Assembly (NCBI RefSeq): GCF_000473085.1
Contig: NZ_AXBA01000004.1
Coordinates: 183,166 to 247,165, forward strand
From: Azorhizobium doebereinerae UFLA1-100
GTDB lineage: Bacteria > Pseudomonadota > Alphaproteobacteria > Rhizobiales > Xanthobacteraceae
Length of the DNA: 64,000 nucleotides
Direction of reading: 5' to 3'
Positions 1-64,000 of the stretch are shown here, one piece after another. Every line of letters starts with the position of its first letter. Positions within the stretch are counted from its first letter, which is position 1. The notes under the pieces are model-generated. The model had not been told where the DNA came from, did not search any database, and saw only the letters and a list, made by a program, of their open reading frames with translations. The position numbers and the translations under genes were made by a program.

Positions 1-163
1 TGACACGGATCGCGCGGCGGACGCCGCCAGTGCAGCGGTTTCGGCCACACTGCGCACAAGACATCGACGTTGACGATGCACCATGGGCCTTGCAGTCTTT
101 CTGGGCAGGGCTGCATGGTGCCTTCTCGTTAAGCAGGTAAGCACCGGCGGGCAGGGGACAGTC

Positions 164-1702
164 ATGACGATCAGCGCGGTTTGGAAGTCCGGTTCCCGCC
201 TCCGCAGCGGCACGAGGCTTATGGCGTGCGTCGCCCTCGCGGCGCTGCTGGCGGCGCCGCTCGGTGCAACGGCGCAAGCGGCCAAGGACGCGCTGGTGGT
301 GGGCATGCCGGTGGAGCCCACCGGGCTCGACCCGACCATCGCCGCGCCGGTCTCCATCGGCCAGGTGACGTGGCAGAACATCTACCAGGGGCTCACCCGC
401 ATCAGCCGCGCCGGCAAGGTGGAGCCGCAGCTGGCCAGGAGCTGGACCATCTCTCCCGACGGTCTCACTTACACCTTCGCGCTCCAGCCCGGCGTCACCT
501 TCCATGATGGCGTGCCGTTCGATGCGGCGGTGGCGAAGTTCGCGCTCGACCGCGCGCGGGGCGCCACCTCCAGCAATCCGCAGAAGCAGTTCGTCGAGGC
601 CATCGACAGCACCGAGGCGCCCGATGCCGCCACCCTGGTGGTGAAGCTGAAACGCCCGGTGAGCGATCTCCTCTATCGCCTCGGCATGCCCGCCGCCGTC
701 ATGGTGGCGCCTGCCTCGGCGGAGGCCAACCGGACGAGCCCGGTGGGCACCGGCCCGTTCCGCTTCAAGGCCTGGGCCAAGGGCGACCGGGTGGAGCTGG
801 AGCGGTTCGACGCCTATTGGGACAAGGCCCATCCCGCACGGCTGGCGCACGCCACGTTCCGCTTCCTGCCCGACGCGCAGGCCCAGGCGGCGGCGCTGCG
901 CGCCGGAGACGTGGACGCCTTCCCGGAATTCAGCGCGCCGGAGATCTACACCGCCTTCCAGGCCGACAAGGCCTTCCGGACGGTGGTGGGCAACACCGAG
1001 CTGAAGATGATCGCCGGCATGAACAATGCCAGGAAGCCGTTCGACGACGTGCGCGTGCGCCGCGCGCTGATGATGGCGGTGGACCGCAAGGCGCTGGTGG
1101 AGGGGGCCTGGTCCGGCTTCGGCACGCCCATCGGCAGCCAGTACACGCCCAATGATCCCGGCTTCGTCGACACCACCGCCGTGCTGCCCTACGATCCGGC
1201 CAAGGCGAAGGCGCTGCTGGCCGAGGCGGGCTATCCCAAGGGCTTTGCCTTCACTTTGAAGACGCCGCAGATGGCCTATCTCTCGCGCTCCGCCGAGGTG
1301 CTCCAGGCCATGCTGGCGGACGTGGGCGTCACGGTGAAGATCGAGCCCACGGAATTCCCCGCCAAATGGGTGCAGGAGGTGTTCAAGGACAAGGCCTATG
1401 ACATGACCATCATGACCCATGCCGAGCCCCTGGACATCGATATCTTCGCCCGCGAGAATTATTACTTCAACTATGCGAACCCGAAGTTCGTCGAGACCTA
1501 CAAGGCCGCCGCCGCCGCCACCGATCTGGCCGAGCGCACGAAGCTGATCGGCGCCGCGCAGCGCCTGCTGGCGGAGGATGTGCCGGCGCTGTTCCTGTTC
1601 GTGATGCCGAAGCTCGGCGTGTGGAACGCCAAGGTCGAGGGCCTGTGGGAGAGCGAGCCCGTGCCCTCCAACGATCTCACCGGGGTGCGCTGGGCCGAGT
1701 GA
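164..1702 (+). CDS. ABC transporter substrate-binding protein, peptide/opine family (SBP_bac_5)
   Basis: Predicted periplasmic binding protein of 512 aa that delivers a peptide, opine or amide-like solute to the DppBCDF-type importer encoded just downstream. The ATG at 164 is preferred over an upstream in-frame ATG at 83 because it follows a purine-rich GGGGACA and gives a normal signal peptide: basic n-region (KSGSRLRSGTR), hydrophobic stretch near residues 20-36, and an Ala-rich cleavage zone (ATAQA) near 39. The body carries family landmarks such as EPTGLDP, LARSWTISPDGLTYTF and VRRALMMAVDRKALV. It is the first gene of a six-gene operon ending in an amidase, which suggests that an amide-bearing substrate is imported and cleaved. 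The substrate itself cannot be read from the sequence. Confidence 0.9.
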   Translation: MTISAVWKSGSRLRSGTRLMACVALAALLAAPLGATAQAAKDALVVGMPVEPTGLDPTIAAPVSIGQVTWQNIYQGLTRISRAGKVEPQLARSWTISPDGLTYTFALQPGVTFHDGVPFDAAVAKFALDRARGATSSNPQKQFVEAIDSTEAPDAATLVVKLKRPVSDLLYRLGMPAAVMVAPASAEANRTSPVGTGPFRFKAWAKGDRVELERFDAYWDKAHPARLAHATFRFLPDAQAQAAALRAGDVDAFPEFSAPEIYTAFQADKAFRTVVGNTELKMIAGMNNARKPFDDVRVRRALMMAVDRKALVEGAWSGFGTPIGSQYTPNDPGFVDTTAVLPYDPAKAKALLAEAGYPKGFAFTLKTPQMAYLSRSAEVLQAMLADVGVTVKIEPTEFPAKWVQEVFKDKAYDMTIMTHAEPLDIDIFARENYYFNYANPKFVETYKAAAAATDLAERTKLIGAAQRLLAEDVPALFLFVMPKLGVWNAKVEGLWESEPVPSNDLTGVRWAE

Positions 1703-1730
1703 GCCGGTCCGTCCCGACGCCTGAAGAAGA

Positions 1731-1752
1731 GCCCGGCGCCGGAGCGCCGGGC
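1731..1752 (+). other. Intercistronic hairpin after the binding-protein gene
   Basis: A perfect 9-bp stem (GCCCGGCGC pairs with GCGCCGGGC) with a CGGA loop lies between the binding protein and first permease genes. There is no T run, so it is more likely an mRNA 3'-end stabiliser or partial attenuator than a full terminator. Such elements commonly keep binding-protein transcript above permease transcript; here that role is inferred. Confidence 0.5.
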
Positions 1753-1802
1753 GTGAGGGGGCGCGGCATGCGCCCGGATGGCTCCTCTGCAAGCGGGGTT
1801 TG

Positions 1803-2750
1803 ATGTTTCGTCTTGTTCTCAGGCGCGGGGCCGGGCTGGTGCTGACCCTTCTGGTCATGTCGCTGGCGATCTTCCTGGTGATGGAAGTGCTGCCCGGCGA
1901 TCCCGCCGCCATCCAGCTCGGCACCTCCGGGCGGGCCGACACGCTGGCCGCGCTGCGCCAGAGCATGGGGCTCGATCAGCCCGCCGTGGTGCGCTATCTG
2001 GCCTGGATCTCCGGCATGCTGCGCGGCGATTTCGGCACCTCCTTCACCTATGGCGTGCCGGTGGCCGGGCTGATCGCCGAGCGCCTGGCGGTGACGCTGC
2101 CGCTGGCGCTGATGGCCATCGTCCTGTCCACCGCGATCGCCCTGCCGCTTGGCGTCATCGCCGCCGCGCGCAACGGCACGGCGGTGGACCATGGCGCCAC
2201 GCTGTTCACGCAGATCTGCGTCGCGGTGCCGAATTTCTGGATCGGCCTCGTCCTCATCCTGCTGTTCTCCAGCCAGCTCGGCTGGTTTCCGGCCGGCGGC
2301 TTTCCCGGCTGGGAGGCGGGCCTCGGCGCCGGGCTGAAGGCGCTGCTGCTGCCCGCCGTTGCGCTGGCCCTGCCGCAATCGGCCATCCTGGCGCGGGTGA
2401 CGCGGGCGGCGGTGCTGGACGTGCTGAACGAGGATTTCGTCGCCACCGCCCGCGCCAAGGGGCTGAACCGCAGCGCCGCGCTGTGGCGCCATGTGGTGCC
2501 CAATGCCCTGGTGCCGGTGGTGACCATCATGGGCCTGCAATTCTCCTTCCTCATCGCCGGCGCGGTGCTGGTGGAGAATGTCTTCGTGCTGCCCGGCCTC
2601 GGCCGTCTCGCCTTCCAGGCGCTGGCCCAGCGCGACCTGCTGGTGATCAGGGACGTGGTGCTGCTGTTCGCCGGCCTCGTGGTGGTGGTGAACTTCCTGG
2701 TGGACATGGCCTATCTCGCCCTCGACCCCCGGCTGCGGGGGCGGGCATGA
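1803..2750 (+). CDS. ABC transporter permease, DppB type
   Basis: Inner-membrane permease of 315 aa, the usual DppB length. The ATG at 1803 directly follows a TTG and is the more likely start. The protein opens with a membrane segment (LTLLVMSLAIFLVMEVLPGD), then the family motif GLDQPAVVRYLAW and several further hydrophobic segments. The EAA loop that contacts the ATPases reads ARAKGLNRSAALWRHVVPNAL. Its 3' end overlaps the next permease gene by ATGA, so translation is probably coupled. It forms the channel with the following DppC-type gene. Confidence 0.92.
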   Translation: MFRLVLRRGAGLVLTLLVMSLAIFLVMEVLPGDPAAIQLGTSGRADTLAALRQSMGLDQPAVVRYLAWISGMLRGDFGTSFTYGVPVAGLIAERLAVTLPLALMAIVLSTAIALPLGVIAAARNGTAVDHGATLFTQICVAVPNFWIGLVLILLFSSQLGWFPAGGFPGWEAGLGAGLKALLLPAVALALPQSAILARVTRAAVLDVLNEDFVATARAKGLNRSAALWRHVVPNALVPVVTIMGLQFSFLIAGAVLVENVFVLPGLGRLAFQALAQRDLLVIRDVVLLFAGLVVVVNFLVDMAYLALDPRLRGRA

Positions 2751-3586
2751 GCGGCGCGCTCCTCTCCCGGCTGGCGGGGCGGCTGCCGCTGATCCTCGGC
2801 GGCGCCATCACCGCCTGCATCATCGGCACGGCGCTCGTCTCGCAAGTCTGGACGCCCGAGGCGCCGACCCGCATGCGCTTCGCGCTCAAGCTCAAGGGGC
2901 CGCTGGCGCAGGGGCTGCTGGGCACCGACCATTTCGGCCGCGACCTCACCTCCATGCTGATGGTGGGGGCGTGGAACTCGCTGTCCATTGCCGTGCTGGC
3001 GGTGCTGCTGGGGGCGATGGCGGGCACGCTGCTGGGCGTCACCGCCGCCGCCCGCGCCGGCATCATCGACGGCGCCATCATGCGCCTGTGCGACATCCTA
3101 TTCGCCTTTCCCGCCGTGCTCTCGGCCATCATGCTGGGGGCGCTGATGGGGCCGGGGGCGCTGACCGCCGTGGTGGCCATCGGCGTGTTCATGATCCCGG
3201 TGTTCGCCCGCGTCACCCGCAGCGCCGCCGCGCAGGTGTGGGCGCGGGACTATGTGCTGGCGGCGCGCGCGGCGGGCAAGGGCGCGGCCCGCATCACCCT
3301 TGAGCATGTGCTCCCCAACATCGCCGGCCAGATCATCGTGCAGGTGACGATCCAGCTCGGCCTCGCCATCCTCACCGAGGCGGGGCTGAGCTTCCTCGGC
3401 CTCGGCATCGCGCCGCCCGCGCCCTCCTGGGGGCGCATGCTGGCGGACGCGCAGACCTATCTCACCGCCGCGCCGCATTTGGCCCTGGTGCCGGGCATCG
3501 CCATCGCGCTGAGCGTGCTGGGGTTCAATCTTCTGGGCGACGGCCTGCGCGACCTGATCGACCCGCGCCGGAGGCTGGCGGCATGA
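2747..3586 (+). CDS. ABC transporter permease, DppC type
   Basis: Second membrane subunit, 279 aa. The ATG at 2747 overlaps the preceding stop. It has an N-terminal membrane segment, the DppC hallmark LLGTDHFGRDLTSMLMVGAWNSL near residues 57-79, and an EAA loop (AARAAGKGAARITLEHVLPNIAGQ). The C-terminal motif EAGLSFLGLGIAPPAPSWGRML is typical of the family. It is coupled to the downstream ATPase gene by a 4-bp overlap. This intact copy is a useful reference for the truncated DppC at the other end of the window. Confidence 0.92.
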   Translation: MSGALLSRLAGRLPLILGGAITACIIGTALVSQVWTPEAPTRMRFALKLKGPLAQGLLGTDHFGRDLTSMLMVGAWNSLSIAVLAVLLGAMAGTLLGVTAAARAGIIDGAIMRLCDILFAFPAVLSAIMLGALMGPGALTAVVAIGVFMIPVFARVTRSAAAQVWARDYVLAARAAGKGAARITLEHVLPNIAGQIIVQVTIQLGLAILTEAGLSFLGLGIAPPAPSWGRMLADAQTYLTAAPHLALVPGIAIALSVLGFNLLGDGLRDLIDPRRRLAA

Positions 3587-4556
3587 TGCTGGAGGTCCGC
3601 GACCTTGCCATCGACATCGCCCGGCCGGACGCGGAGCCACTGCGGCTGGTGAACGACGTGTCGTTCCGCCTCGCCGCCGGCCGGACGCTGGGCATCGTGG
3701 GCGAATCCGGCTCCGGCAAGTCCATGCTGCTCAAGGCGCTGATCGGCCTGTTGCCGGGCACGATCCGCGCCACCGGCTCCATCCTGTTCGACGGCACCGA
3801 CCTGCTGGCCTTGGGCGAGGCGGAGATGTGCCGTGTGCGCGGCCGGCGCATCGGCATGATCTTCCAGGAGCCGATGACGGCGCTCAACCCCGCTCAGCGC
3901 ATCGGCGACCAGATCGCCGAGGGCATCCGCTGGCATCGCCGCGTGTCGGCGGCGGAGGCGCGCGCCGAGGCGCTGCAATGGCTGGAGCGGGTGCGCATTC
4001 CTGACGCCCGCCGCCGCATCGACACCTATCCGCACGAAATGTCCGGCGGCCAGCGCCAGCGCGTGGGCATCGCCATCGCGCTCGCCATGCGGCCGGACCT
4101 GCTGATCGCCGACGAGCCGACCACGGCGCTGGACGTGACCGTGCAGGCGGAAATCCTCGACATTTTCGACGAACTGGTGAGCGATCTCGGCGTCGGGCTG
4201 ATCCTGGTGAGCCACGATCTCGGCGTCATCGGCCGGATCGCCGACGAGACGCTGGTCCTCTATGCCGGCACGCGCATGGAGGAGGGGCCGACCGAGGCCG
4301 TCCTGCGCCATCCCCGCCATCCCTATACGCGCGGCCTGCTGGCGGCGATGCCGCGCCGGGGCGGCGGGGTAGGGGCGGGCGGCGACCTGCCCACCATTCC
4401 CGGCACCGTGCCCTCACTCGCCGCTTTGCCGCCGGGCTGCCGCTTCGCCAACCGCTGCGGCTGCGTGACGGAGGCCTGCCGCGCCGCCGAGCCGGCCTGG
4501 CGCACGGCGGCGGACGGGCGCGGCCTGCGCTGCATCCTCGGCCCGGAGGCGGCGGC

Positions 4557-4560
<4 letters not shown>
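3583..4560 (+). CDS. ABC transporter ATP-binding protein, DppD type
   Basis: Cytoplasmic ATPase of 325 aa. Walker A is GESGSGKS near residues 40-47, the Q-loop is FQEPMTALNP, the signature is MSGGQRQRVGIA, Walker B is [12 protein letters not shown] and the switch region is SHDLGV. The C-terminal oligopeptide-transporter extension (GCRFANRCGCVTEAC) carries the usual cysteines. It overlaps DppC upstream and DppF downstream by 4 bp each. It should pair with DppF as the heterodimeric motor of this importer. Confidence 0.93.
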
Positions 4561-5567
<1,007 letters not shown>

Positions 5568-5593
5568 CGCCGCCTCAGGAGCGTCTTGCCGTC

Positions 5594-6985
5594 ATGTCGT
5601 CCTTGCTGGATCTGTCCGCCGTCGAGCTGGTCGCCGCCTATGGCGCCAAGACGGTGTCGCCCGCCGAATATTTCGACGCTCTGCTGCCCTATGTGGAGGC
5701 GAGCGAGCCCAAGCTCGGCGCGCTGTACGCCTTCGATCCCGAGCGCGTGCGCGCGGAGGCGAAGGCCGCCACCGAGCGCCTGGCGAGGGGCGCGCCTAGC
5801 GGGCCGCTGGACGGCGTGCCGGTGACGCTCAAGGAGCTGATCGCCACCAAGGGCCTGCCGGTGCCGCTGGGCACGGCGGCCACCGAGCTGACGCCCGCCG
5901 CGGCCGACGCCCCGCCCGCCGCCCGCATGCGCGAGGCCGGCGCCATATTGCTGGCCAAGACCACCGTGCCGGACTACGGCATGCTGTCCTCCGGCCTCTC
6001 CAGCTTCCACACGCTGGCGCGCAATCCGTGGAATCTCGCCTGCAACCCCGGCGGCTCCAGCGCGGGCGCTGCGGCGGCGGGGGCGGCGGGCTACGGGCCG
6101 CTGCATGTGGGCACCGACATCGGCGGCTCGGTGCGCCTGCCGGCGGGCTGGTGCGGCCTCGTCGGCTTCAAGCCCAGCCTCGGGCGCATCCCCATCGATC
6201 CCTATTATGTCGGCCGCTGCGCCGGCCCGATGACACGCACGGTTGCTGACACGGCGCTCATGATGGGCTTCCTCTCCCGGCCGGACTGGCGCGACGCCAC
6301 CAGCTTGCCGCCCGCCGCCATCGACTGGATGGACCTTCAGGGTGCCAGCGTGAAGGGCCTGCGCATCGGCCTGATGCTGGAAGAGCGCTGCGGCATGGAG
6401 GTGGAGCCGGAGGTGCGCGCCGCGGTGGAAGCCGCCGCGCGCGCGTTCGAGGCGGAAGGCGCCATCATCGTGCCGGTGGCGGGCGTGCTCACCCGCGAGA
6501 TGCTGGACGGGCTGGACGATTTCTGGCGCGCCCGCTCCTGGGACGACATATGCGCCCTGAGCCCGGAAAGGAAGGCCAAGGTGCTGCCCTATATCGTCGA
6601 CTGGGCGGCGGGCGGCGCGGGCATCGACGGCCCCCGCGCGGTGCGCGGCTTCAACCAGACCATGAAGATGCGCCAGGCCTGCGCTGAGCTGTTCCACGGC
6701 ATCGACTATCTGCTGACGCCCACCAACAATGTCTCCGCCTTCCCGGCGGACTGGGCCTCGCCGGTGAACGATCCGTCACGGCCGTTCGAGCACATCTGCT
6801 TCACCGTGCCGTACAACATGTCCGAACAGCCGGCCATCTCCATCAATTGCGGCTTCACGCAAGCCGGCATGCCCATCGGCCTGCAGATCGTCGGCCCGCG
6901 CTTCGCCGATCTCGACGTGCTGCGCATCGCGCACCTCTATGAGGGCTGGCGCGGGCCGATCACCACCTGGCCGAAACTCGCCTGA
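5594..6985 (+). CDS. Amidase, amidase-signature family
   Basis: Predicted cytoplasmic amide hydrolase of 463 aa. The Ser-cisSer-Lys triad is visible: Lys near residue 80 (VTLKEL), the cis-Ser in PGGSSAG near 156, and the nucleophilic Ser in GTDIGGSVRLP near 179. It is the last gene of the ABC importer operon, 26 bp after dppF, so it probably acts on the imported compound. Family members include aryl-amidases, allophanate hydrolase and GatA; the single-domain length and transporter context argue against GatA or urea metabolism. The substrate is unknown. Transcription should stop at the hairpin just downstream. Confidence 0.88.
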   Translation: MSSLLDLSAVELVAAYGAKTVSPAEYFDALLPYVEASEPKLGALYAFDPERVRAEAKAATERLARGAPSGPLDGVPVTLKELIATKGLPVPLGTAATELTPAAADAPPAARMREAGAILLAKTTVPDYGMLSSGLSSFHTLARNPWNLACNPGGSSAGAAAAGAAGYGPLHVGTDIGGSVRLPAGWCGLVGFKPSLGRIPIDPYYVGRCAGPMTRTVADTALMMGFLSRPDWRDATSLPPAAIDWMDLQGASVKGLRIGLMLEERCGMEVEPEVRAAVEAAARAFEAEGAIIVPVAGVLTREMLDGLDDFWRARSWDDICALSPERKAKVLPYIVDWAAGGAGIDGPRAVRGFNQTMKMRQACAELFHGIDYLLTPTNNVSAFPADWASPVNDPSRPFEHICFTVPYNMSEQPAISINCGFTQAGMPIGLQIVGPRFADLDVLRIAHLYEGWRGPITTWPKLA

Positions 6986-7012
6986 GCCGAAAGCCGGGCC
7001 GCGACGGAACGA

Positions 7013-7046
7013 AGAAAGGGCCGGAGCGATTGCTCTGGCCCTTTCT
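7013..7046. terminator. Bidirectional rho-independent terminator
   Basis: A 15-bp stem (AGAAAGGGCCGGAGC pairs with GCTCTGGCCCTTTCT, one G-T wobble) with a GATT loop sits between the convergent amidase and chemoreceptor genes. The base of the stem is A/T-rich on both sides and the plus-strand flank continues GTTTG, so it can serve both strands. Confidence 0.8.
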
Positions 7047-7067
7047 GTTTGCGGGAGGCGATCGGCG

Positions 7068-9161
7068 TCAGGCGGCGCGCACCGTGGAGAGGAAGCGCTG
7101 CATCTGGGTCTCCAGCTGCTGGGCCTGCTCGGACAGGGTGGCGGAGGCATCCAGCACGCGGGAGGAGGCGGTGCCGGTCTCGTCGGCGGTGCGGGTCACG
7201 TCGGCGATGTGGCTGGTCACGGTGTGGGTGCCGGCGGCCGCCTGGTCCATGTTGCGGACGATCTCCTTGGTGGCGGCGCCCTGCTGCTCCACGGCGGCGG
7301 AAATGCCGGTGGCCACGTCGCTCATCTGGCGGATCTGCACGCTGACGCCTTCGATCGCCTTCACTGCATCCCCGGTGGTGGCCTGGATGGCGCTGATCTG
7401 TGACTCGATCTCCTTGGTGGCCTTGGCCATCTGCTCGGCCAGCGCCTTCACCTCGGAGGCCACCACGGTGAAGCCCCGGCCGGCCTCGCCCGCCCGGGCC
7501 GCCTCGATGGAGGCGTTCAGCGCCAGCAGGTTGGTCTGCGAGGCGATGTTGGAGATGAGGCCGATGAAGTCGCCGATGCGTCCGGCGGCCTGCGACAGGT
7601 CGCGGATCACCGAGCCGGTCCGGTCGGCCTCCACCACCGCCGTCGCGGAGAGGTTGGCGGACTGCTCCACGCGGCGGCTGATCTCGTCCACCGAGGCGCC
7701 GAGTTGCTCCGCCGAGGAGGCGACCATCACCACGTTGGTGGAGGTCTGCTCGGCGGCGGCGGCCACGGCGGTGGACTGGCTGGAGGTCTTGCGCGCCGCC
7801 GCCGTCATGCTCTGGGCGGTCTCGTGCAGCGTGCCGGAAGACGCCGACACGTTGCGGATGATGCCGCCCACCGCCTGCTCGAACTCGTCGGCCAAGGCGT
7901 GCATGCCGCGCCGGCGCTCCTCCTCGGCGCGGCGGCGGGCTTCCGCCGCGCCCTGCTCAAGCTCGGCATTGCGGGCCATCTCCTCGCGGAACACCAGCAC
8001 CGCCTGGGCCATGGCGCCCACCTCGTCGGAGCGCTCCGTGTCGGTGACGGCCACCGCCAGGTCGCCGCCCGCGAGCTGCTTCATCACGCCGGTGAGGCGG
8101 ACCAGCGGCCGGATCACCCGGCGCGTCACCACCACGATCATGGCGATGCCGAACACGGCGGCGCCGACCAGCAGGCCGACCTGGAGCCACAGCGCCCGGG
8201 TGGCTTCCACCTGCTGCTCCGCGGCATGGTCGGAGGCGAGGTCGAGCGCGGTCTGCGCCACCGCCTGGAGGTAGGTCAGCTTGGAGACGGCGAGCGGGGT
8301 CCACTCCTCGGCGGTGATGCCGGGCGGGGTGCCGGCGATCAGCGCCTTCAGCGTGTTGAGCCGGAGGTCGGAGAAGGCCTTGGCGAAGAACTCGCGGTTG
8401 GCGGTGGCGATGGTGGTGCTCAGCTCCTCCGGCAGGGTCATGCTGCCGGCGAACTCGGTCAGCACCGCCCAGGTGCTGTCGATCTGGCTGACGAGCGCGG
8501 TATATTTGAGCATGGGTTCCGGCACCAGCGGGCGGCCGGCCAGCGGGTTGGAGACGAGCAGCGCGGTGTCGCCCGCCGCGTTGCGGGTCGCCCAGGCCAG
8601 CTGCTTCAGCTGCATGAGCTGGTCCACATAGGCGTCCTGGAGCTTCACCGCCTTCACCAGCTGGCCGGAGATGCGATCCAGCAGGTCGAGCAGGGCGGCG
8701 GTCTCATTGCCGTAGTCGGCGAGCAGGGACGGGCGGCGCTCGGCCTTCGGCCGGCCCAGGGCGACGGTGGATTCGGCGTGCAGCTCGGTGAGCTTGGCGA
8801 GCGCGCGTTCCAGATCTCCGGCGAGCGCGTCGCGGCCCGGGAACTCCACCTCACGCAGGCCGGCGAGGCTGGCCTTGAGCGCCGGGATTTCCGCCGTGCG
8901 CGACTTCTCCAGCTGCGGCGTGAGCGTGGTGAATACCCGATCAGCAGGAAGATCGCGAAGCGCTGAGGCGCGGTCCAGCCGCAGGTTGTGCAGCGAGGTG
9001 AATACGTCTTCGGAGACGCGGGTCACGGTGGCGATGCGTGACGCAACGGCAAGGGTGCGGGCCGAATCCCAGGCGCCGAGCGCGAGAATCACAACGGTGC
9101 CGACCACCAGCAGGGCAATAACGGACGTCAAAAGAACCTTTACCGACAAACGCTTAAACAT
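7068..9161 (-). CDS. Methyl-accepting chemotaxis protein
   Basis: Chemoreceptor of 697 aa. The layout is a first membrane helix near residues 9-29, a large periplasmic sensing region with no recognised motif to about 330, and a second helix near 332-355 ([17 protein letters not shown]). A HAMP domain ([17 protein letters not shown]) follows, then a long coiled-coil signalling domain with the conserved tip [20 protein letters not shown]. The start has GGGAGATCGGA just upstream. There are no che genes nearby, so it is an orphan receptor. It lies between catabolic operons and may sense one of their substrates, but nothing in the sequence names the ligand. Confidence 0.93.
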
Positions 9162-9270
9162 TCCGATCTCCCGATCGCATCCTGGCGGCGGAACCGACTG
9201 CGGCGCGCTGCCGCCTGCGCGGCGCGCCGTGAGCGGAGGCTGAAGCGGTCATCATCAGCCTCGCTGGTGG

Positions 9271-10173
9271 TCAGTCTTGCTTATGGTCATTGTGCGAGGC
9301 TGGAAAACCGAAGAAAGTTTCCGGGTTTTCCACCAGCAGGCGCCGCTTCAGACCGGCGGTGGGCGCGACGGCGTCGATCCAGTCCACCAGCGTGCCGTCG
9401 TCGGGCATGGGCGCGTGCAGATTCACGTGCGGCCAGTCGCTGCCCCACAGCATGCGCTCGGGCGCATGGTCGAGGAGGCTGCGGGCGTAGGGCACCACGT
9501 CGGCATAGGGCGCCCCGGCCTTCGACAGGCGGTCGGCGCCGCTGAGCTTGACCCACACCCGGCCGGTGTCGGTGAGCCGGAACAGGGCGGCGCGGGCGGC
9601 GTCGAGGCCGGTGTCCAGGTCCGGCCGCGCCATGTGGTCGATCACCACCGGCGCCGGCAGGCCGGCGATGAAATCCGCATGGCGCTGGATGTCGGCCCCC
9701 GCCACATGGATGGCCACGTGCCAGCCGAGCGGGGCGACGCGATGGGCGATCTCCTGCGCCGCATCGAGCGCGGGCGTGCCGCCGAGATGGCTGAGGAAGC
9801 TGAAGCGCACGCCGCGCACCCCGGCCGCGTCGAGGCGGCGGATCTCGTCCATCGGCGTCGACGGCTTCAGCAAGGCGACGCCGCGATAGCGGTCGGGCTC
9901 ACGTGCCAGAGCGTCCAGCAGCGGGCGGTGGTCGAAGGCGTGGCCCTGGCTCTGCACGATCACCGCGCGGGAAAAGCCCATCCTGTCGTGCAGCGCCCGC
10001 AGCGCCCGCTCCGGCGCCTCGGAGGGGGTGAAGCTGCGGTCGTCCGGCAGCGGGAAGCGGTCGAACGGGCCGTAGATGTGGCAGTGGGAATCGCAGGCCG
10101 GTCGCGGCGGGCGCAGCGCGGGCGGATGCGGATCGGGATGCGGCGGCGGGCAGGGCGCCTGGCTGTGGCTCAT
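9271..10173 (-). CDS. Amidohydrolase, 2-pyrone-4,6-dicarboxylate lactonase (LigI)-like
   Basis: TIM-barrel hydrolase of 300 aa from the amidohydrolase-2 superfamily. The N-terminal metal motif is DSHCHIYGPFDRFPLPDDRSF, which strongly resembles LigI-type lactonases. Later landmarks are VVIDHMARPD, VKLSGADR and GSDWPH with the catalytic Asp. It is the last gene of a six-gene minus-strand operon with an SDR and a carboxymuconolactone decarboxylase-family gene, which fits ring-cleavage-product catabolism. LigI activity itself is inferred; related enzymes hydrolyse other lactones and dicarboxylates. It is separated from the SDR stop by 1 bp. Confidence 0.8.
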   Translation of the reverse strand: MSHSQAPCPPPHPDPHPPALRPPRPACDSHCHIYGPFDRFPLPDDRSFTPSEAPERALRALHDRMGFSRAVIVQSQGHAFDHRPLLDALAREPDRYRGVALLKPSTPMDEIRRLDAAGVRGVRFSFLSHLGGTPALDAAQEIAHRVAPLGWHVAIHVAGADIQRHADFIAGLPAPVVIDHMARPDLDTGLDAARAALFRLTDTGRVWVKLSGADRLSKAGAPYADVVPYARSLLDHAPERMLWGSDWPHVNLHAPMPDDGTLVDWIDAVAPTAGLKRRLLVENPETFFGFPASHNDHKQD

Positions 10174-10174
10174 C

Positions 10175-10975
10175 TCAGTCGCACCGCGCGCTCATGCCGC
10201 CGTCCACCACGATCTCCGTGCCGGTGACGAAGCGCGCCTCGTCGGAGGCGAGGAACAGAGCGGCGGCGGCGGTGTCGCGGCCGTCGCCCATGAAGCCCAG
10301 CGGAATGCGGGCGAGGCGGGTCTTCAGCAGCGCGTCCACGTCGCCGCCGGCGCGCTGGCCGGCGAGGCGGGCCTCCACCATGGGGGTGTGCATCTGGCCG
10401 GGCACGACGGTGTTCACCCGGATGTTGCGCTTGGCATATTGCACGGCGGTCACGCGCGAGAACTGGATGACGCCGGCCTTGGCGGAGGCGTAGCCCACCT
10501 GCGCCGCGCCGGTCCAGCGGATGCCGGAGGTGGAGGCGGTGTTGACGATGGCGCCGCCGCCCTGGGCCTCCATCACCGGCAGCACGTGCTTGCAGGCGAG
10601 GAACACGCTGCCGAGGTTGAAGTCGATCTGCCGCTCCCACTGCTCTTCGGACAGCTCCACCGGCCCGCCGGGTGCCGAGCCGCCCACATTGTTGACCAGA
10701 ATGTCAACACGGCCGAACGCGTCCCGGCAGGCGGCGACCATGGCGGCCACCTGGGCGGTGTCGGTGACGTCGCAAGCGAACGGCACGATGGTGCCGCCCT
10801 CGGCGCGGGCTCGCTCCAGCGTCTCGTCCATGCTGTCGCTGTTCTTGTCCACGGCGAGCACCCTGGCGCCCTCGCGGGCGAACAGCACCGCCGCCGCGCG
10901 GCCGTTGCCCCAGCCGGGGCCGACGCAGCCGGCGCCGGTGATGATCGCGACCTTGCCTTCAAGTCTGCCGGTCAT
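10175..10975 (-). CDS. Short-chain dehydrogenase/reductase
   Basis: Classical NAD(P)-dependent SDR of 266 aa. The Rossmann motif near residues 13-25 is an expanded form (TGAGCVGPGWGNG). NNVG, the catalytic Ser region NTASTSGIRW and the YASAK Tyr-Lys pair follow. Asp near position 43 after the second beta strand (LAVDKN) suggests NAD+ preference. It lies inside the aromatic/lactone catabolic operon, so it probably oxidises an alcohol or diol intermediate. The exact substrate is unknown. Confidence 0.85.
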   Translation of the reverse strand: MTGRLEGKVAIITGAGCVGPGWGNGRAAAVLFAREGARVLAVDKNSDSMDETLERARAEGGTIVPFACDVTDTAQVAAMVAACRDAFGRVDILVNNVGGSAPGGPVELSEEQWERQIDFNLGSVFLACKHVLPVMEAQGGGAIVNTASTSGIRWTGAAQVGYASAKAGVIQFSRVTAVQYAKRNIRVNTVVPGQMHTPMVEARLAGQRAGGDVDALLKTRLARIPLGFMGDGRDTAAAALFLASDEARFVTGTEIVVDGGMSARCD

Positions 10976-10985
10976 GGCGCGGCCC

Positions 10986-11534
10986 TCACGGTTGCAGGAT
11001 CGGCGTCTCGCCCTCGGGCAGGCCGATGTCGAAGACGTTCAGGGTGAAGGCCACCAGCGTGTAATAGCCGATGAGGCCCACCAGCTCGACCACGCCGGCT
11101 TCGCCCAGGGCGGCGACGGCGCGGGCATAGAGCGCGTCCGGCGCGCGCCCGCTCTCCACCACCGCCTTGCTGAAGTCGTAGACGAGCCGCGCCGGCGCGC
11201 CGTCGAGCGGCGGGGTGGCGCGGTCGGCGATGGCCTCGATCACCTGCGGGGAAAGGCCCGCCTTCAGGCCCTCGCGGGCATGGGCGTACCATTCGAAATG
11301 GGAGGTCCAGCGCCGCGCCACCACCAGGATGGCCAGTTCCGACAGGTCCGGCGGCAGGCTGGTGTCGTAGCGCACGAAGGCGCCCAGATGTTGCGCCCGG
11401 CGGCCCAGCTCCGGACTGTGCAGCCAGGCCCGGAGCGGGGCGGGCACGCGGCCGCGCTTGCCGGCGACGGCTTCTTCCGCCACGGCCCGCTGGGCGGGCG
11501 TCATCTCCTCGGGGGACAGGTCCTTGATGCGCAT
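10986..11534 (-). CDS. Carboxymuconolactone decarboxylase-family protein
   Basis: All-helical protein of 182 aa of the CMD/AhpD fold. The start MRIKDLSPEEMTPAQR is clear and lies 8 bp after the previous stop. The region LSELAILVVARRWTSHFEWYAHAREGLKAGLS matches the conserved core with its Glu and His. The CXXC of the AhpD peroxidase branch is absent, which favours a PcaC-like decarboxylase or hydrolase role. This agrees with its place among lactone and alpha/beta hydrolase genes. Confidence 0.82.
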   Translation of the reverse strand: MRIKDLSPEEMTPAQRAVAEEAVAGKRGRVPAPLRAWLHSPELGRRAQHLGAFVRYDTSLPPDLSELAILVVARRWTSHFEWYAHAREGLKAGLSPQVIEAIADRATPPLDGAPARLVYDFSKAVVESGRAPDALYARAVAALGEAGVVELVGLIGYYTLVAFTLNVFDIGLPEGETPILQP

Positions 11535-11542
11535 GGGGGCTC

Positions 11543-12355
11543 TCACGGCAGGAAATCGGCAAGCGCCGCGTTGAAGGCGGCCGGCTGCTCGATATTGGGA
11601 AGGTGGCCGGCGCCGGCGATCTCGACGAAGCGCCCGTCCGGCACCTCGGCCGCCAACGCCCGCAGGGTGGCGGGCAGGGCGCCGTCGGCGGCGCCGGCCA
11701 GCATCAAGGCGGGGCATGCGAGACCGGCGAGGCCGGCGCGGAAGTCGAACGCCTGGAGGGCGGGCACGGCGCGCAGGAAGCCGGGCAGGGGCGTGGCGGC
11801 GATCATCGCCCCCACGTGCCGCACGCCCGCGCCCCGGGCGGCGAGCGCGGCGGGGGTGAACCAGCGCGCCAGGGTGGGTTCCGCAAGACCCGCCATGCCG
11901 TGTTCGCGGGCGGTGGCGATGCGCCCGTCCCAGGCCTGCGCGCCGCCCGGCGGCGTCGCCGCCTGCCCGTCGGCCATGACCAGGCGCGCCACCCGCTCCG
12001 GGTTGCGCAAGGCGGCGCCGAGGCAGGTGGCGGCGCCCATGGAGATGCCCACCAGATGGGCGCGGGCGATGCCGAAATGGTCCATCAGCGCCAGCAGGTC
12101 GCCGGCCAATTGCGCCATGGTGCAGTCCGCCTGCGGCACGCCGGTCTCTCCATGCCCGCGCTGGTCGTAGCGCAGGATGCGGAAGCGGGGCGCGAAGGCG
12201 GCGGCCTGGGCGTCCCACAGCGTCAGGTCGGTCATCAGTGAATTGCTGAACACCAGCCAGGGCGCGCCCTCCGCCCCCTCGGTGCGGCAGCGGAAGGTGA
12301 GGCCGTCCAGGGTGACGGCATGATCCTTCGGGGCTTGCATCGCCATGGCCGTCAT
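11543..12355 (-). CDS. Alpha/beta hydrolase, 3-oxoadipate enol-lactonase (PcaD)-like
   Basis: Hydrolase of 270 aa. The chosen ATG at 12355 overlaps the preceding stop in the ATGA manner. The chain shows RYDQRGHGET, the nucleophile elbow GISMGAA, a late Asp in AGAADGALP and the catalytic His in GAGHLPNIEQPAAF. The pattern NSLMTDLTLWDAQ near the N-terminus is typical of PcaD-type enol-lactonases. With the CMD-family neighbour it resembles a pcaCD pair, but the pcaGH-B genes are missing from the operon, so a different lactone is possible. Confidence 0.8.
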   Translation of the reverse strand: MTAMAMQAPKDHAVTLDGLTFRCRTEGAEGAPWLVFSNSLMTDLTLWDAQAAAFAPRFRILRYDQRGHGETGVPQADCTMAQLAGDLLALMDHFGIARAHLVGISMGAATCLGAALRNPERVARLVMADGQAATPPGGAQAWDGRIATAREHGMAGLAEPTLARWFTPAALAARGAGVRHVGAMIAATPLPGFLRAVPALQAFDFRAGLAGLACPALMLAGAADGALPATLRALAAEVPDGRFVEIAGAGHLPNIEQPAAFNAALADFLP

Positions 12356-12957
12356 CCGCGGAAATAGGGGGCGTAGAGATTGAACATCTGCGCGCCCGCT
12401 CCCGACAGGGTGCCGAGCGCCGCGCGCAGCGCCTCCCGGCTCACCGGCCCGGCGAATTCGGCGATCAGCCACACGGTCTCCGCGCCGGGGCCGGCTTGCC
12501 GGAACAGGCGCAGCTGGATCAGGCCCGGCAACAGGGCTGCCGCCGCCGTGGCCGTGGCGGCGAACGCCTCGGCGCCGCCGTCGGGCCGGTAGCGCGCCGC
12601 CAGGAGGGCGGCGGCCTCGCCGGCGGGGCGGGTCAGCGCATCGCCCGCTCCCATCTGCTCGGCCACCACCCGCTGCCGGCCCAAAGTGCGCGGCAGGAGC
12701 CGGCGGCTCCAGGGCGTGGAATTGCCGGCGGAGACGGCGCGGTAGTCCGCCGTTTCCAGCGCCGCCGGGGAGGCGAGGTCATAGAGCGCCAGCCAGCGCG
12801 GCCAGCCGTCCAGGCACACCCAGCGCGAGGCGGTCTCGAAGCCCGGCAGCGCCCGGCGCTGCGGGAAATGCTCGGTGTCGTACCAGTCGTTGAATTCCTC
12901 CTCCAGGCCGGCCGGCGGCTCCATGGTGACGAGGAGGAGGCCCTTCGCGGTGGTCAT
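12352..12957 (-). CDS. Conserved hypothetical protein, probable dimeric alpha/beta-barrel fold
   Basis: Protein of 201 aa that I do not assign to a named enzyme. The N-terminal half contains EEEFNDWYDTEHFPQRRALPGFETASRW, the pattern of EthD/YCII-like ferredoxin-fold barrels, and the second half looks like a degenerate repeat. The ATG at 12957 follows AAGGACATCTGGCG. A GTG at 12987 overlapping the upstream stop is the alternative start. It lies between two alpha/beta hydrolase genes in the catabolic operon and could be an isomerase, dehydratase or monooxygenase-like accessory. Confidence 0.65.
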   Translation of the reverse strand: MTTAKGLLLVTMEPPAGLEEEFNDWYDTEHFPQRRALPGFETASRWVCLDGWPRWLALYDLASPAALETADYRAVSAGNSTPWSRRLLPRTLGRQRVVAEQMGAGDALTRPAGEAAALLAARYRPDGGAEAFAATATAAAALLPGLIQLRLFRQAGPGAETVWLIAEFAGPVSREALRAALGTLSGAGAQMFNLYAPYFRG

Positions 12958-12983
12958 CGCCAGATGTCCTTCATGGTTCTCCC

Positions 12984-13796
12984 TCACGAGGCCCGCACCA
13001 GGGCCGGGCGCGGCACGGCGGCGAAGAAGCCGGCCAGCCGCCGCCCCATCTCGTCCGGCGCCTGCACCGGCATCAGGTGGCCGCTGTCGATCACCGCGTA
13101 GCGGGCGTGGGCGATGCGCGCCGCCAGCGGCTCCACCGCCTCGGGCGGGCGCAGCAGATCGTGCGCGCCGGCCAGCACCAGGCAGGGCTGGGCCAGTTCG
13201 CCGAGCCGCTCCTCGATGCGCACGTCGGCCAGCGCCAGATTGGCATGGGCATAGCCCACCGGATCATTGGCCAGGAAGCGCGCGCGATAGGCCGCGAAGA
13301 CCGCCGGATCGCGCCGCATCACGGGCGGATAGGAGCGTTCCAGGCTGGCATCGGCGATCGCCGCCATGCCCGCGCGCACCGCAAGCTCGGAGCGCTCGGC
13401 GAGATAGCGCACCCGGTCGTCCGCCACGGTGAGGGCGGGGGCGCACAAGGCGAGCGCGGCCACAGCCTCCGGCACCGCCAGCGCGTAGGCCACCGCGATG
13501 GCGGCGCCGGCGGCCACCCCGGCCAGCAGCAGCGGGCCGGCGATCCCCAGAGCGGCGGCGATCTGCGCCAGGTCGTCCGCGTGGTCGGACAGGGAGAAGG
13601 GCGCGCGCGGCTTCTCCGATCCGCCGGCGCCGCGCTGGTCGTAGCGCAGCACGCGAAAGTCCTGTTCCAAGGCCGGCATCAGGCCGTCGAAGCTCTCCAG
13701 GCTCCCGCCCAGCTCATGCAGCAGCACCAGCGTTCTGGGGCCATGCCCGGTGAGCGCATAGCGCAGCGTGACGTGATCGAGGGTGATCCAGTTCAT
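12984..13796 (-). CDS. Alpha/beta hydrolase
   Basis: First gene of the minus-strand operon, 270 aa from the ATG at 13796 (MNWITLDHVTLRYALTGHGPRT). It has RYDQRGAGGSEKP, an elbow-position segment LLLAGVAAGAAIAVAYAL, AGAHDLLRPPEAV with the acid residue, and a C-terminal His in VIDSGHLMPVQAP. The expected nucleophile Ser/Cys in GXSXG is replaced: the motif reads GVAAG. The enzyme may therefore be non-hydrolytic, or act like C-C lyase or cofactor-free oxygenase relatives. It is divergent from the LysR gene at 13898. Confidence 0.75.
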   Translation of the reverse strand: MNWITLDHVTLRYALTGHGPRTLVLLHELGGSLESFDGLMPALEQDFRVLRYDQRGAGGSEKPRAPFSLSDHADDLAQIAAALGIAGPLLLAGVAAGAAIAVAYALAVPEAVAALALCAPALTVADDRVRYLAERSELAVRAGMAAIADASLERSYPPVMRRDPAVFAAYRARFLANDPVGYAHANLALADVRIEERLGELAQPCLVLAGAHDLLRPPEAVEPLAARIAHARYAVIDSGHLMPVQAPDEMGRRLAGFFAAVPRPALVRAS

Positions 13797-13897
13797 GCAC
13801 AGACCGATCGGAGGAGGGATTTGACGGCGGGGAAGGGGGCTGCCAGAAAATCGTCCGGCGCCCCCGCGCACCCGGCCGCCGCCGAGGGAGACCTGCC

Positions 13898-14839
13898 ATC
13901 GACATCCGAGGCCTTCGCTATTTCGTCGAGGTGGCGCGCGCCGGCAGCGTCAGCCGCGCCTCGACCATCCTGAACATCGCGCAGCCCGCGCTGAGCCGCC
14001 AACTGATGAAGCTGGAGGAGGAATTGGGCGTGAGCCTGCTGGTGCGCCACGGCCGGGGCGTGCGGCTGACCCGCGCCGGCGGCTCGCTGCTGGAGCATGC
14101 CAATGCGGTGCTGCGGCAGGTGGACCAGATCTCCGAGCTGGTGCGGGCGCCGGAGCAGAGCTTCGCCGGCCATGTGGTGCTCGGCGTGCCGCCGGCGGCC
14201 GGGCTCATCGTCGCGCCGGTGGTGGTGGAGATGCTGCGCGAGCGCTGGCCGCACGCCTCCATCCATGTGCGCGAGGGCATCAGTTCCTCGCTGGAAGAGT
14301 GGCTGCTGGACCGCAGGCTGGATCTCGCCATCCTCTACAACCCGCCGCCGCTGGACGGCATCGCCCTCACCCCGATCCTTCACGAGCGGATGGTGGCTGC
14401 CGGCCCCATGGGCAAAGGCGAGGCCAGCGGGCGCACGATCCGCTGGCGCGACATCTCCGCACTGCCGCTGATCCTGCCGTCGCTGCCACACAGCAACCGG
14501 CGGATGATCGAGCAGGCGGCGCTCCAGCGCGGCGCCCGCCTCAACGTGGTGTTCGAGGTGGACAGCGTGTCCATGACCAAGGCCATGGTGAAGCGCGGGC
14601 TGGGCTGGACGATCCTTGCCCATGCGGCGGTGGCGGCCGAGGCGGAGCGCGGCGAGATGCAGGTGCGCATCATCGACCGCCCGCCGCTGATCTCCACCGT
14701 GTCCATCGGCATGCCGCGGGAAGCCCAGCCCACCGGGCTCGCCCACGAACTGCTTGACGTGGTGCGCGGCGTCATCGTCGAGCGTGTCACCGCCGGCGCG
14801 TGGTTCGGCGCCAAGGTGGTGGACGACTACATCCGCTGA
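13898..14839 (+). CDS. LysR-family transcriptional regulator, probable ATC start
   Basis: LysR regulator of about 313 aa. The complete helix-turn-helix reads DIRGLRYFVEVARAGSVSRASTIL and continues through AQPALSRQLMKLEEELG. The only canonical in-frame start nearby, GTG at 13931, would remove the first recognition-domain helix. The ATC at 13898 falls where Met is normally found and lies 7 nt after GAGGGAG (13884-13890). I see no in-frame ATG, GTG or TTG in the roughly 130 bp upstream of it. It is divergent from the catabolic operon starting at 13796 and is its likely regulator. The effector domain (about residues 90-300) is of ordinary length. Confidence 0.85.
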   Translation: MDIRGLRYFVEVARAGSVSRASTILNIAQPALSRQLMKLEEELGVSLLVRHGRGVRLTRAGGSLLEHANAVLRQVDQISELVRAPEQSFAGHVVLGVPPAAGLIVAPVVVEMLRERWPHASIHVREGISSSLEEWLLDRRLDLAILYNPPPLDGIALTPILHERMVAAGPMGKGEASGRTIRWRDISALPLILPSLPHSNRRMIEQAALQRGARLNVVFEVDSVSMTKAMVKRGLGWTILAHAAVAAEAERGEMQVRIIDRPPLISTVSIGMPREAQPTGLAHELLDVVRGVIVERVTAGAWFGAKVVDDYIR

Positions 14840-14850
14840 CGCCACAGCGC

Positions 14851-16164
14851 TCACTCGCCGGCCTTCACGGCGACGGGCGCGGCCAGCGGCGCGGCGGCGG
14901 CAGGCTCGGCCGGGGGCGCGGAGATTTCGGCCATGTAGGCGTTGAACTTGGCGCGGTCGAAGGCGTTTTCCCACTTGGCGACGACGAACACGGCCACCGT
15001 GTTGCCGACCACGTTGGTCAGCGCGGTGCAGGTGGCCATCAGCCGGTCGACGCCGAACAGCAGGCCGAGCCCGTTCAGTGGCAGCGCCCGCACCGTCTGG
15101 AGCGTGGCGGCGAGCTTGATGAAGGCGCCGCCGGCGACCGTGGTGCCGCCCTTGGAGGTGAGCAGCATGATGGCGAGCACGCCGATCTGCTGGCCGAGCG
15201 AGAACGGCGTGTCGGTGGCCTGGGCGATGAAGCCGACCGCGATGGCCATGTAGATGGCGGTGCCGTCCAGGTTGAAGCTGTAGCCGGCGGGCAGCACGAA
15301 GCCGACCACCGCCTCGTCGCAGCCGGCCTTCTCCAGCTTCTGCATCAGGCGGGGCAGGGCGACCTCGCCGGAGGCGGTGCCGAGCACCAGCAGCAGCTCC
15401 TCGCGCACCAGCCGGATCAGCTTGAAGATGGACAGCTTGGCGAAGGCGCAGACTGAGCCGAGGATCACCAGGACGAAGAACAGCGAGGTGGCATAATAGA
15501 GCGCGACCAGCTGGGCGAGGTAGACCAGCGTGCCCGAGCCGTGCGCGCCCACCGCCGCCGCGATGGCGCCGAACGCGCCGATGGGCGCCACCTTCATGAT
15601 GAAGCCGAGGATGCGGAACAGGATGGTCTGCGCTTCCTCGATGCCGCGCAGGATGGGGGAGTCCTCCTTCGCGCCCACGCTCAGCGCCGCGCCGGTGAGG
15701 ATGGAGATGAACAGCACCTGGAGGATCTCGCCCTTGGCGAAGGCATCGATGATGGTGTTCGGGATGATCGACAGGAAGAAGCCGACCGCCGTGAAGTGGC
15801 TGGCGGTGTTCGATATTTTGGTGACGCTGTCGCTCATGGCGAGGTGGGTGGCGTGCAGGCCCGAGCCGGGCTCGAACACGTTGACCACCACGAAGCCGAG
15901 CGCCATGCCCACCGTGGTCAGCACCTCGAAATAGAGCAGGGCCTTGAAGGCGAGGCGGCCGAGCTGGCGCATGTCGCGCACATGGGTGAGGCCGAGCACG
16001 ACGGAGCAGAAGATGATCGGCCCCAGCAGCATGCGCAGCAGGCCGATGAAGGCATCGCCCAGCGGCTTCATCTCGATGGCGGTCGCGGGCGCGAGCAGGC
16101 CGAGCGCGATGCCGAGCGCGATGGCGATGAGCACCTGGACGTAAAGCTGGCGAAGGCGTGCCAT
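14851..16164 (-). CDS. dctA: C4-dicarboxylate/cation symporter DctA
   Basis: Inner-membrane carrier of 437 aa of the dicarboxylate/amino acid:cation symporter family. It begins with a membrane segment (LYVQVLIAIALGIALGLLAP). It contains the serine-poor hairpin region LLTSKGGTTVAGGAFIKLAATL and the substrate/cation motif YSFNLDGTAIYMAIAVGFIAQATDTP, as well as DRLMATCTALTNVVGNTVAVFVVAKWE. It imports succinate, fumarate and malate. GGGAGCGG lies upstream of the start. No dctBD two-component pair is adjacent. The neighbouring IclR and pca genes suggest co-use of aromatic acids and TCA-cycle acids. Confidence 0.92.
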   Translation of the reverse strand: MARLRQLYVQVLIAIALGIALGLLAPATAIEMKPLGDAFIGLLRMLLGPIIFCSVVLGLTHVRDMRQLGRLAFKALLYFEVLTTVGMALGFVVVNVFEPGSGLHATHLAMSDSVTKISNTASHFTAVGFFLSIIPNTIIDAFAKGEILQVLFISILTGAALSVGAKEDSPILRGIEEAQTILFRILGFIMKVAPIGAFGAIAAAVGAHGSGTLVYLAQLVALYYATSLFFVLVILGSVCAFAKLSIFKLIRLVREELLLVLGTASGEVALPRLMQKLEKAGCDEAVVGFVLPAGYSFNLDGTAIYMAIAVGFIAQATDTPFSLGQQIGVLAIMLLTSKGGTTVAGGAFIKLAATLQTVRALPLNGLGLLFGVDRLMATCTALTNVVGNTVAVFVVAKWENAFDRAKFNAYMAEISAPPAEPAAAAPLAAPVAVKAGE

Positions 16165-16336
16165 GTTCTGTTTCCGCTCCCATGAGATCGGCGCGCTTCA
16201 GCCACGCCGCCTTATTGCCGCCGATTACATCAACGGCAGGCGCGCCATGTCCAAGTCAATCGGCTGATACGTGGCGATGCCGTTTCGGCATGGCTCGCGG
16301 CGCGCCGCCGGCGGGCGGTTCCATGGTGCCGCGCGG

Positions 16337-17098
16337 CTAGCGCACGATGGAGCGGATCAGCTTCTGCATGGCCTGCATCTGCGGCAGGAAGGTCTCGATC
16401 ATCCGCTCAGGAGAGACCCGCGCCGCCTGGCAGCCGATGTTCATGGCGGCGCGCACCGCGCCATTGGTGTCGAGCACCGGGATGGCGATGGCCCGAAGGC
16501 CGATCTCCAGTTCCTCGTCCACCAGCGCGTAGCCCTGGCCGCGCACCCGCTCCAGCTCCGCCATCAGGTCGGCCATGTCGGTGCGGGTGCGCGGGGTCAG
16601 CGCCGGGCGCGCGGTGTCGCGCAGCCGGGCCTCGGCCTCCCCGGGCGGCAATGCGGCCAGCAGCACCCGCCCCATGGAGGCGCAATAGGCCGGCAGGCGG
16701 CTGCCGACCGCAAGCCCGATGGACATGACGCGGCGCTGCGAGGCGCGCGCCACATAGACGATTTCGGTGCCGTCGAGGATGGAACAGGAGCAGCTCTCCC
16801 CGGTCGCCTCCGACAGGCGCTCCAGATAGGGCTGGACGATGCGCGGCAGCGGCGTCGAGGCGAGATAGGCGTGGCCGAGCCGCAGGATGCGCGGCGTCAG
16901 CGAGAAGAACTTGCCGTCGAAGTCCGCATAGCCGAGCCTGGTGAGCGTCAGCAGGCAGCGCCGGCTGGTGGCCCGGTCCAGCCCGGTGAGGCGGGCCACG
17001 TCGGCGATGGTGAGGCGCTGGCGCGTCTCGTCGAACGCCTCGATCACCGCCAGCCCCTTGGCGAAGCCGCCCAGCGTGTCCGCGTCCCGCTCCTGCAT
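16337..17098 (-). CDS. pcaR: IclR-family regulator of the pca genes (PcaR/PobR type)
   Basis: Regulator of 253 aa from the ATG at 17098, which follows GGGAGCGGGACC. The N-terminal winged helix includes LTIADVARLTGLDRATSRRCLLTLTRLGYAD, and the C-terminal IclR effector domain includes SCSCSILDGTEIVYVARAS and GLRAIAIPVLD. The phrase FAKGLAVIEAF is typical of PcaR/PcaU/PobR proteins. It is divergent from catI/pcaI across a 141-bp region holding two identical-class palindromes. By family, beta-ketoadipate is a likely effector; that part is inferred. Confidence 0.85.
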   Translation of the reverse strand: MQERDADTLGGFAKGLAVIEAFDETRQRLTIADVARLTGLDRATSRRCLLTLTRLGYADFDGKFFSLTPRILRLGHAYLASTPLPRIVQPYLERLSEATGESCSCSILDGTEIVYVARASQRRVMSIGLAVGSRLPAYCASMGRVLLAALPPGEAEARLRDTARPALTPRTRTDMADLMAELERVRGQGYALVDEELEIGLRAIAIPVLDTNGAVRAAMNIGCQAARVSPERMIETFLPQMQAMQKLIRSIVR

Positions 17099-17121
17099 GG
17101 TCCCGCTCCCTTTTCCGTCAT

Positions 17122-17140
17122 TTGTGCGCATATCGCACGA
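17122..17140. promoter_or_regulatory. IclR-type operator, site 1
   Basis: TTGTGCGCATATCGCACGA is a near-perfect palindrome: TGTGCG and CGCACG arms around CATAT. It lies 24 bp upstream of the pcaR start and shares its core with site 2 at 17205. It is placed to repress or autoregulate pcaR. Confidence 0.6.
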
Positions 17141-17204
17141 TTGTCAAATATCGCCCTTGACCCTCTCGCCGGGCTCGCGGCACCATCCGTGCGATAATCA
17201 TTCA

Positions 17205-17223
17205 TTGTGCGCATAACGCACAA
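17205..17223. promoter_or_regulatory. IclR-type operator, site 2
   Basis: TTGTGCGCATAACGCACAA is a palindrome with perfect 7-bp arms around CATAA, 17 bp before the catI/pcaI start. An additional half site (CCGTGCGATAA) lies at about 17188. The pair of matching sites flanking the divergent promoters is strong evidence for binding by the adjacent IclR protein. The palindrome rules out the upstream GTG at 17207 as the gene start. Confidence 0.65.
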
Positions 17224-17239
17224 AACGAGGATGGGAGAG

Positions 17240-18103
17240 ATGGCGCAATTCTTGTCGCTGGAGGACGCGATCCGCGCGTGCGTGCACGACGGCGATACGG
17301 TCGCGATGGAAGGCTTCACCCATCTCATCCCGCATGCGGCGGGCCACGAGATCATCCGCCAGGGCCGGCGCGACCTTGCCCTGGTGCGCATGACGCCGGA
17401 CCTGATCTACGACCAGCTCATCGGCATGGGCTGCGCCCGGGCGCTGCGCTTCTCCTGGGGCGGCAATCCCGGGGTGGGCTCGCTGCACCGCTTCCGCGAC
17501 GCGGTGGAGAACGCCTGGCCCCGGCCGCTGGCGATCGAGGAGCATTCCCACGCCGCCATGGCCAATGCCTATGAGGCGGGGGCCGCCAACCTGCCGTTCG
17601 CCACCCTGCGCGGCTATATCGGCACTGATCTGCCGAAGGTGAACCCGAACATCCGCAGCGTGACCTGCCCGTTCACCGGCGAGGTGCTGGCGGCGGTGGC
17701 GGCGATCCGGCCGGATGTGGCCATCATCCACGCCCAGCGCGCCGACCGGCACGGCAATGTCGCCCTGGAAGGCATCGTCGGCGTGCAGCGCGAAGCGGTG
17801 CTGGCGGCCAAGCGCTCCGTGGTCACGGTGGAGGAGATCGTCGAGGACTTCGGCCCGCGCTCGCCCAACGCCGTCATCCTGCCGTCCTGGACGGTGACCG
17901 CCATCAGCCACGTGCCGGGCGGGGCCTATCCCTCCTATGCCCACGGCTATTACAGCCGCGCCAACGCCTTCTACATCGCCTGGGACGCCATCGCCCGCGA
18001 CCGCGACACCTTCCTCGCCTGGATGGACGCGAACGTGATGAAGAAGACCCCGGCGGATTTCGCCGTCCATGCGCGCCCCGCCGCGCTGGCCGCAGCGTCC
18101 TAA
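17240..18103 (+). CDS. pcaI: 3-oxoadipate CoA-transferase alpha subunit (CatI/PcaI type)
   Basis: Alpha subunit of 287 aa of a family I CoA-transferase, which moves CoA from succinyl-CoA to 3-oxoadipate. The ATG at 17240 follows GATGGGAGAG. Motifs include DGDTVAMEGFTHLIPHAAGHEIIRQG and HAQRADRHGNVALEG. The length matches the longer CatI/glutaconate CoA-transferase branch rather than the roughly 230-aa PcaI branch. It starts the three-gene terminal beta-ketoadipate operon. Glutaconate transfer is the alternative, but pcaF and the IclR context support 3-oxoadipate. Confidence 0.85.
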   Translation: MAQFLSLEDAIRACVHDGDTVAMEGFTHLIPHAAGHEIIRQGRRDLALVRMTPDLIYDQLIGMGCARALRFSWGGNPGVGSLHRFRDAVENAWPRPLAIEEHSHAAMANAYEAGAANLPFATLRGYIGTDLPKVNPNIRSVTCPFTGEVLAAVAAIRPDVAIIHAQRADRHGNVALEGIVGVQREAVLAAKRSVVTVEEIVEDFGPRSPNAVILPSWTVTAISHVPGGAYPSYAHGYYSRANAFYIAWDAIARDRDTFLAWMDANVMKKTPADFAVHARPAALAAAS

Positions 18104-18116
18104 AGGAGGCGGACCC

Positions 18117-18884
18117 GTGAGCGACTTCACCCCCACCGAAATGATGACCATCGCCGCCGCCCGCGCGCTCAAGGCGAGCGACGTGTGCTTCGTCGGCATC
18201 GGCGCCCCCTCCGCCGCCTGCAACCTGGCGCGCCTCACCCATGCCGAGGGCATCACGCTGATCTATGAGAGCGGCACCATCGGCACCGAGCCGCGCGTGC
18301 TGCCTTTGTCCATCGGCGACGGCGAATTGTGCGACACTGCGCTCACCACCGTCTCGGTGCCGGAGATGTTCCGCTACTGGCTCCAGGGCGGGCGCATCAC
18401 CATCGGCTTCCTCGGCGGCGCGCAGATCGACCGTTTCGCCAATCTCAACACCACCGTGGTCGGGCCCTACGACAGGCCGAAGGTGCGGCTGCCGGGCGGC
18501 GGCGGCGCACCGGAGATCGCGGCCCAGAGCGGCGAGGTGTTCATCACCATGGCCATGGGCTCGCGCGCCTTCGTGGAGAAGCTGCCCTTCATCACCTCCA
18601 TGGGCCATGGCGAGGGCGGCGATCATCGCGCCCGCCTCGGCCTCGCCACCAAGGGGCCGACCCGCGTCTTCACCGATTTGTGCGTGATGGAGCCGGACCC
18701 GGAGAGCCGCGAATTGACCGTGGTGTCGCTGCATCCGGGCGTGACGCGCGATCAGGTCCAGGCCGCCTGCATGTGGCCGCTGCGCTTTTCCGCCCAGCCC
18801 GGCGAGACGCCGGCGCCGACCGCCGAGGAACTGGCGATCCTGCGCGACCTGCACGCCCGCACCAAGGCCGCGCACGCGGCCTGA
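18117..18884 (+). CDS. pcaJ: 3-oxoadipate CoA-transferase beta subunit (CatJ/PcaJ type)
   Basis: Beta subunit of 255 aa. The GTG at 18117 is fixed by a consensus AAAGGAGG six to seven bases upstream. The catalytic glutamate of family I transferases is probably Glu51 in LIYESGTIG, where others have ENG. GMG-like glycine loops and LPGGGGAPEIA follow. It partners with the preceding alpha subunit. The gap of 13 bp and the strong ribosome site suggest balanced translation of the two chains. Confidence 0.85.
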   Translation: MSDFTPTEMMTIAAARALKASDVCFVGIGAPSAACNLARLTHAEGITLIYESGTIGTEPRVLPLSIGDGELCDTALTTVSVPEMFRYWLQGGRITIGFLGGAQIDRFANLNTTVVGPYDRPKVRLPGGGGAPEIAAQSGEVFITMAMGSRAFVEKLPFITSMGHGEGGDHRARLGLATKGPTRVFTDLCVMEPDPESRELTVVSLHPGVTRDQVQAACMWPLRFSAQPGETPAPTAEELAILRDLHARTKAAHAA

Positions 18885-18919
18885 GGCACCCCAAACATCA
18901 AGCATAAAGGCAGGACGGG

Positions 18920-20119
18920 ATGGACGCCTTCATCGTCGATTACATGCGCACGCCCTTCGGCCGCTACGGTGGCGCCCTCGCGCCGGTGCGCCCGGACGAC
19001 CTGGCGGCGGTGCCGCTGCGCGCGCTTTTGGCGCGCAACGCCGGGCTCGATCCGGAGGCCGTTGACGAGGTGATCCTCGGCTGCGCCAACCAGGCGGGCG
19101 AGGACAATCGCAACGTGGCCCGCATGGCGGTGCTGCTGGCCGGCCTGCCGGTCAGCGTGCCCGGCACCACGGTCAACCGGCTGTGCGGCTCGGGCCTCGA
19201 TGCCATCGCCATCGCCGCGCGGCAGATCAAGAGCGGCGAAGCCGACCTCATCATCGCCGGCGGCGTCGAATCCATGTCGCGCGCGCCGTTCGTCATGCCG
19301 AAGGCGGAATCCGCCTTCTCGCGCCAGGCGGAGATTTACGACACCACCATCGGCTGGCGCTTCGTCAATGCGAAGATGAAGGCCGCCTACGGCGTCGATT
19401 CCATGCCGGAGACGGGGGAGAATGTGGCCGCCGACTTCCATGTCTCGCGTGCCGACCAGGACGGCTTCGCTTTGCGCAGCCAGCACCGCGCGGCGGCCGC
19501 CCAGGCGGCGGGCCTCTTCGCGCAGGAGATCCAGCCGGTGGAGATCGCCGGGCGCAAGGGCACCGTGACGGTCGCCGCCGACGAGCACATCCGCGCCGAC
19601 ACCACGCTGGAGGGCCTCGCCAGGCTCGGCACGCCCTTCCGCGCCGGCGGCACGGTCACCGCCGGCAATGCCTCGGGGGTGAATGACGGCGCGGCGGCCC
19701 TGCTGATCGCCTCCGCCGCCGCCTGCGCGCGCTGGAACCTGACGCCGCTCGCCCGCGTCAGCGGCGGGGCGACGGCGGGCGTGCCGCCGCGCATCATGGG
19801 CTTCGGCCCGGCGCCGGCCACGCGCAAGCTGCTGGCCCGGCTCGGGCTGGCCATGGGCGACATCGATCTCGTGGAGCTGAACGAGGCCTTCGCCAGCCAG
19901 GCGCTGGCCGTCACCCGCGACCTCGGCCTGCCGGACGATGCGGATTTCGTCAATCCGAACGGCGGGGCGATCGCGCTCGGCCATCCGCTCGGCGCCTCGG
20001 GCGCGCGGCTCGCCGGCACGGCGGCGCTGGAGCTGAAGCGCCGGGGCGGGCGCCGCGCGCTCGCCACCATGTGCATCGGCGTCGGCCAGGGCATCGCGCT
20101 GGCGATCGAAGCGGCCTGA
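18920..20119 (+). CDS. pcaF: 3-oxoadipyl-CoA thiolase
   Basis: Thiolase of 399 aa that cleaves 3-oxoadipyl-CoA to acetyl-CoA and succinyl-CoA. The acyl-carrier cysteine is in [11 protein letters not shown] near residue 89. [11 protein letters not shown] is the PcaF-type signature, the catalytic His is in [16 protein letters not shown] and the second Cys is in TMCIGVGQG. Genomic order after pcaIJ makes the assignment firm, although general acetyl-CoA acetyltransferases look alike. It ends convergently with an IclR gene over a GC-rich hairpin. Confidence 0.9.
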
Positions 20120-20149
20120 GCGCGGCGCGGCCGCGCCAAGCGTGGTCCG

Positions 20150-20172
20150 GAGCGGGCGGCCGACGCCCGCTC
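20150..20172. terminator. GC-rich hairpin between convergent genes
   Basis: A 9-bp perfect stem (GAGCGGGCG pairs with CGCCCGCTC) with a GCCGA loop lies between pcaF and the IclR gene and reaches the IclR stop codon. It has no T run, so its strength as a terminator is uncertain. Confidence 0.45.
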
Positions 20173-20917
20173 AGCGGAACACGTCGTCGATGGCGGTGGC
20201 GGCGTGGCGGAGCGCGTCCGCGAGGTGCGGGTGCTGCCCGGCATAGCGCGCCTCGGGCATGACGATGGAGAGCGCGTAGCGCTCCGGCGTCTGCGTCTCC
20301 AGGGTGATGCCGATGCCGCAGACGCCGTCGAGATGCTCGCAGACGTCGTGCGCGAGGCCGGCCGCGCGAATCGCCGCCAGATCCCGCAGCAGGGCCTTGA
20401 GGGTGCGGACGGTGTGGTCGGTGCGCTGCTCCCAGGGCATGGCGAGCCGGCGCTCCACCTCCGCATCGCTCATCGCCGCCAGCAACGCCTTGCCATGGGC
20501 GGTGCAATAGAGCGGCAGGGCCGAGCCCACCGGCGTCACCACGCGCAATTCCCGGTCCGAGGCCACCTGGTCCACCAGCACCGCGTGGGTGCCGCGCAGC
20601 ACGGAGAGATTGACCGTCTCGTGCGTGGCGCGGCCCAGCGCCTCGATATGCGGGCGCGCCACCCCGGCCACGTCCAGGAACGCGGCGCCGGCGAGGCGGG
20701 TGATGGCCGGGCCGAGGCGGAAGCGGCCATCGACGCCCAGCGCGAGCTGCTGCGCCTGCAAGGCGGTGACAAGGCGCTGGACCGTGGTGCGCGGCAGCTC
20801 GGTGGCGCGCGCCAGGGCGGCGAGGGTCAGGCCCTCGCTCTGCCCCTCCAGGGCGCGCAGCACCGCCGCCGCGCGGGCGATCACCTGCCCGCTGTTGAGG
20901 TCCTTGTCCTGTTCCAC
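20171..20917 (-). CDS. IclR-family transcriptional regulator
   Basis: Regulator of 248 aa. The GTG at 20917 is chosen because GGAGAGGA lies five bases upstream; a TTG at 20956 would extend it. The winged helix includes [29 protein letters not shown], and the effector domain includes [16 protein letters not shown] and [10 protein letters not shown]. It lies downstream of, and on the same strand as, the MFS and amidohydrolase genes, 63 bp after the latter, and probably controls them or belongs to their operon. No IclR-type palindrome like that of the pca region is obvious next to it. Confidence 0.85.
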
Positions 20918-20980
20918 CCGCGTCCTCTCCTGCTCCGGCCGGGCACGCAACGCCAAGGCCGGGGCGGCGTCAAGCCGGCG

Positions 20981-22084
20981 CTACCGGGTGATCCGCAAGA
21001 GCGCGGCGGCGTTGCCGGAGGCCACCGCCTGCCGCTCCGCCGCGCTCGCGCCCGCATGGTCCATCCAGTCGCACGCCACCTTGCTGTCCTCGAACGGATA
21101 GTCGATGGAGAACATGACGTTGCGCGGGCCGATGGCGTCCAGCGCGCAGCGCAGCGCCGAATCGGAGAACACGCCCGAGGTGGTGATGAAGACGTTGTCG
21201 CGGATATAGTCCGAGGGCTTCCGGCGCAGCGTGTAGCGCTGGTTGCTGATGGGGAAGCGGCTGTCGAGGCGCGAGGGCTGGATCGGCAGCGTCTCGCCCA
21301 TGTGGCCGAGGATGATGCGCGCGTCGGTGTGGCGGTCGAAGGTGCCGCGGAAGATCAGCCGCAGCGCGTGGGTGCAGGTCTCCGCCGCCCAGCTCCAGGT
21401 CGGTCCCCACAATTCGGGATGGTCGGCATAGGCCGGCGCCATGGCGGGCGGGTTGCCCGGATGGATGTAGACGGCGGCCTTGAGCGCGGCCACCCGCTCC
21501 CAGAACACCTCGTAGCGGGGCTCGTCCAGATAGGCGCCGTTGGTCTCGCCGTTCACCAGCGCGCCCTGCATGCCGAGGTCGCGCATGCAGCGCTCCAGCT
21601 CGTCCGCCGCCGCGCGGGGATCCTGCAAGGCGAGATGGGCGAAGCCGCCGTAGCGGCGCGGCTGCTTCTGCATCTCCTTGGCCAGCCGGTCGTTGGCCGA
21701 GGCGGCGAGGCGCACCGCCTTGGCGGTGTCGGGCTCGATCTGCACGCCGGGGCCGGAGATGGACAGCACCGACATGTCCACGCCGTTGGCGTCCATGGTG
21801 GCGAGGCGGCGCTCGCCGAAATCGGACAGGATCGGCACCACCTTGTCGAACAGGTCGGGCCGGATGTTCTGCTTGGTCTCGGCCAGGTAGTCGATGAAAT
21901 CGGGGAAGATGATGTGCTCTTCCAGGGCGATCTTGCCGACCCGCCCGGCGGCGGGGGCAGGCGGGGCGTGGGCGGGCGCGGCGGATCCGGCATCGGCGGC
22001 GAGGGCGTGGCCGGCGAGCGCCGTTGCGCCGAGGGCGCCGGCCACGCCGAGCACCTGCCGGCGGGAGGGGATGGACTTGGGCAT
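20981..22084 (-). CDS. Tat-exported amidohydrolase, gamma-resorcylate decarboxylase-like
   Basis: Metal-dependent TIM-barrel protein of 367 aa. The N-terminus carries a twin-arginine signal (SRRQVLG near residues 7-13, then AGALGATALAGHALA), predicting folded export to the periplasm. The mature part begins GKIALEEHIIFPDFIDYL, the ExH metal motif of the ACMSD/resorcylate decarboxylase branch. VYIHPGNPP, LGHMGETLP and the catalytic Asp in SIDYPFEDSK follow. Its ATG directly follows the MFS stop codon, with AGGAGACCGC just upstream, so translation is coupled. Export is unusual for this branch; the substrate is probably an aromatic acid. Confidence 0.82.
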   Translation of the reverse strand: MPKSIPSRRQVLGVAGALGATALAGHALAADAGSAAPAHAPPAPAAGRVGKIALEEHIIFPDFIDYLAETKQNIRPDLFDKVVPILSDFGERRLATMDANGVDMSVLSISGPGVQIEPDTAKAVRLAASANDRLAKEMQKQPRRYGGFAHLALQDPRAAADELERCMRDLGMQGALVNGETNGAYLDEPRYEVFWERVAALKAAVYIHPGNPPAMAPAYADHPELWGPTWSWAAETCTHALRLIFRGTFDRHTDARIILGHMGETLPIQPSRLDSRFPISNQRYTLRRKPSDYIRDNVFITTSGVFSDSALRCALDAIGPRNVMFSIDYPFEDSKVACDWMDHAGASAAERQAVASGNAAALLRITR

Positions 22085-23248
22085 CTAGCGGTCTCCTGGT
22101 GAAGCGGCGATCAGCCGGCGGGCGGGGCGCAGGCGGGCGTAAAGATGGGCGGACGCGACCAGCGCGGCGAGCAGGATGGCGAGCGCGAACCCCGTGCCGG
22201 GCGCGCCGGGCAGGCGCTCGGCGAAGGCGGCGAGGAACTGGCCGAGAAACAGCGACAGGGCCAGGGCGGCGAGCTGCCGGCCAAGCTCGCCCGGCGCGCT
22301 GGTCTCGATCACATGGTGGTTGAGCAGCGGCACGGATAGGCCGAAGCCACAGCCCATCAGCGCCCCGCCCGCCACCCGCGCGGCCAGCGGCAGTTCGCCG
22401 GTGAACAGCGCGAAGGCGGCGGCATAGCAGGCGAAGGCGAGCGCATAGACGCCATGGTGCCCGAGCCCGCGCACGAGGCGCGGCATCTGCGAGGCGGCGC
22501 AGACCGCCACCAGCGAGGTGAAGGACAGGAACAGGCCGATGCCGGCGCTGTCCAGCCCCGCCGTGCCGAGCCGGACGGGCAGGCCGAGCACGCCGATGAA
22601 GAAGATCAGCATGGCGGCGGTGGCGGTGGCCAGCAGGCCCAGCGGCCGGCGCACGGGCCCCGTTGGATGGTCCGCCCGCGCCGCGCCCGCGCCCGGCCGC
22701 GGCAGCCGGGCGAGCTGGAGGCCGAGCAGCGGCCAGGCCAGCAGATAGAGCAGGAAGGGGGCGCGCCAGTCCAGGGTGGCGAGCCAGCCGCCGAGCGCCA
22801 GGAAGACGACGCCGCCCAGTTCGATGGCCATGCCCTGGCGCGCGATCATGCGCAGGCGCGCCGCCGGCTCGCGCCACAGCCGCGCGATCAGGGTGGTGCC
22901 GCCGGTCATCACGCAGGCGGTGGCGAGGCCCAGCAGCAGGCGGTCGAGATAGACCGGCGCCGGGCCATGCAGCAGCGGCCCCGCCGCGCCGAGCAGGCCG
23001 TAGGCGGCAAGGCCCATGGCGAGGGTGAGATAGGCGCCGTGCCGGTCGATCAGCCGTCCGGCCAGCGGGCTGCCCAGGATCACGCCCAGCGCCGGCAGCG
23101 TCACCAGCCAGCCGGGGCTGCCCACCTTCAGCCCGGCCGCCGCCTGCTCGACGCCTGGCACGATCACGCACCCCACCATGATGGTGAGGCAGGCGACGAG
23201 CAGGAGCAGGACGGCGGCGAGCGGCGAGGGATGGGGCGCGTCGGGCAT
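22085..23248 (-). CDS. MFS transporter
   Basis: Twelve-helix-type major facilitator of 387 aa from the ATG at 23248. The first helix is LAAVLLLLVACLTIMVGCVIV. The loop 2-3 motif is SPLAGRLIDRHGAY, close to the family GXXXDRXGR. Further hydrophobic segments extend to YLLAWPLLGLQLARLP, and there is a second bundle from about residue 200. It precedes the exported amidohydrolase in one operon, suggesting uptake of that enzyme's product or efflux of its substrate. Two TetR-type palindromes lie 7 and 27 bp upstream of the start. Confidence 0.88.
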   Translation of the reverse strand: MPDAPHPSPLAAVLLLLVACLTIMVGCVIVPGVEQAAAGLKVGSPGWLVTLPALGVILGSPLAGRLIDRHGAYLTLAMGLAAYGLLGAAGPLLHGPAPVYLDRLLLGLATACVMTGGTTLIARLWREPAARLRMIARQGMAIELGGVVFLALGGWLATLDWRAPFLLYLLAWPLLGLQLARLPRPGAGAARADHPTGPVRRPLGLLATATAAMLIFFIGVLGLPVRLGTAGLDSAGIGLFLSFTSLVAVCAASQMPRLVRGLGHHGVYALAFACYAAAFALFTGELPLAARVAGGALMGCGFGLSVPLLNHHVIETSAPGELGRQLAALALSLFLGQFLAAFAERLPGAPGTGFALAILLAALVASAHLYARLRPARRLIAASPGDR

Positions 23249-23254
23249 AAAATA

Positions 23255-23287
23255 ACCGTTAGTCGGTCGTTGTGACCGTTGTTCGGT
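23255..23287. promoter_or_regulatory. Doubled TetR-type operator upstream of the MFS gene
   Basis: Two 13-bp palindromes of the form ACCG-N5-CGGT, ACCGTTAGTCGGT at 23255-23267 and ACCGTTGTTCGGT at 23275-23287, begin exactly 20 bp apart, about two helical turns. Each half site is typical of TetR-family operators. No TetR gene is found anywhere in the window, so the regulator must act in trans if this is real. Confidence 0.6.
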
Positions 23288-23345
23288 TATGCGCCGGGAC
23301 GCGGCATTCGTCAACGCCCGGCGCCTGCGGGGCGTCGGACGCGAA

Positions 23346-23375
23346 AAAGGCGGCTCCGCGCAGCGGGCCGCCTTT
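23346..23375 (-). terminator. Rho-independent terminator after the TctA gene
   Basis: A 9-bp stem (AAAGGCGGC pairs with GCCGCCTTT) with an inner CCGC/GCGG pairing is followed on the minus strand by further T residues (five in all). It lies 28 bp past the TctA stop and ends that operon. Confidence 0.7.
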
Positions 23376-23402
23376 CCTGAGGTCGCGAAGGTGCCGGCGG
23401 GG

Positions 23403-24788
23403 CTAGCCTGTGATGAGCTTGGTGAGCGCCGGGACGGTGAGGACGGCGGTGTAATAGCCCATGAACTGCACGCCGGTGTTGAAGCCGAGCACGCGGTAGA
23501 GCAGGCCGCCGACGAGGCCCATGGCGACGATGACCATGAGGCCCAGCAACTGGCCCTCCCACACGCCGATCACCATGACCAGGCCGACGAAGGTGGCGAT
23601 GATCGCCTCATGGCTGATGCGCCGCGAGACGAAGGCCGCCGCCACGCGGGCGTAGTTCATGGCGAACGGATAGGCCACCAGCGCCGCGATGAACACCGCC
23701 AAGAGGCCGTAGCCGAGGAACTGCCAGGGGGTCATCAGCGTGTGCAGGTTGACGATCTGCCCGCCGGGGCCGTCCACCATGAAGCGCGGCGGGGCGTTGA
23801 ACAGCGGCGCCGCCGGGCCCGCCGCCACCGGGGAGAGCGGCAGGCCGAAGGCGATGAGCGGGATCAGCGCCTCGGCGATATAGGTGGATTCGGTCACGCC
23901 GTTGCGCACCGCCAGAACCGTGGTGAGCCGGTGATAAGCATGCTTGATGCGCGCCCCCACCACCTCGCCCATGATCACCGTCATGGCCACCGGGCTGAAC
24001 ACGAAGGTGGCGCTGGTCACCGCCGCCGCGCCCGTGGTCCAGGCCAACTGCGCGCGGTCGAGCACCTTGAACGGGTTGGGGAAATAGCCGCCCCACGCCT
24101 TCACGTCGGGGGCCAGCGAGAAGCGGCGCGGGCCGTCGCGGTGCATGCGCCCGCGCTCGATCGGCGAGAGCACCGAGAACAAATCGGCCACCAGCGGCCC
24201 GATGGCGATGCCGAGGAAGTAGCTGACGCCGAGCTTCACGCCGAACTTGGCGGTGAAGGTCTGCAACGCCACCACCAGCAGCACGAACGGCACCAGCGCG
24301 AACACCGAGGCCCACTTGCCGGCGGAAAAGTAGGCGATCAGCAGCGCGGCGCCGAGGAAGATCCAGGGGGCGGCGGTGGTGATCATCTGCCCGAACGGCG
24401 CCAGCAGCAGCGCGAAGCCCACCGAGAGCGGCACCGCGATCACCGCCGCGATCAGGCCGCCGGAGATCATCTTGCGCAGCGCGATGTGCGGCACGCCGAG
24501 ATTGCGCAAGGCGGTGGCCTGTTGCAGCAGCGGCACCGCCATGGTGTCGCCGGGAATGCCCAGCAAGGCGGTGGGCACCGCGTGCGTCATGTGCTTGGAC
24601 ACGGCGGCGGCGAGCCAGAAGGTGAACACGCCCACCGGCGGCACGCCCAGCAGCACCACCAGCAGGGTCACCGGGGCGATGGTGGTGGTCTCGTCGGTGC
24701 CGGAGACGAGGCCGATGAGCGAGAAGGCGACGGCGCCGGCGACGCCCATGCCCAGCGCGACGAGAATATCGTAGAGAAGCCCGTCCAT
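23403..24788 (-). CDS. TctA-family tripartite transporter large permease
   Basis: Large membrane protein of 461 aa of the tricarboxylate-transporter TctA family. It starts MDGLLYDILVALGMGV and has the repeated family motif HAVPTALLGIPGDTMAVPLL, with a second glycine/proline-rich repeat near AFGLPLSPVAAGPAAP. It has about twelve hydrophobic segments. The gene follows a small two-helix protein gene by 1 bp. No TctC periplasmic receptor is present nearby, so the system either borrows one or is atypical. Because the HMG-CoA genes adjoin, mevalonate or a related C5-C6 acid is a reasonable but untested substrate. Confidence 0.85.
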   Translation of the reverse strand: MDGLLYDILVALGMGVAGAVAFSLIGLVSGTDETTTIAPVTLLVVLLGVPPVGVFTFWLAAAVSKHMTHAVPTALLGIPGDTMAVPLLQQATALRNLGVPHIALRKMISGGLIAAVIAVPLSVGFALLLAPFGQMITTAAPWIFLGAALLIAYFSAGKWASVFALVPFVLLVVALQTFTAKFGVKLGVSYFLGIAIGPLVADLFSVLSPIERGRMHRDGPRRFSLAPDVKAWGGYFPNPFKVLDRAQLAWTTGAAAVTSATFVFSPVAMTVIMGEVVGARIKHAYHRLTTVLAVRNGVTESTYIAEALIPLIAFGLPLSPVAAGPAAPLFNAPPRFMVDGPGGQIVNLHTLMTPWQFLGYGLLAVFIAALVAYPFAMNYARVAAAFVSRRISHEAIIATFVGLVMVIGVWEGQLLGLMVIVAMGLVGGLLYRVLGFNTGVQFMGYYTAVLTVPALTKLITG

Positions 24789-24789
24789 C

Positions 24790-25299
24790 TCATGCCCCCT
24801 TGGTGGCGGCCTGGGGCCGGCTGGCGGTTTGCGCGACGTCGCCGTCATAGGACGCGAACAAATCGTAGAGGCCGAGCTCCTTCATCTCGGCGGCCACTTC
24901 CGGCGGCAGATCGGCGACGCTGCCGATGCTGCCGGTCTCGCCGGCGAGCTGCTCCAAGGCGGCGATGCGCCAGGCCGGATCGGCTGCGGTCTCCAGCACC
25001 TCGCGCTTGGGGGCGAACAGGCGGGCGCAGATCACGCCGCTGACGAGGCAGCCGACGAGGCCCACCAGCATGGCATAGGCCTGGCCCACCGCCGCCACGG
25101 CGATGAAGCCGGCGAAGATGCGGGCGGCGACGAGATAGGTGCCGAGGCTGACGGCGGCGCCGATCACCACCGCGGCGGCGAGGTGGCGCAGGTCCACCAC
25201 GTCGCCCCAGACCTCGGCCAGATGGCCGGCGGGGCGGGTGCGCGATGGCGGGGCCGGGGGTCGCGCGAGCGACGGATGTGGCGTGGATGCTCCTTGCAC
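24790..25299 (-). CDS. Small membrane protein paired with the TctA permease
   Basis: Protein of 169 aa from a GTG start (25299) with GGGAGGA and AGGA upstream. It contains two hydrophobic segments (AAAVVIGAAVSLGTYLVAARIFAGFIAVAAVG and AYAMLVGLVGCLVSGVICARLF) and a long acidic/Ala-rich cytoplasmic tail. TctB subunits usually have four helices, so this is at most a reduced TctB analogue. Tight linkage to the TctA gene supports a role in the same transporter. I do not recognise a named family. Confidence 0.65.
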   Translation of the reverse strand: MQGASTPHPSLARPPAPPSRTRPAGHLAEVWGDVVDLRHLAAAVVIGAAVSLGTYLVAARIFAGFIAVAAVGQAYAMLVGLVGCLVSGVICARLFAPKREVLETAADPAWRIAALEQLAGETGSIGSVADLPPEVAAEMKELGLYDLFASYDGDVAQTASRPQAATKGA

Positions 25300-25368
25300 G
25301 TCTGGTCCTGATCCTCCCTGTGCGGTGTCTTATGCTTTTTGGCGTCGGGCGCACGTTGGCGGCGTGCG

Positions 25369-25402
25369 CGGCGGCGGCATCGGTTGCGCGATGCCGCCGC
25401 CG
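25369..25402. repeat. Inverted repeat 1 in the 276-bp gap
   Basis: GCGGCGGCAT at 25371-25380 pairs with ATGCCGCCGC at 25391-25400. Two more base pairs at the base give a 12-bp stem over a 10-nt loop. It lies upstream of the small TctA-linked gene and could be part of its leader. Confidence 0.5.
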
Positions 25403-25441
25403 TATCGGTGTGGCCCGTGCGGGCTCGGGTTCCGGCCGTGC

Positions 25442-25469
25442 GCCGGCGGACGTTGGCGGGTCCGCCGGC
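25442..25469. repeat. Inverted repeat 2
   Basis: GCCGGCGGAC pairs perfectly with GTCCGCCGGC across an 8-nt loop. It is the middle of three consecutive perfect stems between the HMG-CoA reductase and TctA genes. Confidence 0.5.
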
Positions 25470-25473
25470 AGGC

Positions 25474-25505
25474 TTGAGCGCGGGCGTGCGGGCGCCCGCG
25501 CTCAA
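25474..25505. repeat. Inverted repeat 3
   Basis: TTGAGCGCGGGCG pairs perfectly with CGCCCGCGCTCAA (13 bp) around TGCGGG. It is the most stable stem of the gap and stands 11 bp from the palindromic 50-bp repeat. It lacks a T tract on the minus strand, so a role as terminator for the reductase gene is only possible. Confidence 0.55.
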
Positions 25506-25516
25506 TTAGGGGCGCT

Positions 25517-25566
25517 AGAGCCTGATCCGTTCGGGTTGAATCAACCTGAACGGTGAATCAGTCTCT
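25517..25566. repeat. 50-bp palindromic dispersed repeat, copy 1
   Basis: A 50-bp unit that begins AGAGCCTGATCC and ends GAATCAGTCTCT, with an almost perfect 13-bp inverted repeat in the middle (CCGTTC...GAACGG). A second copy with 46 of 50 identical positions is at 29612-29661. It lies 9 bp beyond the reductase stop codon. Confidence 0.75.
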
Positions 25567-25575
25567 GAACGTGCG

Positions 25576-26895
25576 CTAGCCGCGCAGGCGGGCGAGGATC
25601 TCCTTCGCCCGGTCGGTGCGCACGTCGTGCGCCTGCGCCAGCTCGGCGGCGACATGATCGATCTCCGCGCCCACGGCGCCGGCGACGATGGCGATGTTGC
25701 GGGCATGCAGGGCCATGTGGCCGCGCTGGATGCCCTCGGTCGCCAGCGCCCGCAGCGCCGCCATGTTCTGGGCGAGGCCCACCGCCACGGTGACTTCCGC
25801 CAGTTCCTGCGCGCTCGTCACCTTCAGCACCCTGAGCGCCGCCTGGGCGGCCGGATGGGTCTTGGTGGCGCCGCCCACGAGGCCGACGGCCATGGGCATT
25901 TCCAGCGTGCCGACGAGGCGCCCCTGCGTATCCATCTCCCAGGTGGAGAGCGAGGTGTAGAGACCGCTGCGCGCCGCATAGGCATGGGCGCCGGCTTCCA
26001 CCGCCCGCCAGTCGTTGCCGGTGGCGACGATGACCGGGTCGATGCCGTTCATGATGCCCTTGTTGTGGGTGGCGGCGCGGTAGGGGTCGATGGCGGCCAG
26101 CTCGTAGGCGTCCAGGATGCCCTCGATCATGCGGCGGCCGCTGAAGTCCTTGGTGGCGAGCGCCGCCTCGGGGATGCAGACCCGGGCGCGGGCGAGGCGC
26201 AAATCGGCGAGGTTGGAAAGGATGCGCAGGCGCACCTGCCCGCCGGTCAGCTGCTCAATTGTGGGCGCCACGGCTTCCGCCATGGTGTTCACCGTGTTGG
26301 CGCCCATGGCGTCGCGCACGTCCACCACCAGGTGCAGCACCACCATGGGGCCGCGCCGGCTGTTCGGGAACACGTGGATCTCGATGTCCTTGCAGCCGCC
26401 GCCGAGGCCGATCAGCACCTTGTCGCGGGCATTGGCGAGATCGAGGATCTGCTGGCGCGCCGCCAGCAGCTTCAGGCGCGCGCCATAGGGGTCGGTGAGG
26501 CCGAGCACCTGCACCTGGGCGCGCATGACCGGCGCGGTGCTGGAGGTCTCGAAGCCGCCGTGGTCACGGGCGATGCGCGCCATGTAGGAGGCGGCGGCCA
26601 CCACCGAGGGCTCCTCCACCACCATGGGCACCAGATAGTCGCGGCCGTTGACCTGGAAATTGGTGGCGATGCCGAGCGGCAATTCGAACGTGCCGATGAC
26701 GTTCTCGATCATGCCGTTGGCGCGCTCGACGGGCAGGGCGCCCTTTTCCCCGAACACCGCCACGTCCTCGGCGCTCAGGCTCACCGCCTGGGCGAGGGCC
26801 GCCAGCCGCTCGGCCGGGGTCTTGTTGCGGTAGTTTTCGAGACGCGAATTGATCTGGCGCGAATTGATCTGCGGCGCGGACGACTGCGAGCTCAC
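25576..26895 (-). CDS. mvaA: Hydroxymethylglutaryl-CoA reductase, class II (degradative type)
   Basis: Class II HMG-CoA reductase of 439 aa. The GTG at 26895 is set by AAGGGAGG five bases upstream, and the length fits the roughly 430-aa bacterial enzymes. Motifs are [17 protein letters not shown] (containing the catalytic Glu), [37 protein letters not shown] and a C-terminal GHMALHARN with the catalytic His. Class II enzymes can run in the oxidative direction, converting mevalonate to HMG-CoA. No mevalonate kinase or other isoprenoid genes are near, while HMG-CoA lyase is, so catabolism is the better reading. It is divergent from the MocR gene. Confidence 0.93.
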
Positions 26896-26941
26896 GAGGC
26901 CTCCCTTTCCGGTTCTTGAATTCTTCATTGACGATGCGCGA

Positions 26942-27005
26942 AACTGTCCTAGCATTCAGGGGACAATCAAGGGACAGTTCGTCGGCGTTTTGCCATGACT
27001 GTCCC
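26942..27005. promoter_or_regulatory. Cluster of ACTGTCC/GGACAGT boxes (MocR operator candidate)
   Basis: Four related half sites lie between the divergent mvaA and MocR genes: AACTGTCC at 26942, GGGGACAA at 26959, GGGACAGTT at 26971 and ACTGTCCC at 26998. They form two inverted pairs. MocR proteins usually bind repeated half sites in their own divergent promoters, so autoregulation and control of mvaA are likely. Confidence 0.6.
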
Positions 27006-27042
27006 AATAAAAGGGCAGGGACGGTTGAAGGAGGAACGGCCG

Positions 27043-28461
27043 GTGCGGCTGACGCGCGTGGACCAGATCGTCGATCATGTGAGCGGCGTGCTGCGCGCGG
27101 GCGGCTTCAAGCTGGGCGAGCGCCTGCCCTCCGTGCGGCAGGCGGCGCAGACCCATGGCGTGTCCAAGAACACCATGGCGGAAGCCTATGACCGGCTGGT
27201 CTCCGAGGGCCTGCTGGAGGCCCGCGCCGGCTCCGGCTACTACGTGGCGCATCTCGATCTCGCCCATGGCGCCGCCGAGCGCCCGCACGTGGTGGAGGCC
27301 GCCGACGTGGTCTCGCTGCTGCGCGAGCAATTGGACCAGCACCACGAGGTGCGCCCCGGCGACGGCCGCCCGCCCGCCTCCTGGATGGAGGCGTCCGAGC
27401 TCAGCCGGCACTTCTCCGGCTTCAAGGTGGCCGGGCCGGAGAGCGTGGACTTCGGCTATGGCAGCGTGCGCGGCTACGCCCCCTTGCGCGAGCGGCTGCG
27501 GGTCATGCTGCTGGACCGCTCCATCGCCGTGCCGCCGGACGGCCTGCTGCTGACCCACGGCGCCAACCACGCGCTCGATCTCATCATCCGCCATCTGGTG
27601 GAGCCGGGCGACATCGTGTTCGTGGACGATCCCGGCTACTACCCCTTGTTCGGCAAGCTGACGCTCGCCAAGGCGCAGATCGTCGGCATTCGCCGCGGCC
27701 CGGACGGGCCGGACCTGAACGACCTCGAATCGAAGCTCGCTTTGGGGCGGCCGAAGCTGTTCTTCACCCAGTCCCTGGCGCACAATCCCACCGGCGGCTC
27801 GCTCTCGCCCGCCTGCGCCTTCGGCCTGCTCCAGGCGGCCGAGCGCTGGGGCTTTCGCCTCGTGGAGGACGATGCCTTCGCCGACATATTGCCCTCGACC
27901 CTGCCGCGCCTCGCCGCGCTCGACCAGCTCGACCGAGTGCTCTATGTGGGCACCTTCGCCAAGACGCTCTCCGCCAGCCTGCGCAGCGGCTTCGTGGCGG
28001 GCGATCCCGCCCTCATCGCCGCGCTGAGCGACATCAAGATGATCACCTGCGTGGCGACGTCGGATTTCGTCGAGCGCTTCATCTTCGGCCTGATCCAGGG
28101 CGGCCAGTATCTGCGCCACCTGCGCCGCCTGCGCGCCCGGCTGGAGGAGGCCAGCAAGCGCGCCGTGGCGGAGCTGGGCGCGCTGGGCCTGAAGGTGCAC
28201 GCCAGCAAGGTGCCGGGCTTCTATCTCTGGGTGGAACTGCCGGCCGGGGTGGACGAATTGGAGCTGTCCCGCGCCGCCGCGGCCGAGGGCATCTTCCTGG
28301 CGCCGGGGCAGATCTTTCGCCCCGGCCGCGCGCCGCTGGAGGCGGGCGCCATGCGGGTGAACGTCGCCTATGGCGCCGACCCGCGCTTTCTCCATTTCCT
28401 CGCGCGGGCGCTGCCGGGCAGCCGGGGGCCCGTGTCCATGCTCCAGAACGGAACCACCTGA
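27043..28461 (+). CDS. MocR-type regulator (GntR winged helix fused to class I aminotransferase)
   Basis: Fusion regulator of 472 aa from the GTG at 27043, which has AAGGAGG eight bases upstream. An ATG at 26995 is less likely because it lies within the operator-like boxes and lacks a ribosome site. The N-terminal GntR helix-turn-helix is [35 protein letters not shown]. The PLP-binding domain has [18 protein letters not shown] and the Schiff-base lysine in [14 protein letters not shown]. It is followed after 1 bp by HMG-CoA lyase and faces HMG-CoA reductase. It is therefore the predicted switch of this mevalonate locus. Confidence 0.9.
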
Positions 28462-28462
28462 C

Positions 28463-29359
28463 ATGGCCTTTCCCAAGAACGTCCGCATCGTCGATGTCGG
28501 CCCGCGCGACGGGTTGCAGAACGAGGCCGCCATCGTGCCGGCGGCGGTGAAGATCGAGCTGATCGACCGCCTCGCCAGGGCCGGCGTGGTGAGCATCGAG
28601 GCGGGCAGCTTCGTCTCGCCCAAATGGGTGCCGCAGATGGCCGACAGCGCCGACGTGCTGGCCGGCATCGCCCGCGCGCCCGGCGTGTCCTATCCGGTGC
28701 TGGTGCCCAACATGAAGGGCCTGGAGGCGGCGCTCGCCGCCGGCGTCACCGAGGTGGCGGTGTTCGCCTCGGCCTCGGAGGCGTTCTCGCAGAAGAACAT
28801 CAACTGCACCATCGAGGAGAGCCTGGAGCGCTTCGCCCCGGTGATGGCGGCGGCCGCCGCCGCCGGCGTGAAGGTGCGGGGCTATGTGTCCTGCGTGCTC
28901 GGCTGCCCCTACCAGGGCGAGGTGCCGTCCACCGCCGTGGCCGAGGTGTCGCGCCGCCTCGCGGAGATGGGCTGCTATGAGGTCTCGCTCGGCGACACCA
29001 TCGGGGTGGGCACGCCGCGCAAGGCGGTGGCCATGCTGGACGCGGTGCTGGCGCAGGTGCCGGTGGCGCAGGTGGCGCTGCATTTCCACGACACCTACGG
29101 CCAGGCGCTGGCCAACATCTATGCCTGCCTGGAGCGCGGCGTGTCGGTGCTGGATGCCTCCGTGGGCGGGCTCGGCGGCTGCCCTTACGCGGCGGGGGCC
29201 AGCGGCAACGTGGCGAGCGAGGACCTGGTCTACATGCTGCACGGCATGGGCATCCGCACCGGCATCGACCTCGACCAATTGGTGGAGACGGCGATGTTCA
29301 TCTCCGCCGCCATCGGCCGCCCGCCGGCCTCCCACGTGGCCAAGGCCCGCATGGGGTGA
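28463..29359 (+). CDS. mvaB: Hydroxymethylglutaryl-CoA lyase
   Basis: TIM-barrel lyase of 298 aa that splits HMG-CoA into acetyl-CoA and acetoacetate. Signature segments are [12 protein letters not shown] at the N-terminus, the metal/substrate region [33 protein letters not shown] and the catalytic Cys in [14 protein letters not shown]. The gene starts 1 bp after the MocR stop and is surely cotranscribed with it. Together with the divergent reductase it completes mevalonate to central metabolites. A leucine-degradation role is the alternative, but no leucine genes are nearby. Confidence 0.93.
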
Positions 29360-29383
29360 GGCCGAAGGGCGGGGCCGGCGCCC

Positions 29384-29584
29384 TCACGGCGCCAGCAGCG
29401 GCCGCAGCAGCAGGGCGAGCCCGCCGGCCGCGAGGCTGGCGAGGATCGCCGCCGCGAGCACCACGGCGGCATGCAGGGCCGCCACCGCCGGCGCGGACAG
29501 CTGCGGCGCGGACAAGGGCCGCCAGCCGCCGTGCCAGGGCTCGTAGCGGGTCACGGACGGCGGTTGGCCGGGAAAGCGGGACAT
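29384..29584 (-). CDS. Small single-pass membrane protein
   Basis: Protein of 66 aa whose ATG at 29584 has a consensus AGGAGG six bases upstream, which supports a real gene. The first half is Pro/Trp-rich and soluble (RYEPWHGGWRP). The second half is one hydrophobic helix (AVAALHAAVVLAAAILASLAAGGLALLL). I do not recognise the family. It is convergent with the HMG-CoA lyase gene, and the palindromic repeat copy 2 lies just upstream of it. Confidence 0.6.
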   Translation of the reverse strand: MSRFPGQPPSVTRYEPWHGGWRPLSAPQLSAPAVAALHAAVVLAAAILASLAAGGLALLLRPLLAP

Positions 29585-29611
29585 GACGGACCTCCTGATG
29601 GCCCGGACGCC

Positions 29612-29661
29612 AGAGCCTGATCCGATCAGGCTGAATCAACCTGATCGGTGAATCAGTCTCT
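29612..29661. repeat. 50-bp palindromic dispersed repeat, copy 2
   Basis: Same 50-bp unit as 25517-25566. The inner arms here read CCGATC...GATCGG: compared with copy 1 the left-arm T to A change is matched by a right-arm A to T change, so pairing is kept. Confidence 0.75.
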
Positions 29662-29686
29662 CGCTTATTGATGGAGAGCGATTCAC

Positions 29687-29724
29687 GACCCGCATCGCAG
29701 CACCGAAGTGCTTAGATGCGGGTC
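29687..29724. repeat. Long stem-loop next to repeat copy 2
   Basis: GACCCGCATC at 29687-29696 pairs with GATGCGGGTC at 29715-29724, and an inner AGCAC/GTGCT stem closes a CGAA tetraloop. Directly after it lies the palindrome ACGCTAGCGT. This structure is absent beside copy 1, so copy 2 may belong to a longer mobile repeat. Confidence 0.6.
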
Positions 29725-29762
29725 GATCGCACGCTAGCGTGAGCTTGATCATTGAAAAACGC

Positions 29763-29783
29763 ATCACTACAGATTTCAGTGAT
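29763..29783. promoter_or_regulatory. Candidate LysR operator
   Basis: ATCACT and AGTGAT form a perfect inverted pair around nine bases, 27 bp before the LysR start, containing a T-N-A core of LysR type. The sequence GATTTCA is repeated just downstream (GATTTCAATGA). Autoregulation by the adjacent LysR protein is the simplest reading. Confidence 0.45.
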
Positions 29784-29810
29784 TGCGGATTTCAATGACT
29801 GGCGCAGGCG

Positions 29811-30662
29811 ATGAAAGCTCTGGATGTGGAGGCGGTGCAGGCCTTCGTGCTGGTGGCGGAGCTGAAGAGCTTCACCCGCGCCGCCGAGGCGCTGGACACC
29901 ACGCAGTCGGCGGTCAGCCTCAAGATCAAGCGGCTGGAGGCGGTGCTCGGCCGGCGCCTGTTCGAGCGCACGCCGCGCATGGTGCGCCTGTCCGCCGACG
30001 GCGGGCTGTTCCTGGAGCCGGCGCGGGCGCTGGCGGCGGCGCATCGCGACGCGCTGCAATCCTTCACCGCCGAGCGGCGGCGGCTGGTGGTGGGCATCAG
30101 CCACCACATCGTCGGCGCCGAGCTGCCGCTGCTGATCAAGCGCATGTCCGCCGCCGAGCCGCATGTGGTGCTGGAGCTGCGCATCTCCACCTCCCGCGAC
30201 CTGCTGGAGCAGTTCGACGCCGGCGCGGTGGACGCCGCCTTCGTGCTCCAGCACGACAATCGGCGGCGCGACGGCGACGTGATGTTCGCCCAGCATTTCG
30301 CCTGGATGGCGACGCCGGATTTCGAGCACCGCCCCGGCGCGCCGCTGTCGCTCGCCACCCAGCCGGGCAACTGCGGGGTGCGGGCCATGGTGGTGGGCGC
30401 GCTGGACGCGGCCGGCATCGCCTGGACCGAGGTGTTCGTGGGCGGGGGCTTCGCCACCCTGGGCGCCGCCGTCTCGGCGGGCCTGGCGGTGGCTGGCCTC
30501 GGCCGCCGTTCCGTGCCGCCAGGGACGGTGGAGGTGGGCGCGCGGCTCGGCCTGCCGCCGCTGCCGAGCCGCGACGTGGTGCTTTATTCCAGCGCCGCCG
30601 ACCGGCCCGCGCGGGCTGCCCTGCGCGGCTTTTCCGCCATCCTGCGCGCCGCCAAGGCCTAG
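29811..30662 (+). CDS. LysR-family transcriptional regulator
   Basis: Regulator of 283 aa. The helix-turn-helix is VLVAELKSFTRAAEALDTTQSAVSLKIKRLEAVLGRRLFERTPR near residues 12-55. The effector domain has only weak similarity to named groups (VVGISHHIVGAELPLLIKRM). It starts 28 bp after an inverted-repeat operator candidate. No obvious divergent target exists because the neighbour upstream is the small membrane protein gene beyond the repeats. Its gene ends convergently with an SDR gene. Confidence 0.85.
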   Translation: MKALDVEAVQAFVLVAELKSFTRAAEALDTTQSAVSLKIKRLEAVLGRRLFERTPRMVRLSADGGLFLEPARALAAAHRDALQSFTAERRRLVVGISHHIVGAELPLLIKRMSAAEPHVVLELRISTSRDLLEQFDAGAVDAAFVLQHDNRRRDGDVMFAQHFAWMATPDFEHRPGAPLSLATQPGNCGVRAMVVGALDAAGIAWTEVFVGGGFATLGAAVSAGLAVAGLGRRSVPPGTVEVGARLGLPPLPSRDVVLYSSAADRPARAALRGFSAILRAAKA

Positions 30663-30666
30663 GCAC

Positions 30667-30691
30667 GCCCCCGGCGATCGCCGCCGGGGGC
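30667..30691. terminator. GC-rich hairpin between convergent LysR and SDR genes
   Basis: GCCCCCGGCG pairs perfectly with CGCCGGGGGC around ATCGC. It lies in the 41-bp gap between two convergent stop codons, which fits a bidirectional terminator, although no T run follows. Confidence 0.5.
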
Positions 30692-30703
30692 ATCCCGCGC
30701 GGC

Positions 30704-31537
30704 CTATGCGGCGGCGGCGGGGAAGTCGGTGGCCAGCGTCACGTCCTCCCAGCGGTCCATCTCCTCGATCACCGCGTCCAGCTTCACCCGCGTGCGCCGC
30801 AGGGCGTCGGAGCCCAGCAGCAGATGGCGCGGCGGCTCGTCCGCCGCCACGGCGGCGAGGATGGCCTCAGCCGCCCGCGCCGGGTCGCCCAATTGCCGGC
30901 CCGCCATGGCGTCGAAGGCGGCCGAGGTGCGCCCGACGCTCGCCGCATAGGCTTCGCCCTCCGCGCCGCTCTTGCGGATGGAATGGCCGGACAGGAAATC
31001 GGTGCGGAACGCCCCCGGCGCCACCGCCGTCACGCGGATGCCCAGCGGTTCCACCTCCAGCATGAGGCTGCTGGAGAGGCCCTCCAGGGCGTGCTTGGCC
31101 GCAGCGTAGAGCCCGGCGCCGGCGCCCGGCGCGCGCCCGGCGACGGAGGTGATGTTGACGATGTGGCCCGATCCCTGCGCCCTGAGGTGGGGCAGGGCGG
31201 CGCGGATGATGCGGAACGGGCTGAACACGTCCACCTGGAACAGCCGGGCCACCTCCGCGTCGGTGGCCTTCTCGATGGCGCCGAGCAGGCCGTAGCCGGC
31301 ATTGTTGACAATGACGTCGATCCGCCCGGCGCTGGCGAAGGCGCTCTCCATCGCGGCCTCGGCGGCGTCGCCGTCGGCGAGGTCCACGGTGAGCACGTGC
31401 AGGGTGCCGGAGCCGGCGGCAAGGTCGGGGGCGGCGGCGCGCACGGTGCCGATGACGGTGTCGCCCTGCGCCAGCGCCGCCTTGGCCAGCTCCAGCCCGA
31501 AGCCGCGGGAAATGCCGGTGATGAACCATGTCTTCAT
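30704..31537 (-). CDS. Short-chain dehydrogenase/reductase
   Basis: SDR of 277 aa from the ATG at 31537 (AGGAGC upstream). It begins MKTWFITGISRGFGLELAKAAL with the TGxxxGxG nucleotide motif. NNAGYGLLGAIE, the catalytic Ser in ITSVAGRAPG and the YAAAKHALEG Tyr-Lys pair follow. It is divergent from a LysR gene (31647) across 109 bp and is probably that regulator's target. Proteins of this type are often called oxidoreductases of unknown substrate, and I cannot do better. Confidence 0.87.
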   Translation of the reverse strand: MKTWFITGISRGFGLELAKAALAQGDTVIGTVRAAAPDLAAGSGTLHVLTVDLADGDAAEAAMESAFASAGRIDVIVNNAGYGLLGAIEKATDAEVARLFQVDVFSPFRIIRAALPHLRAQGSGHIVNITSVAGRAPGAGAGLYAAAKHALEGLSSSLMLEVEPLGIRVTAVAPGAFRTDFLSGHSIRKSGAEGEAYAASVGRTSAAFDAMAGRQLGDPARAAEAILAAVAADEPPRHLLLGSDALRRTRVKLDAVIEEMDRWEDVTLATDFPAAAA

Positions 31538-31646
31538 GGGGGAAGCTCCTGTTGACGGACGGAGCCTCCCACGCCGGCCTCCCATGCAGAATGGCGCGAT
31601 GTCTGATAGGACTTGTAAGGCGGGCTAAACAATCTCCGGTGTCCCC

Positions 31647-32570
31647 ATGGATTCCCTGCTCTCCGGCAGCGACTGCAACCAGCTGCGGGCCTTCGTGGCG
31701 GTGGGCGAACTGCTGAGCTTCAGCCGCGCGGCGGAGACGCTCGGGGTGTCGCCCTCCGCGCTCAGCCAGATGGTGCGCGGCTTCGAGGAGCGGGTCGGTG
31801 TCCGGCTGCTCAACCGCACCACCCGCAGCGTGGCGCTGACCGAGGCGGGGGAGGCGCTGTTCCGCCGGGTGCGGCCGGCGGTGTCGGAGCTGGGCGCGGC
31901 CATCGGCCAGGTGCGCGGCGCGCGCGGGCGCCCGGCCGGCTCGGTCAAGGTGCATGCCTTCCGCTCCGCCGCCGAGAGCTGCCTGGAGCCGATGCTCGCC
32001 GGCTTCGCGCGGGACTATCCCGACGTGGTGCTGGATATCACCCTGGACGACGCGGTGGTGGACGTGGTGGCCGCCGGCTTCGACGTGGCCATCCGCATCG
32101 GCGAGGTGATCGCGCGCGACATGATCGCCGTCCGCCTCGGCCCCGAGCTGCGCCAGGTGGCGGTGGCCTCGCCCGGCTATCTGGCGGCGCACGGGCGGCC
32201 TGAGCATCCGCGTGACCTCGTTCAGCACCGCTGCATCCGCTGGCGCTGGCCCGGCCACGCCACGCCCTATGCCTGGGAGTTCTGCGAGGACGGCGGCTGG
32301 TTCTCGGTGGCGGTGGACGGCCCGCTGATCGTCAACGACAAGGAGCTGGCCCGGCGCGCGGCGATCCGGGGCGCCGGCATCGCCTTTCCGGTGGAGCAGA
32401 CGGTGGCGGACGACATCGCCACCGGCCGGCTGGTGCCGCTGCTGGCGGACTGGTCGGCCATGTTCCCCGGCCTGTTCCTGTGCTATCCGCGCCAGAGGCA
32501 GATGGCACCGGCGCTGCGCGCCTTCATCGACAGCGTGCGGCGGGTGGCGGCCGAGGCCGGGCCGGCATGA
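31647..32570 (+). CDS. LysR-family transcriptional regulator
   Basis: Regulator of 307 aa. The helix-turn-helix region reads LRAFVAVGELLSFSRAAETLGVSPSALSQMVRGFEERVGVRLLNRTTRSV. The effector domain shows the group motif GFDVAIRIGEVIARDMIAVRLGP seen in SDR-linked LysR proteins. The divergent SDR gene is the likely target. Its stop overlaps the start of the NrtR gene (ATGA), an unusual translational link between an SDR regulator and NAD-synthesis control. Confidence 0.87.
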   Translation: MDSLLSGSDCNQLRAFVAVGELLSFSRAAETLGVSPSALSQMVRGFEERVGVRLLNRTTRSVALTEAGEALFRRVRPAVSELGAAIGQVRGARGRPAGSVKVHAFRSAAESCLEPMLAGFARDYPDVVLDITLDDAVVDVVAAGFDVAIRIGEVIARDMIAVRLGPELRQVAVASPGYLAAHGRPEHPRDLVQHRCIRWRWPGHATPYAWEFCEDGGWFSVAVDGPLIVNDKELARRAAIRGAGIAFPVEQTVADDIATGRLVPLLADWSAMFPGLFLCYPRQRQMAPALRAFIDSVRRVAAEAGPA

Positions 32571-33577
32571 GCGGCGGCGGACGAATGCGGGATGCGGGGA
32601 GCGGGGCGATGACGGGGGCGCGGGCGGGAACAGGTGAGCCGCGGCCGCGCGACGAGGCCGGCCGCGCCGTGGCGGCGGACCTGATCGCGGTGCTCGTCGC
32701 CGTCACCGGCGGCGCGCCCCGGGTGATGACCGTGCGCGGCGGCACAGGCCTGCCCTCCGGCCCGTTCGAGCACCGCCACCGCTCGCTGCAATTCGGCCTG
32801 CGCGCCTGGGTGGAGGAGCAGACCGGCCTGCCGCTCGGCTATGTGGAGCAGCTCTACACCTTCGCCGACCGCGACCGCACCACCGGCGATGATGAGCTGC
32901 GGGTCATTTCCATCTCCTACCTCGGCCTCGCCCGCGAGGAGGCGGGGGCCGGCGCGGGGGCGGACGGCTGGCGCGACTGGTACGATTATTTCCCCTGGGA
33001 GGACCATCGCGCCGGCGCCCCGGCGCTGATCGCCGAGGCCATTGCCCCCGCGCTCGATGCCTGGGCGAAGGATGCCGGGCGGGCGGGGCGGGCGGAACGG
33101 GCGCGGCGCGCGGCCCTGGCCTTCGGGCGCGACGGCGACGGCTGGAACGAGGAATGGGCGCTCCAGCGCTACGAACTGCTCTATGAGGCGGGCCTGGTGG
33201 CCGAGGCGGCGCGGGACGGGCGCCCCGCCGCCGGCCCGCTGGTGCCGGGCCGGGCCATGGAGAGCGACCACCGCCGCATCCTCGCCACCGGCATCGCCCG
33301 GCTGCGCGCCAAGATCAAATACCGCCCGGTGGTGTTCGAATTGATGCCGCCCGCCTTCACCCTGCTGCAGCTCCAGCGCAGCGTCGAGGCGCTGGCCGGG
33401 CGCGGGGTGCACAAGCAGAACTTCCGCCGCCTGATGGAGCAGCAGGACCTGGTGGAGGAAACCGGCGCCACCGCCACCGACACCGGCGGGCGCCCCGCCA
33501 AGTTGTTCCGCTTCCGCCATGCGGTCCTGGCGGAGCGCGCCGTCGCCGGAACCAAGCTGCCGCTCGCGCGGGGTTGA
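32567..33577 (+). CDS. nrtR: NrtR, Nudix-related repressor of NAD biosynthesis
   Basis: Regulator of 336 aa with an N-terminal Nudix-like domain and a C-terminal winged helix. Landmarks are [36 protein letters not shown] and [12 protein letters not shown], then [49 protein letters not shown]. The Nudix box is degenerate, as is usual in this family, which senses ADP-ribose rather than hydrolysing it. It lies directly before nadA, with an inverted repeat in the 56-bp gap. The first 30 residues are low complexity; ATG codons at 32585 or 32609 are possible starts. Confidence 0.88.
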
Positions 33578-33583
33578 CAGGAC

Positions 33584-33632
33584 TTATACTCAGGATAATC
33601 ATTTGTCGGGGAAATGCTCAATCGGAGTATAA
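33584..33632. promoter_or_regulatory. NrtR-like operator and nadA promoter
   Basis: TTATACTC at 33584-33591 and GAGTATAA at 33625-33632 are perfect inverted copies 33 bp apart, with the second immediately before the nadA start. Each box holds a TATA-like core in otherwise GC-rich DNA. The position between nrtR and nadA fits NrtR repression, perhaps with each box paired with a weaker half site nearby. Confidence 0.55.
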
Positions 33633-33633
33633 C

Positions 33634-34620
33634 ATGGCAAGCCATATGACCGACCTGCTGGAGCGCACCGCGCCGGCCTACGAACGGGTGCGCCGGGTCA
33701 TTCCGGCGGTGGAATGGCCGGCCTTCGCGGAGGATGTGGACGCCATCCTCGCCCTCAAGCGGGCGCGCAACGCGGTGATCCTGGCGCACAATTACCAGAC
33801 GCCGGAGATCTTCAACTGCGTCGCCGACATCGTCGGCGACAGCCTGGCGCTGGCGCGCCAGGCGATGGCGGTTAAGGCCGACGTCATCGTGCTGGCGGGC
33901 GTGCACTTCATGGCCGAGACCGCCAAGCTCTTGAACCCGGACAAAACCGTGCTGATCCCGGACCTCGCCGCCGGCTGCTCGCTGGCGGACTCCATCACCC
34001 CCGCCGACGTGGACGCGATGCGCGCGCGCTATCCCGGTGTGCCGGTGGTCACTTATGTGAACACCTCCGCCGCGGTGAAGGCGCGTTCCGACATCTGCTG
34101 CACCTCGGGCAATGCGCGCGCCGTGGTGGAGGCGCTCGGCGCCGAGCGGGTGATCATGCTGCCCGACGAATATCTGGCGCGGAACGTCGCCGCCGAGACC
34201 AAGGTGGAGATCATCCCCTGGCGCGGCCATTGCGAGGTGCATGAGCGCTTCACGCCGGCCGACATCGCCGAAGTGCGCGAGGGCCATCCCGGTGTGGTCG
34301 TTCTGGCCCATCCCGAGTGCCCGCCGGAGGTGGTGGCGGTGGCCGATTTCTCCGGCTCCACCGCCGCCATGGCCGACTATGTGGCCGATCATCAGCCCTC
34401 GCGCGTGGTGCTGCTGACCGAATGCGCGATGAGCGACAACGTGGCCGTGCTCCATCCGGAGGTGGAGTTCATCCGCCCCTGCAACCTGTGCCCGCACATG
34501 AAGCGCATCACGCTGAAGGCCATCCGCGCGGCGCTGGAAGAGAACCGGCACGAGGTCACCATCGATCCCGCCGTCGCCGCCGGGGCGCGGCGGGCGGTGG
34601 AGCGGATGCTGGCGATATGA
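33634..34620 (+). CDS. nadA: Quinolinate synthase
   Basis: Iron-sulfur enzyme of 328 aa that condenses iminoaspartate with dihydroxyacetone phosphate to quinolinate. Motifs are [16 protein letters not shown] and [17 protein letters not shown]. Three cluster cysteines are in [18 protein letters not shown] and PCNLCPHM, and [10 protein letters not shown] is also present. The ATG at 33634 is followed by another at 33646. It overlaps nadB by 4 bp. It works with NadB in the first part of de novo NAD synthesis. Confidence 0.95.
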
Positions 34621-36158
34621 GCCCGGACACGGCATCCCTGGCCGGGCGGCCGGTCGTCATCGGCGGCGGCCTCGCCGGGCTGATGACCGCGCTCGCTTTG
34701 GCGCCCGAGCCGGTGGTGGTGCTGGCGCAGGCGCCCCTCGGCACCGAGGCCTCCAGCGCCTGGGCGCAGGGCGGGCTGGCGGCGAGCATGGGCGCGGACG
34801 ACGACCCCGCGCAGCATCTGGCGGACACGCTGGAGGCGGGGGACGGCCTGTGCGATGCCGCCGTCGCCCGCCGCATCCTGGAGGCGGCGCCCGCCGCCGT
34901 CGCCGCGCTGGCGGCGCTCGGCGCGCGGTTCGACCAGGCGGCGGACGGCAGCCTCGCCCTGGGCCTGGAGGCGGCGCACGGCCGCCGCCGCATCGTCCAT
35001 GCGGCCGGCGACGGCACCGGGCGGGAGATCATGCGCGCGCTGGCCGAGGCGGCCCGGCGCACGCCCGCGCTCGCCCTGCTGGAAGGCGTTTCCGCGCGCC
35101 GGCTGCTGCTGGCGGATGGGCGGGTGGCGGGCGTGCTGGCGGCGGACGCGGCGGGGCGCCCGCTGGTGCTGGCGAGCGATCGCGTCATCATCGCCACCGG
35201 CGGCGTCGGCGGGCTGTTCCATGACAGCACCAATCCGCGCGGCGCCTGGGGGCAGGGGCTGCTGCTGGCGGCCGAGGCGGGGGCCGTGCTGGCCGACCCG
35301 GAGTTCGTGCAGTTCCACCCCACCGCGCTGGACGGCCCGGCGCGCCCCATGGCGCTCATCAGCGAGGCGGTGCGCGGCGAGGGGGCGACGCTGATCGACG
35401 AGACCGGCACTCGCTTCATGGCCGACGCGCCGGGGGCGGAACTGGCGCCGCGCGACGTGGTGGCGCGGCGGGTGTGGCGGCACCTCTCGGCCGGGCACCG
35501 CGTGTTGCTGGACGCGCGGGCCATCGAGCAGCGCCACGCCGGCGGCTTTTCCGGGCGCTTCCCGGCCATCGCCGGCCTGTGCCGGGCGGCGGGCCTCGAC
35601 CCGGCGCGCCAACCCATCCCCATCCGCCCGGCGGCGCACTACCACATGGGCGGCATCGCCGTGGACGGGGAAGGGCGCAGCACGCTGCCCGGCCTGTGGG
35701 CCTGCGGCGAGGCGGCCTCCACCGGCCTGCACGGCGCCAACCGGCTGGCCAGCAATTCGCTCACCGAGGCGGCGGTGTGCGCCGGCTTGGTGGCGCGGAG
35801 CCTTGGCGGCACCCCCGCCTGGCGGACGGCTCCCGGGCGCGTGCCGGACCTGCCAATGGCGCCCGATCCGGCCCTGGTGCGGCCCATCCTGTCGCGCGGG
35901 CTGGGCGTGCTGCGCGACGCGGCCGGGCTCACCGAAGCCGTGCGCGCGCTGCTGCCGCTGGCGCAAGGCGGCGGTCCAGCGGCCGGTCCGGCGCGGGTCG
36001 GGCTGATGATGGCGGTGGCGGCGCTCGGGCGCGAGGAGAGCCGGGGCGCCCATTGCCGCACCGACTTTCCCGATGCCGCCCCGCCGCGCCGCACCCGCTT
36101 CACCCTCGCCGCGGCGCTGGCGGACGCCCAGGAGGTGGCGGCGCGCGAGATGGCGTGA
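34617..36158 (+). CDS. nadB: L-aspartate oxidase
   Basis: FAD enzyme of 513 aa oxidising aspartate to iminoaspartate for NadA. The dinucleotide motif is [15 protein letters not shown], with the family regions [38 protein letters not shown] and [16 protein letters not shown]. The start overlaps nadA by ATGA. nadC, the third gene of the usual alphaproteobacterial order, is not present next to it; an amidase gene follows after 158 bp. NAD synthesis therefore needs nadC from elsewhere. Confidence 0.94.
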
Positions 36159-36316
36159 GGCGGAGGCTCGGTCCGCTCCGGTCGCGCGTGGGCGCCTGAT
36201 CCCGCGCCGGACGCGCAAACTTTGATCGCCGGATGCCTGCATATGAAGCAATGCATCCTTTGCCGATTTTGCAAATATTCCTATGATCCGAACACCTTCC
36301 CCGGCCGAGCCTGTCC

Positions 36317-37813
36317 ATGACCGCCCTTTGTGATCTCACCGCCGTCGATCTGCGCCAGCGGATCGCCGCCAAGTCCGTCTCGCCCGTGGAGGTGCTCGAC
36401 GCCTGCCTCGCCCGCATCGCGGCGGTGGACCCCGCCGTCAACGCCATGGTGGTGGTCGATGAGGACGGCGCGCGGGCGGCGGCCAGGGCGGCCGAGGCGG
36501 CGGTGATGCGCGGCGAGGACCTCGGCCCGCTGCACGGTCTGCCGCTGGCGGTGAAGGACACCCACGACGTCGGCGGCATGCGCACCACCTACGGCAGCCC
36601 CATCTTCGCCGACCACGTGCCGGCGGCGGATGCCGGCTGCGTCGCCCGGCTGCGGGCGGCCGGCGCCGTCATCCTCGGCAAGACCAACACGCCGGAATGG
36701 GCGGCCGGCGCCAATACCCGCAACCCGGTCTATGGCGCCACCGGCAATCCGTTCGATCCCATGAAGTCCGCCGCCGGCTCCTCCGGCGGCTCGGCGGCGG
36801 CGCTGGCCTGCGGCATGGCCCCGCTCGCCACCGGCTCGGACACCGGCGGCAGCCTGCGCAACCCGGCCGGCTTCTGCGGCATCGTCGGCATGCGCCCCTC
36901 CTACGGCCTCGTCGCCAGCGAGAAGCGCGGCCACGGCTGGACCTGCCTGCCCACCGACGGTCCCATGGCCCGCACGGTGGCCGACACCGCGCTGATGCTC
37001 TCGGTGATGGCCAGCGACGATGCGCGCGATCCTTTGGCCTATACCCTGCCGGGCGAGCCGGTGCGCGGGCGGCCGGAGCGCTGGGCCAGCCTGCCGCATG
37101 TGGAGCTGAAGACCCTGCGCCTCGCCTTCACCGAGGATTTCGGCTTCGCCCCCACCGAGCAGCATATCCGGCGGGTGTTCCGCGCCCGCGTGGCGGCGAT
37201 CGCGCCGCTGTTCGCCGCCGCCGCCGAGGCGAGCCCGGACTGCACCGGGGCGGACGATGCCTTCGCGGTGCTGCGCGCCTCCGTCTTCCTGACCGCGCAC
37301 GGGGCGAACTATCGCGAGCGGCCGGAGATGCTCGGCCCCAACGTGCGGGCGAACGTGGAGGAGGGCCTGGGCTATGCGCTGGCCGACTATGCCGCCGCCG
37401 CCGCCACCCAGACCCGTATCTACCGCGCCTACCAGGCCTTCTTCGCCAACCACGACGTGCTGGTGAGCCCGACCATCACGCTGAGCCCGCGCCCCTGGGC
37501 CGAGCCGCACCCGGCCGAGATCGACGGCGTGCCCACGCGCTCCTATTTCCACTGGCTGGCGCTCGCCTATGCGGCGACGCTGGTCGGCCACCCGGCCATC
37601 AGCCTGCCGCTGGGCGTGGACGAGGCGGGCATGCCGTTCGGCCTCCAGATCATCGGCCCGCGCGGCGGCGACGCGCTGACGCTCGCGGTGGCGCAGGCGC
37701 TGGAGACCGCCTGCGCCGGCGATGCCGCGCTCGCCCGCCCGGTGCCGGACCTCGCTGCGCTCGCCGCCGCCCGGCCGATCCGCGAAACCCCCGGCTTCAT
37801 GACCTGGGAATAG
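36317..37813 (+). CDS. Amidase, amidase-signature family
   Basis: Amide hydrolase of 498 aa. The triad is Lys near residue 80 (LAVKDTHD), the cis-Ser in AGSSGGSAA near 155-156, and the nucleophile in SDTGGSLRNPA near 179; these positions match those of the first amidase of the window. The C-terminal half carries SLPLGVDEAGMPFGLQIIGPRGGD. It is followed after 65 bp by a D-amino-acid-oxidase-like flavoprotein and may release an amino acid amide for it. The upstream gap has an inverted GGATGC/GCATCC pair at 36231-36258 that might be an operator. Confidence 0.88.
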   Translation: MTALCDLTAVDLRQRIAAKSVSPVEVLDACLARIAAVDPAVNAMVVVDEDGARAAARAAEAAVMRGEDLGPLHGLPLAVKDTHDVGGMRTTYGSPIFADHVPAADAGCVARLRAAGAVILGKTNTPEWAAGANTRNPVYGATGNPFDPMKSAAGSSGGSAAALACGMAPLATGSDTGGSLRNPAGFCGIVGMRPSYGLVASEKRGHGWTCLPTDGPMARTVADTALMLSVMASDDARDPLAYTLPGEPVRGRPERWASLPHVELKTLRLAFTEDFGFAPTEQHIRRVFRARVAAIAPLFAAAAEASPDCTGADDAFAVLRASVFLTAHGANYRERPEMLGPNVRANVEEGLGYALADYAAAAATQTRIYRAYQAFFANHDVLVSPTITLSPRPWAEPHPAEIDGVPTRSYFHWLALAYAATLVGHPAISLPLGVDEAGMPFGLQIIGPRGGDALTLAVAQALETACAGDAALARPVPDLAALAAARPIRETPGFMTWE

Positions 37814-37878
37814 CGCCGCCACGGACAGGGACATGCGACGCCCGGCGCCGGGCGCGCCAGGGGTCAGGAGACACGAGG

Positions 37879-39135
37879 ATGCGTTCCGCCATCGTTCTCG
37901 GCGCGGGCATGGCCGGCGTCTGCGCCGCGCTGCACCTGCGCCGCCGGCAGTGGGATGTGGTGGTGGTGGACCGGCTGGAGCCCGGCCGCGCCACCAGCTA
38001 CGGCAATGCCGGCATTATCCAGAGCGAGGCGGCGGAGCCCTTCGCCATGCCGCGCGACCTGGCCTCGCTGCTGGCCATCGCCACCGGGCGCAGCAACGAC
38101 GTGCATTTCCATTGGGCCTCGCTCCCCCGCCACGCCCCGGCGCTGCTGCGCTACTGGTGGAACTCCGCCCCGGCCCGGCACCGGGTGCTCGCGCAGGGCT
38201 ATGCCAGCCTGATCTCCAACGCCATCGCCACCCACGAGGAGCTGATGCGCGGCACCAATGCCGCCGGGCTGGTGCGGCGCGAGGGCTACCGGGTGTTCCA
38301 CCGGGGGGCGGCCGACATGGCGCAGGCCATCGCCGAGGCGGAGCGGGTGCGCGCCACCTATGGCGTGCCGTTCAAGGCGCTCGACCCGCGCGCGCTGGCT
38401 GTTGCTGAGCCGGCGCTCAAGGATGCCGGTGCCGGGGCCATCCACTGGCTCGCGCCCTGGACCGTGAGCAATCCCGGCGCGCTGATGGCGGCCTATGCCG
38501 ATTTGCTGGCCCGCGAGGGCGGGCGGTTCGTGCACGGCGCGGCGGACAGCCTCACCCCGGCGGCAGCCGGCGGCTGGCGCGTGGAGACGGCGGACGGGCC
38601 GGTGGAGGCCGAGCACGCGGTGGTGGCGCTGGGGCCGTGGTCGCCCGAGCTGCTGCGCCGCTTCGGCTACGCCGTCCCCATGGTGCGCAAGCGCGGCTAC
38701 CACCGCCATTATGCCGGCGCGGCGCTCGACCTGCCGCTGATGGATGCCGACAACGGCTATGTCATGGCCCCCATGGCCGATGGCCTGCGCATCACCACCG
38801 GGGCCGAGCTGACCGCCCCGGACGCGCCGTTGACCCCGGTGCAGCTCACCCGCGCCGAGGCGGCCGCGCGCGGGCTGCTGGACTTCGGCGCCGGGGTGGA
38901 GGCGGAGCCCTGGACCGGGGTGCGGCCCTGCATGCCGGACATGCTGCCGCTGGTGGGGCGGGCGCCCCGCCATCCCGGCCTGTGGCTCGACTTCGGCCAC
39001 GGCCACCAGGGCTTCACCCTCGGCCCGGCCACCGGCCTGCTGCTGGCGCAGATGATGGCCGGCGAGCGGCCCTATGTGGACCCCGCGCCCTTCCGCCCGG
39101 AGCGCTGGTGCGGCGCGGCCCGCGCCGCCGCGTGA
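37879..39135 (+). CDS. FAD-dependent oxidoreductase, D-amino acid dehydrogenase (DadA)-like
   Basis: Flavoprotein of 418 aa of the DAO/DadA family. The N-terminal FAD motif is VLGAGMAGVCAALHL, with RATSYGNAGIIQSEAAEPFAMP typical of DadA. HAVVALGPWSPELL and the C-terminal WTGVRPCMPDMLPLVG and GHGHQGFTLGPATG follow. Its ATG has AGGAG and GAGG upstream. It probably feeds electrons from a D-amino or imino acid to the respiratory chain. Linkage to the amidase suggests catabolism of an amidated amino acid; the substrate is unproven. Confidence 0.87.
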   Translation: MRSAIVLGAGMAGVCAALHLRRRQWDVVVVDRLEPGRATSYGNAGIIQSEAAEPFAMPRDLASLLAIATGRSNDVHFHWASLPRHAPALLRYWWNSAPARHRVLAQGYASLISNAIATHEELMRGTNAAGLVRREGYRVFHRGAADMAQAIAEAERVRATYGVPFKALDPRALAVAEPALKDAGAGAIHWLAPWTVSNPGALMAAYADLLAREGGRFVHGAADSLTPAAAGGWRVETADGPVEAEHAVVALGPWSPELLRRFGYAVPMVRKRGYHRHYAGAALDLPLMDADNGYVMAPMADGLRITTGAELTAPDAPLTPVQLTRAEAAARGLLDFGAGVEAEPWTGVRPCMPDMLPLVGRAPRHPGLWLDFGHGHQGFTLGPATGLLLAQMMAGERPYVDPAPFRPERWCGAARAAA

Positions 39136-39149
39136 GCGGGGGCGGCGGG

Positions 39150-39192
39150 TGTCGCAAGACAGGGTGTCGCAAGTGGGGAATTGCGTGTCGAA
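39150..39192. repeat. 43-bp direct repeat, copy 1
   Basis: Begins TGTCGCAAGACAGGGTGTCG and ends GGGGAATTGCGTGTCGAA. Copy 2 lies 91 bp downstream with 38 of 43 identical positions. The pair fills most of the 226-bp gap between two convergent operons, where I see no gene. No transposase is attached. Confidence 0.7.
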
Positions 39193-39240
39193 CGCGCCGC
39201 CGGCATGTCGCTGGAGACGTTCCAAGAGACGCCCGGGACG

Positions 39241-39283
39241 TGTCGCAAGACACGGTGTCCGGAGTGGGGAATTGCGCGTCGAA
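39241..39283. repeat. 43-bp direct repeat, copy 2
   Basis: Begins TGTCGCAAGACACGGTGTCC and ends GGGGAATTGCGCGTCGAA, in the same orientation as copy 1. The 48-bp spacer contains no recognisable feature. It is probably one of a genome-wide family of intergenic repeats. Confidence 0.7.
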
Positions 39284-39361
39284 GACCGTCCGGCACCGGG
39301 CCGGAGCGCCGTCCATTCGCATTGCGTGCCATGCGAATGTCCGGCTGCCTTTCGGGTGGTA

Positions 39362-39976
39362 TTATAGTCTGGCCTGGATGCGCCGGCCGATCTCGAACAC
39401 CCGCTGCTCCAGCAGCACCGGCACCTCGCAGACATAAGTGAGCGAGCGCGCCCGCTCCTCGAAGATGCGGGTGTCCCAGGCCAGATGCTCCTGCAATTCC
39501 TTGCTCTGGGGAGTCTCGGCGGCGGCCGGGGAATCCTTGGCCAGGGTCAGTTTCTCGCCTTCGTCCCGCAGCCGGTTGGCGAGTTTCTGCTGGCCCAGCG
39601 CATAGCGCTCGATGCCGGCCACGATCTTCGCCCGCTCGGCGTCGATCACGTCGAAAACCCCTGCGAAGACAAGGGGAAGGCGGGTCTTGGCGGCGGCGCC
39701 CGCCTGGGCGGCGAAGGCGTCCAGCAGCCCGTCCACCTGGTCCATGGGGGTGCGCCGGGAGGCCAGCTTCTGGGCCAGCTCGGCGGCGTCCAGGTCCTGC
39801 GTCCAGGCATTGGGCGCGCCGAGGTCCGGCCCGCTCCAGACCGCGCCGAGGCTGAGTTTCGGGGTCTTGGGCTGGACGCAGGGCCAGGCCTGCCCGCCCG
39901 GCGGCGGCTTGGGCTGGGCCGCCGCCGGCACCGTCGCCAGCAGCAGGAGAAGAAGGACGCGGGCCTGGAGGATCAT
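39362..39976 (-). CDS. Exported protein of the Ped-type ABC cluster
   Basis: Periplasmic protein of 204 aa with a signal peptide (LLLLLLATVPAAAQ). The mature part is mostly helical with WPCVQPKTPKLSLGAVWSGPDL near the N-terminus, a cysteine near the C-terminus (YVCEVP), and the closing VLLEQRVFEIGRRIQARL. It is last in a five-gene minus-strand cluster and overlaps the permease gene by 4 bp. Similar small exported proteins accompany PQQ-alcohol-dehydrogenase ABC clusters. Its function is not known. Confidence 0.75.
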   Translation of the reverse strand: MILQARVLLLLLLATVPAAAQPKPPPGGQAWPCVQPKTPKLSLGAVWSGPDLGAPNAWTQDLDAAELAQKLASRRTPMDQVDGLLDAFAAQAGAAAKTRLPLVFAGVFDVIDAERAKIVAGIERYALGQQKLANRLRDEGEKLTLAKDSPAAAETPQSKELQEHLAWDTRIFEERARSLTYVCEVPVLLEQRVFEIGRRIQARL

Positions 39977-40812
39977 GGGGTATCTCCCTTGGGGGCGCCC
40001 CGCCGCCCCAGGATGCCGCGGCCGGGATCATAGGCCCAGACGGCGAGGGTGAAGAAGGCGGCGGCGCAGCCGGCCACCACCAAAGCGGACACCGGCTCGA
40101 CCACGCCGTAGAGCGCGTTGCGCACCAGCTCGACGGCATAGGTGAAGGGGTTGGCGAGGCAGACCCAGTAGAGCGTCTCGCTGCCCTCCCGCACCCGCCA
40201 CAGCGGGTAGAGGGCGGAGGAGGCGAAGAACATGGGAAAGATGACGAAATTCATCACGCTGGCGAAGTTTTCCAGCTGCCGCATCAGCGAGGAGAAGACC
40301 AGGCCGAGCGCCCCCAGCATCAGGCCCGACAGCATCAAGGCGGGCAGCGCCAGCAGGTAGCCGGCGAGCGGCATCTCCACCTCCCACAGCCGGGCGATGG
40401 CCAGGAACACATAGGTCTGCACCACCCCCACAGCGACCCCGGCGGCGAGCTTGGCGAACAGCAGCGAACCGCGCGGGAACGGGCTGGTGAGCAGCACCCG
40501 CATGGAGCCCACCTCGCGGTCATAGACCATGGAGAGGGAGGATTGCATGCCATTGAACAGCAGGATCATCACCGCCAGCCCAGGCGTGACATAGACTTCG
40601 TAGAGCACATAGGTCTGGTAGGGCGGGATGATCGAGACCCCGAGCACGCTGCGGAAGCCGGCGGCGAAGATGAACAGCCAGATCAGCGGCCGCACCAGCG
40701 CCGAGAGAAAGCGCCCCTTCTGCCGCAGGAAGCGCAGCATCTCGCGCCACAGGATGCCGCCGAAGCAGACGGCGTAGCCGGCAAGGCCGATGGGACGCCC
40801 GGCACCGCTCAC
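39973..40812 (-). CDS. ABC-2-type permease, PQQ-alcohol-dehydrogenase-linked (Ped type)
   Basis: Export-type permease of 279 aa. The GTG at 40812 overlaps the ATPase stop (GTGA) and removes an implausible Arg/Gly-rich leader. It has six hydrophobic segments and the ABC-2 features WREMLRFLRQKGRFLSALVRPLIWLFIFAAGF and DREVGSMRVLLTSPFPRGSLLFAKL. NFVIFPMFFASSALYPLW follows near the C-terminus. ABC-2 permeases usually export, so the system is probably an exporter despite its binding-protein-like partner. It is paired with the ATPase at 40809. Confidence 0.85.
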   Translation of the reverse strand: MSGAGRPIGLAGYAVCFGGILWREMLRFLRQKGRFLSALVRPLIWLFIFAAGFRSVLGVSIIPPYQTYVLYEVYVTPGLAVMILLFNGMQSSLSMVYDREVGSMRVLLTSPFPRGSLLFAKLAAGVAVGVVQTYVFLAIARLWEVEMPLAGYLLALPALMLSGLMLGALGLVFSSLMRQLENFASVMNFVIFPMFFASSALYPLWRVREGSETLYWVCLANPFTYAVELVRNALYGVVEPVSALVVAGCAAAFFTLAVWAYDPGRGILGRRGAPKGDTP

Positions 40813-41558
40813 GCCACCTCCTCCGCGCCGGTCTCGGTGAGGGCGCGGAACGCCTGCTCCAGGTCGCCGCCGAACGGGGCGGCGATGGCGGCGGCGGTGC
40901 CCTCGGCGATCATCCGCCCGTGGTGCAGCACATGGACCGGGTCGCCCGGCGCCACCTCGTCGAACAGGTGCGTCGCCCACAGCACCGCCACCTGCTCGTC
41001 CGCCACCAGGTCGCGCACGATCGCCCGGATGGCGGTGCGCGCGGCAAGGTCGAGCCCCACGGTGGGCTCGTCCAGCAGCAGCAGGCGGGGCCGGTGGACC
41101 AGGGCGCGGGCGATCTCCACCCGCCGCGCCTGCCCGCCGGAGAGCACCCGCACCGGCTCGTCCTGCCGCTCCCCCAGGCCCACCCGGGCCAGCAGATGGG
41201 CGATGCGCGCGGCCACCGCCCGCCCGGCGAGGCCGTGCAAAGCGGCGTGATAGATCAGGTTCTGGCGCACCGAGAGGTCGAGATCTAGGGTGCGGGCCTG
41301 GAACACCACCCCCAACTCCGCCAGCGCGTGCCGGGGCCGGGCGGACAGGTCATGCCCAAGGATCTTCACCGCGCCGGAGCGGTTGGCATAGAGCCGGGTG
41401 GCGATGGAGAACAGCGTGGTCTTGCCGGCCCCGTTGGGGCCGAGCAAGGCGGCAAAGCGGCCCTGCTCCACCGCCAGGTCGATGCCGGCGAGCACCCGGC
41501 GCTTGCCGAAGCTGTGGTCCAGGCGGCGGATGTCCAGGGCGAGGGGCGTGCCGGTCAC
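40809..41558 (-). CDS. ABC transporter ATP-binding protein of the Ped-type exporter
   Basis: ATPase of 249 aa from a GTG start. Walker A is LLGPNGAGKTTLFS near residues 38-51, the Q-loop is VVFQARTLDLDLSVRQNL, the signature is LSGGQARRVEIARAL, Walker B is LLLLDEPTVGLD and the switch is ATHLFDEV. This arrangement with Gln-Ala-Arg in the signature and LDLSVRQNL is that of the ATPases found in PQQ-dependent alcohol catabolism clusters. It drives the ABC-2 permease that follows. Confidence 0.88.
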   Translation of the reverse strand: MTGTPLALDIRRLDHSFGKRRVLAGIDLAVEQGRFAALLGPNGAGKTTLFSIATRLYANRSGAVKILGHDLSARPRHALAELGVVFQARTLDLDLSVRQNLIYHAALHGLAGRAVAARIAHLLARVGLGERQDEPVRVLSGGQARRVEIARALVHRPRLLLLDEPTVGLDLAARTAIRAIVRDLVADEQVAVLWATHLFDEVAPGDPVHVLHHGRMIAEGTAAAIAAPFGGDLEQAFRALTETGAEEVA

Positions 41559-41592
41559 GGGCGGGGCTCCATGGGCCGGGCGGGCAGGGGCC

Positions 41593-42630
41593 TCACTGCG
41601 GCGCCACCACCACCCCCCAGGGCGCCCCCCCCACCTTGATGGACTTCACCACCTTGAGGCTGGGCACGTCGATGACCGAGACGTCGTTGGAATTGCCGTT
41701 GGTGGTGAACAGCAGGGCCTCGTCCGGGGTGAAGGCGAGCTGCCAGACGCGCTGGCCGACCAGGAGGTACTTCTCCACCTCGTAGGTCTCCGCATTCACC
41801 ACCGCCACGCGGTTGGCGGGGCCGAGCGCCACGAAGGCGCGCTTGCCGTCCTTGGTGATGCGCACCCCCACCGGCTGGATCGCCTCCTTGGCGACGCCGG
41901 GGATGGCGAAGGTGATCTTCTTCAGGATCGCCCGGGTCTGCGGGTCGATCACCGTCACGGTGCCGCCCACCTCGGCGGAGACGAACAGCTTCTTGCCGTC
42001 GGCGGTGAATTCGGCGAAGCGCGGCCGGGCGTCCACCAGCACGTTGTTCATCACCTTGTAGGTGGCGGTATCGATGAGGTGGACCATGTTGGTGGTCTCG
42101 GAGGTGGCGGCCAGCACCTTGCCGTCGGGGCTGATGCCCATGCCTTCCGGCTCGACGCCCACCGGCACCTGGGCGATGACGCGGTTCTTCTCGATGTCGA
42201 GCACCGTGACCTGGTTGTCGTCCTCATTGGCCACGTAGAGCGGGTTGCCCGACGGGTTGAGCACGAACAGTTCCGGGTCCGGCCCGGATTTCAGCTTGCG
42301 CAGCACCTTGAGCGTCACCGGGTCGAGCACCGCCACCGCATGGTCGTCGCTGACGCAGATATAGACCGACTTGCCGTCCGGGCTGACCGTGATGCCGCGC
42401 GGGCGCCGGCCCACCTTCACCGTGGAGGTGACCTCCAGCGTGTTGGAATCGATGACGCTGACGGAATTGCCCCGCTCGTTGGAGACATAGACGCTGAAGG
42501 CCGACGCCTCGCCCGCCGCCAGGGCCAGGACGAGGCCGGGGAGAAGGGCGCCGAGCGCGAGCGATACGCCCGCGAGCCGCGGGGGCAGGCGGCGGGGCAA
42601 GCGAAGTTCGGCCTTGCGTGCGGCGGACAT
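41593..42630 (-). CDS. Periplasmic YVTN beta-propeller protein, PQQ-catabolism associated
   Basis: Exported seven-bladed propeller of 345 aa. The ATG at 42630 follows GGGAGGATCAG. A signal sequence covers about residues 17-42. The mature protein has repeated blades of the form VYVSNERGNSVSVID, VTVLDIEKNRVIAQVPVGVEPEGM and VSVIDVPSLKVVKSIKVG. Such propellers form one of the recurrent families beside PQQ-alcohol dehydrogenases. It lies between the binding-protein gene and the ABC ATPase. A role in cofactor or substrate handling is inferred from position only. Confidence 0.85.
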   Translation of the reverse strand: MSAARKAELRLPRRLPPRLAGVSLALGALLPGLVLALAAGEASAFSVYVSNERGNSVSVIDSNTLEVTSTVKVGRRPRGITVSPDGKSVYICVSDDHAVAVLDPVTLKVLRKLKSGPDPELFVLNPSGNPLYVANEDDNQVTVLDIEKNRVIAQVPVGVEPEGMGISPDGKVLAATSETTNMVHLIDTATYKVMNNVLVDARPRFAEFTADGKKLFVSAEVGGTVTVIDPQTRAILKKITFAIPGVAKEAIQPVGVRITKDGKRAFVALGPANRVAVVNAETYEVEKYLLVGQRVWQLAFTPDEALLFTTNGNSNDVSVIDVPSLKVVKSIKVGGAPWGVVVAPQ

Positions 42631-42740
42631 CTGATCCTCCCAATCCCGGCGCTTCGGCGCCTTTTCCTTGTCGCTGGAGGGCGGCCTCCGCTCGGCGGAA
42701 CGTGCCGCCGGGCAGGGCGCCATGGGTTATGGCGGCCTTG

Positions 42741-43961
42741 TCACGGCGCCATTTTGCAGGCGGTCTCGGGCGCGTCGGTGCCCAGCGTGTCCAGCACCGT
42801 GGCGCGGTGCAGGTAGCCGTCCTGCGGCGAGACCGAGACGATGGCGCTCGGCTGGGCGATCAGCAGCGGCTGGCGCAACTGCTGGTCCCAGGCCCGGAAG
42901 CTTACGGGAACGCCCTTGAAGGCGGCGATGCTGAAATCCGGGCCGCGGAACAGCGCCGCATAGCGGGCGGCGTCCGCGCTCTTCAGGCGGGTGGCCGCCT
43001 CGCCCACCAGCCGCACCGCCAGCCAGGCCTGGTAGTCCACCTGGGTCATGGTGCGCGAGGCGAGGCGCAGGAAGCGGCTCTGCAACTGCGCCGAGCCCCA
43101 GGCGTCCTGCGCCGGGTGCCAGGTGGCGGCGACCAGCGCCTGGGTGCCCGCCACCAGCTTGGGCTGCTCGGTGTGATAGGGGATGTAGTCGCCGAAGTCG
43201 CCAGCCTCGTCGGCCACCACCAGCACGTCATATTCGGTGCCGCGGGTGAAGACGAGGGCATCGGCTTGGGTCGGCGTATCGCCGCGCTGGCGGGCCAGCG
43301 GGCCGAAGGTCCAGGGCTTCTCCGCCACCACCTTGACGCCGAACTTCGCCGCCGCGTGCTTCAGGGCAGCGGCATAGAGCGCGTCCTCCGCCGCCGGGCC
43401 GGTGACCAGGAACAGGCGGGTCCATTTGCGCGTGGCGAGATATTGCACCAGCGCGTCGGCCAGCATGGCCCGGCTGGGGGCGACGTGGAACAGGTTGGCC
43501 CGGCAGTCGGCACCGCGCAGCGCATCGTCGGTGGCACCGATGTTGAACACCACCGTCCCGGACGGCTTCAGCGCGTCCGCCACCTTCAGCAGATCGGCAG
43601 CGGGCAGGTTGACGGCGATGAAGCCGGCGCCCCCCTTGGCCAGGGCCAAAGCGGCGGCCACCGGGTCCTCGTCGCTCTGCAGCACGGCCTCGTCCAGCGC
43701 GAAGTCCTGGCCGATGAAGGCGCCGGTGGTGACGTTGTCCTTGATGGCCAGCCGGGCGCCGGCCAGCCCCTCGTCGTCCGGCGGGGCCTTCAGGTCATAG
43801 AGCGGCGGCGGCTCCACGGCGCGGGTCAGCAGGCCGATGTGGATGGCGAGCGGGGGCGGCGGCGCGGCCGCCGGGGCCTGCGCCGCGCCGGTGGTGACGC
43901 CGAGCGAGCCCATGGCCGCCAGGACCGCTCCAACCGCCAGCACTCGGGTGATACGCCGCAT
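42741..43961 (-). CDS. ABC transporter binding protein, PQQ-dependent alcohol dehydrogenase system
   Basis: Periplasmic binding-protein-like product of 406 aa with a signal peptide (VLAVGAVLAAMGSLGVTTGAAQA). The fold is that of the branched-chain amino acid receptor family, with FNIGATDDALRG, LATRKWTRLFLVTGPAAEDALYAAALK and VVADEAGDFGDYIPYHT. It is the first gene of the Ped-type cluster. The ATG at 43961 has GAGGA upstream. The ligand is unknown; small alcohols, aldehydes, PQQ or a metallophore are open possibilities. Confidence 0.85.
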   Translation of the reverse strand: MRRITRVLAVGAVLAAMGSLGVTTGAAQAPAAAPPPPLAIHIGLLTRAVEPPPLYDLKAPPDDEGLAGARLAIKDNVTTGAFIGQDFALDEAVLQSDEDPVAAALALAKGGAGFIAVNLPAADLLKVADALKPSGTVVFNIGATDDALRGADCRANLFHVAPSRAMLADALVQYLATRKWTRLFLVTGPAAEDALYAAALKHAAAKFGVKVVAEKPWTFGPLARQRGDTPTQADALVFTRGTEYDVLVVADEAGDFGDYIPYHTEQPKLVAGTQALVAATWHPAQDAWGSAQLQSRFLRLASRTMTQVDYQAWLAVRLVGEAATRLKSADAARYAALFRGPDFSIAAFKGVPVSFRAWDQQLRQPLLIAQPSAIVSVSPQDGYLHRATVLDTLGTDAPETACKMAP

Positions 43962-44037
43962 CAAATCCTCGGAAAGGTCGTTGCCCGGCCCGTGGCGCAA
44001 ATACTGGCCTCCGGGGATCGAGGCGGCAACAGTATTG

Positions 44038-44055
44038 ATCTAAGAGCAATCTAAG
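44038..44055. promoter_or_regulatory. 11-bp-spaced direct repeat, candidate response-regulator box
   Basis: ATCTAAG occurs at 44038-44044 and again at 44049-44055, exactly 11 bp apart, in the divergent promoter between the Ped-type cluster and the gene at 44116. On the minus strand the box reads TTTCTTAGATTGCTCTTAG. A comparable CTTA-N7-CTTA box precedes pqqA. Such spacing is typical of OmpR/PhoB-family sites. Confidence 0.45.
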
Positions 44056-44115
44056 AAAAAATACGCTTGCCGATCCTTTCGTGAATGTGGGACGCTCGCC
44101 TGTGAAAGATTTGAC

Positions 44116-44718
44116 ATGAACGCTCTTATCGCACGGCTGTGCCTTGGCATCATTTGCCTGATCTTTCTGCCGTCGGCCTGGTCGCTGGCGCAGGAGGGCG
44201 GGCAAAGTGCGCCCGCCGCGCCAGCGCAGGCCACGCCGGCACCCGTCACGCCAGTCCCAGCCGCGCCGCTGAAGGTGGCGGTGTTCGGCTTCGAGTTCAG
44301 CGACGACAGCGCCGAGGGCGGCGGACGCTCCGGCGAGGCGGAGCGCCTCAAGCTGGCCAATGCGGAACTGGCGCGCCTCCTGGCCGCCTCGGGCGATCTC
44401 GTCGCGATCGACCTCTCGCCGATGGCGCAGGACATCGCCAAGCAGGCGCCGCTGTTCAAATGCAACGGCTGCGAGGCGGACCTCGCCCGTGCGCTGGGCG
44501 CGCAGGTCAGCATCAGCGGGGTGATCCGCAAGACCTCCAACCTCATCCTGTCCTTCACCTTGCAGGTCACCGACGTGGCGCATGGCGACCGGCGGATCCG
44601 GGCCGGGGTGGTCGATACGCGGGGCAATACCGACGAGGACTGGCTGCGCGCGGTGCGCTATCTGGTGAAGAACCGCATCCTGGCCGCGGATCTGCCTCCC
44701 TTGCGGGCAGCGCCCTGA
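44116..44718 (+). CDS. Exported DUF3280/DUF2380-like protein
   Basis: Protein of 200 aa with a signal peptide (LCLGIICLIFLPSAWSLAQ), an Ala/Pro linker (about residues 32-56) and a compact domain. The domain begins LKVAVFGFEFSDDSAEGGG and contains CNGCEADLARALGAQVSISGVIRKTSNLILSFTLQVTDV. The fold resembles TolB-N/lipoprotein-like domains of unknown role. It is divergent from the Ped-type cluster and shares a promoter region with it, so a common regulator is likely. The CXXC may be structural. Function unknown. Confidence 0.7.
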   Translation: MNALIARLCLGIICLIFLPSAWSLAQEGGQSAPAAPAQATPAPVTPVPAAPLKVAVFGFEFSDDSAEGGGRSGEAERLKLANAELARLLAASGDLVAIDLSPMAQDIAKQAPLFKCNGCEADLARALGAQVSISGVIRKTSNLILSFTLQVTDVAHGDRRIRAGVVDTRGNTDEDWLRAVRYLVKNRILAADLPPLRAAP

Positions 44719-44981
44719 GCCGCGCCGCCGGGATAGGCAGGTGAGGGCGCGCGCATTCTGTCATCGCGCGATCGGGCGGTGTATCGGCAATGCTCCGGGC
44801 GGGTCCCGCGCGCTGGCTGCAAGATGGCGTGATCTTTGCTTTGAGAAAAACCGGCGCACTCCACAGACGCCGAATGAAGCGAAGCCACAGGCGGGGCGAT
44901 CTGTACGGTCCCCGCGTCCGTACTTCCTCCAGGGGGGCAAGCTCAGGCGGGGCAGGACTCGCACGCGGAAAGAAGCCCCCG

Positions 44982-45188
44982 ATGTATATCTTGCTCTATG
45001 TGTGCCTGATCGGCGCGCCCGGAACCTGCAAGGAAGAGCGCATCAACTGGAGCGCGGAGGAGGCCTTGCCCATGGCCTGCATCATGCGGTCCCAGGCGGC
45101 CATCGCGGAATGGGCGGAAGGCCATCCCCAATGGCATGTGGGCCGCTGGAAATGCGTGCCGGCCAGCCGCCTGCCGCGCGACATCTGA
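44982..45188 (+). CDS. Small hypothetical protein
   Basis: Possible protein of 68 aa starting MYILLYVCLIGAPGTC, with cysteines in GTCKEERINW, MACIMRSQ and RWKCVPAS. The N-terminus is hydrophobic but short. I do not recognise the family, although small alphaproteobacterial proteins with this Cys/Trp pattern are common. It stands alone in the 576 bp between the DUF3280-like gene and the sensor kinase. No convincing ribosome site is seen, so the call is tentative. The 263 bp before it hold nothing I can support. Confidence 0.45.
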   Translation: MYILLYVCLIGAPGTCKEERINWSAEEALPMACIMRSQAAIAEWAEGHPQWHVGRWKCVPASRLPRDI

Positions 45189-45294
45189 TCAGGCCGGCGC
45201 GAACCGGACGGGGCCGGCGTCTTCCGGTCCGGACGGCGACATGAGAGGGTCTGTCCGCCGCTTCCGCAACGCACGGGAGGGTGGGAGGGCCGCC

Positions 45295-46923
45295 ATGGGT
45301 TCCATCAGGATGAAGCTGGCCGCGCTCAGCGGCACGGCGGCGCTGCTGGCGGTGCTCGCCGCCATGGGCGTGCTGTTCGCCATCGGCGTGGGCGAGCGGG
45401 CGCTGGAGCGCGCGCTGGACGCCCAGCGGCGTCTCGACCTGCTGATGGAAGTCTCGGCCCGCCTGACCGACTATGGCCTTGCCGCCGTGTCCGGCGGGAA
45501 CGGCGAGCCCGGCGTCGCCGGCCACCTGCAGGCGGCGCGCGGCCGGGCGGAAGCTGCGCTGGCGGCCATGGAGGCGGCGCTGGCTGAGGCGGCGCGGCAG
45601 GAAAGCGGCGTCGTCAGCCAGACCGAGATGGCCGCGCGGCTGCGGCCGCTGTCCCGGCTGCGGGCCGAATTTTTCTCCCTGGACCGCCAGATCACCGGGG
45701 ATGCGCCGGGGCGGGACGCCGCCGGCCGCGCCGACACGGTCCGCGGCGCCCTCAACAGCTTCGCCGCCGCCGCCGGGCCGGTGGTCTCGCTGATGGTGGA
45801 GAGCGAGCGGCGCAGCGTCGTCAGCGCCCGCGCGGCGGTGGAGCGTCTGTCCCGCCAACTGCGGATCGGCGCGGTCGCGGCGTCCCTGCTGGCGTTGGTG
45901 GCGGCGGTGGTGCTCTACCGGGCGCTGGCGCGGCCGCTGCTGCTGCGCTTCGCCGACATCGAGCACGCCGCCCGCGCCATCGGGCGCGGCACGCTGGACA
46001 TCCGCCTCGACATCGGCCCGCGCGACGAACTCGGCCTGATCATGGCGCGGTTCAACCGCATGGCCGCGCGCCTCGCCGCGCGCGAGCGCCGGGTGGCCCA
46101 TGACCGCGCCACGCTGGAGGGCATCGTCGCGCAGCGTACGGCGGACCTGACGGCGGCCAATGACCGGCTGGCGGCCATCGACCATTCGCGCCGCCGCTTC
46201 TTCGCCGACGTCAGCCATGAATTGCGCACGCCTCTGACCGTCATCATCGGCGAATGCGACGTGACCCAGCGCGCGCCGCACATTCCCGAGGCACTGTCGC
46301 GGGCGGCGCTGACCACCATCCGCAAGCGCGCCCAGCTGCTGCACCGCCGCGTGGAGGACCTGCTGCGCCTCGCCCGCTCCGAGAGCGGCGAAATCGAGCT
46401 GGATCTGCGCCGCGTGGCGGTGGAGCCAATCCTGCGCGACGCCTGTTCCACCCTGGACACGCTGGCCCGCCGCCAGGGGATCGCCCTGACCGTGGCGGTG
46501 GACGATCCGGCGGCGGCGGTGCAGGGCGACCGCGAATGGCTGCGGCAGGTGGTGGAGGGGCTGATCGAGAACGCCCTGCGCCACGCCACCGGCGCCACGG
46601 CCATCTCGGTCATCCAGGAGACCGGGGAGGACGCCGTGCGCCTCATCGTCGCCGACAATGGGTGCGGCATTGCGCCCGAGCTGAGGCCGACGCTGTTTCA
46701 ACGGTTTCGCCGGGGCGCGGCCGCCGACGGACCCGGCAAAGCGCCCGGATTCGGGCTTGGCCTTGCCCTGGCCGAATGGGTGGTGACGCGACACGGCGGC
46801 CGGATCACGCTAGGATCAATGGATCAACAGGAGGTCGGCGCACGGGTGATCGTGACGCTGCCCCGCGAGGTGCCGGACGCCGCCGAGGACCGGGCTCGAC
46901 CCGCCGCCGCGACGCCCCGGTGA
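45295..46923 (+). CDS. Sensor histidine kinase
   Basis: Membrane sensor kinase of 542 aa from the ATG at 45295 (GGGAGG upstream). Helix 1 is near residues 8-32 and helix 2 near 190-209 (IGAVAASLLALVAAVVLYRAL), bracketing a periplasmic sensor of about 155 residues rich in Ala and Arg. HAMP lies near 210-262, HisKA has the phosphorylated His308 in FFADVSHELRTPLTVIIGE, and the ATPase domain has DNGCGIAPEL and GFGLGLALAEW. It is followed after 18 bp by its response regulator. It lies between the two PQQ gene groups and is likely to control them. Confidence 0.92.
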   Translation: MGSIRMKLAALSGTAALLAVLAAMGVLFAIGVGERALERALDAQRRLDLLMEVSARLTDYGLAAVSGGNGEPGVAGHLQAARGRAEAALAAMEAALAEAARQESGVVSQTEMAARLRPLSRLRAEFFSLDRQITGDAPGRDAAGRADTVRGALNSFAAAAGPVVSLMVESERRSVVSARAAVERLSRQLRIGAVAASLLALVAAVVLYRALARPLLLRFADIEHAARAIGRGTLDIRLDIGPRDELGLIMARFNRMAARLAARERRVAHDRATLEGIVAQRTADLTAANDRLAAIDHSRRRFFADVSHELRTPLTVIIGECDVTQRAPHIPEALSRAALTTIRKRAQLLHRRVEDLLRLARSESGEIELDLRRVAVEPILRDACSTLDTLARRQGIALTVAVDDPAAAVQGDREWLRQVVEGLIENALRHATGATAISVIQETGEDAVRLIVADNGCGIAPELRPTLFQRFRRGAAADGPGKAPGFGLGLALAEWVVTRHGGRITLGSMDQQEVGARVIVTLPREVPDAAEDRARPAAATPR

Positions 46924-46941
46924 CAGGGTAAGGAAACGCCA

Positions 46942-47643
46942 ATGAACATCCTCGTCGTTGAGGACGATCTCGATATCGGCGCCATGCTGAGCCGTGGGCT
47001 CAGGGCGGAGGGCTTTGAAGTCACGGTGGTCGGGCGGGCCGACGCCGCGCTGCACACCGCCAAGGATTACAATCCCTGCGCCGTGCTGCTCGACATGATG
47101 CTGCCGGATGGGTCGGGCATCGATGTCTGCCGCTCGCTGCGCGATGCCGGCCACGCCGGGCCCATCCTCTTCCTCAGCGCCAAGGACGAGGTGCGGGACC
47201 GCGCCGAGGGCCTCTCCGCCGGCGCGGACGACTACATCGTCAAGCCGTTCCAGTTCGACGAGCTGGTGGCCCGGCTGCGGGCCCATCTGATGCATCGCTA
47301 TGGCATGGGCCATGACCGGGCGCGGCTCTCCGCCGGCCGCCTGCTGCTGGACCTCGATACCCGCCAGGTGCATTTCGGCGAACTGCATGTGCGGCTGACG
47401 CAGCGCGAGGCGGAACTCCTGGCGCTGCTGGTGGGCTTTCTCAACCGCCCGGTGTCGCGCGGCGACATTTTCGACCGGCTGTGGGCCAGCCAGGGCGGGA
47501 TGTCGCTGAACGTGGTGGACGTCTATGTGGGCTATCTGCGCACGAAGCTGGCCGAGATCACGCGCGCCGGCGGGCCGGCGGTGGTGACCGTGCGCGGGCG
47601 CGGGTTCATGCTGGAACTGGCGACCGTCTCCAGCACGCATTGA
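46942..47643 (+). CDS. OmpR-family response regulator
   Basis: Response regulator of 233 aa. The receiver begins MNILVVEDDLDIGAMLSRGL. The phosphoacceptor is Asp51 in CAVLLDMMLPDGSG, with LFLSAKDEV and the conserved Lys in DDYIVKPFQ. The C-terminal winged helix includes LTQREAELLALLVGFLNRPVSRGDIFDRLW and VVDVYVGYLRTKL. It pairs with the kinase just upstream. pqqA begins 224 bp after it, and an 11-bp direct repeat before pqqA is a plausible target. Confidence 0.93.
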   Translation: MNILVVEDDLDIGAMLSRGLRAEGFEVTVVGRADAALHTAKDYNPCAVLLDMMLPDGSGIDVCRSLRDAGHAGPILFLSAKDEVRDRAEGLSAGADDYIVKPFQFDELVARLRAHLMHRYGMGHDRARLSAGRLLLDLDTRQVHFGELHVRLTQREAELLALLVGFLNRPVSRGDIFDRLWASQGGMSLNVVDVYVGYLRTKLAEITRAGGPAVVTVRGRGFMLELATVSSTH

Positions 47644-47792
47644 GCGGACATGACCCGTGCCCGATTTCTGTCGTGTTGCAGCAAACAAAATGTGCGATGC
47701 AACATAACTTGAGAATATGCTGAGTGAATTTCACGGCAATGGGAGAGATGTTTCTATTGAAATCGGCAAGCGCCTCGCCGATATTCATGAAG

Positions 47793-47848
47793 GCTGCAAG
47801 GTGCAAATATTTGCAGCTTGTTTCTTATGATTTTCTTATGAAAATCAT
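47793..47848. promoter_or_regulatory. pqqA upstream region: palindrome and tandem boxes
   Basis: The 14-bp perfect palindrome TGCAAATATTTGCA (47802-47815) lies within a longer GCTGCAA/TTGCAGC pair. Twice-repeated TTTCTTATGA (47821-47830 and 47832-47841, period 11) follows, and ATGATTTT/AAAATCAT forms another inverted pair (47827-47848). The block is much more A/T-rich than its surroundings and ends 20 bp before pqqA. I could not fix a -35/-10 pair. Confidence 0.55.
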
Positions 47849-47867
47849 GAACTCTTAGGAGGCACTC

Positions 47868-47945
47868 ATGCGCTGGCATACTCCGATCGTGAAGGAAGTC
47901 TGCGTCGGTATGGAAGTCACGGCCTACATGCCCGCCGACTTCTGA
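47868..47945 (+). CDS. pqqA: PQQ precursor peptide PqqA
   Basis: Precursor peptide of 25 aa. It starts MRWHTPIVKEVCVGMEV, and Glu16 and Tyr20 in the EVTAY motif are the two residues crosslinked by PqqE to build PQQ. It ends MPADF. AGGAGG lies five bases before the ATG, giving strong translation as expected for a precursor. It is the first gene of pqqABCDE. It also carries a Cys at position 12, seen in many alphaproteobacterial PqqA peptides. Confidence 0.96.
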   Translation: MRWHTPIVKEVCVGMEVTAYMPADF

Positions 47946-47989
47946 CCTCAGGCCGTGCGGGGTTCGGGAGCGGCGCGGGTCATGCCATC

Positions 47990-48904
47990 ATGCGCGTAGT
48001 CGTTCTCGGCTCGGCTGCGGGTGGCGGCGTTCCCCAGTGGAACTGCCGCTGCCCGGTCTGTCGTCTGGCCTGGGCGCGGGACCCTCGCGTGTCCTGGCGC
48101 ACGCAATCGAGCCTCGCCGTCAGTGTAGACGGGCGGCAGTGGCTGCTGCTGAACGCGTCTCCGGATCTGCGCGCCCAGCTCGCGGTGGTGCCTGCGCTGC
48201 ATCCGCGCGAGGAGCCGTCGGGCGGGGGGCTGCGCCACTCGCCGATCGCCAGCGTGCTGATCACCAATGGCGACGTCGACCATGTCGCCGGGCTTCTCAA
48301 CCTGCGGGAAAGCCAGCCCTTTTCCATCTATGGCACGCGGGAAACCCTGGATGTGATCGGCGGTAACCGGATTTTCGACGTGGTGTCGCAAGATCTGGTG
48401 CCGCGGGTTGCTTTGGACCTGGATGTGCCGCGCGAGATTCTCCCCGGTCTGGAGGTGGAACTGTTCGCCGTTCCCGGCAAGGTGCCTCTTTGGCTGGAAG
48501 AGGGCGATGTCGCGGTCGGAACGGAGAGCGGCGCGACAGTCGGGGCCGTGCTGTCTGGCAACGGGCGGCGCATGGTCTATGTGCCGGGCTGCGCGGAGGC
48601 CCATGAAGGCGTCCTGGCGCGCCTGCGGGGCGCCGATCTGCTGCTGTTCGATGGGACGCTGTTCCGCGACGACGAGATGATCCGCTCGGGCACCGGCGGC
48701 AAGACGGGCCGGCGCATGGGCCACATGCCCATGTCCGGGCCGGGAGGAACACTCGAGGTGCTCGCGGACCTTCCCGTCGCCCGGAAGGTCTTCATCCACA
48801 TCAACAATACCAATCCCGCCCTGATCGCCGGCTCGCCCGAGCGGGGGCAGGTGGAAGAAGCGGGCTGGCAGATCGCCAGCGATGCGATGGAGTTCGACCT
48901 GTGA
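47990..48904 (+). CDS. pqqB: PQQ biosynthesis protein PqqB
   Basis: Metallo-beta-lactamase-fold protein of 304 aa. It opens MRVVVLGSAAGGGVPQWNCRCPVC, with the CXCXXC zinc-binding cysteines. VLITNGDVDHVAGLL replaces the canonical HXHXDH with a degenerate motif as usual in PqqB. TGGKTGRRMGHMPMSGPGGTLE and KVFIHINNTNPAL follow. PqqB hydroxylates the crosslinked Glu-Tyr intermediate. It starts 44 bp after pqqA and overlaps pqqC by GTGA. Confidence 0.95.
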   Translation: MRVVVLGSAAGGGVPQWNCRCPVCRLAWARDPRVSWRTQSSLAVSVDGRQWLLLNASPDLRAQLAVVPALHPREEPSGGGLRHSPIASVLITNGDVDHVAGLLNLRESQPFSIYGTRETLDVIGGNRIFDVVSQDLVPRVALDLDVPREILPGLEVELFAVPGKVPLWLEEGDVAVGTESGATVGAVLSGNGRRMVYVPGCAEAHEGVLARLRGADLLLFDGTLFRDDEMIRSGTGGKTGRRMGHMPMSGPGGTLEVLADLPVARKVFIHINNTNPALIAGSPERGQVEEAGWQIASDAMEFDL

Positions 48905-49677
48905 CCCTTGCTCCGAACCTGCCCCTGGCCGGCACGCCCGCGCCTCTGTCTCCCGACCAGCTGGAAGCGGCCCTGCGCGACGTGGGCGCGCGGCGCTACC
49001 ACAATCTCCATCCCTTCCATCGCCTGCTGCACGACGGCAAGCTGTCGGCCGACCAGGTGCGGGCCTGGGCGCTGAACCGCTATTACTATCAGGCCATGAT
49101 CCCGGTGAAGGACGCCACCATCCTCGCCCGCATGGACGATCCCGCCGTGCGCCGGGTCTGGCGCCAGCGCATCGTCGATCATGACGGCGAGCAGGAGGGG
49201 GACGGCGGCATCGCCCGCTGGCTCAAGCTCACCGAGGGGCTGGGCCTGCCGCGGGACTATGTGGTGCAGGGCCATGGCATTCTGCCGGCGACGCGCTTCG
49301 CGGTGGATGCCTATGTGCATTTCGTCCGCGACCGTCCCCTGGTGGAAGCCGTCGCCTCCTCGCTCACCGAGATGTTCAGCCCCAACATCATCTCCGAGCG
49401 GGTGGCGGGCATGCTCGCCAATTACGACTTCATCTCCAAAGAAACCTTGGCCTATTTCGAGAAACGCCTGACCCAGGCCCCGCGCGATGCCGATTTCGCG
49501 CTGGATTACGTGAAGCGCGCCGCCACCACGGTCGAGGTGCAGCAGGCGGTGATCGCCGCGCTCACCTTCAAGTGCGACGTGCTGTGGGCGCAGCTGGACG
49601 CGCTCCACCACGCCTATGTGGTGCCGTGCCTGCCGCCGCCCGGCGCCTGGACGCCCGGCGCGGAGCGCGCGGCTTGA
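48901..49677 (+). CDS. pqqC: Pyrroloquinoline-quinone synthase PqqC
   Basis: Oxidase of 258 aa catalysing the final ring closure and eight-electron oxidation to PQQ. The GTG at 48901 overlaps the pqqB stop. Characteristic helices carry RYHNLHPFHRLLHDGKLSADQVRAWALNRYYYQ, RIVDHDGE, VVQGHGILPATRFAVDAYVHF and LTEMFSPNIISERV. Active-site His, Tyr and Arg residues are retained. Its stop overlaps the TTG start of pqqD. Confidence 0.96.
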   Translation: MTLAPNLPLAGTPAPLSPDQLEAALRDVGARRYHNLHPFHRLLHDGKLSADQVRAWALNRYYYQAMIPVKDATILARMDDPAVRRVWRQRIVDHDGEQEGDGGIARWLKLTEGLGLPRDYVVQGHGILPATRFAVDAYVHFVRDRPLVEAVASSLTEMFSPNIISERVAGMLANYDFISKETLAYFEKRLTQAPRDADFALDYVKRAATTVEVQQAVIAALTFKCDVLWAQLDALHHAYVVPCLPPPGAWTPGAERAA

Positions 49678-49952
49678 GCGCTCTCGCCGCCGAGGACGTG
49701 CCGCGCCTGCCGCGGGGGGTGAAGGTGCGCTATGATGAGGTGCGCAGCCGCCATGTCCTTCTGGCGCCCGAGCGCGCCTTCGACATCGACGAGATCGCGG
49801 CGGCCATACTGGAGCTGGTGGACGGCCACACCAGCGTCGCGGCCATTGCCGACGTGCTTGCCGCGCGGTTCGAGGCGCCGCGCGACGTGGTGTGCGCCGA
49901 CGTGCAGGCCATGCTCGGCGACCTCGCCGCCAAACGGGTGATCGAGCGATGA
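49674..49952 (+). CDS. pqqD: PqqD, peptide chaperone (RRE)
   Basis: Peptide-binding chaperone of 92 aa. The start is a TTG at 49674 overlapping the pqqC stop (TTGA); upstream in-frame starts would give a long out-of-family leader. The sequence [28 protein letters not shown] is the PqqD core, with [22 protein letters not shown] forming the winged-helix-like RRE. PqqD presents PqqA to PqqE. It is separate from PqqC here and overlaps pqqE by ATGA. Confidence 0.94.
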
Positions 49953-51109
49953 ACGACCTCAGCCCCCGCGCCACGCCGGCCGTCCCCGCACGGCCGGAGC
50001 CCGCGCCCCCCATCGGCCTGCTGGCGGAACTCACCCATCGCTGTCCGCTGCGCTGTCCCTATTGCTCCAATCCGCTGGAGCTGGACCGGCGCGAGAGCGA
50101 GCTCGACACCGCCACCTGGATGCGGGTGCTGAGCGAGGCGGCGGCCATCGGCGTGCTGCATGTGCATCTGTCCGGCGGCGAGCCCACGGCGCGGGCGGAT
50201 CTCGTGGACCTGACCGCCCATTGCGCGCGGGTGGGCCTTTATACCAACCTCATCACCTCCGGCATCGGCCGCGCCGACGCCATGCTGGACGCCTTGTCCG
50301 ATGCCGGGCTGGACCATGTGCAACTGTCGCTGCAAGGCGCCCATGCGCAGACGGCGGACCGCATCGGCGGCTATGCGGGCGGGCATGACAAGAAGCTCGC
50401 CTTTGCCCGCCGCGTTGTGGAGCTCGGGCTTCCCCTCACGGTGAACGCGGTGATCCATCGCGGCAATATCGACGAGGTGGCGGACATGATCGATCTCGCC
50501 GTCGCGCTGAAGGCGAAGCGGCTGGAGATCGCCCATACCCAATATTACGGCTGGGCCTTCGTGAACCGCGCCGCGCTGATGCCGACGCGGGCGGAGGTGG
50601 AACGTTCCCTTGCCATTGTCGAGGCGGCGCGGCAGCGGCTCGAAGGCGTGCTGGTCATCGACCTTGTCATTCCCGATTATTATGCGCGCTTCCCCAAGGC
50701 CTGCACCGGCGGCTGGGGCCGGCGCACGCTCAATGTGACGCCCACCGGCAAGGTGCTGCCCTGCCACGCGGCGGAGAGCATTCCCGGCCTTGAATTCTGG
50801 AACGTGCGCGATCACGCGCTGGGCGACATCTGGCGCCAGGGCCCGGCGTTCAACGCCTTCCGCGGCACCGACTGGATGCAGGAGCCGTGCCGGAGCTGCG
50901 CCCGCAAGGAAATGGATTTCGGCGGCTGCCGCTGCCAGGCCATGGCCCTGCTGGGCGATGCGGCGGCCACCGATCCCGCCTGCACCCTGTCGCCCTTCCA
51001 TGGACGCATGGAGGATCGCGCGGCCGGCGAGGCCGCGGCGGAGGCGCCCTCCTATCAGTACCGCGCCATGGGCGGCGGAGCGGCCGCCGGCCCCGGAGGT
51101 GCCCTGTGA
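49949..51109 (+). CDS. pqqE: Radical SAM enzyme PqqE
   Basis: Radical SAM enzyme of 386 aa that forms the Glu-Tyr crosslink in PqqA. The CX3CX2C motif is Cys32, Cys36 and Cys39 in [44 protein letters not shown] and the C-terminal SPASM cysteines follow ([29 protein letters not shown]). The start overlaps pqqD, and the stop overlaps the next gene by GTGA. The C-terminal tail after the SPASM domain is Ala/Gly-rich. Confidence 0.96.
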
Positions 51110-51774
51110 AGCTGCTGCGGCTCACCTTGATCCTGGCCGCCCTGGCGGCACCGGCGCAGGCGCAGGAGCCGCCGAAGGCGGCGGATCTCCTGTTCGAGGC
51201 GCCGCAATTCGCGGCGGCGCCGGCCGGCACCACGCTGACCTATGATTACCGGCGCAAAGCGCAGGATGCCGAGGCGTTCGGCCCCGCCTTCGCGGACCGC
51301 ATCATCCTGACGGTGGCCGCGCCGGAGGCCGGGCATCCGGAGACGGAGCGCACGGTGCAGGTGAATTTCTTCACCGGGGAGCGTCATCGCGCGGCAGGGC
51401 CGTTCGAAGGGGTGACGGGCAATCCGGTGATGATCCTGTTCCTGGAGAACCACATCCGGGACCTCTCGGCACGGCTGAGCGGCAATGCGCGCTACTTCAA
51501 GAACGCCATCCGCGCCGCCCTGCGCGATCGCGCCGAGGTGCGCCCCGCCACCGTGCCGCTGCATGGAAGCGACGTGCCGGGCTGGCAGATCCGCGTCCGG
51601 CCGTTCGTGGGTGATCCCAATGCCGAGCGCATGCGCGGGCTGGAGGGCCTGACCTACACCTTCACCGTATCGCCGCAGGTGCCCGGTGCCATCGCCGCCA
51701 TCGCGGTCGAGGCGCCGGGACCGGCCGGCACGCCCTTGTGGGAGGAGACGCTCGCTTATGATCCAAAGGGCTGA
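51106..51774 (+). CDS. Uncharacterised exported protein coupled to pqqE
   Basis: Protein of 222 aa from a GTG at 51106 overlapping the pqqE stop. It has a short clear signal peptide ([17 protein letters not shown]). The mature domain contains [62 protein letters not shown] and [18 protein letters not shown], and suggests a beta-rich fold. I do not recognise a named family. It has no cysteines. Translational coupling to pqqE suggests a role in PQQ use, export or quinoprotein maturation. Confidence 0.75.
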
Positions 51775-52171
51775 AATCCCGTCGCGGGGCGTTCCCGCCG
51801 TGCGGTGCCGGGGGATGGGTCGGTGGCGCCGCGGGCTCTGCCTGCTCGCGCTGGCGCTGGCACCCGTGGCGGCAGGGGCGGCTGATGCGCCAGCCAATGA
51901 TTATCCCACCACCGCGCGCCTCGACTATGCGGTCGGCTGCATGGCGGCGAACGGCCAGACACGGGAGGCCATGGAGCGCTGCGCCTGCTCGGTGGATACG
52001 CTCGCCTCGATCCTGCCCTATGACCGCTATGTGGAGGCGGAAACCATCCTCTCCATGCGCCAGGGCGTCGGGCAGGCGGCATCGCTGTTCCGCAACACGC
52101 CGATGTATGACGACGTGATCGCCGACCTGCGCCGCGCCCAGGCCGAAGCGGAGGTCCGCTGCTTCAAATAG
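51758..52171 (+). CDS. Uncharacterised exported four-cysteine protein
   Basis: Protein of 137 aa from the ATG at 51758, which overlaps the previous gene by 17 bp; a second ATG at 51815 gives 118 aa. The signal peptide is RRGLCLLALALAPVAAGA. The mature part has four cysteines in VGCMAANGQ, ERCACSVDTLASILPYDRYVEAETILSMRQG and AEVRCFK, probably two disulfides or a metal site. No heme motif is present. It is the last gene of the pqq operon and faces the SoxYZ-like gene. Function unknown. Confidence 0.72.
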   Translation: MIQRAEIPSRGVPAVRCRGMGRWRRGLCLLALALAPVAAGAADAPANDYPTTARLDYAVGCMAANGQTREAMERCACSVDTLASILPYDRYVEAETILSMRQGVGQAASLFRNTPMYDDVIADLRRAQAEAEVRCFK

Positions 52172-52187
52172 CCGGGCGCGCCCGGCT
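52170..52187. terminator. Terminator hairpin between pqq and xox operons
   Basis: AGCCGGGC pairs perfectly with GCCCGGCT, followed on the plus strand by CTTCCGTTT. It lies between two convergent stop codons and overlaps the last base of the pqq operon's final stop. Confidence 0.6.
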
Positions 52188-52207
52188 CTTCCGTTTCGGC
52201 TCCGGCC

Positions 52208-53050
52208 TCACGGGGCGAAGGTGGCGGTGAACGTCTTGCCCTCCGTGTCCTGTGCCTCCACCTCCACCGGCGTGCCGGCCGCCTCGAAGCTGAAGCGGAA
52301 GGTGGGGTCCTCGCTGATGGAGATGCCGCCCTCCATGGCGAAGATGGGCCGGCCGTCCTGGCTGACGCGCGCCTCGCGAACGAACCAGGCGGGCGTGTAG
52401 AGGCGCGTGACCTGATCCATCTGCAGGCCGGAATAATTGGGGTGGCGGATCTGCACCTGGGCTTCCCGCTGGCCAGTGCCGGCGAAGCTGCGGAAACGGA
52501 TCTCGCCGGCGTGCGAGGCAGCCTCCGCCGGGTCCTTGGTGGCCGGGGCCGAGCAGCCGCCGCTGGCCTTCACGAACGCCTTCGCCATGAACAGGCGGCC
52601 GTCGCTGGTCTCCGCCACGGCGCGGACGAAGGAATAGGAATTCACCCGCACCCGGGTGGACAGCATGAAGGCCGTGCGTCCCGGGCCGAAGGTAAAGGTG
52701 CCGGCGACCGGGGAGGGGTTCTCGTCGATCACCAGGGTCAGGGCTTTGAGCGTGGTGCCCTCGGGCGCGGCAAGGCGCAAGGCGAGCGGCACCATGGCGG
52801 CGTCCTCCGCCCGGGCCGGCGCCTCCATCGCCACCACGTCGCCGGCCTCGCCGATGGCTCGTTCGCCGAAGATGTCGCCGCGGATGCCGGCCCAGGTGGT
52901 TTCGGGCGGCGCGGCGGGAGATGCGCCGGCGGCCGGCTCGGCGGCCGACGCCGGAAGAGGGCCGCCGCAGACGGGCGCGAGGACCGCAATCGTGAGCGCG
53001 GCGATCACCTCGCGCCGCGAGAGCGGATGGGAGAGAGCCTGCGCAACCAT
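52208..53050 (-). CDS. Quinoprotein dehydrogenase-associated SoxYZ-like carrier
   Basis: Exported protein of 280 aa from the ATG at 53050, which has AGGAGG six bases upstream. The signal contains SRREVIAALTIAVLAP, of Tat or Sec type. The N-terminal half is SoxY-like and ends KASGGCSAPATKDPAEA, where the Cys matches the SoxY GGCGG swinging-arm cysteine. The C-terminal half is SoxZ-like (IRHPNYSGLQMDQVTRLYTPAWFV). The fusion recurs beside PQQ dehydrogenases without other sox genes. It may carry a covalently bound intermediate. Confidence 0.85.
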   Translation of the reverse strand: MVAQALSHPLSRREVIAALTIAVLAPVCGGPLPASAAEPAAGASPAAPPETTWAGIRGDIFGERAIGEAGDVVAMEAPARAEDAAMVPLALRLAAPEGTTLKALTLVIDENPSPVAGTFTFGPGRTAFMLSTRVRVNSYSFVRAVAETSDGRLFMAKAFVKASGGCSAPATKDPAEAASHAGEIRFRSFAGTGQREAQVQIRHPNYSGLQMDQVTRLYTPAWFVREARVSQDGRPIFAMEGGISISEDPTFRFSFEAAGTPVEVEAQDTEGKTFTATFAP

Positions 53051-53173
53051 GGGCGACCTCCTGTTCACCAGACGCGGCGTCAGCGTCCGGGTTCCTCGGT
53101 GGCATTCGGGCCAAGCTCAGGCACGGGCTAAGCTCCGGCACGGACCAAGCTCGGGTGCGGATCCGGCGCGGAG

Positions 53174-53773
53174 CTAGCGCGGCTCGGCGGTTTCCAGGGG
53201 CAGGCCGGCGGCGCTCCAGCCATCGGTGCCCTCCGGATACCAGGACACGTTGCCATAGCCATAGCTCAGGGCGCGCTTGGCCGCATTCCACGACATCCAG
53301 CATTGACGCTGGCAGAATAGCACCAGCGGGCGCATCCGATCACCGCCGGTCGCGGCCGCGAGCCCGCTTTTCAGATAATCCTCGGTCTCCGGCGCCAATG
53401 CGCCGAATCCGGTGTTCGGCAGCCAGAGGCTGCCGGGAATGCTGGCGTGCGGCGCATCGCGCCACAATGTGCCCGCCGGCAGGTTGGCGGGACGGGGCGG
53501 GCGCGGCAGCACGTCGATGAAGACGGCGGCGTGATCCCGCCACAGCGTCTCCGCCTGCGGCGTGGACAGGACCCGGGCGCCCGCCAGCGTGGCTGGGGTG
53601 GGCGCGCGGTAGGCGTCGAGCCGATAGCCGGCCGGCTCCTCGGGCGGCAGGGCTGCCCCGTCGCCTCCGGGGCCGGGTTGGGCCAGGGCGGGCACGGCGG
53701 CGAATACTATCGCCCAGCCCAAGGCGCGCCAAAGGCGCGGACGGGCGAAGGCGCGTGCGCCGCGCGCGGTCAT
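53174..53773 (-). CDS. PQQ-dependent catabolism-associated CXXXCW rhodanese-like protein
   Basis: Exported protein of 199 aa with a signal segment (LGWAIVFAAVPALA). The body resembles a rhodanese domain, with VFIDVLPRPPRPANLP, the active-loop LVLFCQRQCWMSWNAAKRALSYGY and VSWYPEGTDGW. The CQRQCW motif defines a family restricted to PQQ-linked catabolic clusters. Its ATG overlaps the xoxJ stop. Together with the SoxYZ-like carrier and metallohydrolase it suggests a thiol or sulfane relay in the periplasm; the actual role is not known. Confidence 0.85.
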   Translation of the reverse strand: MTARGARAFARPRLWRALGWAIVFAAVPALAQPGPGGDGAALPPEEPAGYRLDAYRAPTPATLAGARVLSTPQAETLWRDHAAVFIDVLPRPPRPANLPAGTLWRDAPHASIPGSLWLPNTGFGALAPETEDYLKSGLAAATGGDRMRPLVLFCQRQCWMSWNAAKRALSYGYGNVSWYPEGTDGWSAAGLPLETAEPR

Positions 53774-54732
53774 GGCGTTCTGCCGGGCCGGGGCTGACCG
53801 GGCTGGGCTGGGCCGGGCTGCGGCGGGGCGACGGCGGTGATGACCTGGTTCTCGTCGTCCAGCAGCGGCACGCCATACTCCAGCAGGACCTTGTCGATGT
53901 CCGCCTGGCGTTTGCGGAGGATCAGGTTGAGCGTCTGCTTCCAGTCATGGTCGGTGGGGCGTACGCCGGCGGTGATGCGATAGGACAGGTCCGGCCGCTC
54001 CGTATCCTTGACCAGCGGGATGGCCTTGAGGCCCGGACCCGCCTGCTTGGCGAAATAGCCGCCCGTGGGCCCCCAGAGCAGGGCGCCGTCGATGACGCCG
54101 CCCTTCAGGTCGGCGATCATCGCCTCGCCGGGGGATTCGAACCGGCGGTCCACGAGCAGCGAATAGGTCTTCGCATCGGCGAGCAGGCCGGCGGCGAGCA
54201 GGTGGTCGGCCGGCGGCGTCGCGGCCACGACGCCGAGCTTGCGCCCCTTCAGGCGCGGATCGGCGAGGCTGTCCACGGGGGCGAGGGGGCCGTCGGACTT
54301 CACCACCAGCACATAGACCGAGGTGTAATAGGGATTGGTGTGCAGCACCGGGTCGGCGCCAGCGGCATAGCCGATCACCACGTCGCACAGGCGCATGGAC
54401 AGGCTGTTGCGCACGAACCCCGGTCCCTGCGGCATCCAGTAATAGCGGACCGGCACTTTCAGCTCGTCCGCCACGATCTCGGCGATGCGATTCTCGAAAC
54501 CGGCTTCCTTGCGGTCGGAGAACGGCATGTTGGCCGGGTCGGCGCAGACCCGCAGGCTGTCGTCGGCGACCGAATTGGGGATCTGCTGCGCCCGCCCGCC
54601 GGCGGGGGCGAGCAGGAGCACCGCGGCGGGCAGGGCGGCAAGGACGGCGGCAATCCGCCGTCCTGCCGACCGGCGCCGATGGGCCTCGGCCCGCGGGCGC
54701 GGATCATTCTCCAAGGCAGGCCTTTTCCGCAT
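53770..54732 (-). CDS. xoxJ: XoxJ, periplasmic binding protein of the methanol dehydrogenase system
   Basis: Periplasmic protein of 320 aa of the MxaJ/XoxJ type. The ATG at 54732 overlaps xoxG by 29 bp; the Arg-rich leader and hydrophobic segment (IAAVLAALPAAVLLLAPAG) form the signal. Then LRVCADPANMPFSDRKEAGFENRIAEIVADEL, YYWMPQGPGFVRNSL and CDVVIGYAAGADPVL are classic XoxJ/MxaJ landmarks. XoxJ is thought to assist XoxF activation and cofactor insertion. It lies between xoxG and the CXXXCW gene in the xoxFGJ order. Confidence 0.9.
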   Translation of the reverse strand: MRKRPALENDPRPRAEAHRRRSAGRRIAAVLAALPAAVLLLAPAGGRAQQIPNSVADDSLRVCADPANMPFSDRKEAGFENRIAEIVADELKVPVRYYWMPQGPGFVRNSLSMRLCDVVIGYAAGADPVLHTNPYYTSVYVLVVKSDGPLAPVDSLADPRLKGRKLGVVAATPPADHLLAAGLLADAKTYSLLVDRRFESPGEAMIADLKGGVIDGALLWGPTGGYFAKQAGPGLKAIPLVKDTERPDLSYRITAGVRPTDHDWKQTLNLILRKRQADIDKVLLEYGVPLLDDENQVITAVAPPQPGPAQPGQPRPGRTP

Positions 54733-55246
54733 CGATCGTCGCCTGGCTCTTGTTCTCGCGCTTGCCGGGGCGCACGCGACCGAGCGCGTCGTCGGAGCGG
54801 GCGCGGAGATAGACGTAGATGTCGTCAAGATAACACATGACGTTCTTGTTCAGGCCGAGGCTGGGCATGACTTTTTCGTTGCCATTGCCCACGTTCTGCC
54901 GGCCCTCGATGACGATGGCCTGGAATTTCTCGTAATCGAGATGCTTCAGCGAATCGAGCAGGGCCGGCGCATAGGTGGAGCCCATGCCGTCCGGCCCGTG
55001 GCACACGTGGCATTCGGAATGATAGCGCCGGTAGCCGGAATAGGTGAACCAGTCGACGGTTCCGTCCGGCTTGATGCTGTAGGTCGGATTTCCCTTGGCG
55101 TCGAAATATTTGCCGTCCTCGTCCTTGACCGCCTTGGGATCGTCGGCGGCGAAGGCCCGGTTGGCGGGGCCGAGATCTGCGATCTGCAACGTTGCAATGG
55201 CGGCGAAGGTGAAAATAGCCGCTTTTCGATTGAGGAATGACAGCAC
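54704..55246 (-). CDS. xoxG: XoxG, cytochrome c electron acceptor of XoxF
   Basis: Exported cytochrome c of 180 aa. The GTG at 55246 follows CGGGAGAGCGC and gives a normal signal peptide ending near ANRAFA. The single heme motif is CHVCH near residues 79-83, and the distal Met is in KVMPSLGLN. VDWFTYSGYRRYHSECHVCHG is typical of XoxG/cytochrome cL. It accepts electrons from XoxF. It follows xoxF after 177 bp, which hold no other gene. Confidence 0.92.
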   Translation of the reverse strand: MLSFLNRKAAIFTFAAIATLQIADLGPANRAFAADDPKAVKDEDGKYFDAKGNPTYSIKPDGTVDWFTYSGYRRYHSECHVCHGPDGMGSTYAPALLDSLKHLDYEKFQAIVIEGRQNVGNGNEKVMPSLGLNKNVMCYLDDIYVYLRARSDDALGRVRPGKRENKSQATIDAEKACLGE

Positions 55247-55423
55247 GCGCGCTCTCCCGAAGGGCGAGATGGGAGATGGGGTGCGAGCCCGTCGAAACGC
55301 TGTCCAGCCGATGGTGGTCAAAACGGTTCCGGCTCCCGGGCTTGCACCTCACCAGATGAAGGGCTGGCGCGACATGATCGCGCCAGCCCGTGCTCTGTGG
55401 TGATGGTGGTGGGACGCCGTGGC

Positions 55424-57223
55424 CTAGGGCAGCGTGAACACCGTCAACTGGCCGCCCAGGGCGGTGTAGCTGCTCAGGGCGGCGTAGCCGCCGACGGCGC
55501 CGAGGCCGGCGTTCGGGTCGGTGAGGCCGGCTGCGAGGCCGATGCCCGCCCAGCCGCCGACGCCCGAGAGGACCGCCACGTACTGCTTGCCCTTGTGGGT
55601 GTAGGTCATCACGTTGCCGATGATGCCCGACGGGGTCTTGAACTTGTAGAGCAGCTTGCCGGTCTTGGCGTCCACAGCCTTCAGATAGCCTTCCAGCGTG
55701 CCGTAGAAGACCACGCCGCCGGAGGTGGCGAGCGCGCCGGACCACACCGAGAACTGCTCGGGGAGGGACCAGACGATCTTGCCGGCCTTGGCGTCCCAGG
55801 CCACGAAATTGCCCATGCCGCCGTGGCTGTTGGGGGCGGGATACATGGACAGGGTGGCGCCCACATAGGGCTGGCCGGGGGTGTAGCTCACCTTGAAGGG
55901 CTCGTAATCCATGCACACGTGGTTGGTGGGCACGTAGAACAGGCCGGTCTCGGGCGAGTAGGCGGCGGGCTGCTGGTCCTTGGTGCCGAGGGCCGCCGGG
56001 CAGACGCCGGACGTGTTGACGTCCTCGCCATTATGCTCGGTGGAATATTTGGCCACGACCAGCGGGCGACCGTAGGTCTTGCTGTTCTTGTCCATGTCCA
56101 CCTTGGTGGCCCAGTTCACCGCGGGGTCGAACTTCTCGGCCACCAGCAGTTCGCCGGTCTTGCGGTCGAGCGTGTAGCCGAAGCCGTTGCGGTCGAAATG
56201 CACCAGGGTGGGGCGCATCTGGCCGCCGATCTGCTGGTCGCTGAGGATCATCTCGTTGACGCCGTCATAGTCCCATTCGTCATGGGGCGTCATCTGATAG
56301 ACCCACTTCGCCACGCCGGTGTTCGGATCGCGGGCGAAGATGGAGAGCGACCACTTGTTGTCGCCGGGGCGCTGCTTGGGGTTCCAGGTGGAGGGGTTGC
56401 CGGTGCCGTAATAGAAGGTGTCGAGCTGCGGGTCGTAGGCATACCAGCCCCAGGTGCAGCCGCCGCCGATCTTCCACTGGTCGCCCTGCCAGGTCTTCAG
56501 GCTCGAATCGACCCCGACCGGCTTGCCGAGCTCGGTGGTCTTCTCCGGATCCATCAGCATGTCCTTGTCCGGGCCCATGGAATAGGCGCGCCAGACCTGC
56601 TTGCCGGTGTTCATGTCGTAGGCGGTGACGTGGCAATGCACGCCGAACTCGCCGCCGGAGATGCCGACGATCACCTTGTCCTTCACCGGCAGGACGGTGG
56701 CGGTGTTGGTCTCGCCCTTCTTCGGATCGCCGTTGACCACCGACCAGAGGACCTTGCCGGTCTTGGAATCGAGCGCCACCAGGGTGGTGTCGGCCTGATG
56801 CAGGAAGATCTTTCCGTCCGCATAGGCAAGGCCGCGGTTGACCGTGTCGCAGCACATCACGGGAATGACGTTCGGGTCCTGCTTCGGCTCGTACTTCCAG
56901 AGGATCCTGCCTTCGTTGTTGAGGTCGAGGGCATAGACGATGTTCGGGAAGGGCGTATGCACATACATCGTCTCGCCGACCACCAGCGGCGAGCCCTCAT
57001 GGCCGCGCAGCACGCCGGTGGAGAAGCTCCAGGCGACCTGCAGCTTGCCCACGTTCTCGCTGTTGATCTGCTTCAGCTTCGAGAAGCGCGTGTTGGCGTA
57101 GTCGCCGGTCTGGAGCGCCCATTGGTTGGGGTCTTGTGTCAGCTTGAGCACACTGTCGTTCGCGCTGGCGCTAAGCGTCCAGCTACACGCTAATGCAATA
57201 ACCGCGGCGGTAAACTTGCGCAT
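55424..57223 (-). CDS. xoxF: Lanthanide-dependent PQQ methanol dehydrogenase XoxF
   Basis: Periplasmic quinoprotein of 599 aa from the ATG at 57223, which has GGAGG eight bases upstream. The signal peptide ends near SASA. The eight-bladed propeller has adjacent cysteines in [10 protein letters not shown] (about 124-125), the metal ligands Glu in SGGEFGVH (about 192) and Asn in [10 protein letters not shown] (about 276), and the active-site DYD in [11 protein letters not shown] (about 318-320). The second Asp of DYD marks lanthanide-dependent enzymes and is absent from MxaF. It oxidises methanol and other primary alcohols. No mxaF is in the window. Confidence 0.96.
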
Positions 57224-57596
57224 CCGGGCGTCCTCCAATGCTCGACAGCGCTGACCGAAGCAATTGCAGCGCCTGCGAGTTCTTTTTTGCCTTGGGGATT
57301 GTCATGGCTTCGGAACGAAGTCCTCTGGCCAACTCGACTGGGACCGCGCGTCGTGGGGGACCGCGCTTCGCCAGCCTTTGCGTTCTTGCACGAAAGGCAG
57401 CACACCCGCCCGCAGGCTGATCAGCTGCCTCCCATACATGCACACCTCTACGCCAAAGATGTGAAAAACATAAGCCAAGTTTTCAGGCGAAGCAATACGC
57501 AAATGCCGCTTCATCTGTTCTCATAACTACATTCGCAGTGCACAAGAAACCGCCTGCAATGCGCGCATCGCACAATAAGAAAAATGCGGTTAAATG
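57224..57596. other. 373-bp xoxF leader and promoter region without a gene
   Basis: The gap between the metallohydrolase stop and the xoxF start has no supported gene. The half nearest the metallohydrolase (57450-57600) is A/T-rich and is the likely promoter. Nearer xoxF lie two direct copies of GGGACCGCGC (57340-57349 and 57357-57366, 17 bp apart). No convincing -35/-10 pair is visible. Confidence 0.5.
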
Positions 57597-58619
57597 TTAC
57601 TCCCACTCCAGATCGTGGAATGTGGTGACGGCATTGCGCGGGTTGAACTCGTCAAACAAGGACCATTCCCCGGCCTCCGACGCGGCGGAGCCGCCGGCCT
57701 CCGTCATGGGGCGACCTTGCTGGATCAGGTGCCGCACATCGGCAACGAGGCGCCGGAGATAGCGCTCGGTCGGGAGCGCGGCCTCCGGCCAGGACAGGGC
57801 GGCAGGTCCGTGGCCCGGAACGACGCGTGTCGCTTCGCGCTGCTTCATCCGGTCGAGCAGCGCGATCCATTTCAGCGCGTTGCCGTCAAGAGCGGGCACA
57901 TGGCCGGCAAACAGCAGGTCGCCCAGGAACCAGGTGCCGGTGTTGACGTCCATGACCGTCAGGTCCGTGCCGCTATGGGCGAGCGGCCAGGCCTCCAGCA
58001 GCAAGGGCCGGTCACCGAGATCTAGGGTCAGCGTGTCGGTAACGAGGCGGGTCGGCGGAACAATGCGGGTTCCGGCGAACGCCTCCTCTCCCATCAGTTC
58101 GCGGGCCTTGGCCAGATAAACCACCTGGCGCGCGGCGAGGGCCTCCGGCAAGGCGGCATGGCCGACGAACTCCGTCCCGTCCTCAAGAAAAGCGGCGTTG
58201 CCGAGCACGTGGTCGGGATGCACATGGGTATTGATGACGTAACGGATCGGCACGCTGGTGCGCAGGCGGATGGCGGCCCGCAGTCCCGCGCCGGCCCGCA
58301 GGCTGCCGCCCGTGTCGATGACCGCCACGGCATCCCGCCCGATGATGAAGCCCGCATTGCCGATGAAGCCGAGATTGCGCGGCGTGGCGAGCTGGTAGGG
58401 CGCCATGTGGACGAACACGCCCGCCGCCACCTCGGTCACCGGTGTCGGAAGGATTGCATTCTGTGCGTGTGCATCATCGGTGCGTACGTCATTCGTGCGC
58501 GGGTCTTCCGCGCGCACGGAGCCGCCCGGCGCCAGCAGGCCGCAGGCGATGGCGGCCCAAATCAGGAGGGCGAGGCGCCGTATGCCGCTGCGAGAGGTTG
58601 AGCCCGTGGCGCCCTCCAT
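57597..58619 (-). CDS. Quinoprotein relay system zinc metallohydrolase
   Basis: Exported metallo-beta-lactamase-fold protein of 340 aa. A signal peptide (LALLIWAAIACGLLAPGG) precedes the domain. Zinc motifs are NTHVHPDHVLGN (HXHXDH), then PLAHSGTDLTVMDVNTGTWFLGDLLFAGH and VVPGHGPAALSW. This SoxH-like family travels with the SoxYZ-like carrier and PQQ dehydrogenases. It is first in a minus-strand run with xoxF, xoxG, xoxJ and the two other accessory genes. It may hydrolyse an adduct bound to the carrier; that is inference. Confidence 0.87.
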   Translation of the reverse strand: MEGATGSTSRSGIRRLALLIWAAIACGLLAPGGSVRAEDPRTNDVRTDDAHAQNAILPTPVTEVAAGVFVHMAPYQLATPRNLGFIGNAGFIIGRDAVAVIDTGGSLRAGAGLRAAIRLRTSVPIRYVINTHVHPDHVLGNAAFLEDGTEFVGHAALPEALAARQVVYLAKARELMGEEAFAGTRIVPPTRLVTDTLTLDLGDRPLLLEAWPLAHSGTDLTVMDVNTGTWFLGDLLFAGHVPALDGNALKWIALLDRMKQREATRVVPGHGPAALSWPEAALPTERYLRRLVADVRHLIQQGRPMTEAGGSAASEAGEWSLFDEFNPRNAVTTFHDLEWE

Positions 58620-58789
58620 CCTGCCGCTCCACCGGACAGCCTGCGCCGGGGGGACCGCAGCGATGGTGCACCGATCCGCTTGCGGCGGCTAGCGGGGTGT
58701 CACGCCAGCCGCAGGCGCGCGGAGTGGCCGTCATCGGATGACGGGCCGCTGCTCAGGCCGGGGCCTGCCGAACACTCGCCTGGCCTTGC

Positions 58790-58855
58790 GTGGCGCGCAT
58801 GCCGGGGCGATTTCCGCGCCCCCCGGCTCTTCCGCAGGCGCGCCACATGGCTTAA
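58790..58855 (+). promoter_or_regulatory. Structured leader with an 18-codon proline-rich upstream reading frame
   Basis: GTGGCGCGC (58790-58798) pairs perfectly with GCGCGCCAC (58838-58846), enclosing GCCGGGG/CCCCGGC. An ATG at 58799 opens a frame ending at TAA 58855, encoding MPGRFPRPPALPQARHMA with five prolines including a Pro-Pro. The frame runs through the hairpin, 38 bp before the ABC-F gene. There is no clear ribosome site for it. The rest of the 274-bp gap shows nothing. Confidence 0.35.
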
Positions 58856-58893
58856 GTGCGGCCCCAACGCTCCCTTCAGGCCCTGTGACAAGT

Positions 58894-60516
58894 ATGATTC
58901 GTCTCGACAGCATCAGCAAGCAGAACGGCAAGCAAATCGTCTTCATCGAGGCCTCGGCGGCCTTGCTGAAGGGCGAGAAGATCGGCCTCGTTGGCCCCAA
59001 CGGGGCGGGCAAGACGACGCTGTTCCGCATGATCACCGGGCAGGAGCCGCCGGACGAAGGGCAGGTCTCCGTCGATCGTGGCGTGAGCATCGGCTATTTC
59101 AACCAGGACGTGGGCGAGATGTCCGGCCGCAGCGCGCTGGCCGAGGTGATGGACGGCGCAGGTCCCGTCAGCGAGGTCGCGGCCGAGCTCCGGGAGCTCG
59201 AGGTCGCCATGGGCGATCCCGACCGCATGGACGAGATGGAGGCCATCGTCGAGCGCTACGGCGAGGTCCAGGGGCGTTTCGAGGAACTGGGCGGCTATGC
59301 GCTGGAGGGCCGGGCGAGCGAAGTGCTGGCGGGCCTCGGCTTCAGCCAGGAGATGATGGACGGCGACGTGGGCAAGCTGTCCGGCGGCTGGAAGATGCGC
59401 GTCGCGCTGGCCCGCATCCTGCTCATGCGCCCCGATGTCATGCTGCTGGACGAGCCGAGCAACCATCTGGACCTGGAAAGCCTGATCTGGCTGGAGGCCT
59501 TCCTCAAGGGCTTCGAGGGCGCCTTGATGATGACCTCGCACGATCGCGCGTTCATGAACCGGATCGTCACCAAGATCATCGAGATCGACGGCGGCTCGCT
59601 CACCACGTTTTCCGGCGATTACGAATTCTATGCCCAGCAGCGGGCGCAGAACGAGAAGCAGCAGCAGGCCCAGTTCGAGCGTCAGCAGGCGATGCTGGCC
59701 AAGGAAATCCAGTTCATCGAGCGCTTCAAGGCGCGCGCTTCCCACGCGGCCCAGGTGCAGAGCCGGGTGAAGAAGCTGGAGAAGATCGACCGCGTCGAGC
59801 CGCCCCGCCGCCGTGAGAGCGTGTCGTTCGAATTCCAGCCGGCGCCCCGCTCCGGCGAGGACGTGGTCAGCCTAAAGAACGTGCACAAGAGCTACGGCGC
59901 GCGCGCGATCTACGAGGGGCTGGACTTCAGCGTCCGCCGCAAGGAGCGCTGGTGCATCATGGGCGTCAACGGCGCAGGCAAGTCCACGCTGCTGAAGCTG
60001 GTGGCGGGCTCGACCCAGCCGGATGCCGGGACGGTCGCGGTAGGCGGCAGCGTGAAGATGGGTTATTTCGCCCAGCACGCCATGGAAGTGCTCGATGGCG
60101 AGCGCACCGTCTTCGAGACGCTGGAGGATGCCTTCCCCCAGGCCGGGCAGGGCTCGCTGCGCGCCCTGGCCGGCTGCTTTGGGTTCTCCGGCGACGACGT
60201 CGAGAAAAGGTGCCGCGTGCTGTCCGGCGGCGAGAAAGCACGCCTCGTGATGGCGCTGATGCTCTACGATCCGCCGAACTTCCTGGTGCTGGACGAGCCC
60301 ACCAACCATCTGGACATGGGCACCAAGGAAATGCTCATCAACGCCCTCGCCAGCTATGAAGGCACCATGCTGTTCGTCTCGCATGACCGGCATTTCCTCG
60401 CCGCGCTGTCCAATCGCGTGCTGGAGCTGACGCCGGACGGCATCCACCAATATGGCGGCGGCTATACCGAATATGTGGCGCGCACCGGCCAGGAAGCCCC
60501 CGGCCTGCGCAGCTGA
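58894..60516 (+). CDS. ABC-F family ATPase, YbiT-like
   Basis: Soluble protein of 540 aa with two tandem ABC domains and no membrane segments. The first Walker A is GLVGPNGAGKTTLF with signature KLSGGWKMRVALARIL and LLDEPSNHLDLESLIWLEAFL. The linker FYAQQRAQNEKQQQAQFERQQAML is a charged coiled coil. The second ATPase has GVNGAGKSTLLKL, LSGGEKARLVMAL and LDEPTNHLDMGTKEML. ABC-F proteins bind the ribosomal E site and relieve stalling. The ATG at 58894 is favoured because the domain begins at once (MIRLDSISKQ). Confidence 0.92.
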   Translation: MIRLDSISKQNGKQIVFIEASAALLKGEKIGLVGPNGAGKTTLFRMITGQEPPDEGQVSVDRGVSIGYFNQDVGEMSGRSALAEVMDGAGPVSEVAAELRELEVAMGDPDRMDEMEAIVERYGEVQGRFEELGGYALEGRASEVLAGLGFSQEMMDGDVGKLSGGWKMRVALARILLMRPDVMLLDEPSNHLDLESLIWLEAFLKGFEGALMMTSHDRAFMNRIVTKIIEIDGGSLTTFSGDYEFYAQQRAQNEKQQQAQFERQQAMLAKEIQFIERFKARASHAAQVQSRVKKLEKIDRVEPPRRRESVSFEFQPAPRSGEDVVSLKNVHKSYGARAIYEGLDFSVRRKERWCIMGVNGAGKSTLLKLVAGSTQPDAGTVAVGGSVKMGYFAQHAMEVLDGERTVFETLEDAFPQAGQGSLRALAGCFGFSGDDVEKRCRVLSGGEKARLVMALMLYDPPNFLVLDEPTNHLDMGTKEMLINALASYEGTMLFVSHDRHFLAALSNRVLELTPDGIHQYGGGYTEYVARTGQEAPGLRS

Positions 60517-60555
60517 CCTATGGCACCGCGTCGCGGGCATCAGGAGACCGACCGC

Positions 60556-61179
60556 ATGATCACACTGCTGGGCAAAGCGTCGTCCATCAATGTCCGGAAG
60601 GTGCTCTGGCTGTGCGAGGAGCTTGACCTGCCGGTGGCGCATGAGGCGTGGGGCTCGGGCTTCAGGTCCACGCAGGCGCCGGAGTTCCTGGCGCTCAATC
60701 CCAACGGGCTGGTGCCGGTCATCCGGGACGGCGCGCACGTGCTGTGGGAGAGCAACACCATCTGCCGCTATCTCGCCGCGCGCGAGGGGCGGGCCGATCT
60801 GTTGCCGGCCGATCCGGTGGGGCGTTCGCGGGTCGAGCAATGGATGGACTGGCAAGCCACCGACCTCAACGCTTCCTGGCGTTATGCCTTCATGGCCCTG
60901 GTTCGGCAGAGCCCGGCCCATGCCGATCCGGCTGCCGTGGCCGACAGCGTCGGCGCCTGGAACCGGCACATGGCGATCCTCGACGGGCAACTGGCGAAGT
61001 CCGGCGCCTATGCCGCCGGGCCGCACTTCACGCTGGCCGACATCGTGCTCGGCCTTTCTGCCAACCGCTGGTTCATGACGCCCATGGCGCGGCCGCATCT
61101 GGCGGCGGTGGAGGCCTATTACGAGCGGCTCTCCGGGCGCCCGGCCTTCCTGCATCACGGCAGGAACGGGCTGCCCTGA
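60556..61179 (+). CDS. Glutathione S-transferase
   Basis: GST of 207 aa. The N-terminal thioredoxin-like domain has ITLLGKASSINVRKVLWLCEELDLP, where Ser near 8-9 is the likely glutathione-activating residue. NPNGLVPVIRDG with the cis-Pro and LWESNTICRYLA with the Glu-Ser pair follow. The C-terminal helical domain includes GPHFTLADIVLG, the conserved Asp motif. Its ATG has CAGGAGACC upstream and follows the ABC-F stop by 39 bp, so the two may be cotranscribed. The substrate is unknown. Confidence 0.9.
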   Translation: MITLLGKASSINVRKVLWLCEELDLPVAHEAWGSGFRSTQAPEFLALNPNGLVPVIRDGAHVLWESNTICRYLAAREGRADLLPADPVGRSRVEQWMDWQATDLNASWRYAFMALVRQSPAHADPAAVADSVGAWNRHMAILDGQLAKSGAYAAGPHFTLADIVLGLSANRWFMTPMARPHLAAVEAYYERLSGRPAFLHHGRNGLP

Positions 61180-61195
61180 GGCGCGCCTTCACGCA

Positions 61196-62245
61196 TCAGG
61201 CGGGCGGTGCGCCGTCGATCCGGGCGAAATGGCACGCGGCCGCCCGGCCGGGAGCCACCGGCCGCAGCGCCGGTCGCTCCACGCGGCAGCGGTCCTCCGC
61301 GATGGGGCAGCGGCCGTGGAAATGGCAGCCCGGCGGCGGTGCGAGCGGGGAGGGCAGTTCGCCGCGAATGGGCTTGAAATGCACCTGCGCCCCATCCTCA
61401 AGCACCAGCTTGGGCACGCTGTCGAGCAGCGCCTGGGTGTAGGGATGGCGCGGATCGGCATAGACGTCCGCCGCCGGGCCTTCCTCGACGATGCGGCCGA
61501 GATACATGATCGCCACCCGGTCGCACAGGTGGCGCACCACGCTGAGGTCGTGGGAGATGAACAGCAGCGTGAGGTCGAGTTCCCGCCGCAGCTTCAGGAA
61601 CAGGTTGAGGATCTGCGCCTGGATGGAGACGTCGAGCGAGGCCACCGGCTCGTCGCAGACCAGCACGTCCGGCTGCATGGCGAGCGCCCGGGCGATGGCG
61701 ACGCGCTGGCGCTGGCCGCCGGAGAACTGGTGCGGGTAGCGGCCTGCATAGTCGGGGTCGAGCCCCACCTGCTCCAGCCAGTTGCGCACATAGGACAACG
61801 CGTTCGCACGGCTGACGAGACGGTGGTGCACGGGGCCTTCCATCAGCGTGTCGCCGATGCGCATGCGCGGGTCGAGCGAGGCGAAGGGGTCCTGGAACAC
61901 CATCTGCACGCGCGTGGTGGTCTTGCGCGGGTGGGCGCCGCCGGTCATCACCGCTTGGCCGGCGATGGCGATGCGTCCGTCGCTGGGCGGCAGGATGCCG
62001 GCCAGCATGCGCCCGAGCGTGGTCTTTCCGCAGCCCGATTCCCCCACGAGGCCGAGCGCCTCGCCCTTGCGCAGCGCGAGGTCGATGCCGTCCACCGCAT
62101 GGACCGTCCGCCGCTCCATCGTGCCGCCCAGGGCCGCGACGATGCGGTCGCCCAGGGGCAGGCTGGGCGCGAAGCGCCGGCTGACGCCGGTGGCGCTGAC
62201 GAACGGGGCCTCGTCGTGCGGCGGGCTGGCGGCGGGGCGGCTCAT
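61196..62245 (-). CDS. ABC transporter ATP-binding protein, DppF/OppF type
   Basis: ATPase of 349 aa. Walker A is GLVGESGCGKTTLGRM, the Q-loop FQDPFASLDPRMRI, the signature FSGGQRQRVAIARAL and Walker B VLVCDEPVASLDVS, with SHDLSV and the C-terminal GCHFHGRCPIAEDRC extension. The N-terminal insertion before Walker A (LPLGDRIVAALGGTMERRTV) is typical of OppF-like subunits. It overlaps the DppD-type gene by 4 bp and is last in an operon broken by an insertion sequence. Confidence 0.92.
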   Translation of the reverse strand: MSRPAASPPHDEAPFVSATGVSRRFAPSLPLGDRIVAALGGTMERRTVHAVDGIDLALRKGEALGLVGESGCGKTTLGRMLAGILPPSDGRIAIAGQAVMTGGAHPRKTTTRVQMVFQDPFASLDPRMRIGDTLMEGPVHHRLVSRANALSYVRNWLEQVGLDPDYAGRYPHQFSGGQRQRVAIARALAMQPDVLVCDEPVASLDVSIQAQILNLFLKLRRELDLTLLFISHDLSVVRHLCDRVAIMYLGRIVEEGPAADVYADPRHPYTQALLDSVPKLVLEDGAQVHFKPIRGELPSPLAPPPGCHFHGRCPIAEDRCRVERPALRPVAPGRAAACHFARIDGAPPA

Positions 62246-63213
62246 GCGGCGGCCCCCAGTGGGAAATGGCAGCGATAGGCGCGGGCGCCGACAGCGGTTT
62301 CCGGCGGCTCGGCCGCGCAGAGCGCCTGCGCGCCGGGGCAGCGCGGCGCGAACGGACAGCCGGGCGGCAGCCGCAGCAGAGAGGGCGTGGTGCCGGGGAT
62401 GGACCTCAGCTCGGTGCCGGCCGTGGCGGTGGCGGGCAGGGATTCCAGAAGGCCGCGCGTATAGGGATGGCGGGGATCGCGCAGCACCTGCGCCGTCGGC
62501 CCGCTCTCCACGATGCGCCCGGCATACATGACGGCGATCCGGTCGGCCATGGAGGAGATGGTCGCCAGATCATGGCTGATCCAGATGAGCGCGGTGCCTG
62601 TCTCGCGCGCCAGCGACTTCATCTCGGTGAGGATCTGCGCCTGGATCGACACGTCGAGGGCGGTGGTGGGCTCGTCGGCGATCACCAGCTCCGGGCCGTG
62701 CAGGAGCGCGATGGCGATGGCGATGCGCTGGCGCATACCGCCGGAGAATTGATGCGGATAGGCCTCGAGGCGCCGTGCCGGATCGGGAATGCCCACCCGG
62801 CTCAGCACGTCGATCAGCCGTCGCTGCGCCTCCGGGCCGGAGAGGCGCTGGTGCGCGCGCAGGGCCAGCCGCATCTGATCGCCGACGGTGAGTACTGGAT
62901 TGAGCGTCATGCTCGGATCCTGGAACACCATGGAGATGCGCTTGCCGCGGATCGCCCGCAGCGCGGCAGGCGCCATGCCGATGAGGTCGCGGCCCTCCAG
63001 TTTCACCGTTCCGCCGGCGATGCGGCCGGGCGGGTCGATCAGCCCGATCAGCGAGAAGCCGGTGACGCTCTTGCCCGAGCCGGATTCGCCCACGAGGCCG
63101 AGGATCTCTCCGCGCCCGACGGAGAAGGATACGCCGTTGACCGCCTTCACCACCCCCTCGCGGGTGGCAAAATGGGTGGAGAGATCGATCACCTCCAGCA
63201 GCGGCGTGGTCAT
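62242..63213 (-). CDS. ABC transporter ATP-binding protein, DppD/OppD type
   Basis: ATPase of 323 aa. Walker A is [16 protein letters not shown], the Q-loop [14 protein letters not shown], the signature [15 protein letters not shown] and Walker [15 protein letters not shown], with SHDLATI and the C-terminal [15 protein letters not shown]. It overlaps DppC upstream and DppF downstream by 4 bp each. With the DppC copy truncated it may be transcribed only weakly, from the insertion sequence or not at all. Confidence 0.92.
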
Positions 63214-63778
63214 CGCTTCAGCCTCGGGTTCAACTGGTCGCGGATCTGGTCGCCGACGAGGTTGACCGAGAAGATCAGCACGATGAGCGCGACGCCCGGA
63301 TAGATGGAGATCCAGTAGCGGCCCGACAGCATGTAGGGGAAGCCGTTGGCGATCAGCATGCCCAGCGAGGGCTCGGTGGGCGGCAGGCCGACGCCGAGGA
63401 AGGACAGCGTGGCCTCCAGCGAGATGGCGCTGGCAATCTGCACCGTGGCCACCACGATGAGCGGCGGCAGCGCATTGGGCAGGATATGGCGCAGCACCAC
63501 CCGCCAGGCGGGCAGCGGCGTGGAGAAGGCCGCTTCCACATAGTCCTTGTGCCCCTCGGCGGATGCCGCGCCGTGGGCGGTGCGGGCGAAATAGGCATAT
63601 TGCGCGGCCACCAGCGCCACCACGAGCTGGCTCTTGCCCTGGCCGAGCAGCGCCGCCAGCACGAAGGCGAGCAAGATGGCCGGGAAGGACAATTGAAGAT
63701 CGATGAGGCGCATGATGAAGGCCTCCGTCCGGCCGCCCACATAGGCCGCCGTGGTGCCGACACCGGCGCCCAGGACTA
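63210..63778 (-). pseudogene. DppC-type permease truncated at its N-terminus by an insertion sequence
   Basis: About 188 C-terminal codons of a DppC permease remain. The native sequence starts near GAGVGTTAAYVGGRTEAFIMRLIDLQLSFPAILLAFVL and includes the EAA loop region and TLSFLGVGLPPTEPSLGMLIANG. The first 85-95 residues, with helix 1 and the GTDxxGRD motif, are missing. The open frame continues upstream only into insertion-sequence DNA, giving an unrelated Ser/Arg-rich leader. The junction falls near 63776-63780. Compare the intact DppC at 2747-3586. Confidence 0.85.
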
Positions 63779-64000
63779 GGTGGTGTGGACAGTTACCTGA
63801 TCCACAGGACGATGGCAGCGATTGTGACGATGGCGAGGTAGTTTCGCGCGGTCTTCTCGAAGCGGGTCGCGACACGCCTGAACTGCTTGAGCTTGGAGAA
63901 GCAGCATTCGATCAGGTGGCGCTGAGCGTAGAGGTGCCTGTCGAGGCTATGCTTCCTGGCGCGGGATGGATTGGACGGGATGACCGCCTGCGCGTTCCTT
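63779..64000 (-). mobile_element. IS5-family (IS427-like) insertion sequence, one end
   Basis: The sequence left of the junction is a Dpp permease and to the right is a transposase end. The element runs off the window, so its other terminus and target duplication cannot be seen. The outer end reads GGTGGTGTGGACAGTTACC, probably containing the terminal inverted repeat. CTAG lies at the junction and could be the duplicated target. Confidence 0.8.
63793..64000 (-). CDS. IS5-family transposase, C-terminal part
   Basis: Partial frame of 68 codons plus a TAA stop, extending beyond the window. The translation includes AVIPSNPSRARKHSLDRHLY and AQRHLIECCFSKLKQFRRV, ending AIVTIAAIVLWIR. The Glu in HLIECCFSKLKQFRR is the third acidic residue of the DDE triad in this family. 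Its stop codon lies 14-17 bp inside the element end. Whether the element is complete cannot be judged. Confidence 0.85.
   Translation of the reverse strand, partial: RNAQAVIPSNPSRARKHSLDRHLYAQRHLIECCFSKLKQFRRVATRFEKTARNYLAIVTIAAIVLWIR

Follow-up and report, generated by a model that had tools for sequence, protein, structure and literature searches.

A locus predicted to break down mevalonate under MocR control in Azorhizobium doebereinerae, with a divergent TctA-type carrier

Introduction

Sterol and terpene synthesis starts from mevalonate. In the literature drawn on here, its breakdown by bacteria is described mainly via one enzyme, HMG-CoA reductase. In Pseudomonas mevalonii, a degradative class II reductase gene (mvaA) lies near an HMG-CoA lyase gene (mvaB); mvaAB is an operon, and mevalonate uptake is inducible. 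According to an excerpt of PMC7503714, this organism grows on mevalonate only. A reductase of Burkholderia cenocepacia is nearly identical to a solved structure (6p7k), and its sequence record also contains a small gene and a TctA gene. That of Ruegeria pomeroyi equals the sequence of structure 9v7y except for the first residue and is encoded under a MocR regulator together with a TRAP importer; an R. pomeroyi reductase, presumably the 9v7y-like one, was assayed for mevalonate oxidation, as stated in an excerpt of PMC12292504.

In the known MocR-type regulons (PdxR, GabR, TauR, EnuR/EhuR), a regulator with a GntR domain and an aminotransferase domain carrying a PLP lysine goes with TGT boxes that recur in the region between the divergent genes. 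The main text of PMC5320631 contains none of the strings "mevalon", "hmg" or "mva". Here, we describe a locus of Azorhizobium doebereinerae that resembles these systems, found in a stretch of 64,000 nucleotides (contig NZ_AXBA01000004.1, positions 183,166 to 247,165), hereafter the window.

Results

Layout of the locus and its enzymes

The four genes named in an earlier sequence-only reading are all present at 23403–29359. On the minus strand lie mvaA (25576–26895), encoding a class II HMG-CoA reductase, and the gene for a TctA-type carrier (23403–24788; 461 aa); on the plus strand, divergent to both, follow the genes for a MocR-type regulator (27043–28461; 472 aa) and HMG-CoA lyase (mvaB; 28463–29359). 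That reading had missed a fifth gene, also on the minus strand, which encodes a membrane protein of 169 aa between mvaA and tctA (24790–25299, start uncertain). Judging from the ribosome-binding sites, the start codons of mvaA and mocR are probably GTG at 26895 and GTG at 27043, respectively, so that the shared intergenic region spans 26896–27042. The gap between mvaA and the small gene is 276 bases long and contains a palindromic repeat, which leaves co-transcription of the two uncertain.

MvaA is a degradative class II HMG-CoA reductase by sequence, with NAD-dependent mevalonate oxidation as its predicted activity. In a profile search, it scored 424.8 bits against the "degradative" family TIGR00532 (cut-off 259.95) versus only 39.6 bits against the NADPH reductase family, and it matched structures 6dio (660 bits) and 1qax, the P. 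mevalonii enzyme (636 bits). In an ungapped alignment to 1qax, E95, K279, D295 and H393 occupy the catalytic positions and D158 the NAD-type position; K279 and H393 correspond to K267 and H381 of P. mevalonii, and the counterparts of the other three we take to be E83 and D283 (catalytic) and D146 (NAD type). MvaB is likewise well above its family cut-off (NF004283; 475.1 versus 246 bits), matches the structure of human HMG-CoA lyase with 397 bits, and is the only one of four matches in the genome to exceed the cut-off. The pair of enzymes is what the locus shares with P. mevalonii; the divergent MocR, defined boxes and TctA-type carrier belong to the window, so the comparison extends to the enzymes only.

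Conservation in other genomes and on plasmids

A search for the same synteny elsewhere, suggested by the sequence-only reading, found the layout conserved: of 80 reductase loci fetched, 30 have a divergent MocR, and 19, all with MocR, encode an orthologue of the window's TctA (71–78% identical), with the small gene between the reductase and TctA genes each time. The predicted regulon is spread over alpha-, beta- and gammaproteobacteria, and the cluster occurs in many environmental bacteria. The 11 MocR loci without TctA contain a TRAP importer in five cases, a LIV-type ABC importer adjoining mvaA in two and a sugar-type ABC importer in one; in the other three (L013, L018 and L023), no importer adjoining mvaA was found. 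Lyase was not found in the fetched stretch of 11 of the 30 MocR loci, and 9 of 39 proteobacterial loci lack a recognised MocR beside the reductase. When plasmids were searched from the TctA side, all six records had a reductase gene 495–603 bases upstream on the same strand, plus MocR; plasmid contexts were fetched for 10 of 37 records with a reductase match. Assignment of the TctA to general tricarboxylate uptake was rejected because the reductase adjoins it in 6/6 of these records. Among 385 genomes of the class, the window-type TctA occurs only in the window's own genome, and these are too few cases for an analysis of co-occurrence.

The arrangement had been supposed to be absent from described mevalonate users. 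It does, however, extend to enzymes already described: the B. cenocepacia reductase close to 6p7k is encoded in the same layout, with MocR divergent to reductase, small gene and TctA. Rhizobium etli 8C-3 shares this layout as well. Like the window, both the B. cenocepacia and R. pomeroyi clusters have a divergent MocR beside the reductase; in R. pomeroyi, the TRAP importer stands where the window has TctA.

Pathway context in the genome

Class II HMG-CoA reductases are reversible, and the genome encodes, outside the locus, a protein resembling HMG-CoA synthase (244.7 bits, under the family cut-off of 360). Both points would suit a reductase that runs biosynthetically, its mevalonate going into isoprenoids or a secondary metabolite. 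However, no mevalonate kinase exceeded the cut-off in a profile search of the genome, which does encode the MEP enzyme Dxr, the reductase falls in the degradative family, and in other genomes it has a regulator, an importer and often the lyase as neighbors. We regard a biosynthetic role as highly improbable.

The cluster might also degrade another branched acid or CoA ester, such as 3-hydroxy-3-methylglutarate or leucine-derived HMG-CoA, with mevalonate playing only a minor part, as substrate or as product. The last step of leucine breakdown, too, uses HMG-CoA lyase, MvaB is the only such lyase of this genome above the cut-off, and some clusters (L028, L029, L109 and L119) contain family III CoA-transferases. 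On the other hand, the eight proteins scanned from 20981 to 30662 include no member of the leucine pathway other than the lyase, the reductase has, to our knowledge, no role in the routes of 3-hydroxy-3-methylglutarate or leucine, and lactonase-like genes lie 3′ of TctA in L009, L020 and L036. We consider such a substrate unlikely. Acetoacetate-CoA ligase is encoded elsewhere in the genome (1012 bits). Two CoA-transferase-like genes at 17207–18884 matched subunit models weakly (31.8 and 29.3 bits, far under the cut-off) and were not counted as pathway members.

The TctA carrier and its small partner

As in tripartite tricarboxylate transporters, the window's TctA exceeds the PF01970 cut-off, but with 60.4 bits (cut-off 28.9), where the genome's five other TctA genes score 494–555 bits. 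A structure search with its model (mean pLDDT 68.6) gave no hit with E ≤ 0.001. Whereas tripartite transporters have a four-helix TctB, the partner here is predicted to have two membrane helices and, in addition, a soluble helical portion, and no TctC gene lies alongside. The small protein had no match in Pfam or NCBIfam, and a structure search with its AlphaFold model (pLDDT 94–96 in the membrane hairpin) gave nothing informative. For comparison with TctB, the five four-segment genes beside the genome's other TctA genes served as reference, treated as TctB on the grounds of their position and hydropathy; the profile comparison gave a probability of 2.9%. An ordinary TctB at 24790–25299 was rejected on this value and on the number of helices, two versus four.

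The receptor subunit TctC had been noted as missing. It is indeed absent at the locus, yet this looks characteristic of such carriers rather than a gap. In a BLAST search with four TctC proteins of the window's genome, none of the 19 sister loci with the same TctA had a TctC gene adjoining tctA, the nearest TctC-like genes lying 4.6 kb (L017) and 5.6 kb (L016) away. None adjoined tctA in the six plasmid records either. A loss unique to the window was rejected on these grounds and because two of 18 genomes with the cluster lack TctC.

The TctA could nevertheless belong to a normal three-part transporter whose TctC is encoded elsewhere. The window's genome contains eight TctC genes, three of which are not beside any TctA identified there, and 16 of the 18 cluster-bearing genomes contain TctC (the count covers every one of the 19 loci with TctA except L032, which comes from a MAG); because of these numbers, an unlinked receptor is possible in the window's genome. 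In addition, the sections of the TTT review drawn on here (PMC5812351) raise the possibility of a single TctA being shared by several TctC. Against this stand the partner protein, which is not TctB-like, and two of the 18 genomes (completeness of these two not given), which have no TctC at all and the cluster TctA as their only TctA (the check for other TctA genes covered four of the 18). We consider an unlinked receptor somewhat unlikely; judging from these comparisons, the carrier is remodelled and would probably be receptor-independent.

The MocR regulator and its operator

The regulator combines a GntR helix-turn-helix (PF00392) with an aminotransferase domain (PF00155), whose PLP lysine (K307) is kept in 31/31 aligned sequences. 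The regulator is under the cut-off of each group model compared (PdxR, 205.5 versus 320; YczR, 165 versus 487; MocR, 162 versus 650; EhuR, 134 versus 480; GabR, 98 versus 600). As in the known MocR regulons, repeated TGT boxes lie between the divergent genes: CTGTCC (26944–26949), GGGACAA (26960–26966), GGGACAG (26971–26977) and CTGTCCC (26999–27005). In 31 intergenic stretches, 58 exact boxes of this type were found, compared with a mean of 1.4 and a maximum of five among 200 shuffles. The spacing is 27–28 bases in 17 of the 31 stretches; in the window, 28 bases separate 26971 from 26999.

Residue 46 of the recognition helix covaries with one operator base. Where it is Ala, the base is C (11/11 loci), and where it is Val, Ile or Leu, the base is A in 32 of 36 loci, with four ties; the 16 loci fetched later, with the pattern already known, agree with it without exception. 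The comparison omits L092 and L093, which are covered by L108 and L109, and L094, because its MocR-like gene is not divergent to the reductase gene. The base is C in the window and A in B. cenocepacia and R. pomeroyi. Since the Ala-containing regulators form one clade (one change; support 97/99), the covariation represents a single event kept in 11 loci rather than many events.

A genome-wide search with the paired-box pattern gave four matches at three places (the window, L103 and L105), and no further regulon members are claimed from it. The match in L103 lies close to what looks like a response-regulator gene.

Discussion

The locus is likely to be a MocR-controlled regulon for mevalonate catabolism, with a divergent TctA carrier and a small membrane partner that would import mevalonate. 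The sequence-only reading had proposed such a regulon, and synteny, boxes, covariation, interchangeable importers and the downstream chemistry now lend it good comparative support, its function being a prediction. TctA and the small protein would act as the importer, working without a periplasmic receptor; MvaA would oxidise the imported mevalonate to HMG-CoA, which MvaB would cleave to acetoacetate and acetyl-CoA. The substrate would be mevalonate, and perhaps also mevalonate lactone in relatives with a lactonase-like gene. Acting at the CTGTCCC boxes in the shared intergenic region, MocR would switch the operons on either side, with mevalonate as its putative inducer. Such an effector is amine-free, which sets it apart from those of the GABA, taurine and ectoine regulators already described; as mevalonate lacks an amine for aldimine formation, the regulator may bind the acid non-covalently beside PLP.

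More tentatively, and with somewhat less than even confidence, TctA and the two-helix protein may constitute a new receptor-independent secondary transporter for mevalonate, and MocR may sense an amine-free acid, with operator recognition resting on a helix residue and a base that have changed in concert. The TTT review, in the sections drawn on here, poses the question of whether TctA can work without TctC (PMC5812351), and the two genomes in which the cluster TctA is the sole TctA and TctC is absent bear on it. The locus likewise poses the problem of how an effector unable to form an aldimine could act on a PLP-binding regulator. A mevalonate-responsive regulator, for which this MocR is a candidate, would help the sensing of a widely engineered metabolite. 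Beyond the one enzyme, the locus offers a complete, testable regulon across alpha-, beta- and gammaproteobacteria, together with a candidate mevalonate importer.

Genes of the locus and their pathway context

The locus has a reverse-strand arm, comprising mvaA (25576–26895; class II HMG-CoA reductase), tctA (23403–24788; TctA-type carrier) and a small gene between them (24790–25299), and a forward-strand arm, comprising mocR (27043–28461; regulator) and mvaB (28463–29359; HMG-CoA lyase). MvaA scored 424.8 bits against TIGR00532 ("hydroxymethylglutaryl-CoA reductase, degradative") and 39.6 bits against the NADPH family; among solved structures it comes closest to 6dio (660 bits), followed by the P. 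mevalonii enzyme 1qax (636 bits). Ungapped alignment to 1qax places the catalytic positions at E95, K279, D295 and H393, and D158 at the aspartate position tied to NAD preference. As reference residues of the P. mevalonii reductase we take E83, D283 and D146. Residues K267 and H381 of that enzyme are given in PMC7503714. MvaB is a close relative of human HMG-CoA lyase (397 bits) and is the only one of four matches to the HMG-CoA lyase model in its genome that exceeds the cut-off.

The genome also encodes an acetoacetate-CoA ligase (1012 bits). The sequence-only reading had remarked that no isoprenoid-pathway gene accompanies the cluster. In the genome, the single mevalonate kinase match falls far short of the cut-off (33.1 vs 163 bits), and Dxr of the MEP route is encoded. 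Counting against the catabolic reading is an HMG-CoA-synthase-like protein of the same genome (G000:C1:56808-57911), which reaches 244.7 bits, under the cut-off of 360.

A palindromic repeat element occurs in two copies, at 25534–25561 and 29629–29656 (probe mismatches: 0 and 2); the former, in the gap between mvaA and the small gene, could influence read-through, and the latter sits past mvaB. Downstream of tctA on the same strand lie a gene for a carrier of the major-facilitator type and one for an Amidohydro_2 amidohydrolase (20981–23314, −), probably a separate unit. The region 17207–20956 holds a 3-oxoadipyl-CoA thiolase gene (TIGR02430, 672 bits) next to two CoA-transferase-like genes with weak matches to subunit models, and an IclR-like regulator scoring under the cut-offs of the listed models.

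Conservation of the layout

The sequence-only reading had proposed looking for the arrangement elsewhere, and it recurs. When species genomes were scanned and the best 80 of at least 592 stretches kept as loci, a MocR gene (recognised by similarity) adjoined the reductase gene in divergent orientation in 30 of the 80, and a TctA orthologue (71–78% identity) followed downstream with the small gene in 19, all 19 with MocR. Proteobacteria contributed 39 of these best 80, including all 30 MocR loci; the other nine had no recognised MocR beside the reductase. The lyase gene lay inside the fetched stretch in 19 of the 30 MocR loci, and the window's exact order (lyase-MocR//reductase-small gene-TctA) was found in L008, L009, L020 and an R. 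etli 8C-3 plasmid. Among 72,556 plasmid records searched with TctA (E limit 1e-20), six matched, each with MocR and a reductase match 495–603 bases off on the same strand; in three (two Roseomonas, one Lichenicola) the reductase is 53–54% identical to the window's.

The reductase is present in 8 of 61 genomes (own included). One of two same-genus genomes lacks it, and the other carries a 53–54% identical version inside an equal MocR//reductase-small gene-TctA layout. Judged from these sequences, the cluster is therefore patchily distributed, and regulator and carrier can persist while the reductase type changes.

Two reductase loci with no recognised adjoining MocR, L051 (Xanthobacter tagetidis) and L067 (an Aquamicrobium MAG), pair a GAF/PucR-type regulator with a family III CoA-transferase, which may be a second mode of control. 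Family III CoA-transferase genes also lie close to the reductase in L028, L029, L034, L109 and L119, where they perhaps serve 3-hydroxy-3-methylglutarate.

Importers and the carrier pair

TctA takes the importer's place in the cluster, because TRAP or ABC importers stand there in other MocR loci: the 30 comprise 19 with TctA, five with TRAP (L015, L019, L031, L035, L038), two with a LIV-type ABC importer adjoining mvaA (L007, L011), one with a sugar-type ABC importer (L021) and three with none adjoining mvaA (L013, L018, L023), although L018 and L023 have LIV-type genes beyond mocR. Pfam was searched with one set each of TRAP and LIV importers and with that of L021, and the remaining importers were assigned to these by BLAST. 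Nine of the 11 window-clade MocRs are paired with TctA and two with TRAP. A lactonase-like gene (closest solved relative DrP35, 282 bits) lies downstream of TctA in L009, L020 and L036, and in L118 and L021, where the importer is of ABC type, SMP-30 or strictosidine-synthase-like genes are present; the genes of both kinds in these relatives fit mevalonolactone as a putative second entry.

The cluster's TctA scored 60.4 bits against PF01970, compared with 494–555 bits for the genome's five other TctA proteins. Its small partner gene, kept beside tctA across loci, encodes a protein with no match in Pfam or NCBIfam models; 453 relatives were found at E 1e-5 or better, and none of the 120 listed has a Pfam domain. 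The predicted model shows two long helices (pLDDT 94–96) and three short ones. The small genes next to the genome's five other TctA genes are presumed to be tctB and encode four hydrophobic segments; profile comparison of the cluster's small protein with these presumed TctB gave 2.9% probability.

That the receptor subunit TctC is missing at the locus, as had been noted, extends to related loci: no TctC-like gene adjoins tctA in the 19 sister loci, the nearest lying 5.6 kb off in L016 and 4.6 kb off in L017. The window's genome has eight TctC genes, three not adjoining a TctA. TctC occurs in 16 of 18 genomes with the cluster (covering 18 of the 19 TctA loci) and was not found in Caballeronia hypogeia (8.3 Mb) and Burkholderia ambifaria RZ2MS16 (8.1 Mb), genomes of unstated completeness whose sole TctA is that of the cluster. 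TctA without TctC is called rare and unexplained in PMC5812351.

The proposed MocR switch and its predicted operator

At least one exact CTGTACC or CTGTCCC box stands in every one of the 31 intergenic stretches, taken from the 30 loci plus the window; there are 58 altogether, against a mean of 1.4 and a maximum of 5 in 200 dinucleotide shuffles. Of the 31, 17 show a reversed box with a forward box 27–28 bases further on. The window's boxes, its predicted operator, start at 26944, 26960, 26971 and 26999, and the first is overlapped by one weak promoter-like site (26928–26955, +).

Box type follows residue 46 in the MocR recognition helix. Where it is Ala (11 loci), C boxes outnumber in all 11; where it is Val, Ile or Leu (36 loci), A boxes outnumber in 32 and tie in four (L094, whose MocR-like gene is not divergent, was left out). 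Of these loci, 16 were retrieved only once the pattern had been noticed, and all of them agree. In the tree, the Ala regulators form one clade and therefore reflect one joint residue/base change retained in 11 loci. The PLP lysine is kept in all 31 aligned MocRs, although mevalonate, the predicted effector, has no amine group. Ala-C and Leu-A are among the general residue-base preferences in PMC4494728.

Relation to described systems

The sequence-only reading knew of no described mevalonate user that combines MocR with TctA. In B. cenocepacia, a reductase that almost matches structure 6p7k lies in a MocR cluster with TctA like the window's. The R. pomeroyi reductase, which equals 9v7y except for the first residue, lies in a MocR cluster with a TRAP importer. 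PMC12292504 assayed an R. pomeroyi reductase, presumably the MocR-cluster one, for mevalonate oxidation, and the B. cenocepacia enzyme is termed oxidative in the title of work cited by PMC13370337. Judged from titles and the opening of abstracts, no description of the regulon was found in literature on mevalonate with MocR, mevalonate uptake, transport, catabolism or growth, the tripartite tricarboxylate transporter or mevalonolactone, or among the best-ranked hits of broader searches (most subscription journals and the older P. mevalonii work lying outside this literature); "mevalon", "hmg" and "mva" are all absent from the main text of PMC5320631.

Mevalonate catabolism itself is already known. 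What is new is the conserved MocR control together with the remodelled TctA pair. It is predicted that mevalonate would be both substrate and inducer, that MocR would bind the operator boxes and that the carrier would work independently of a receptor.
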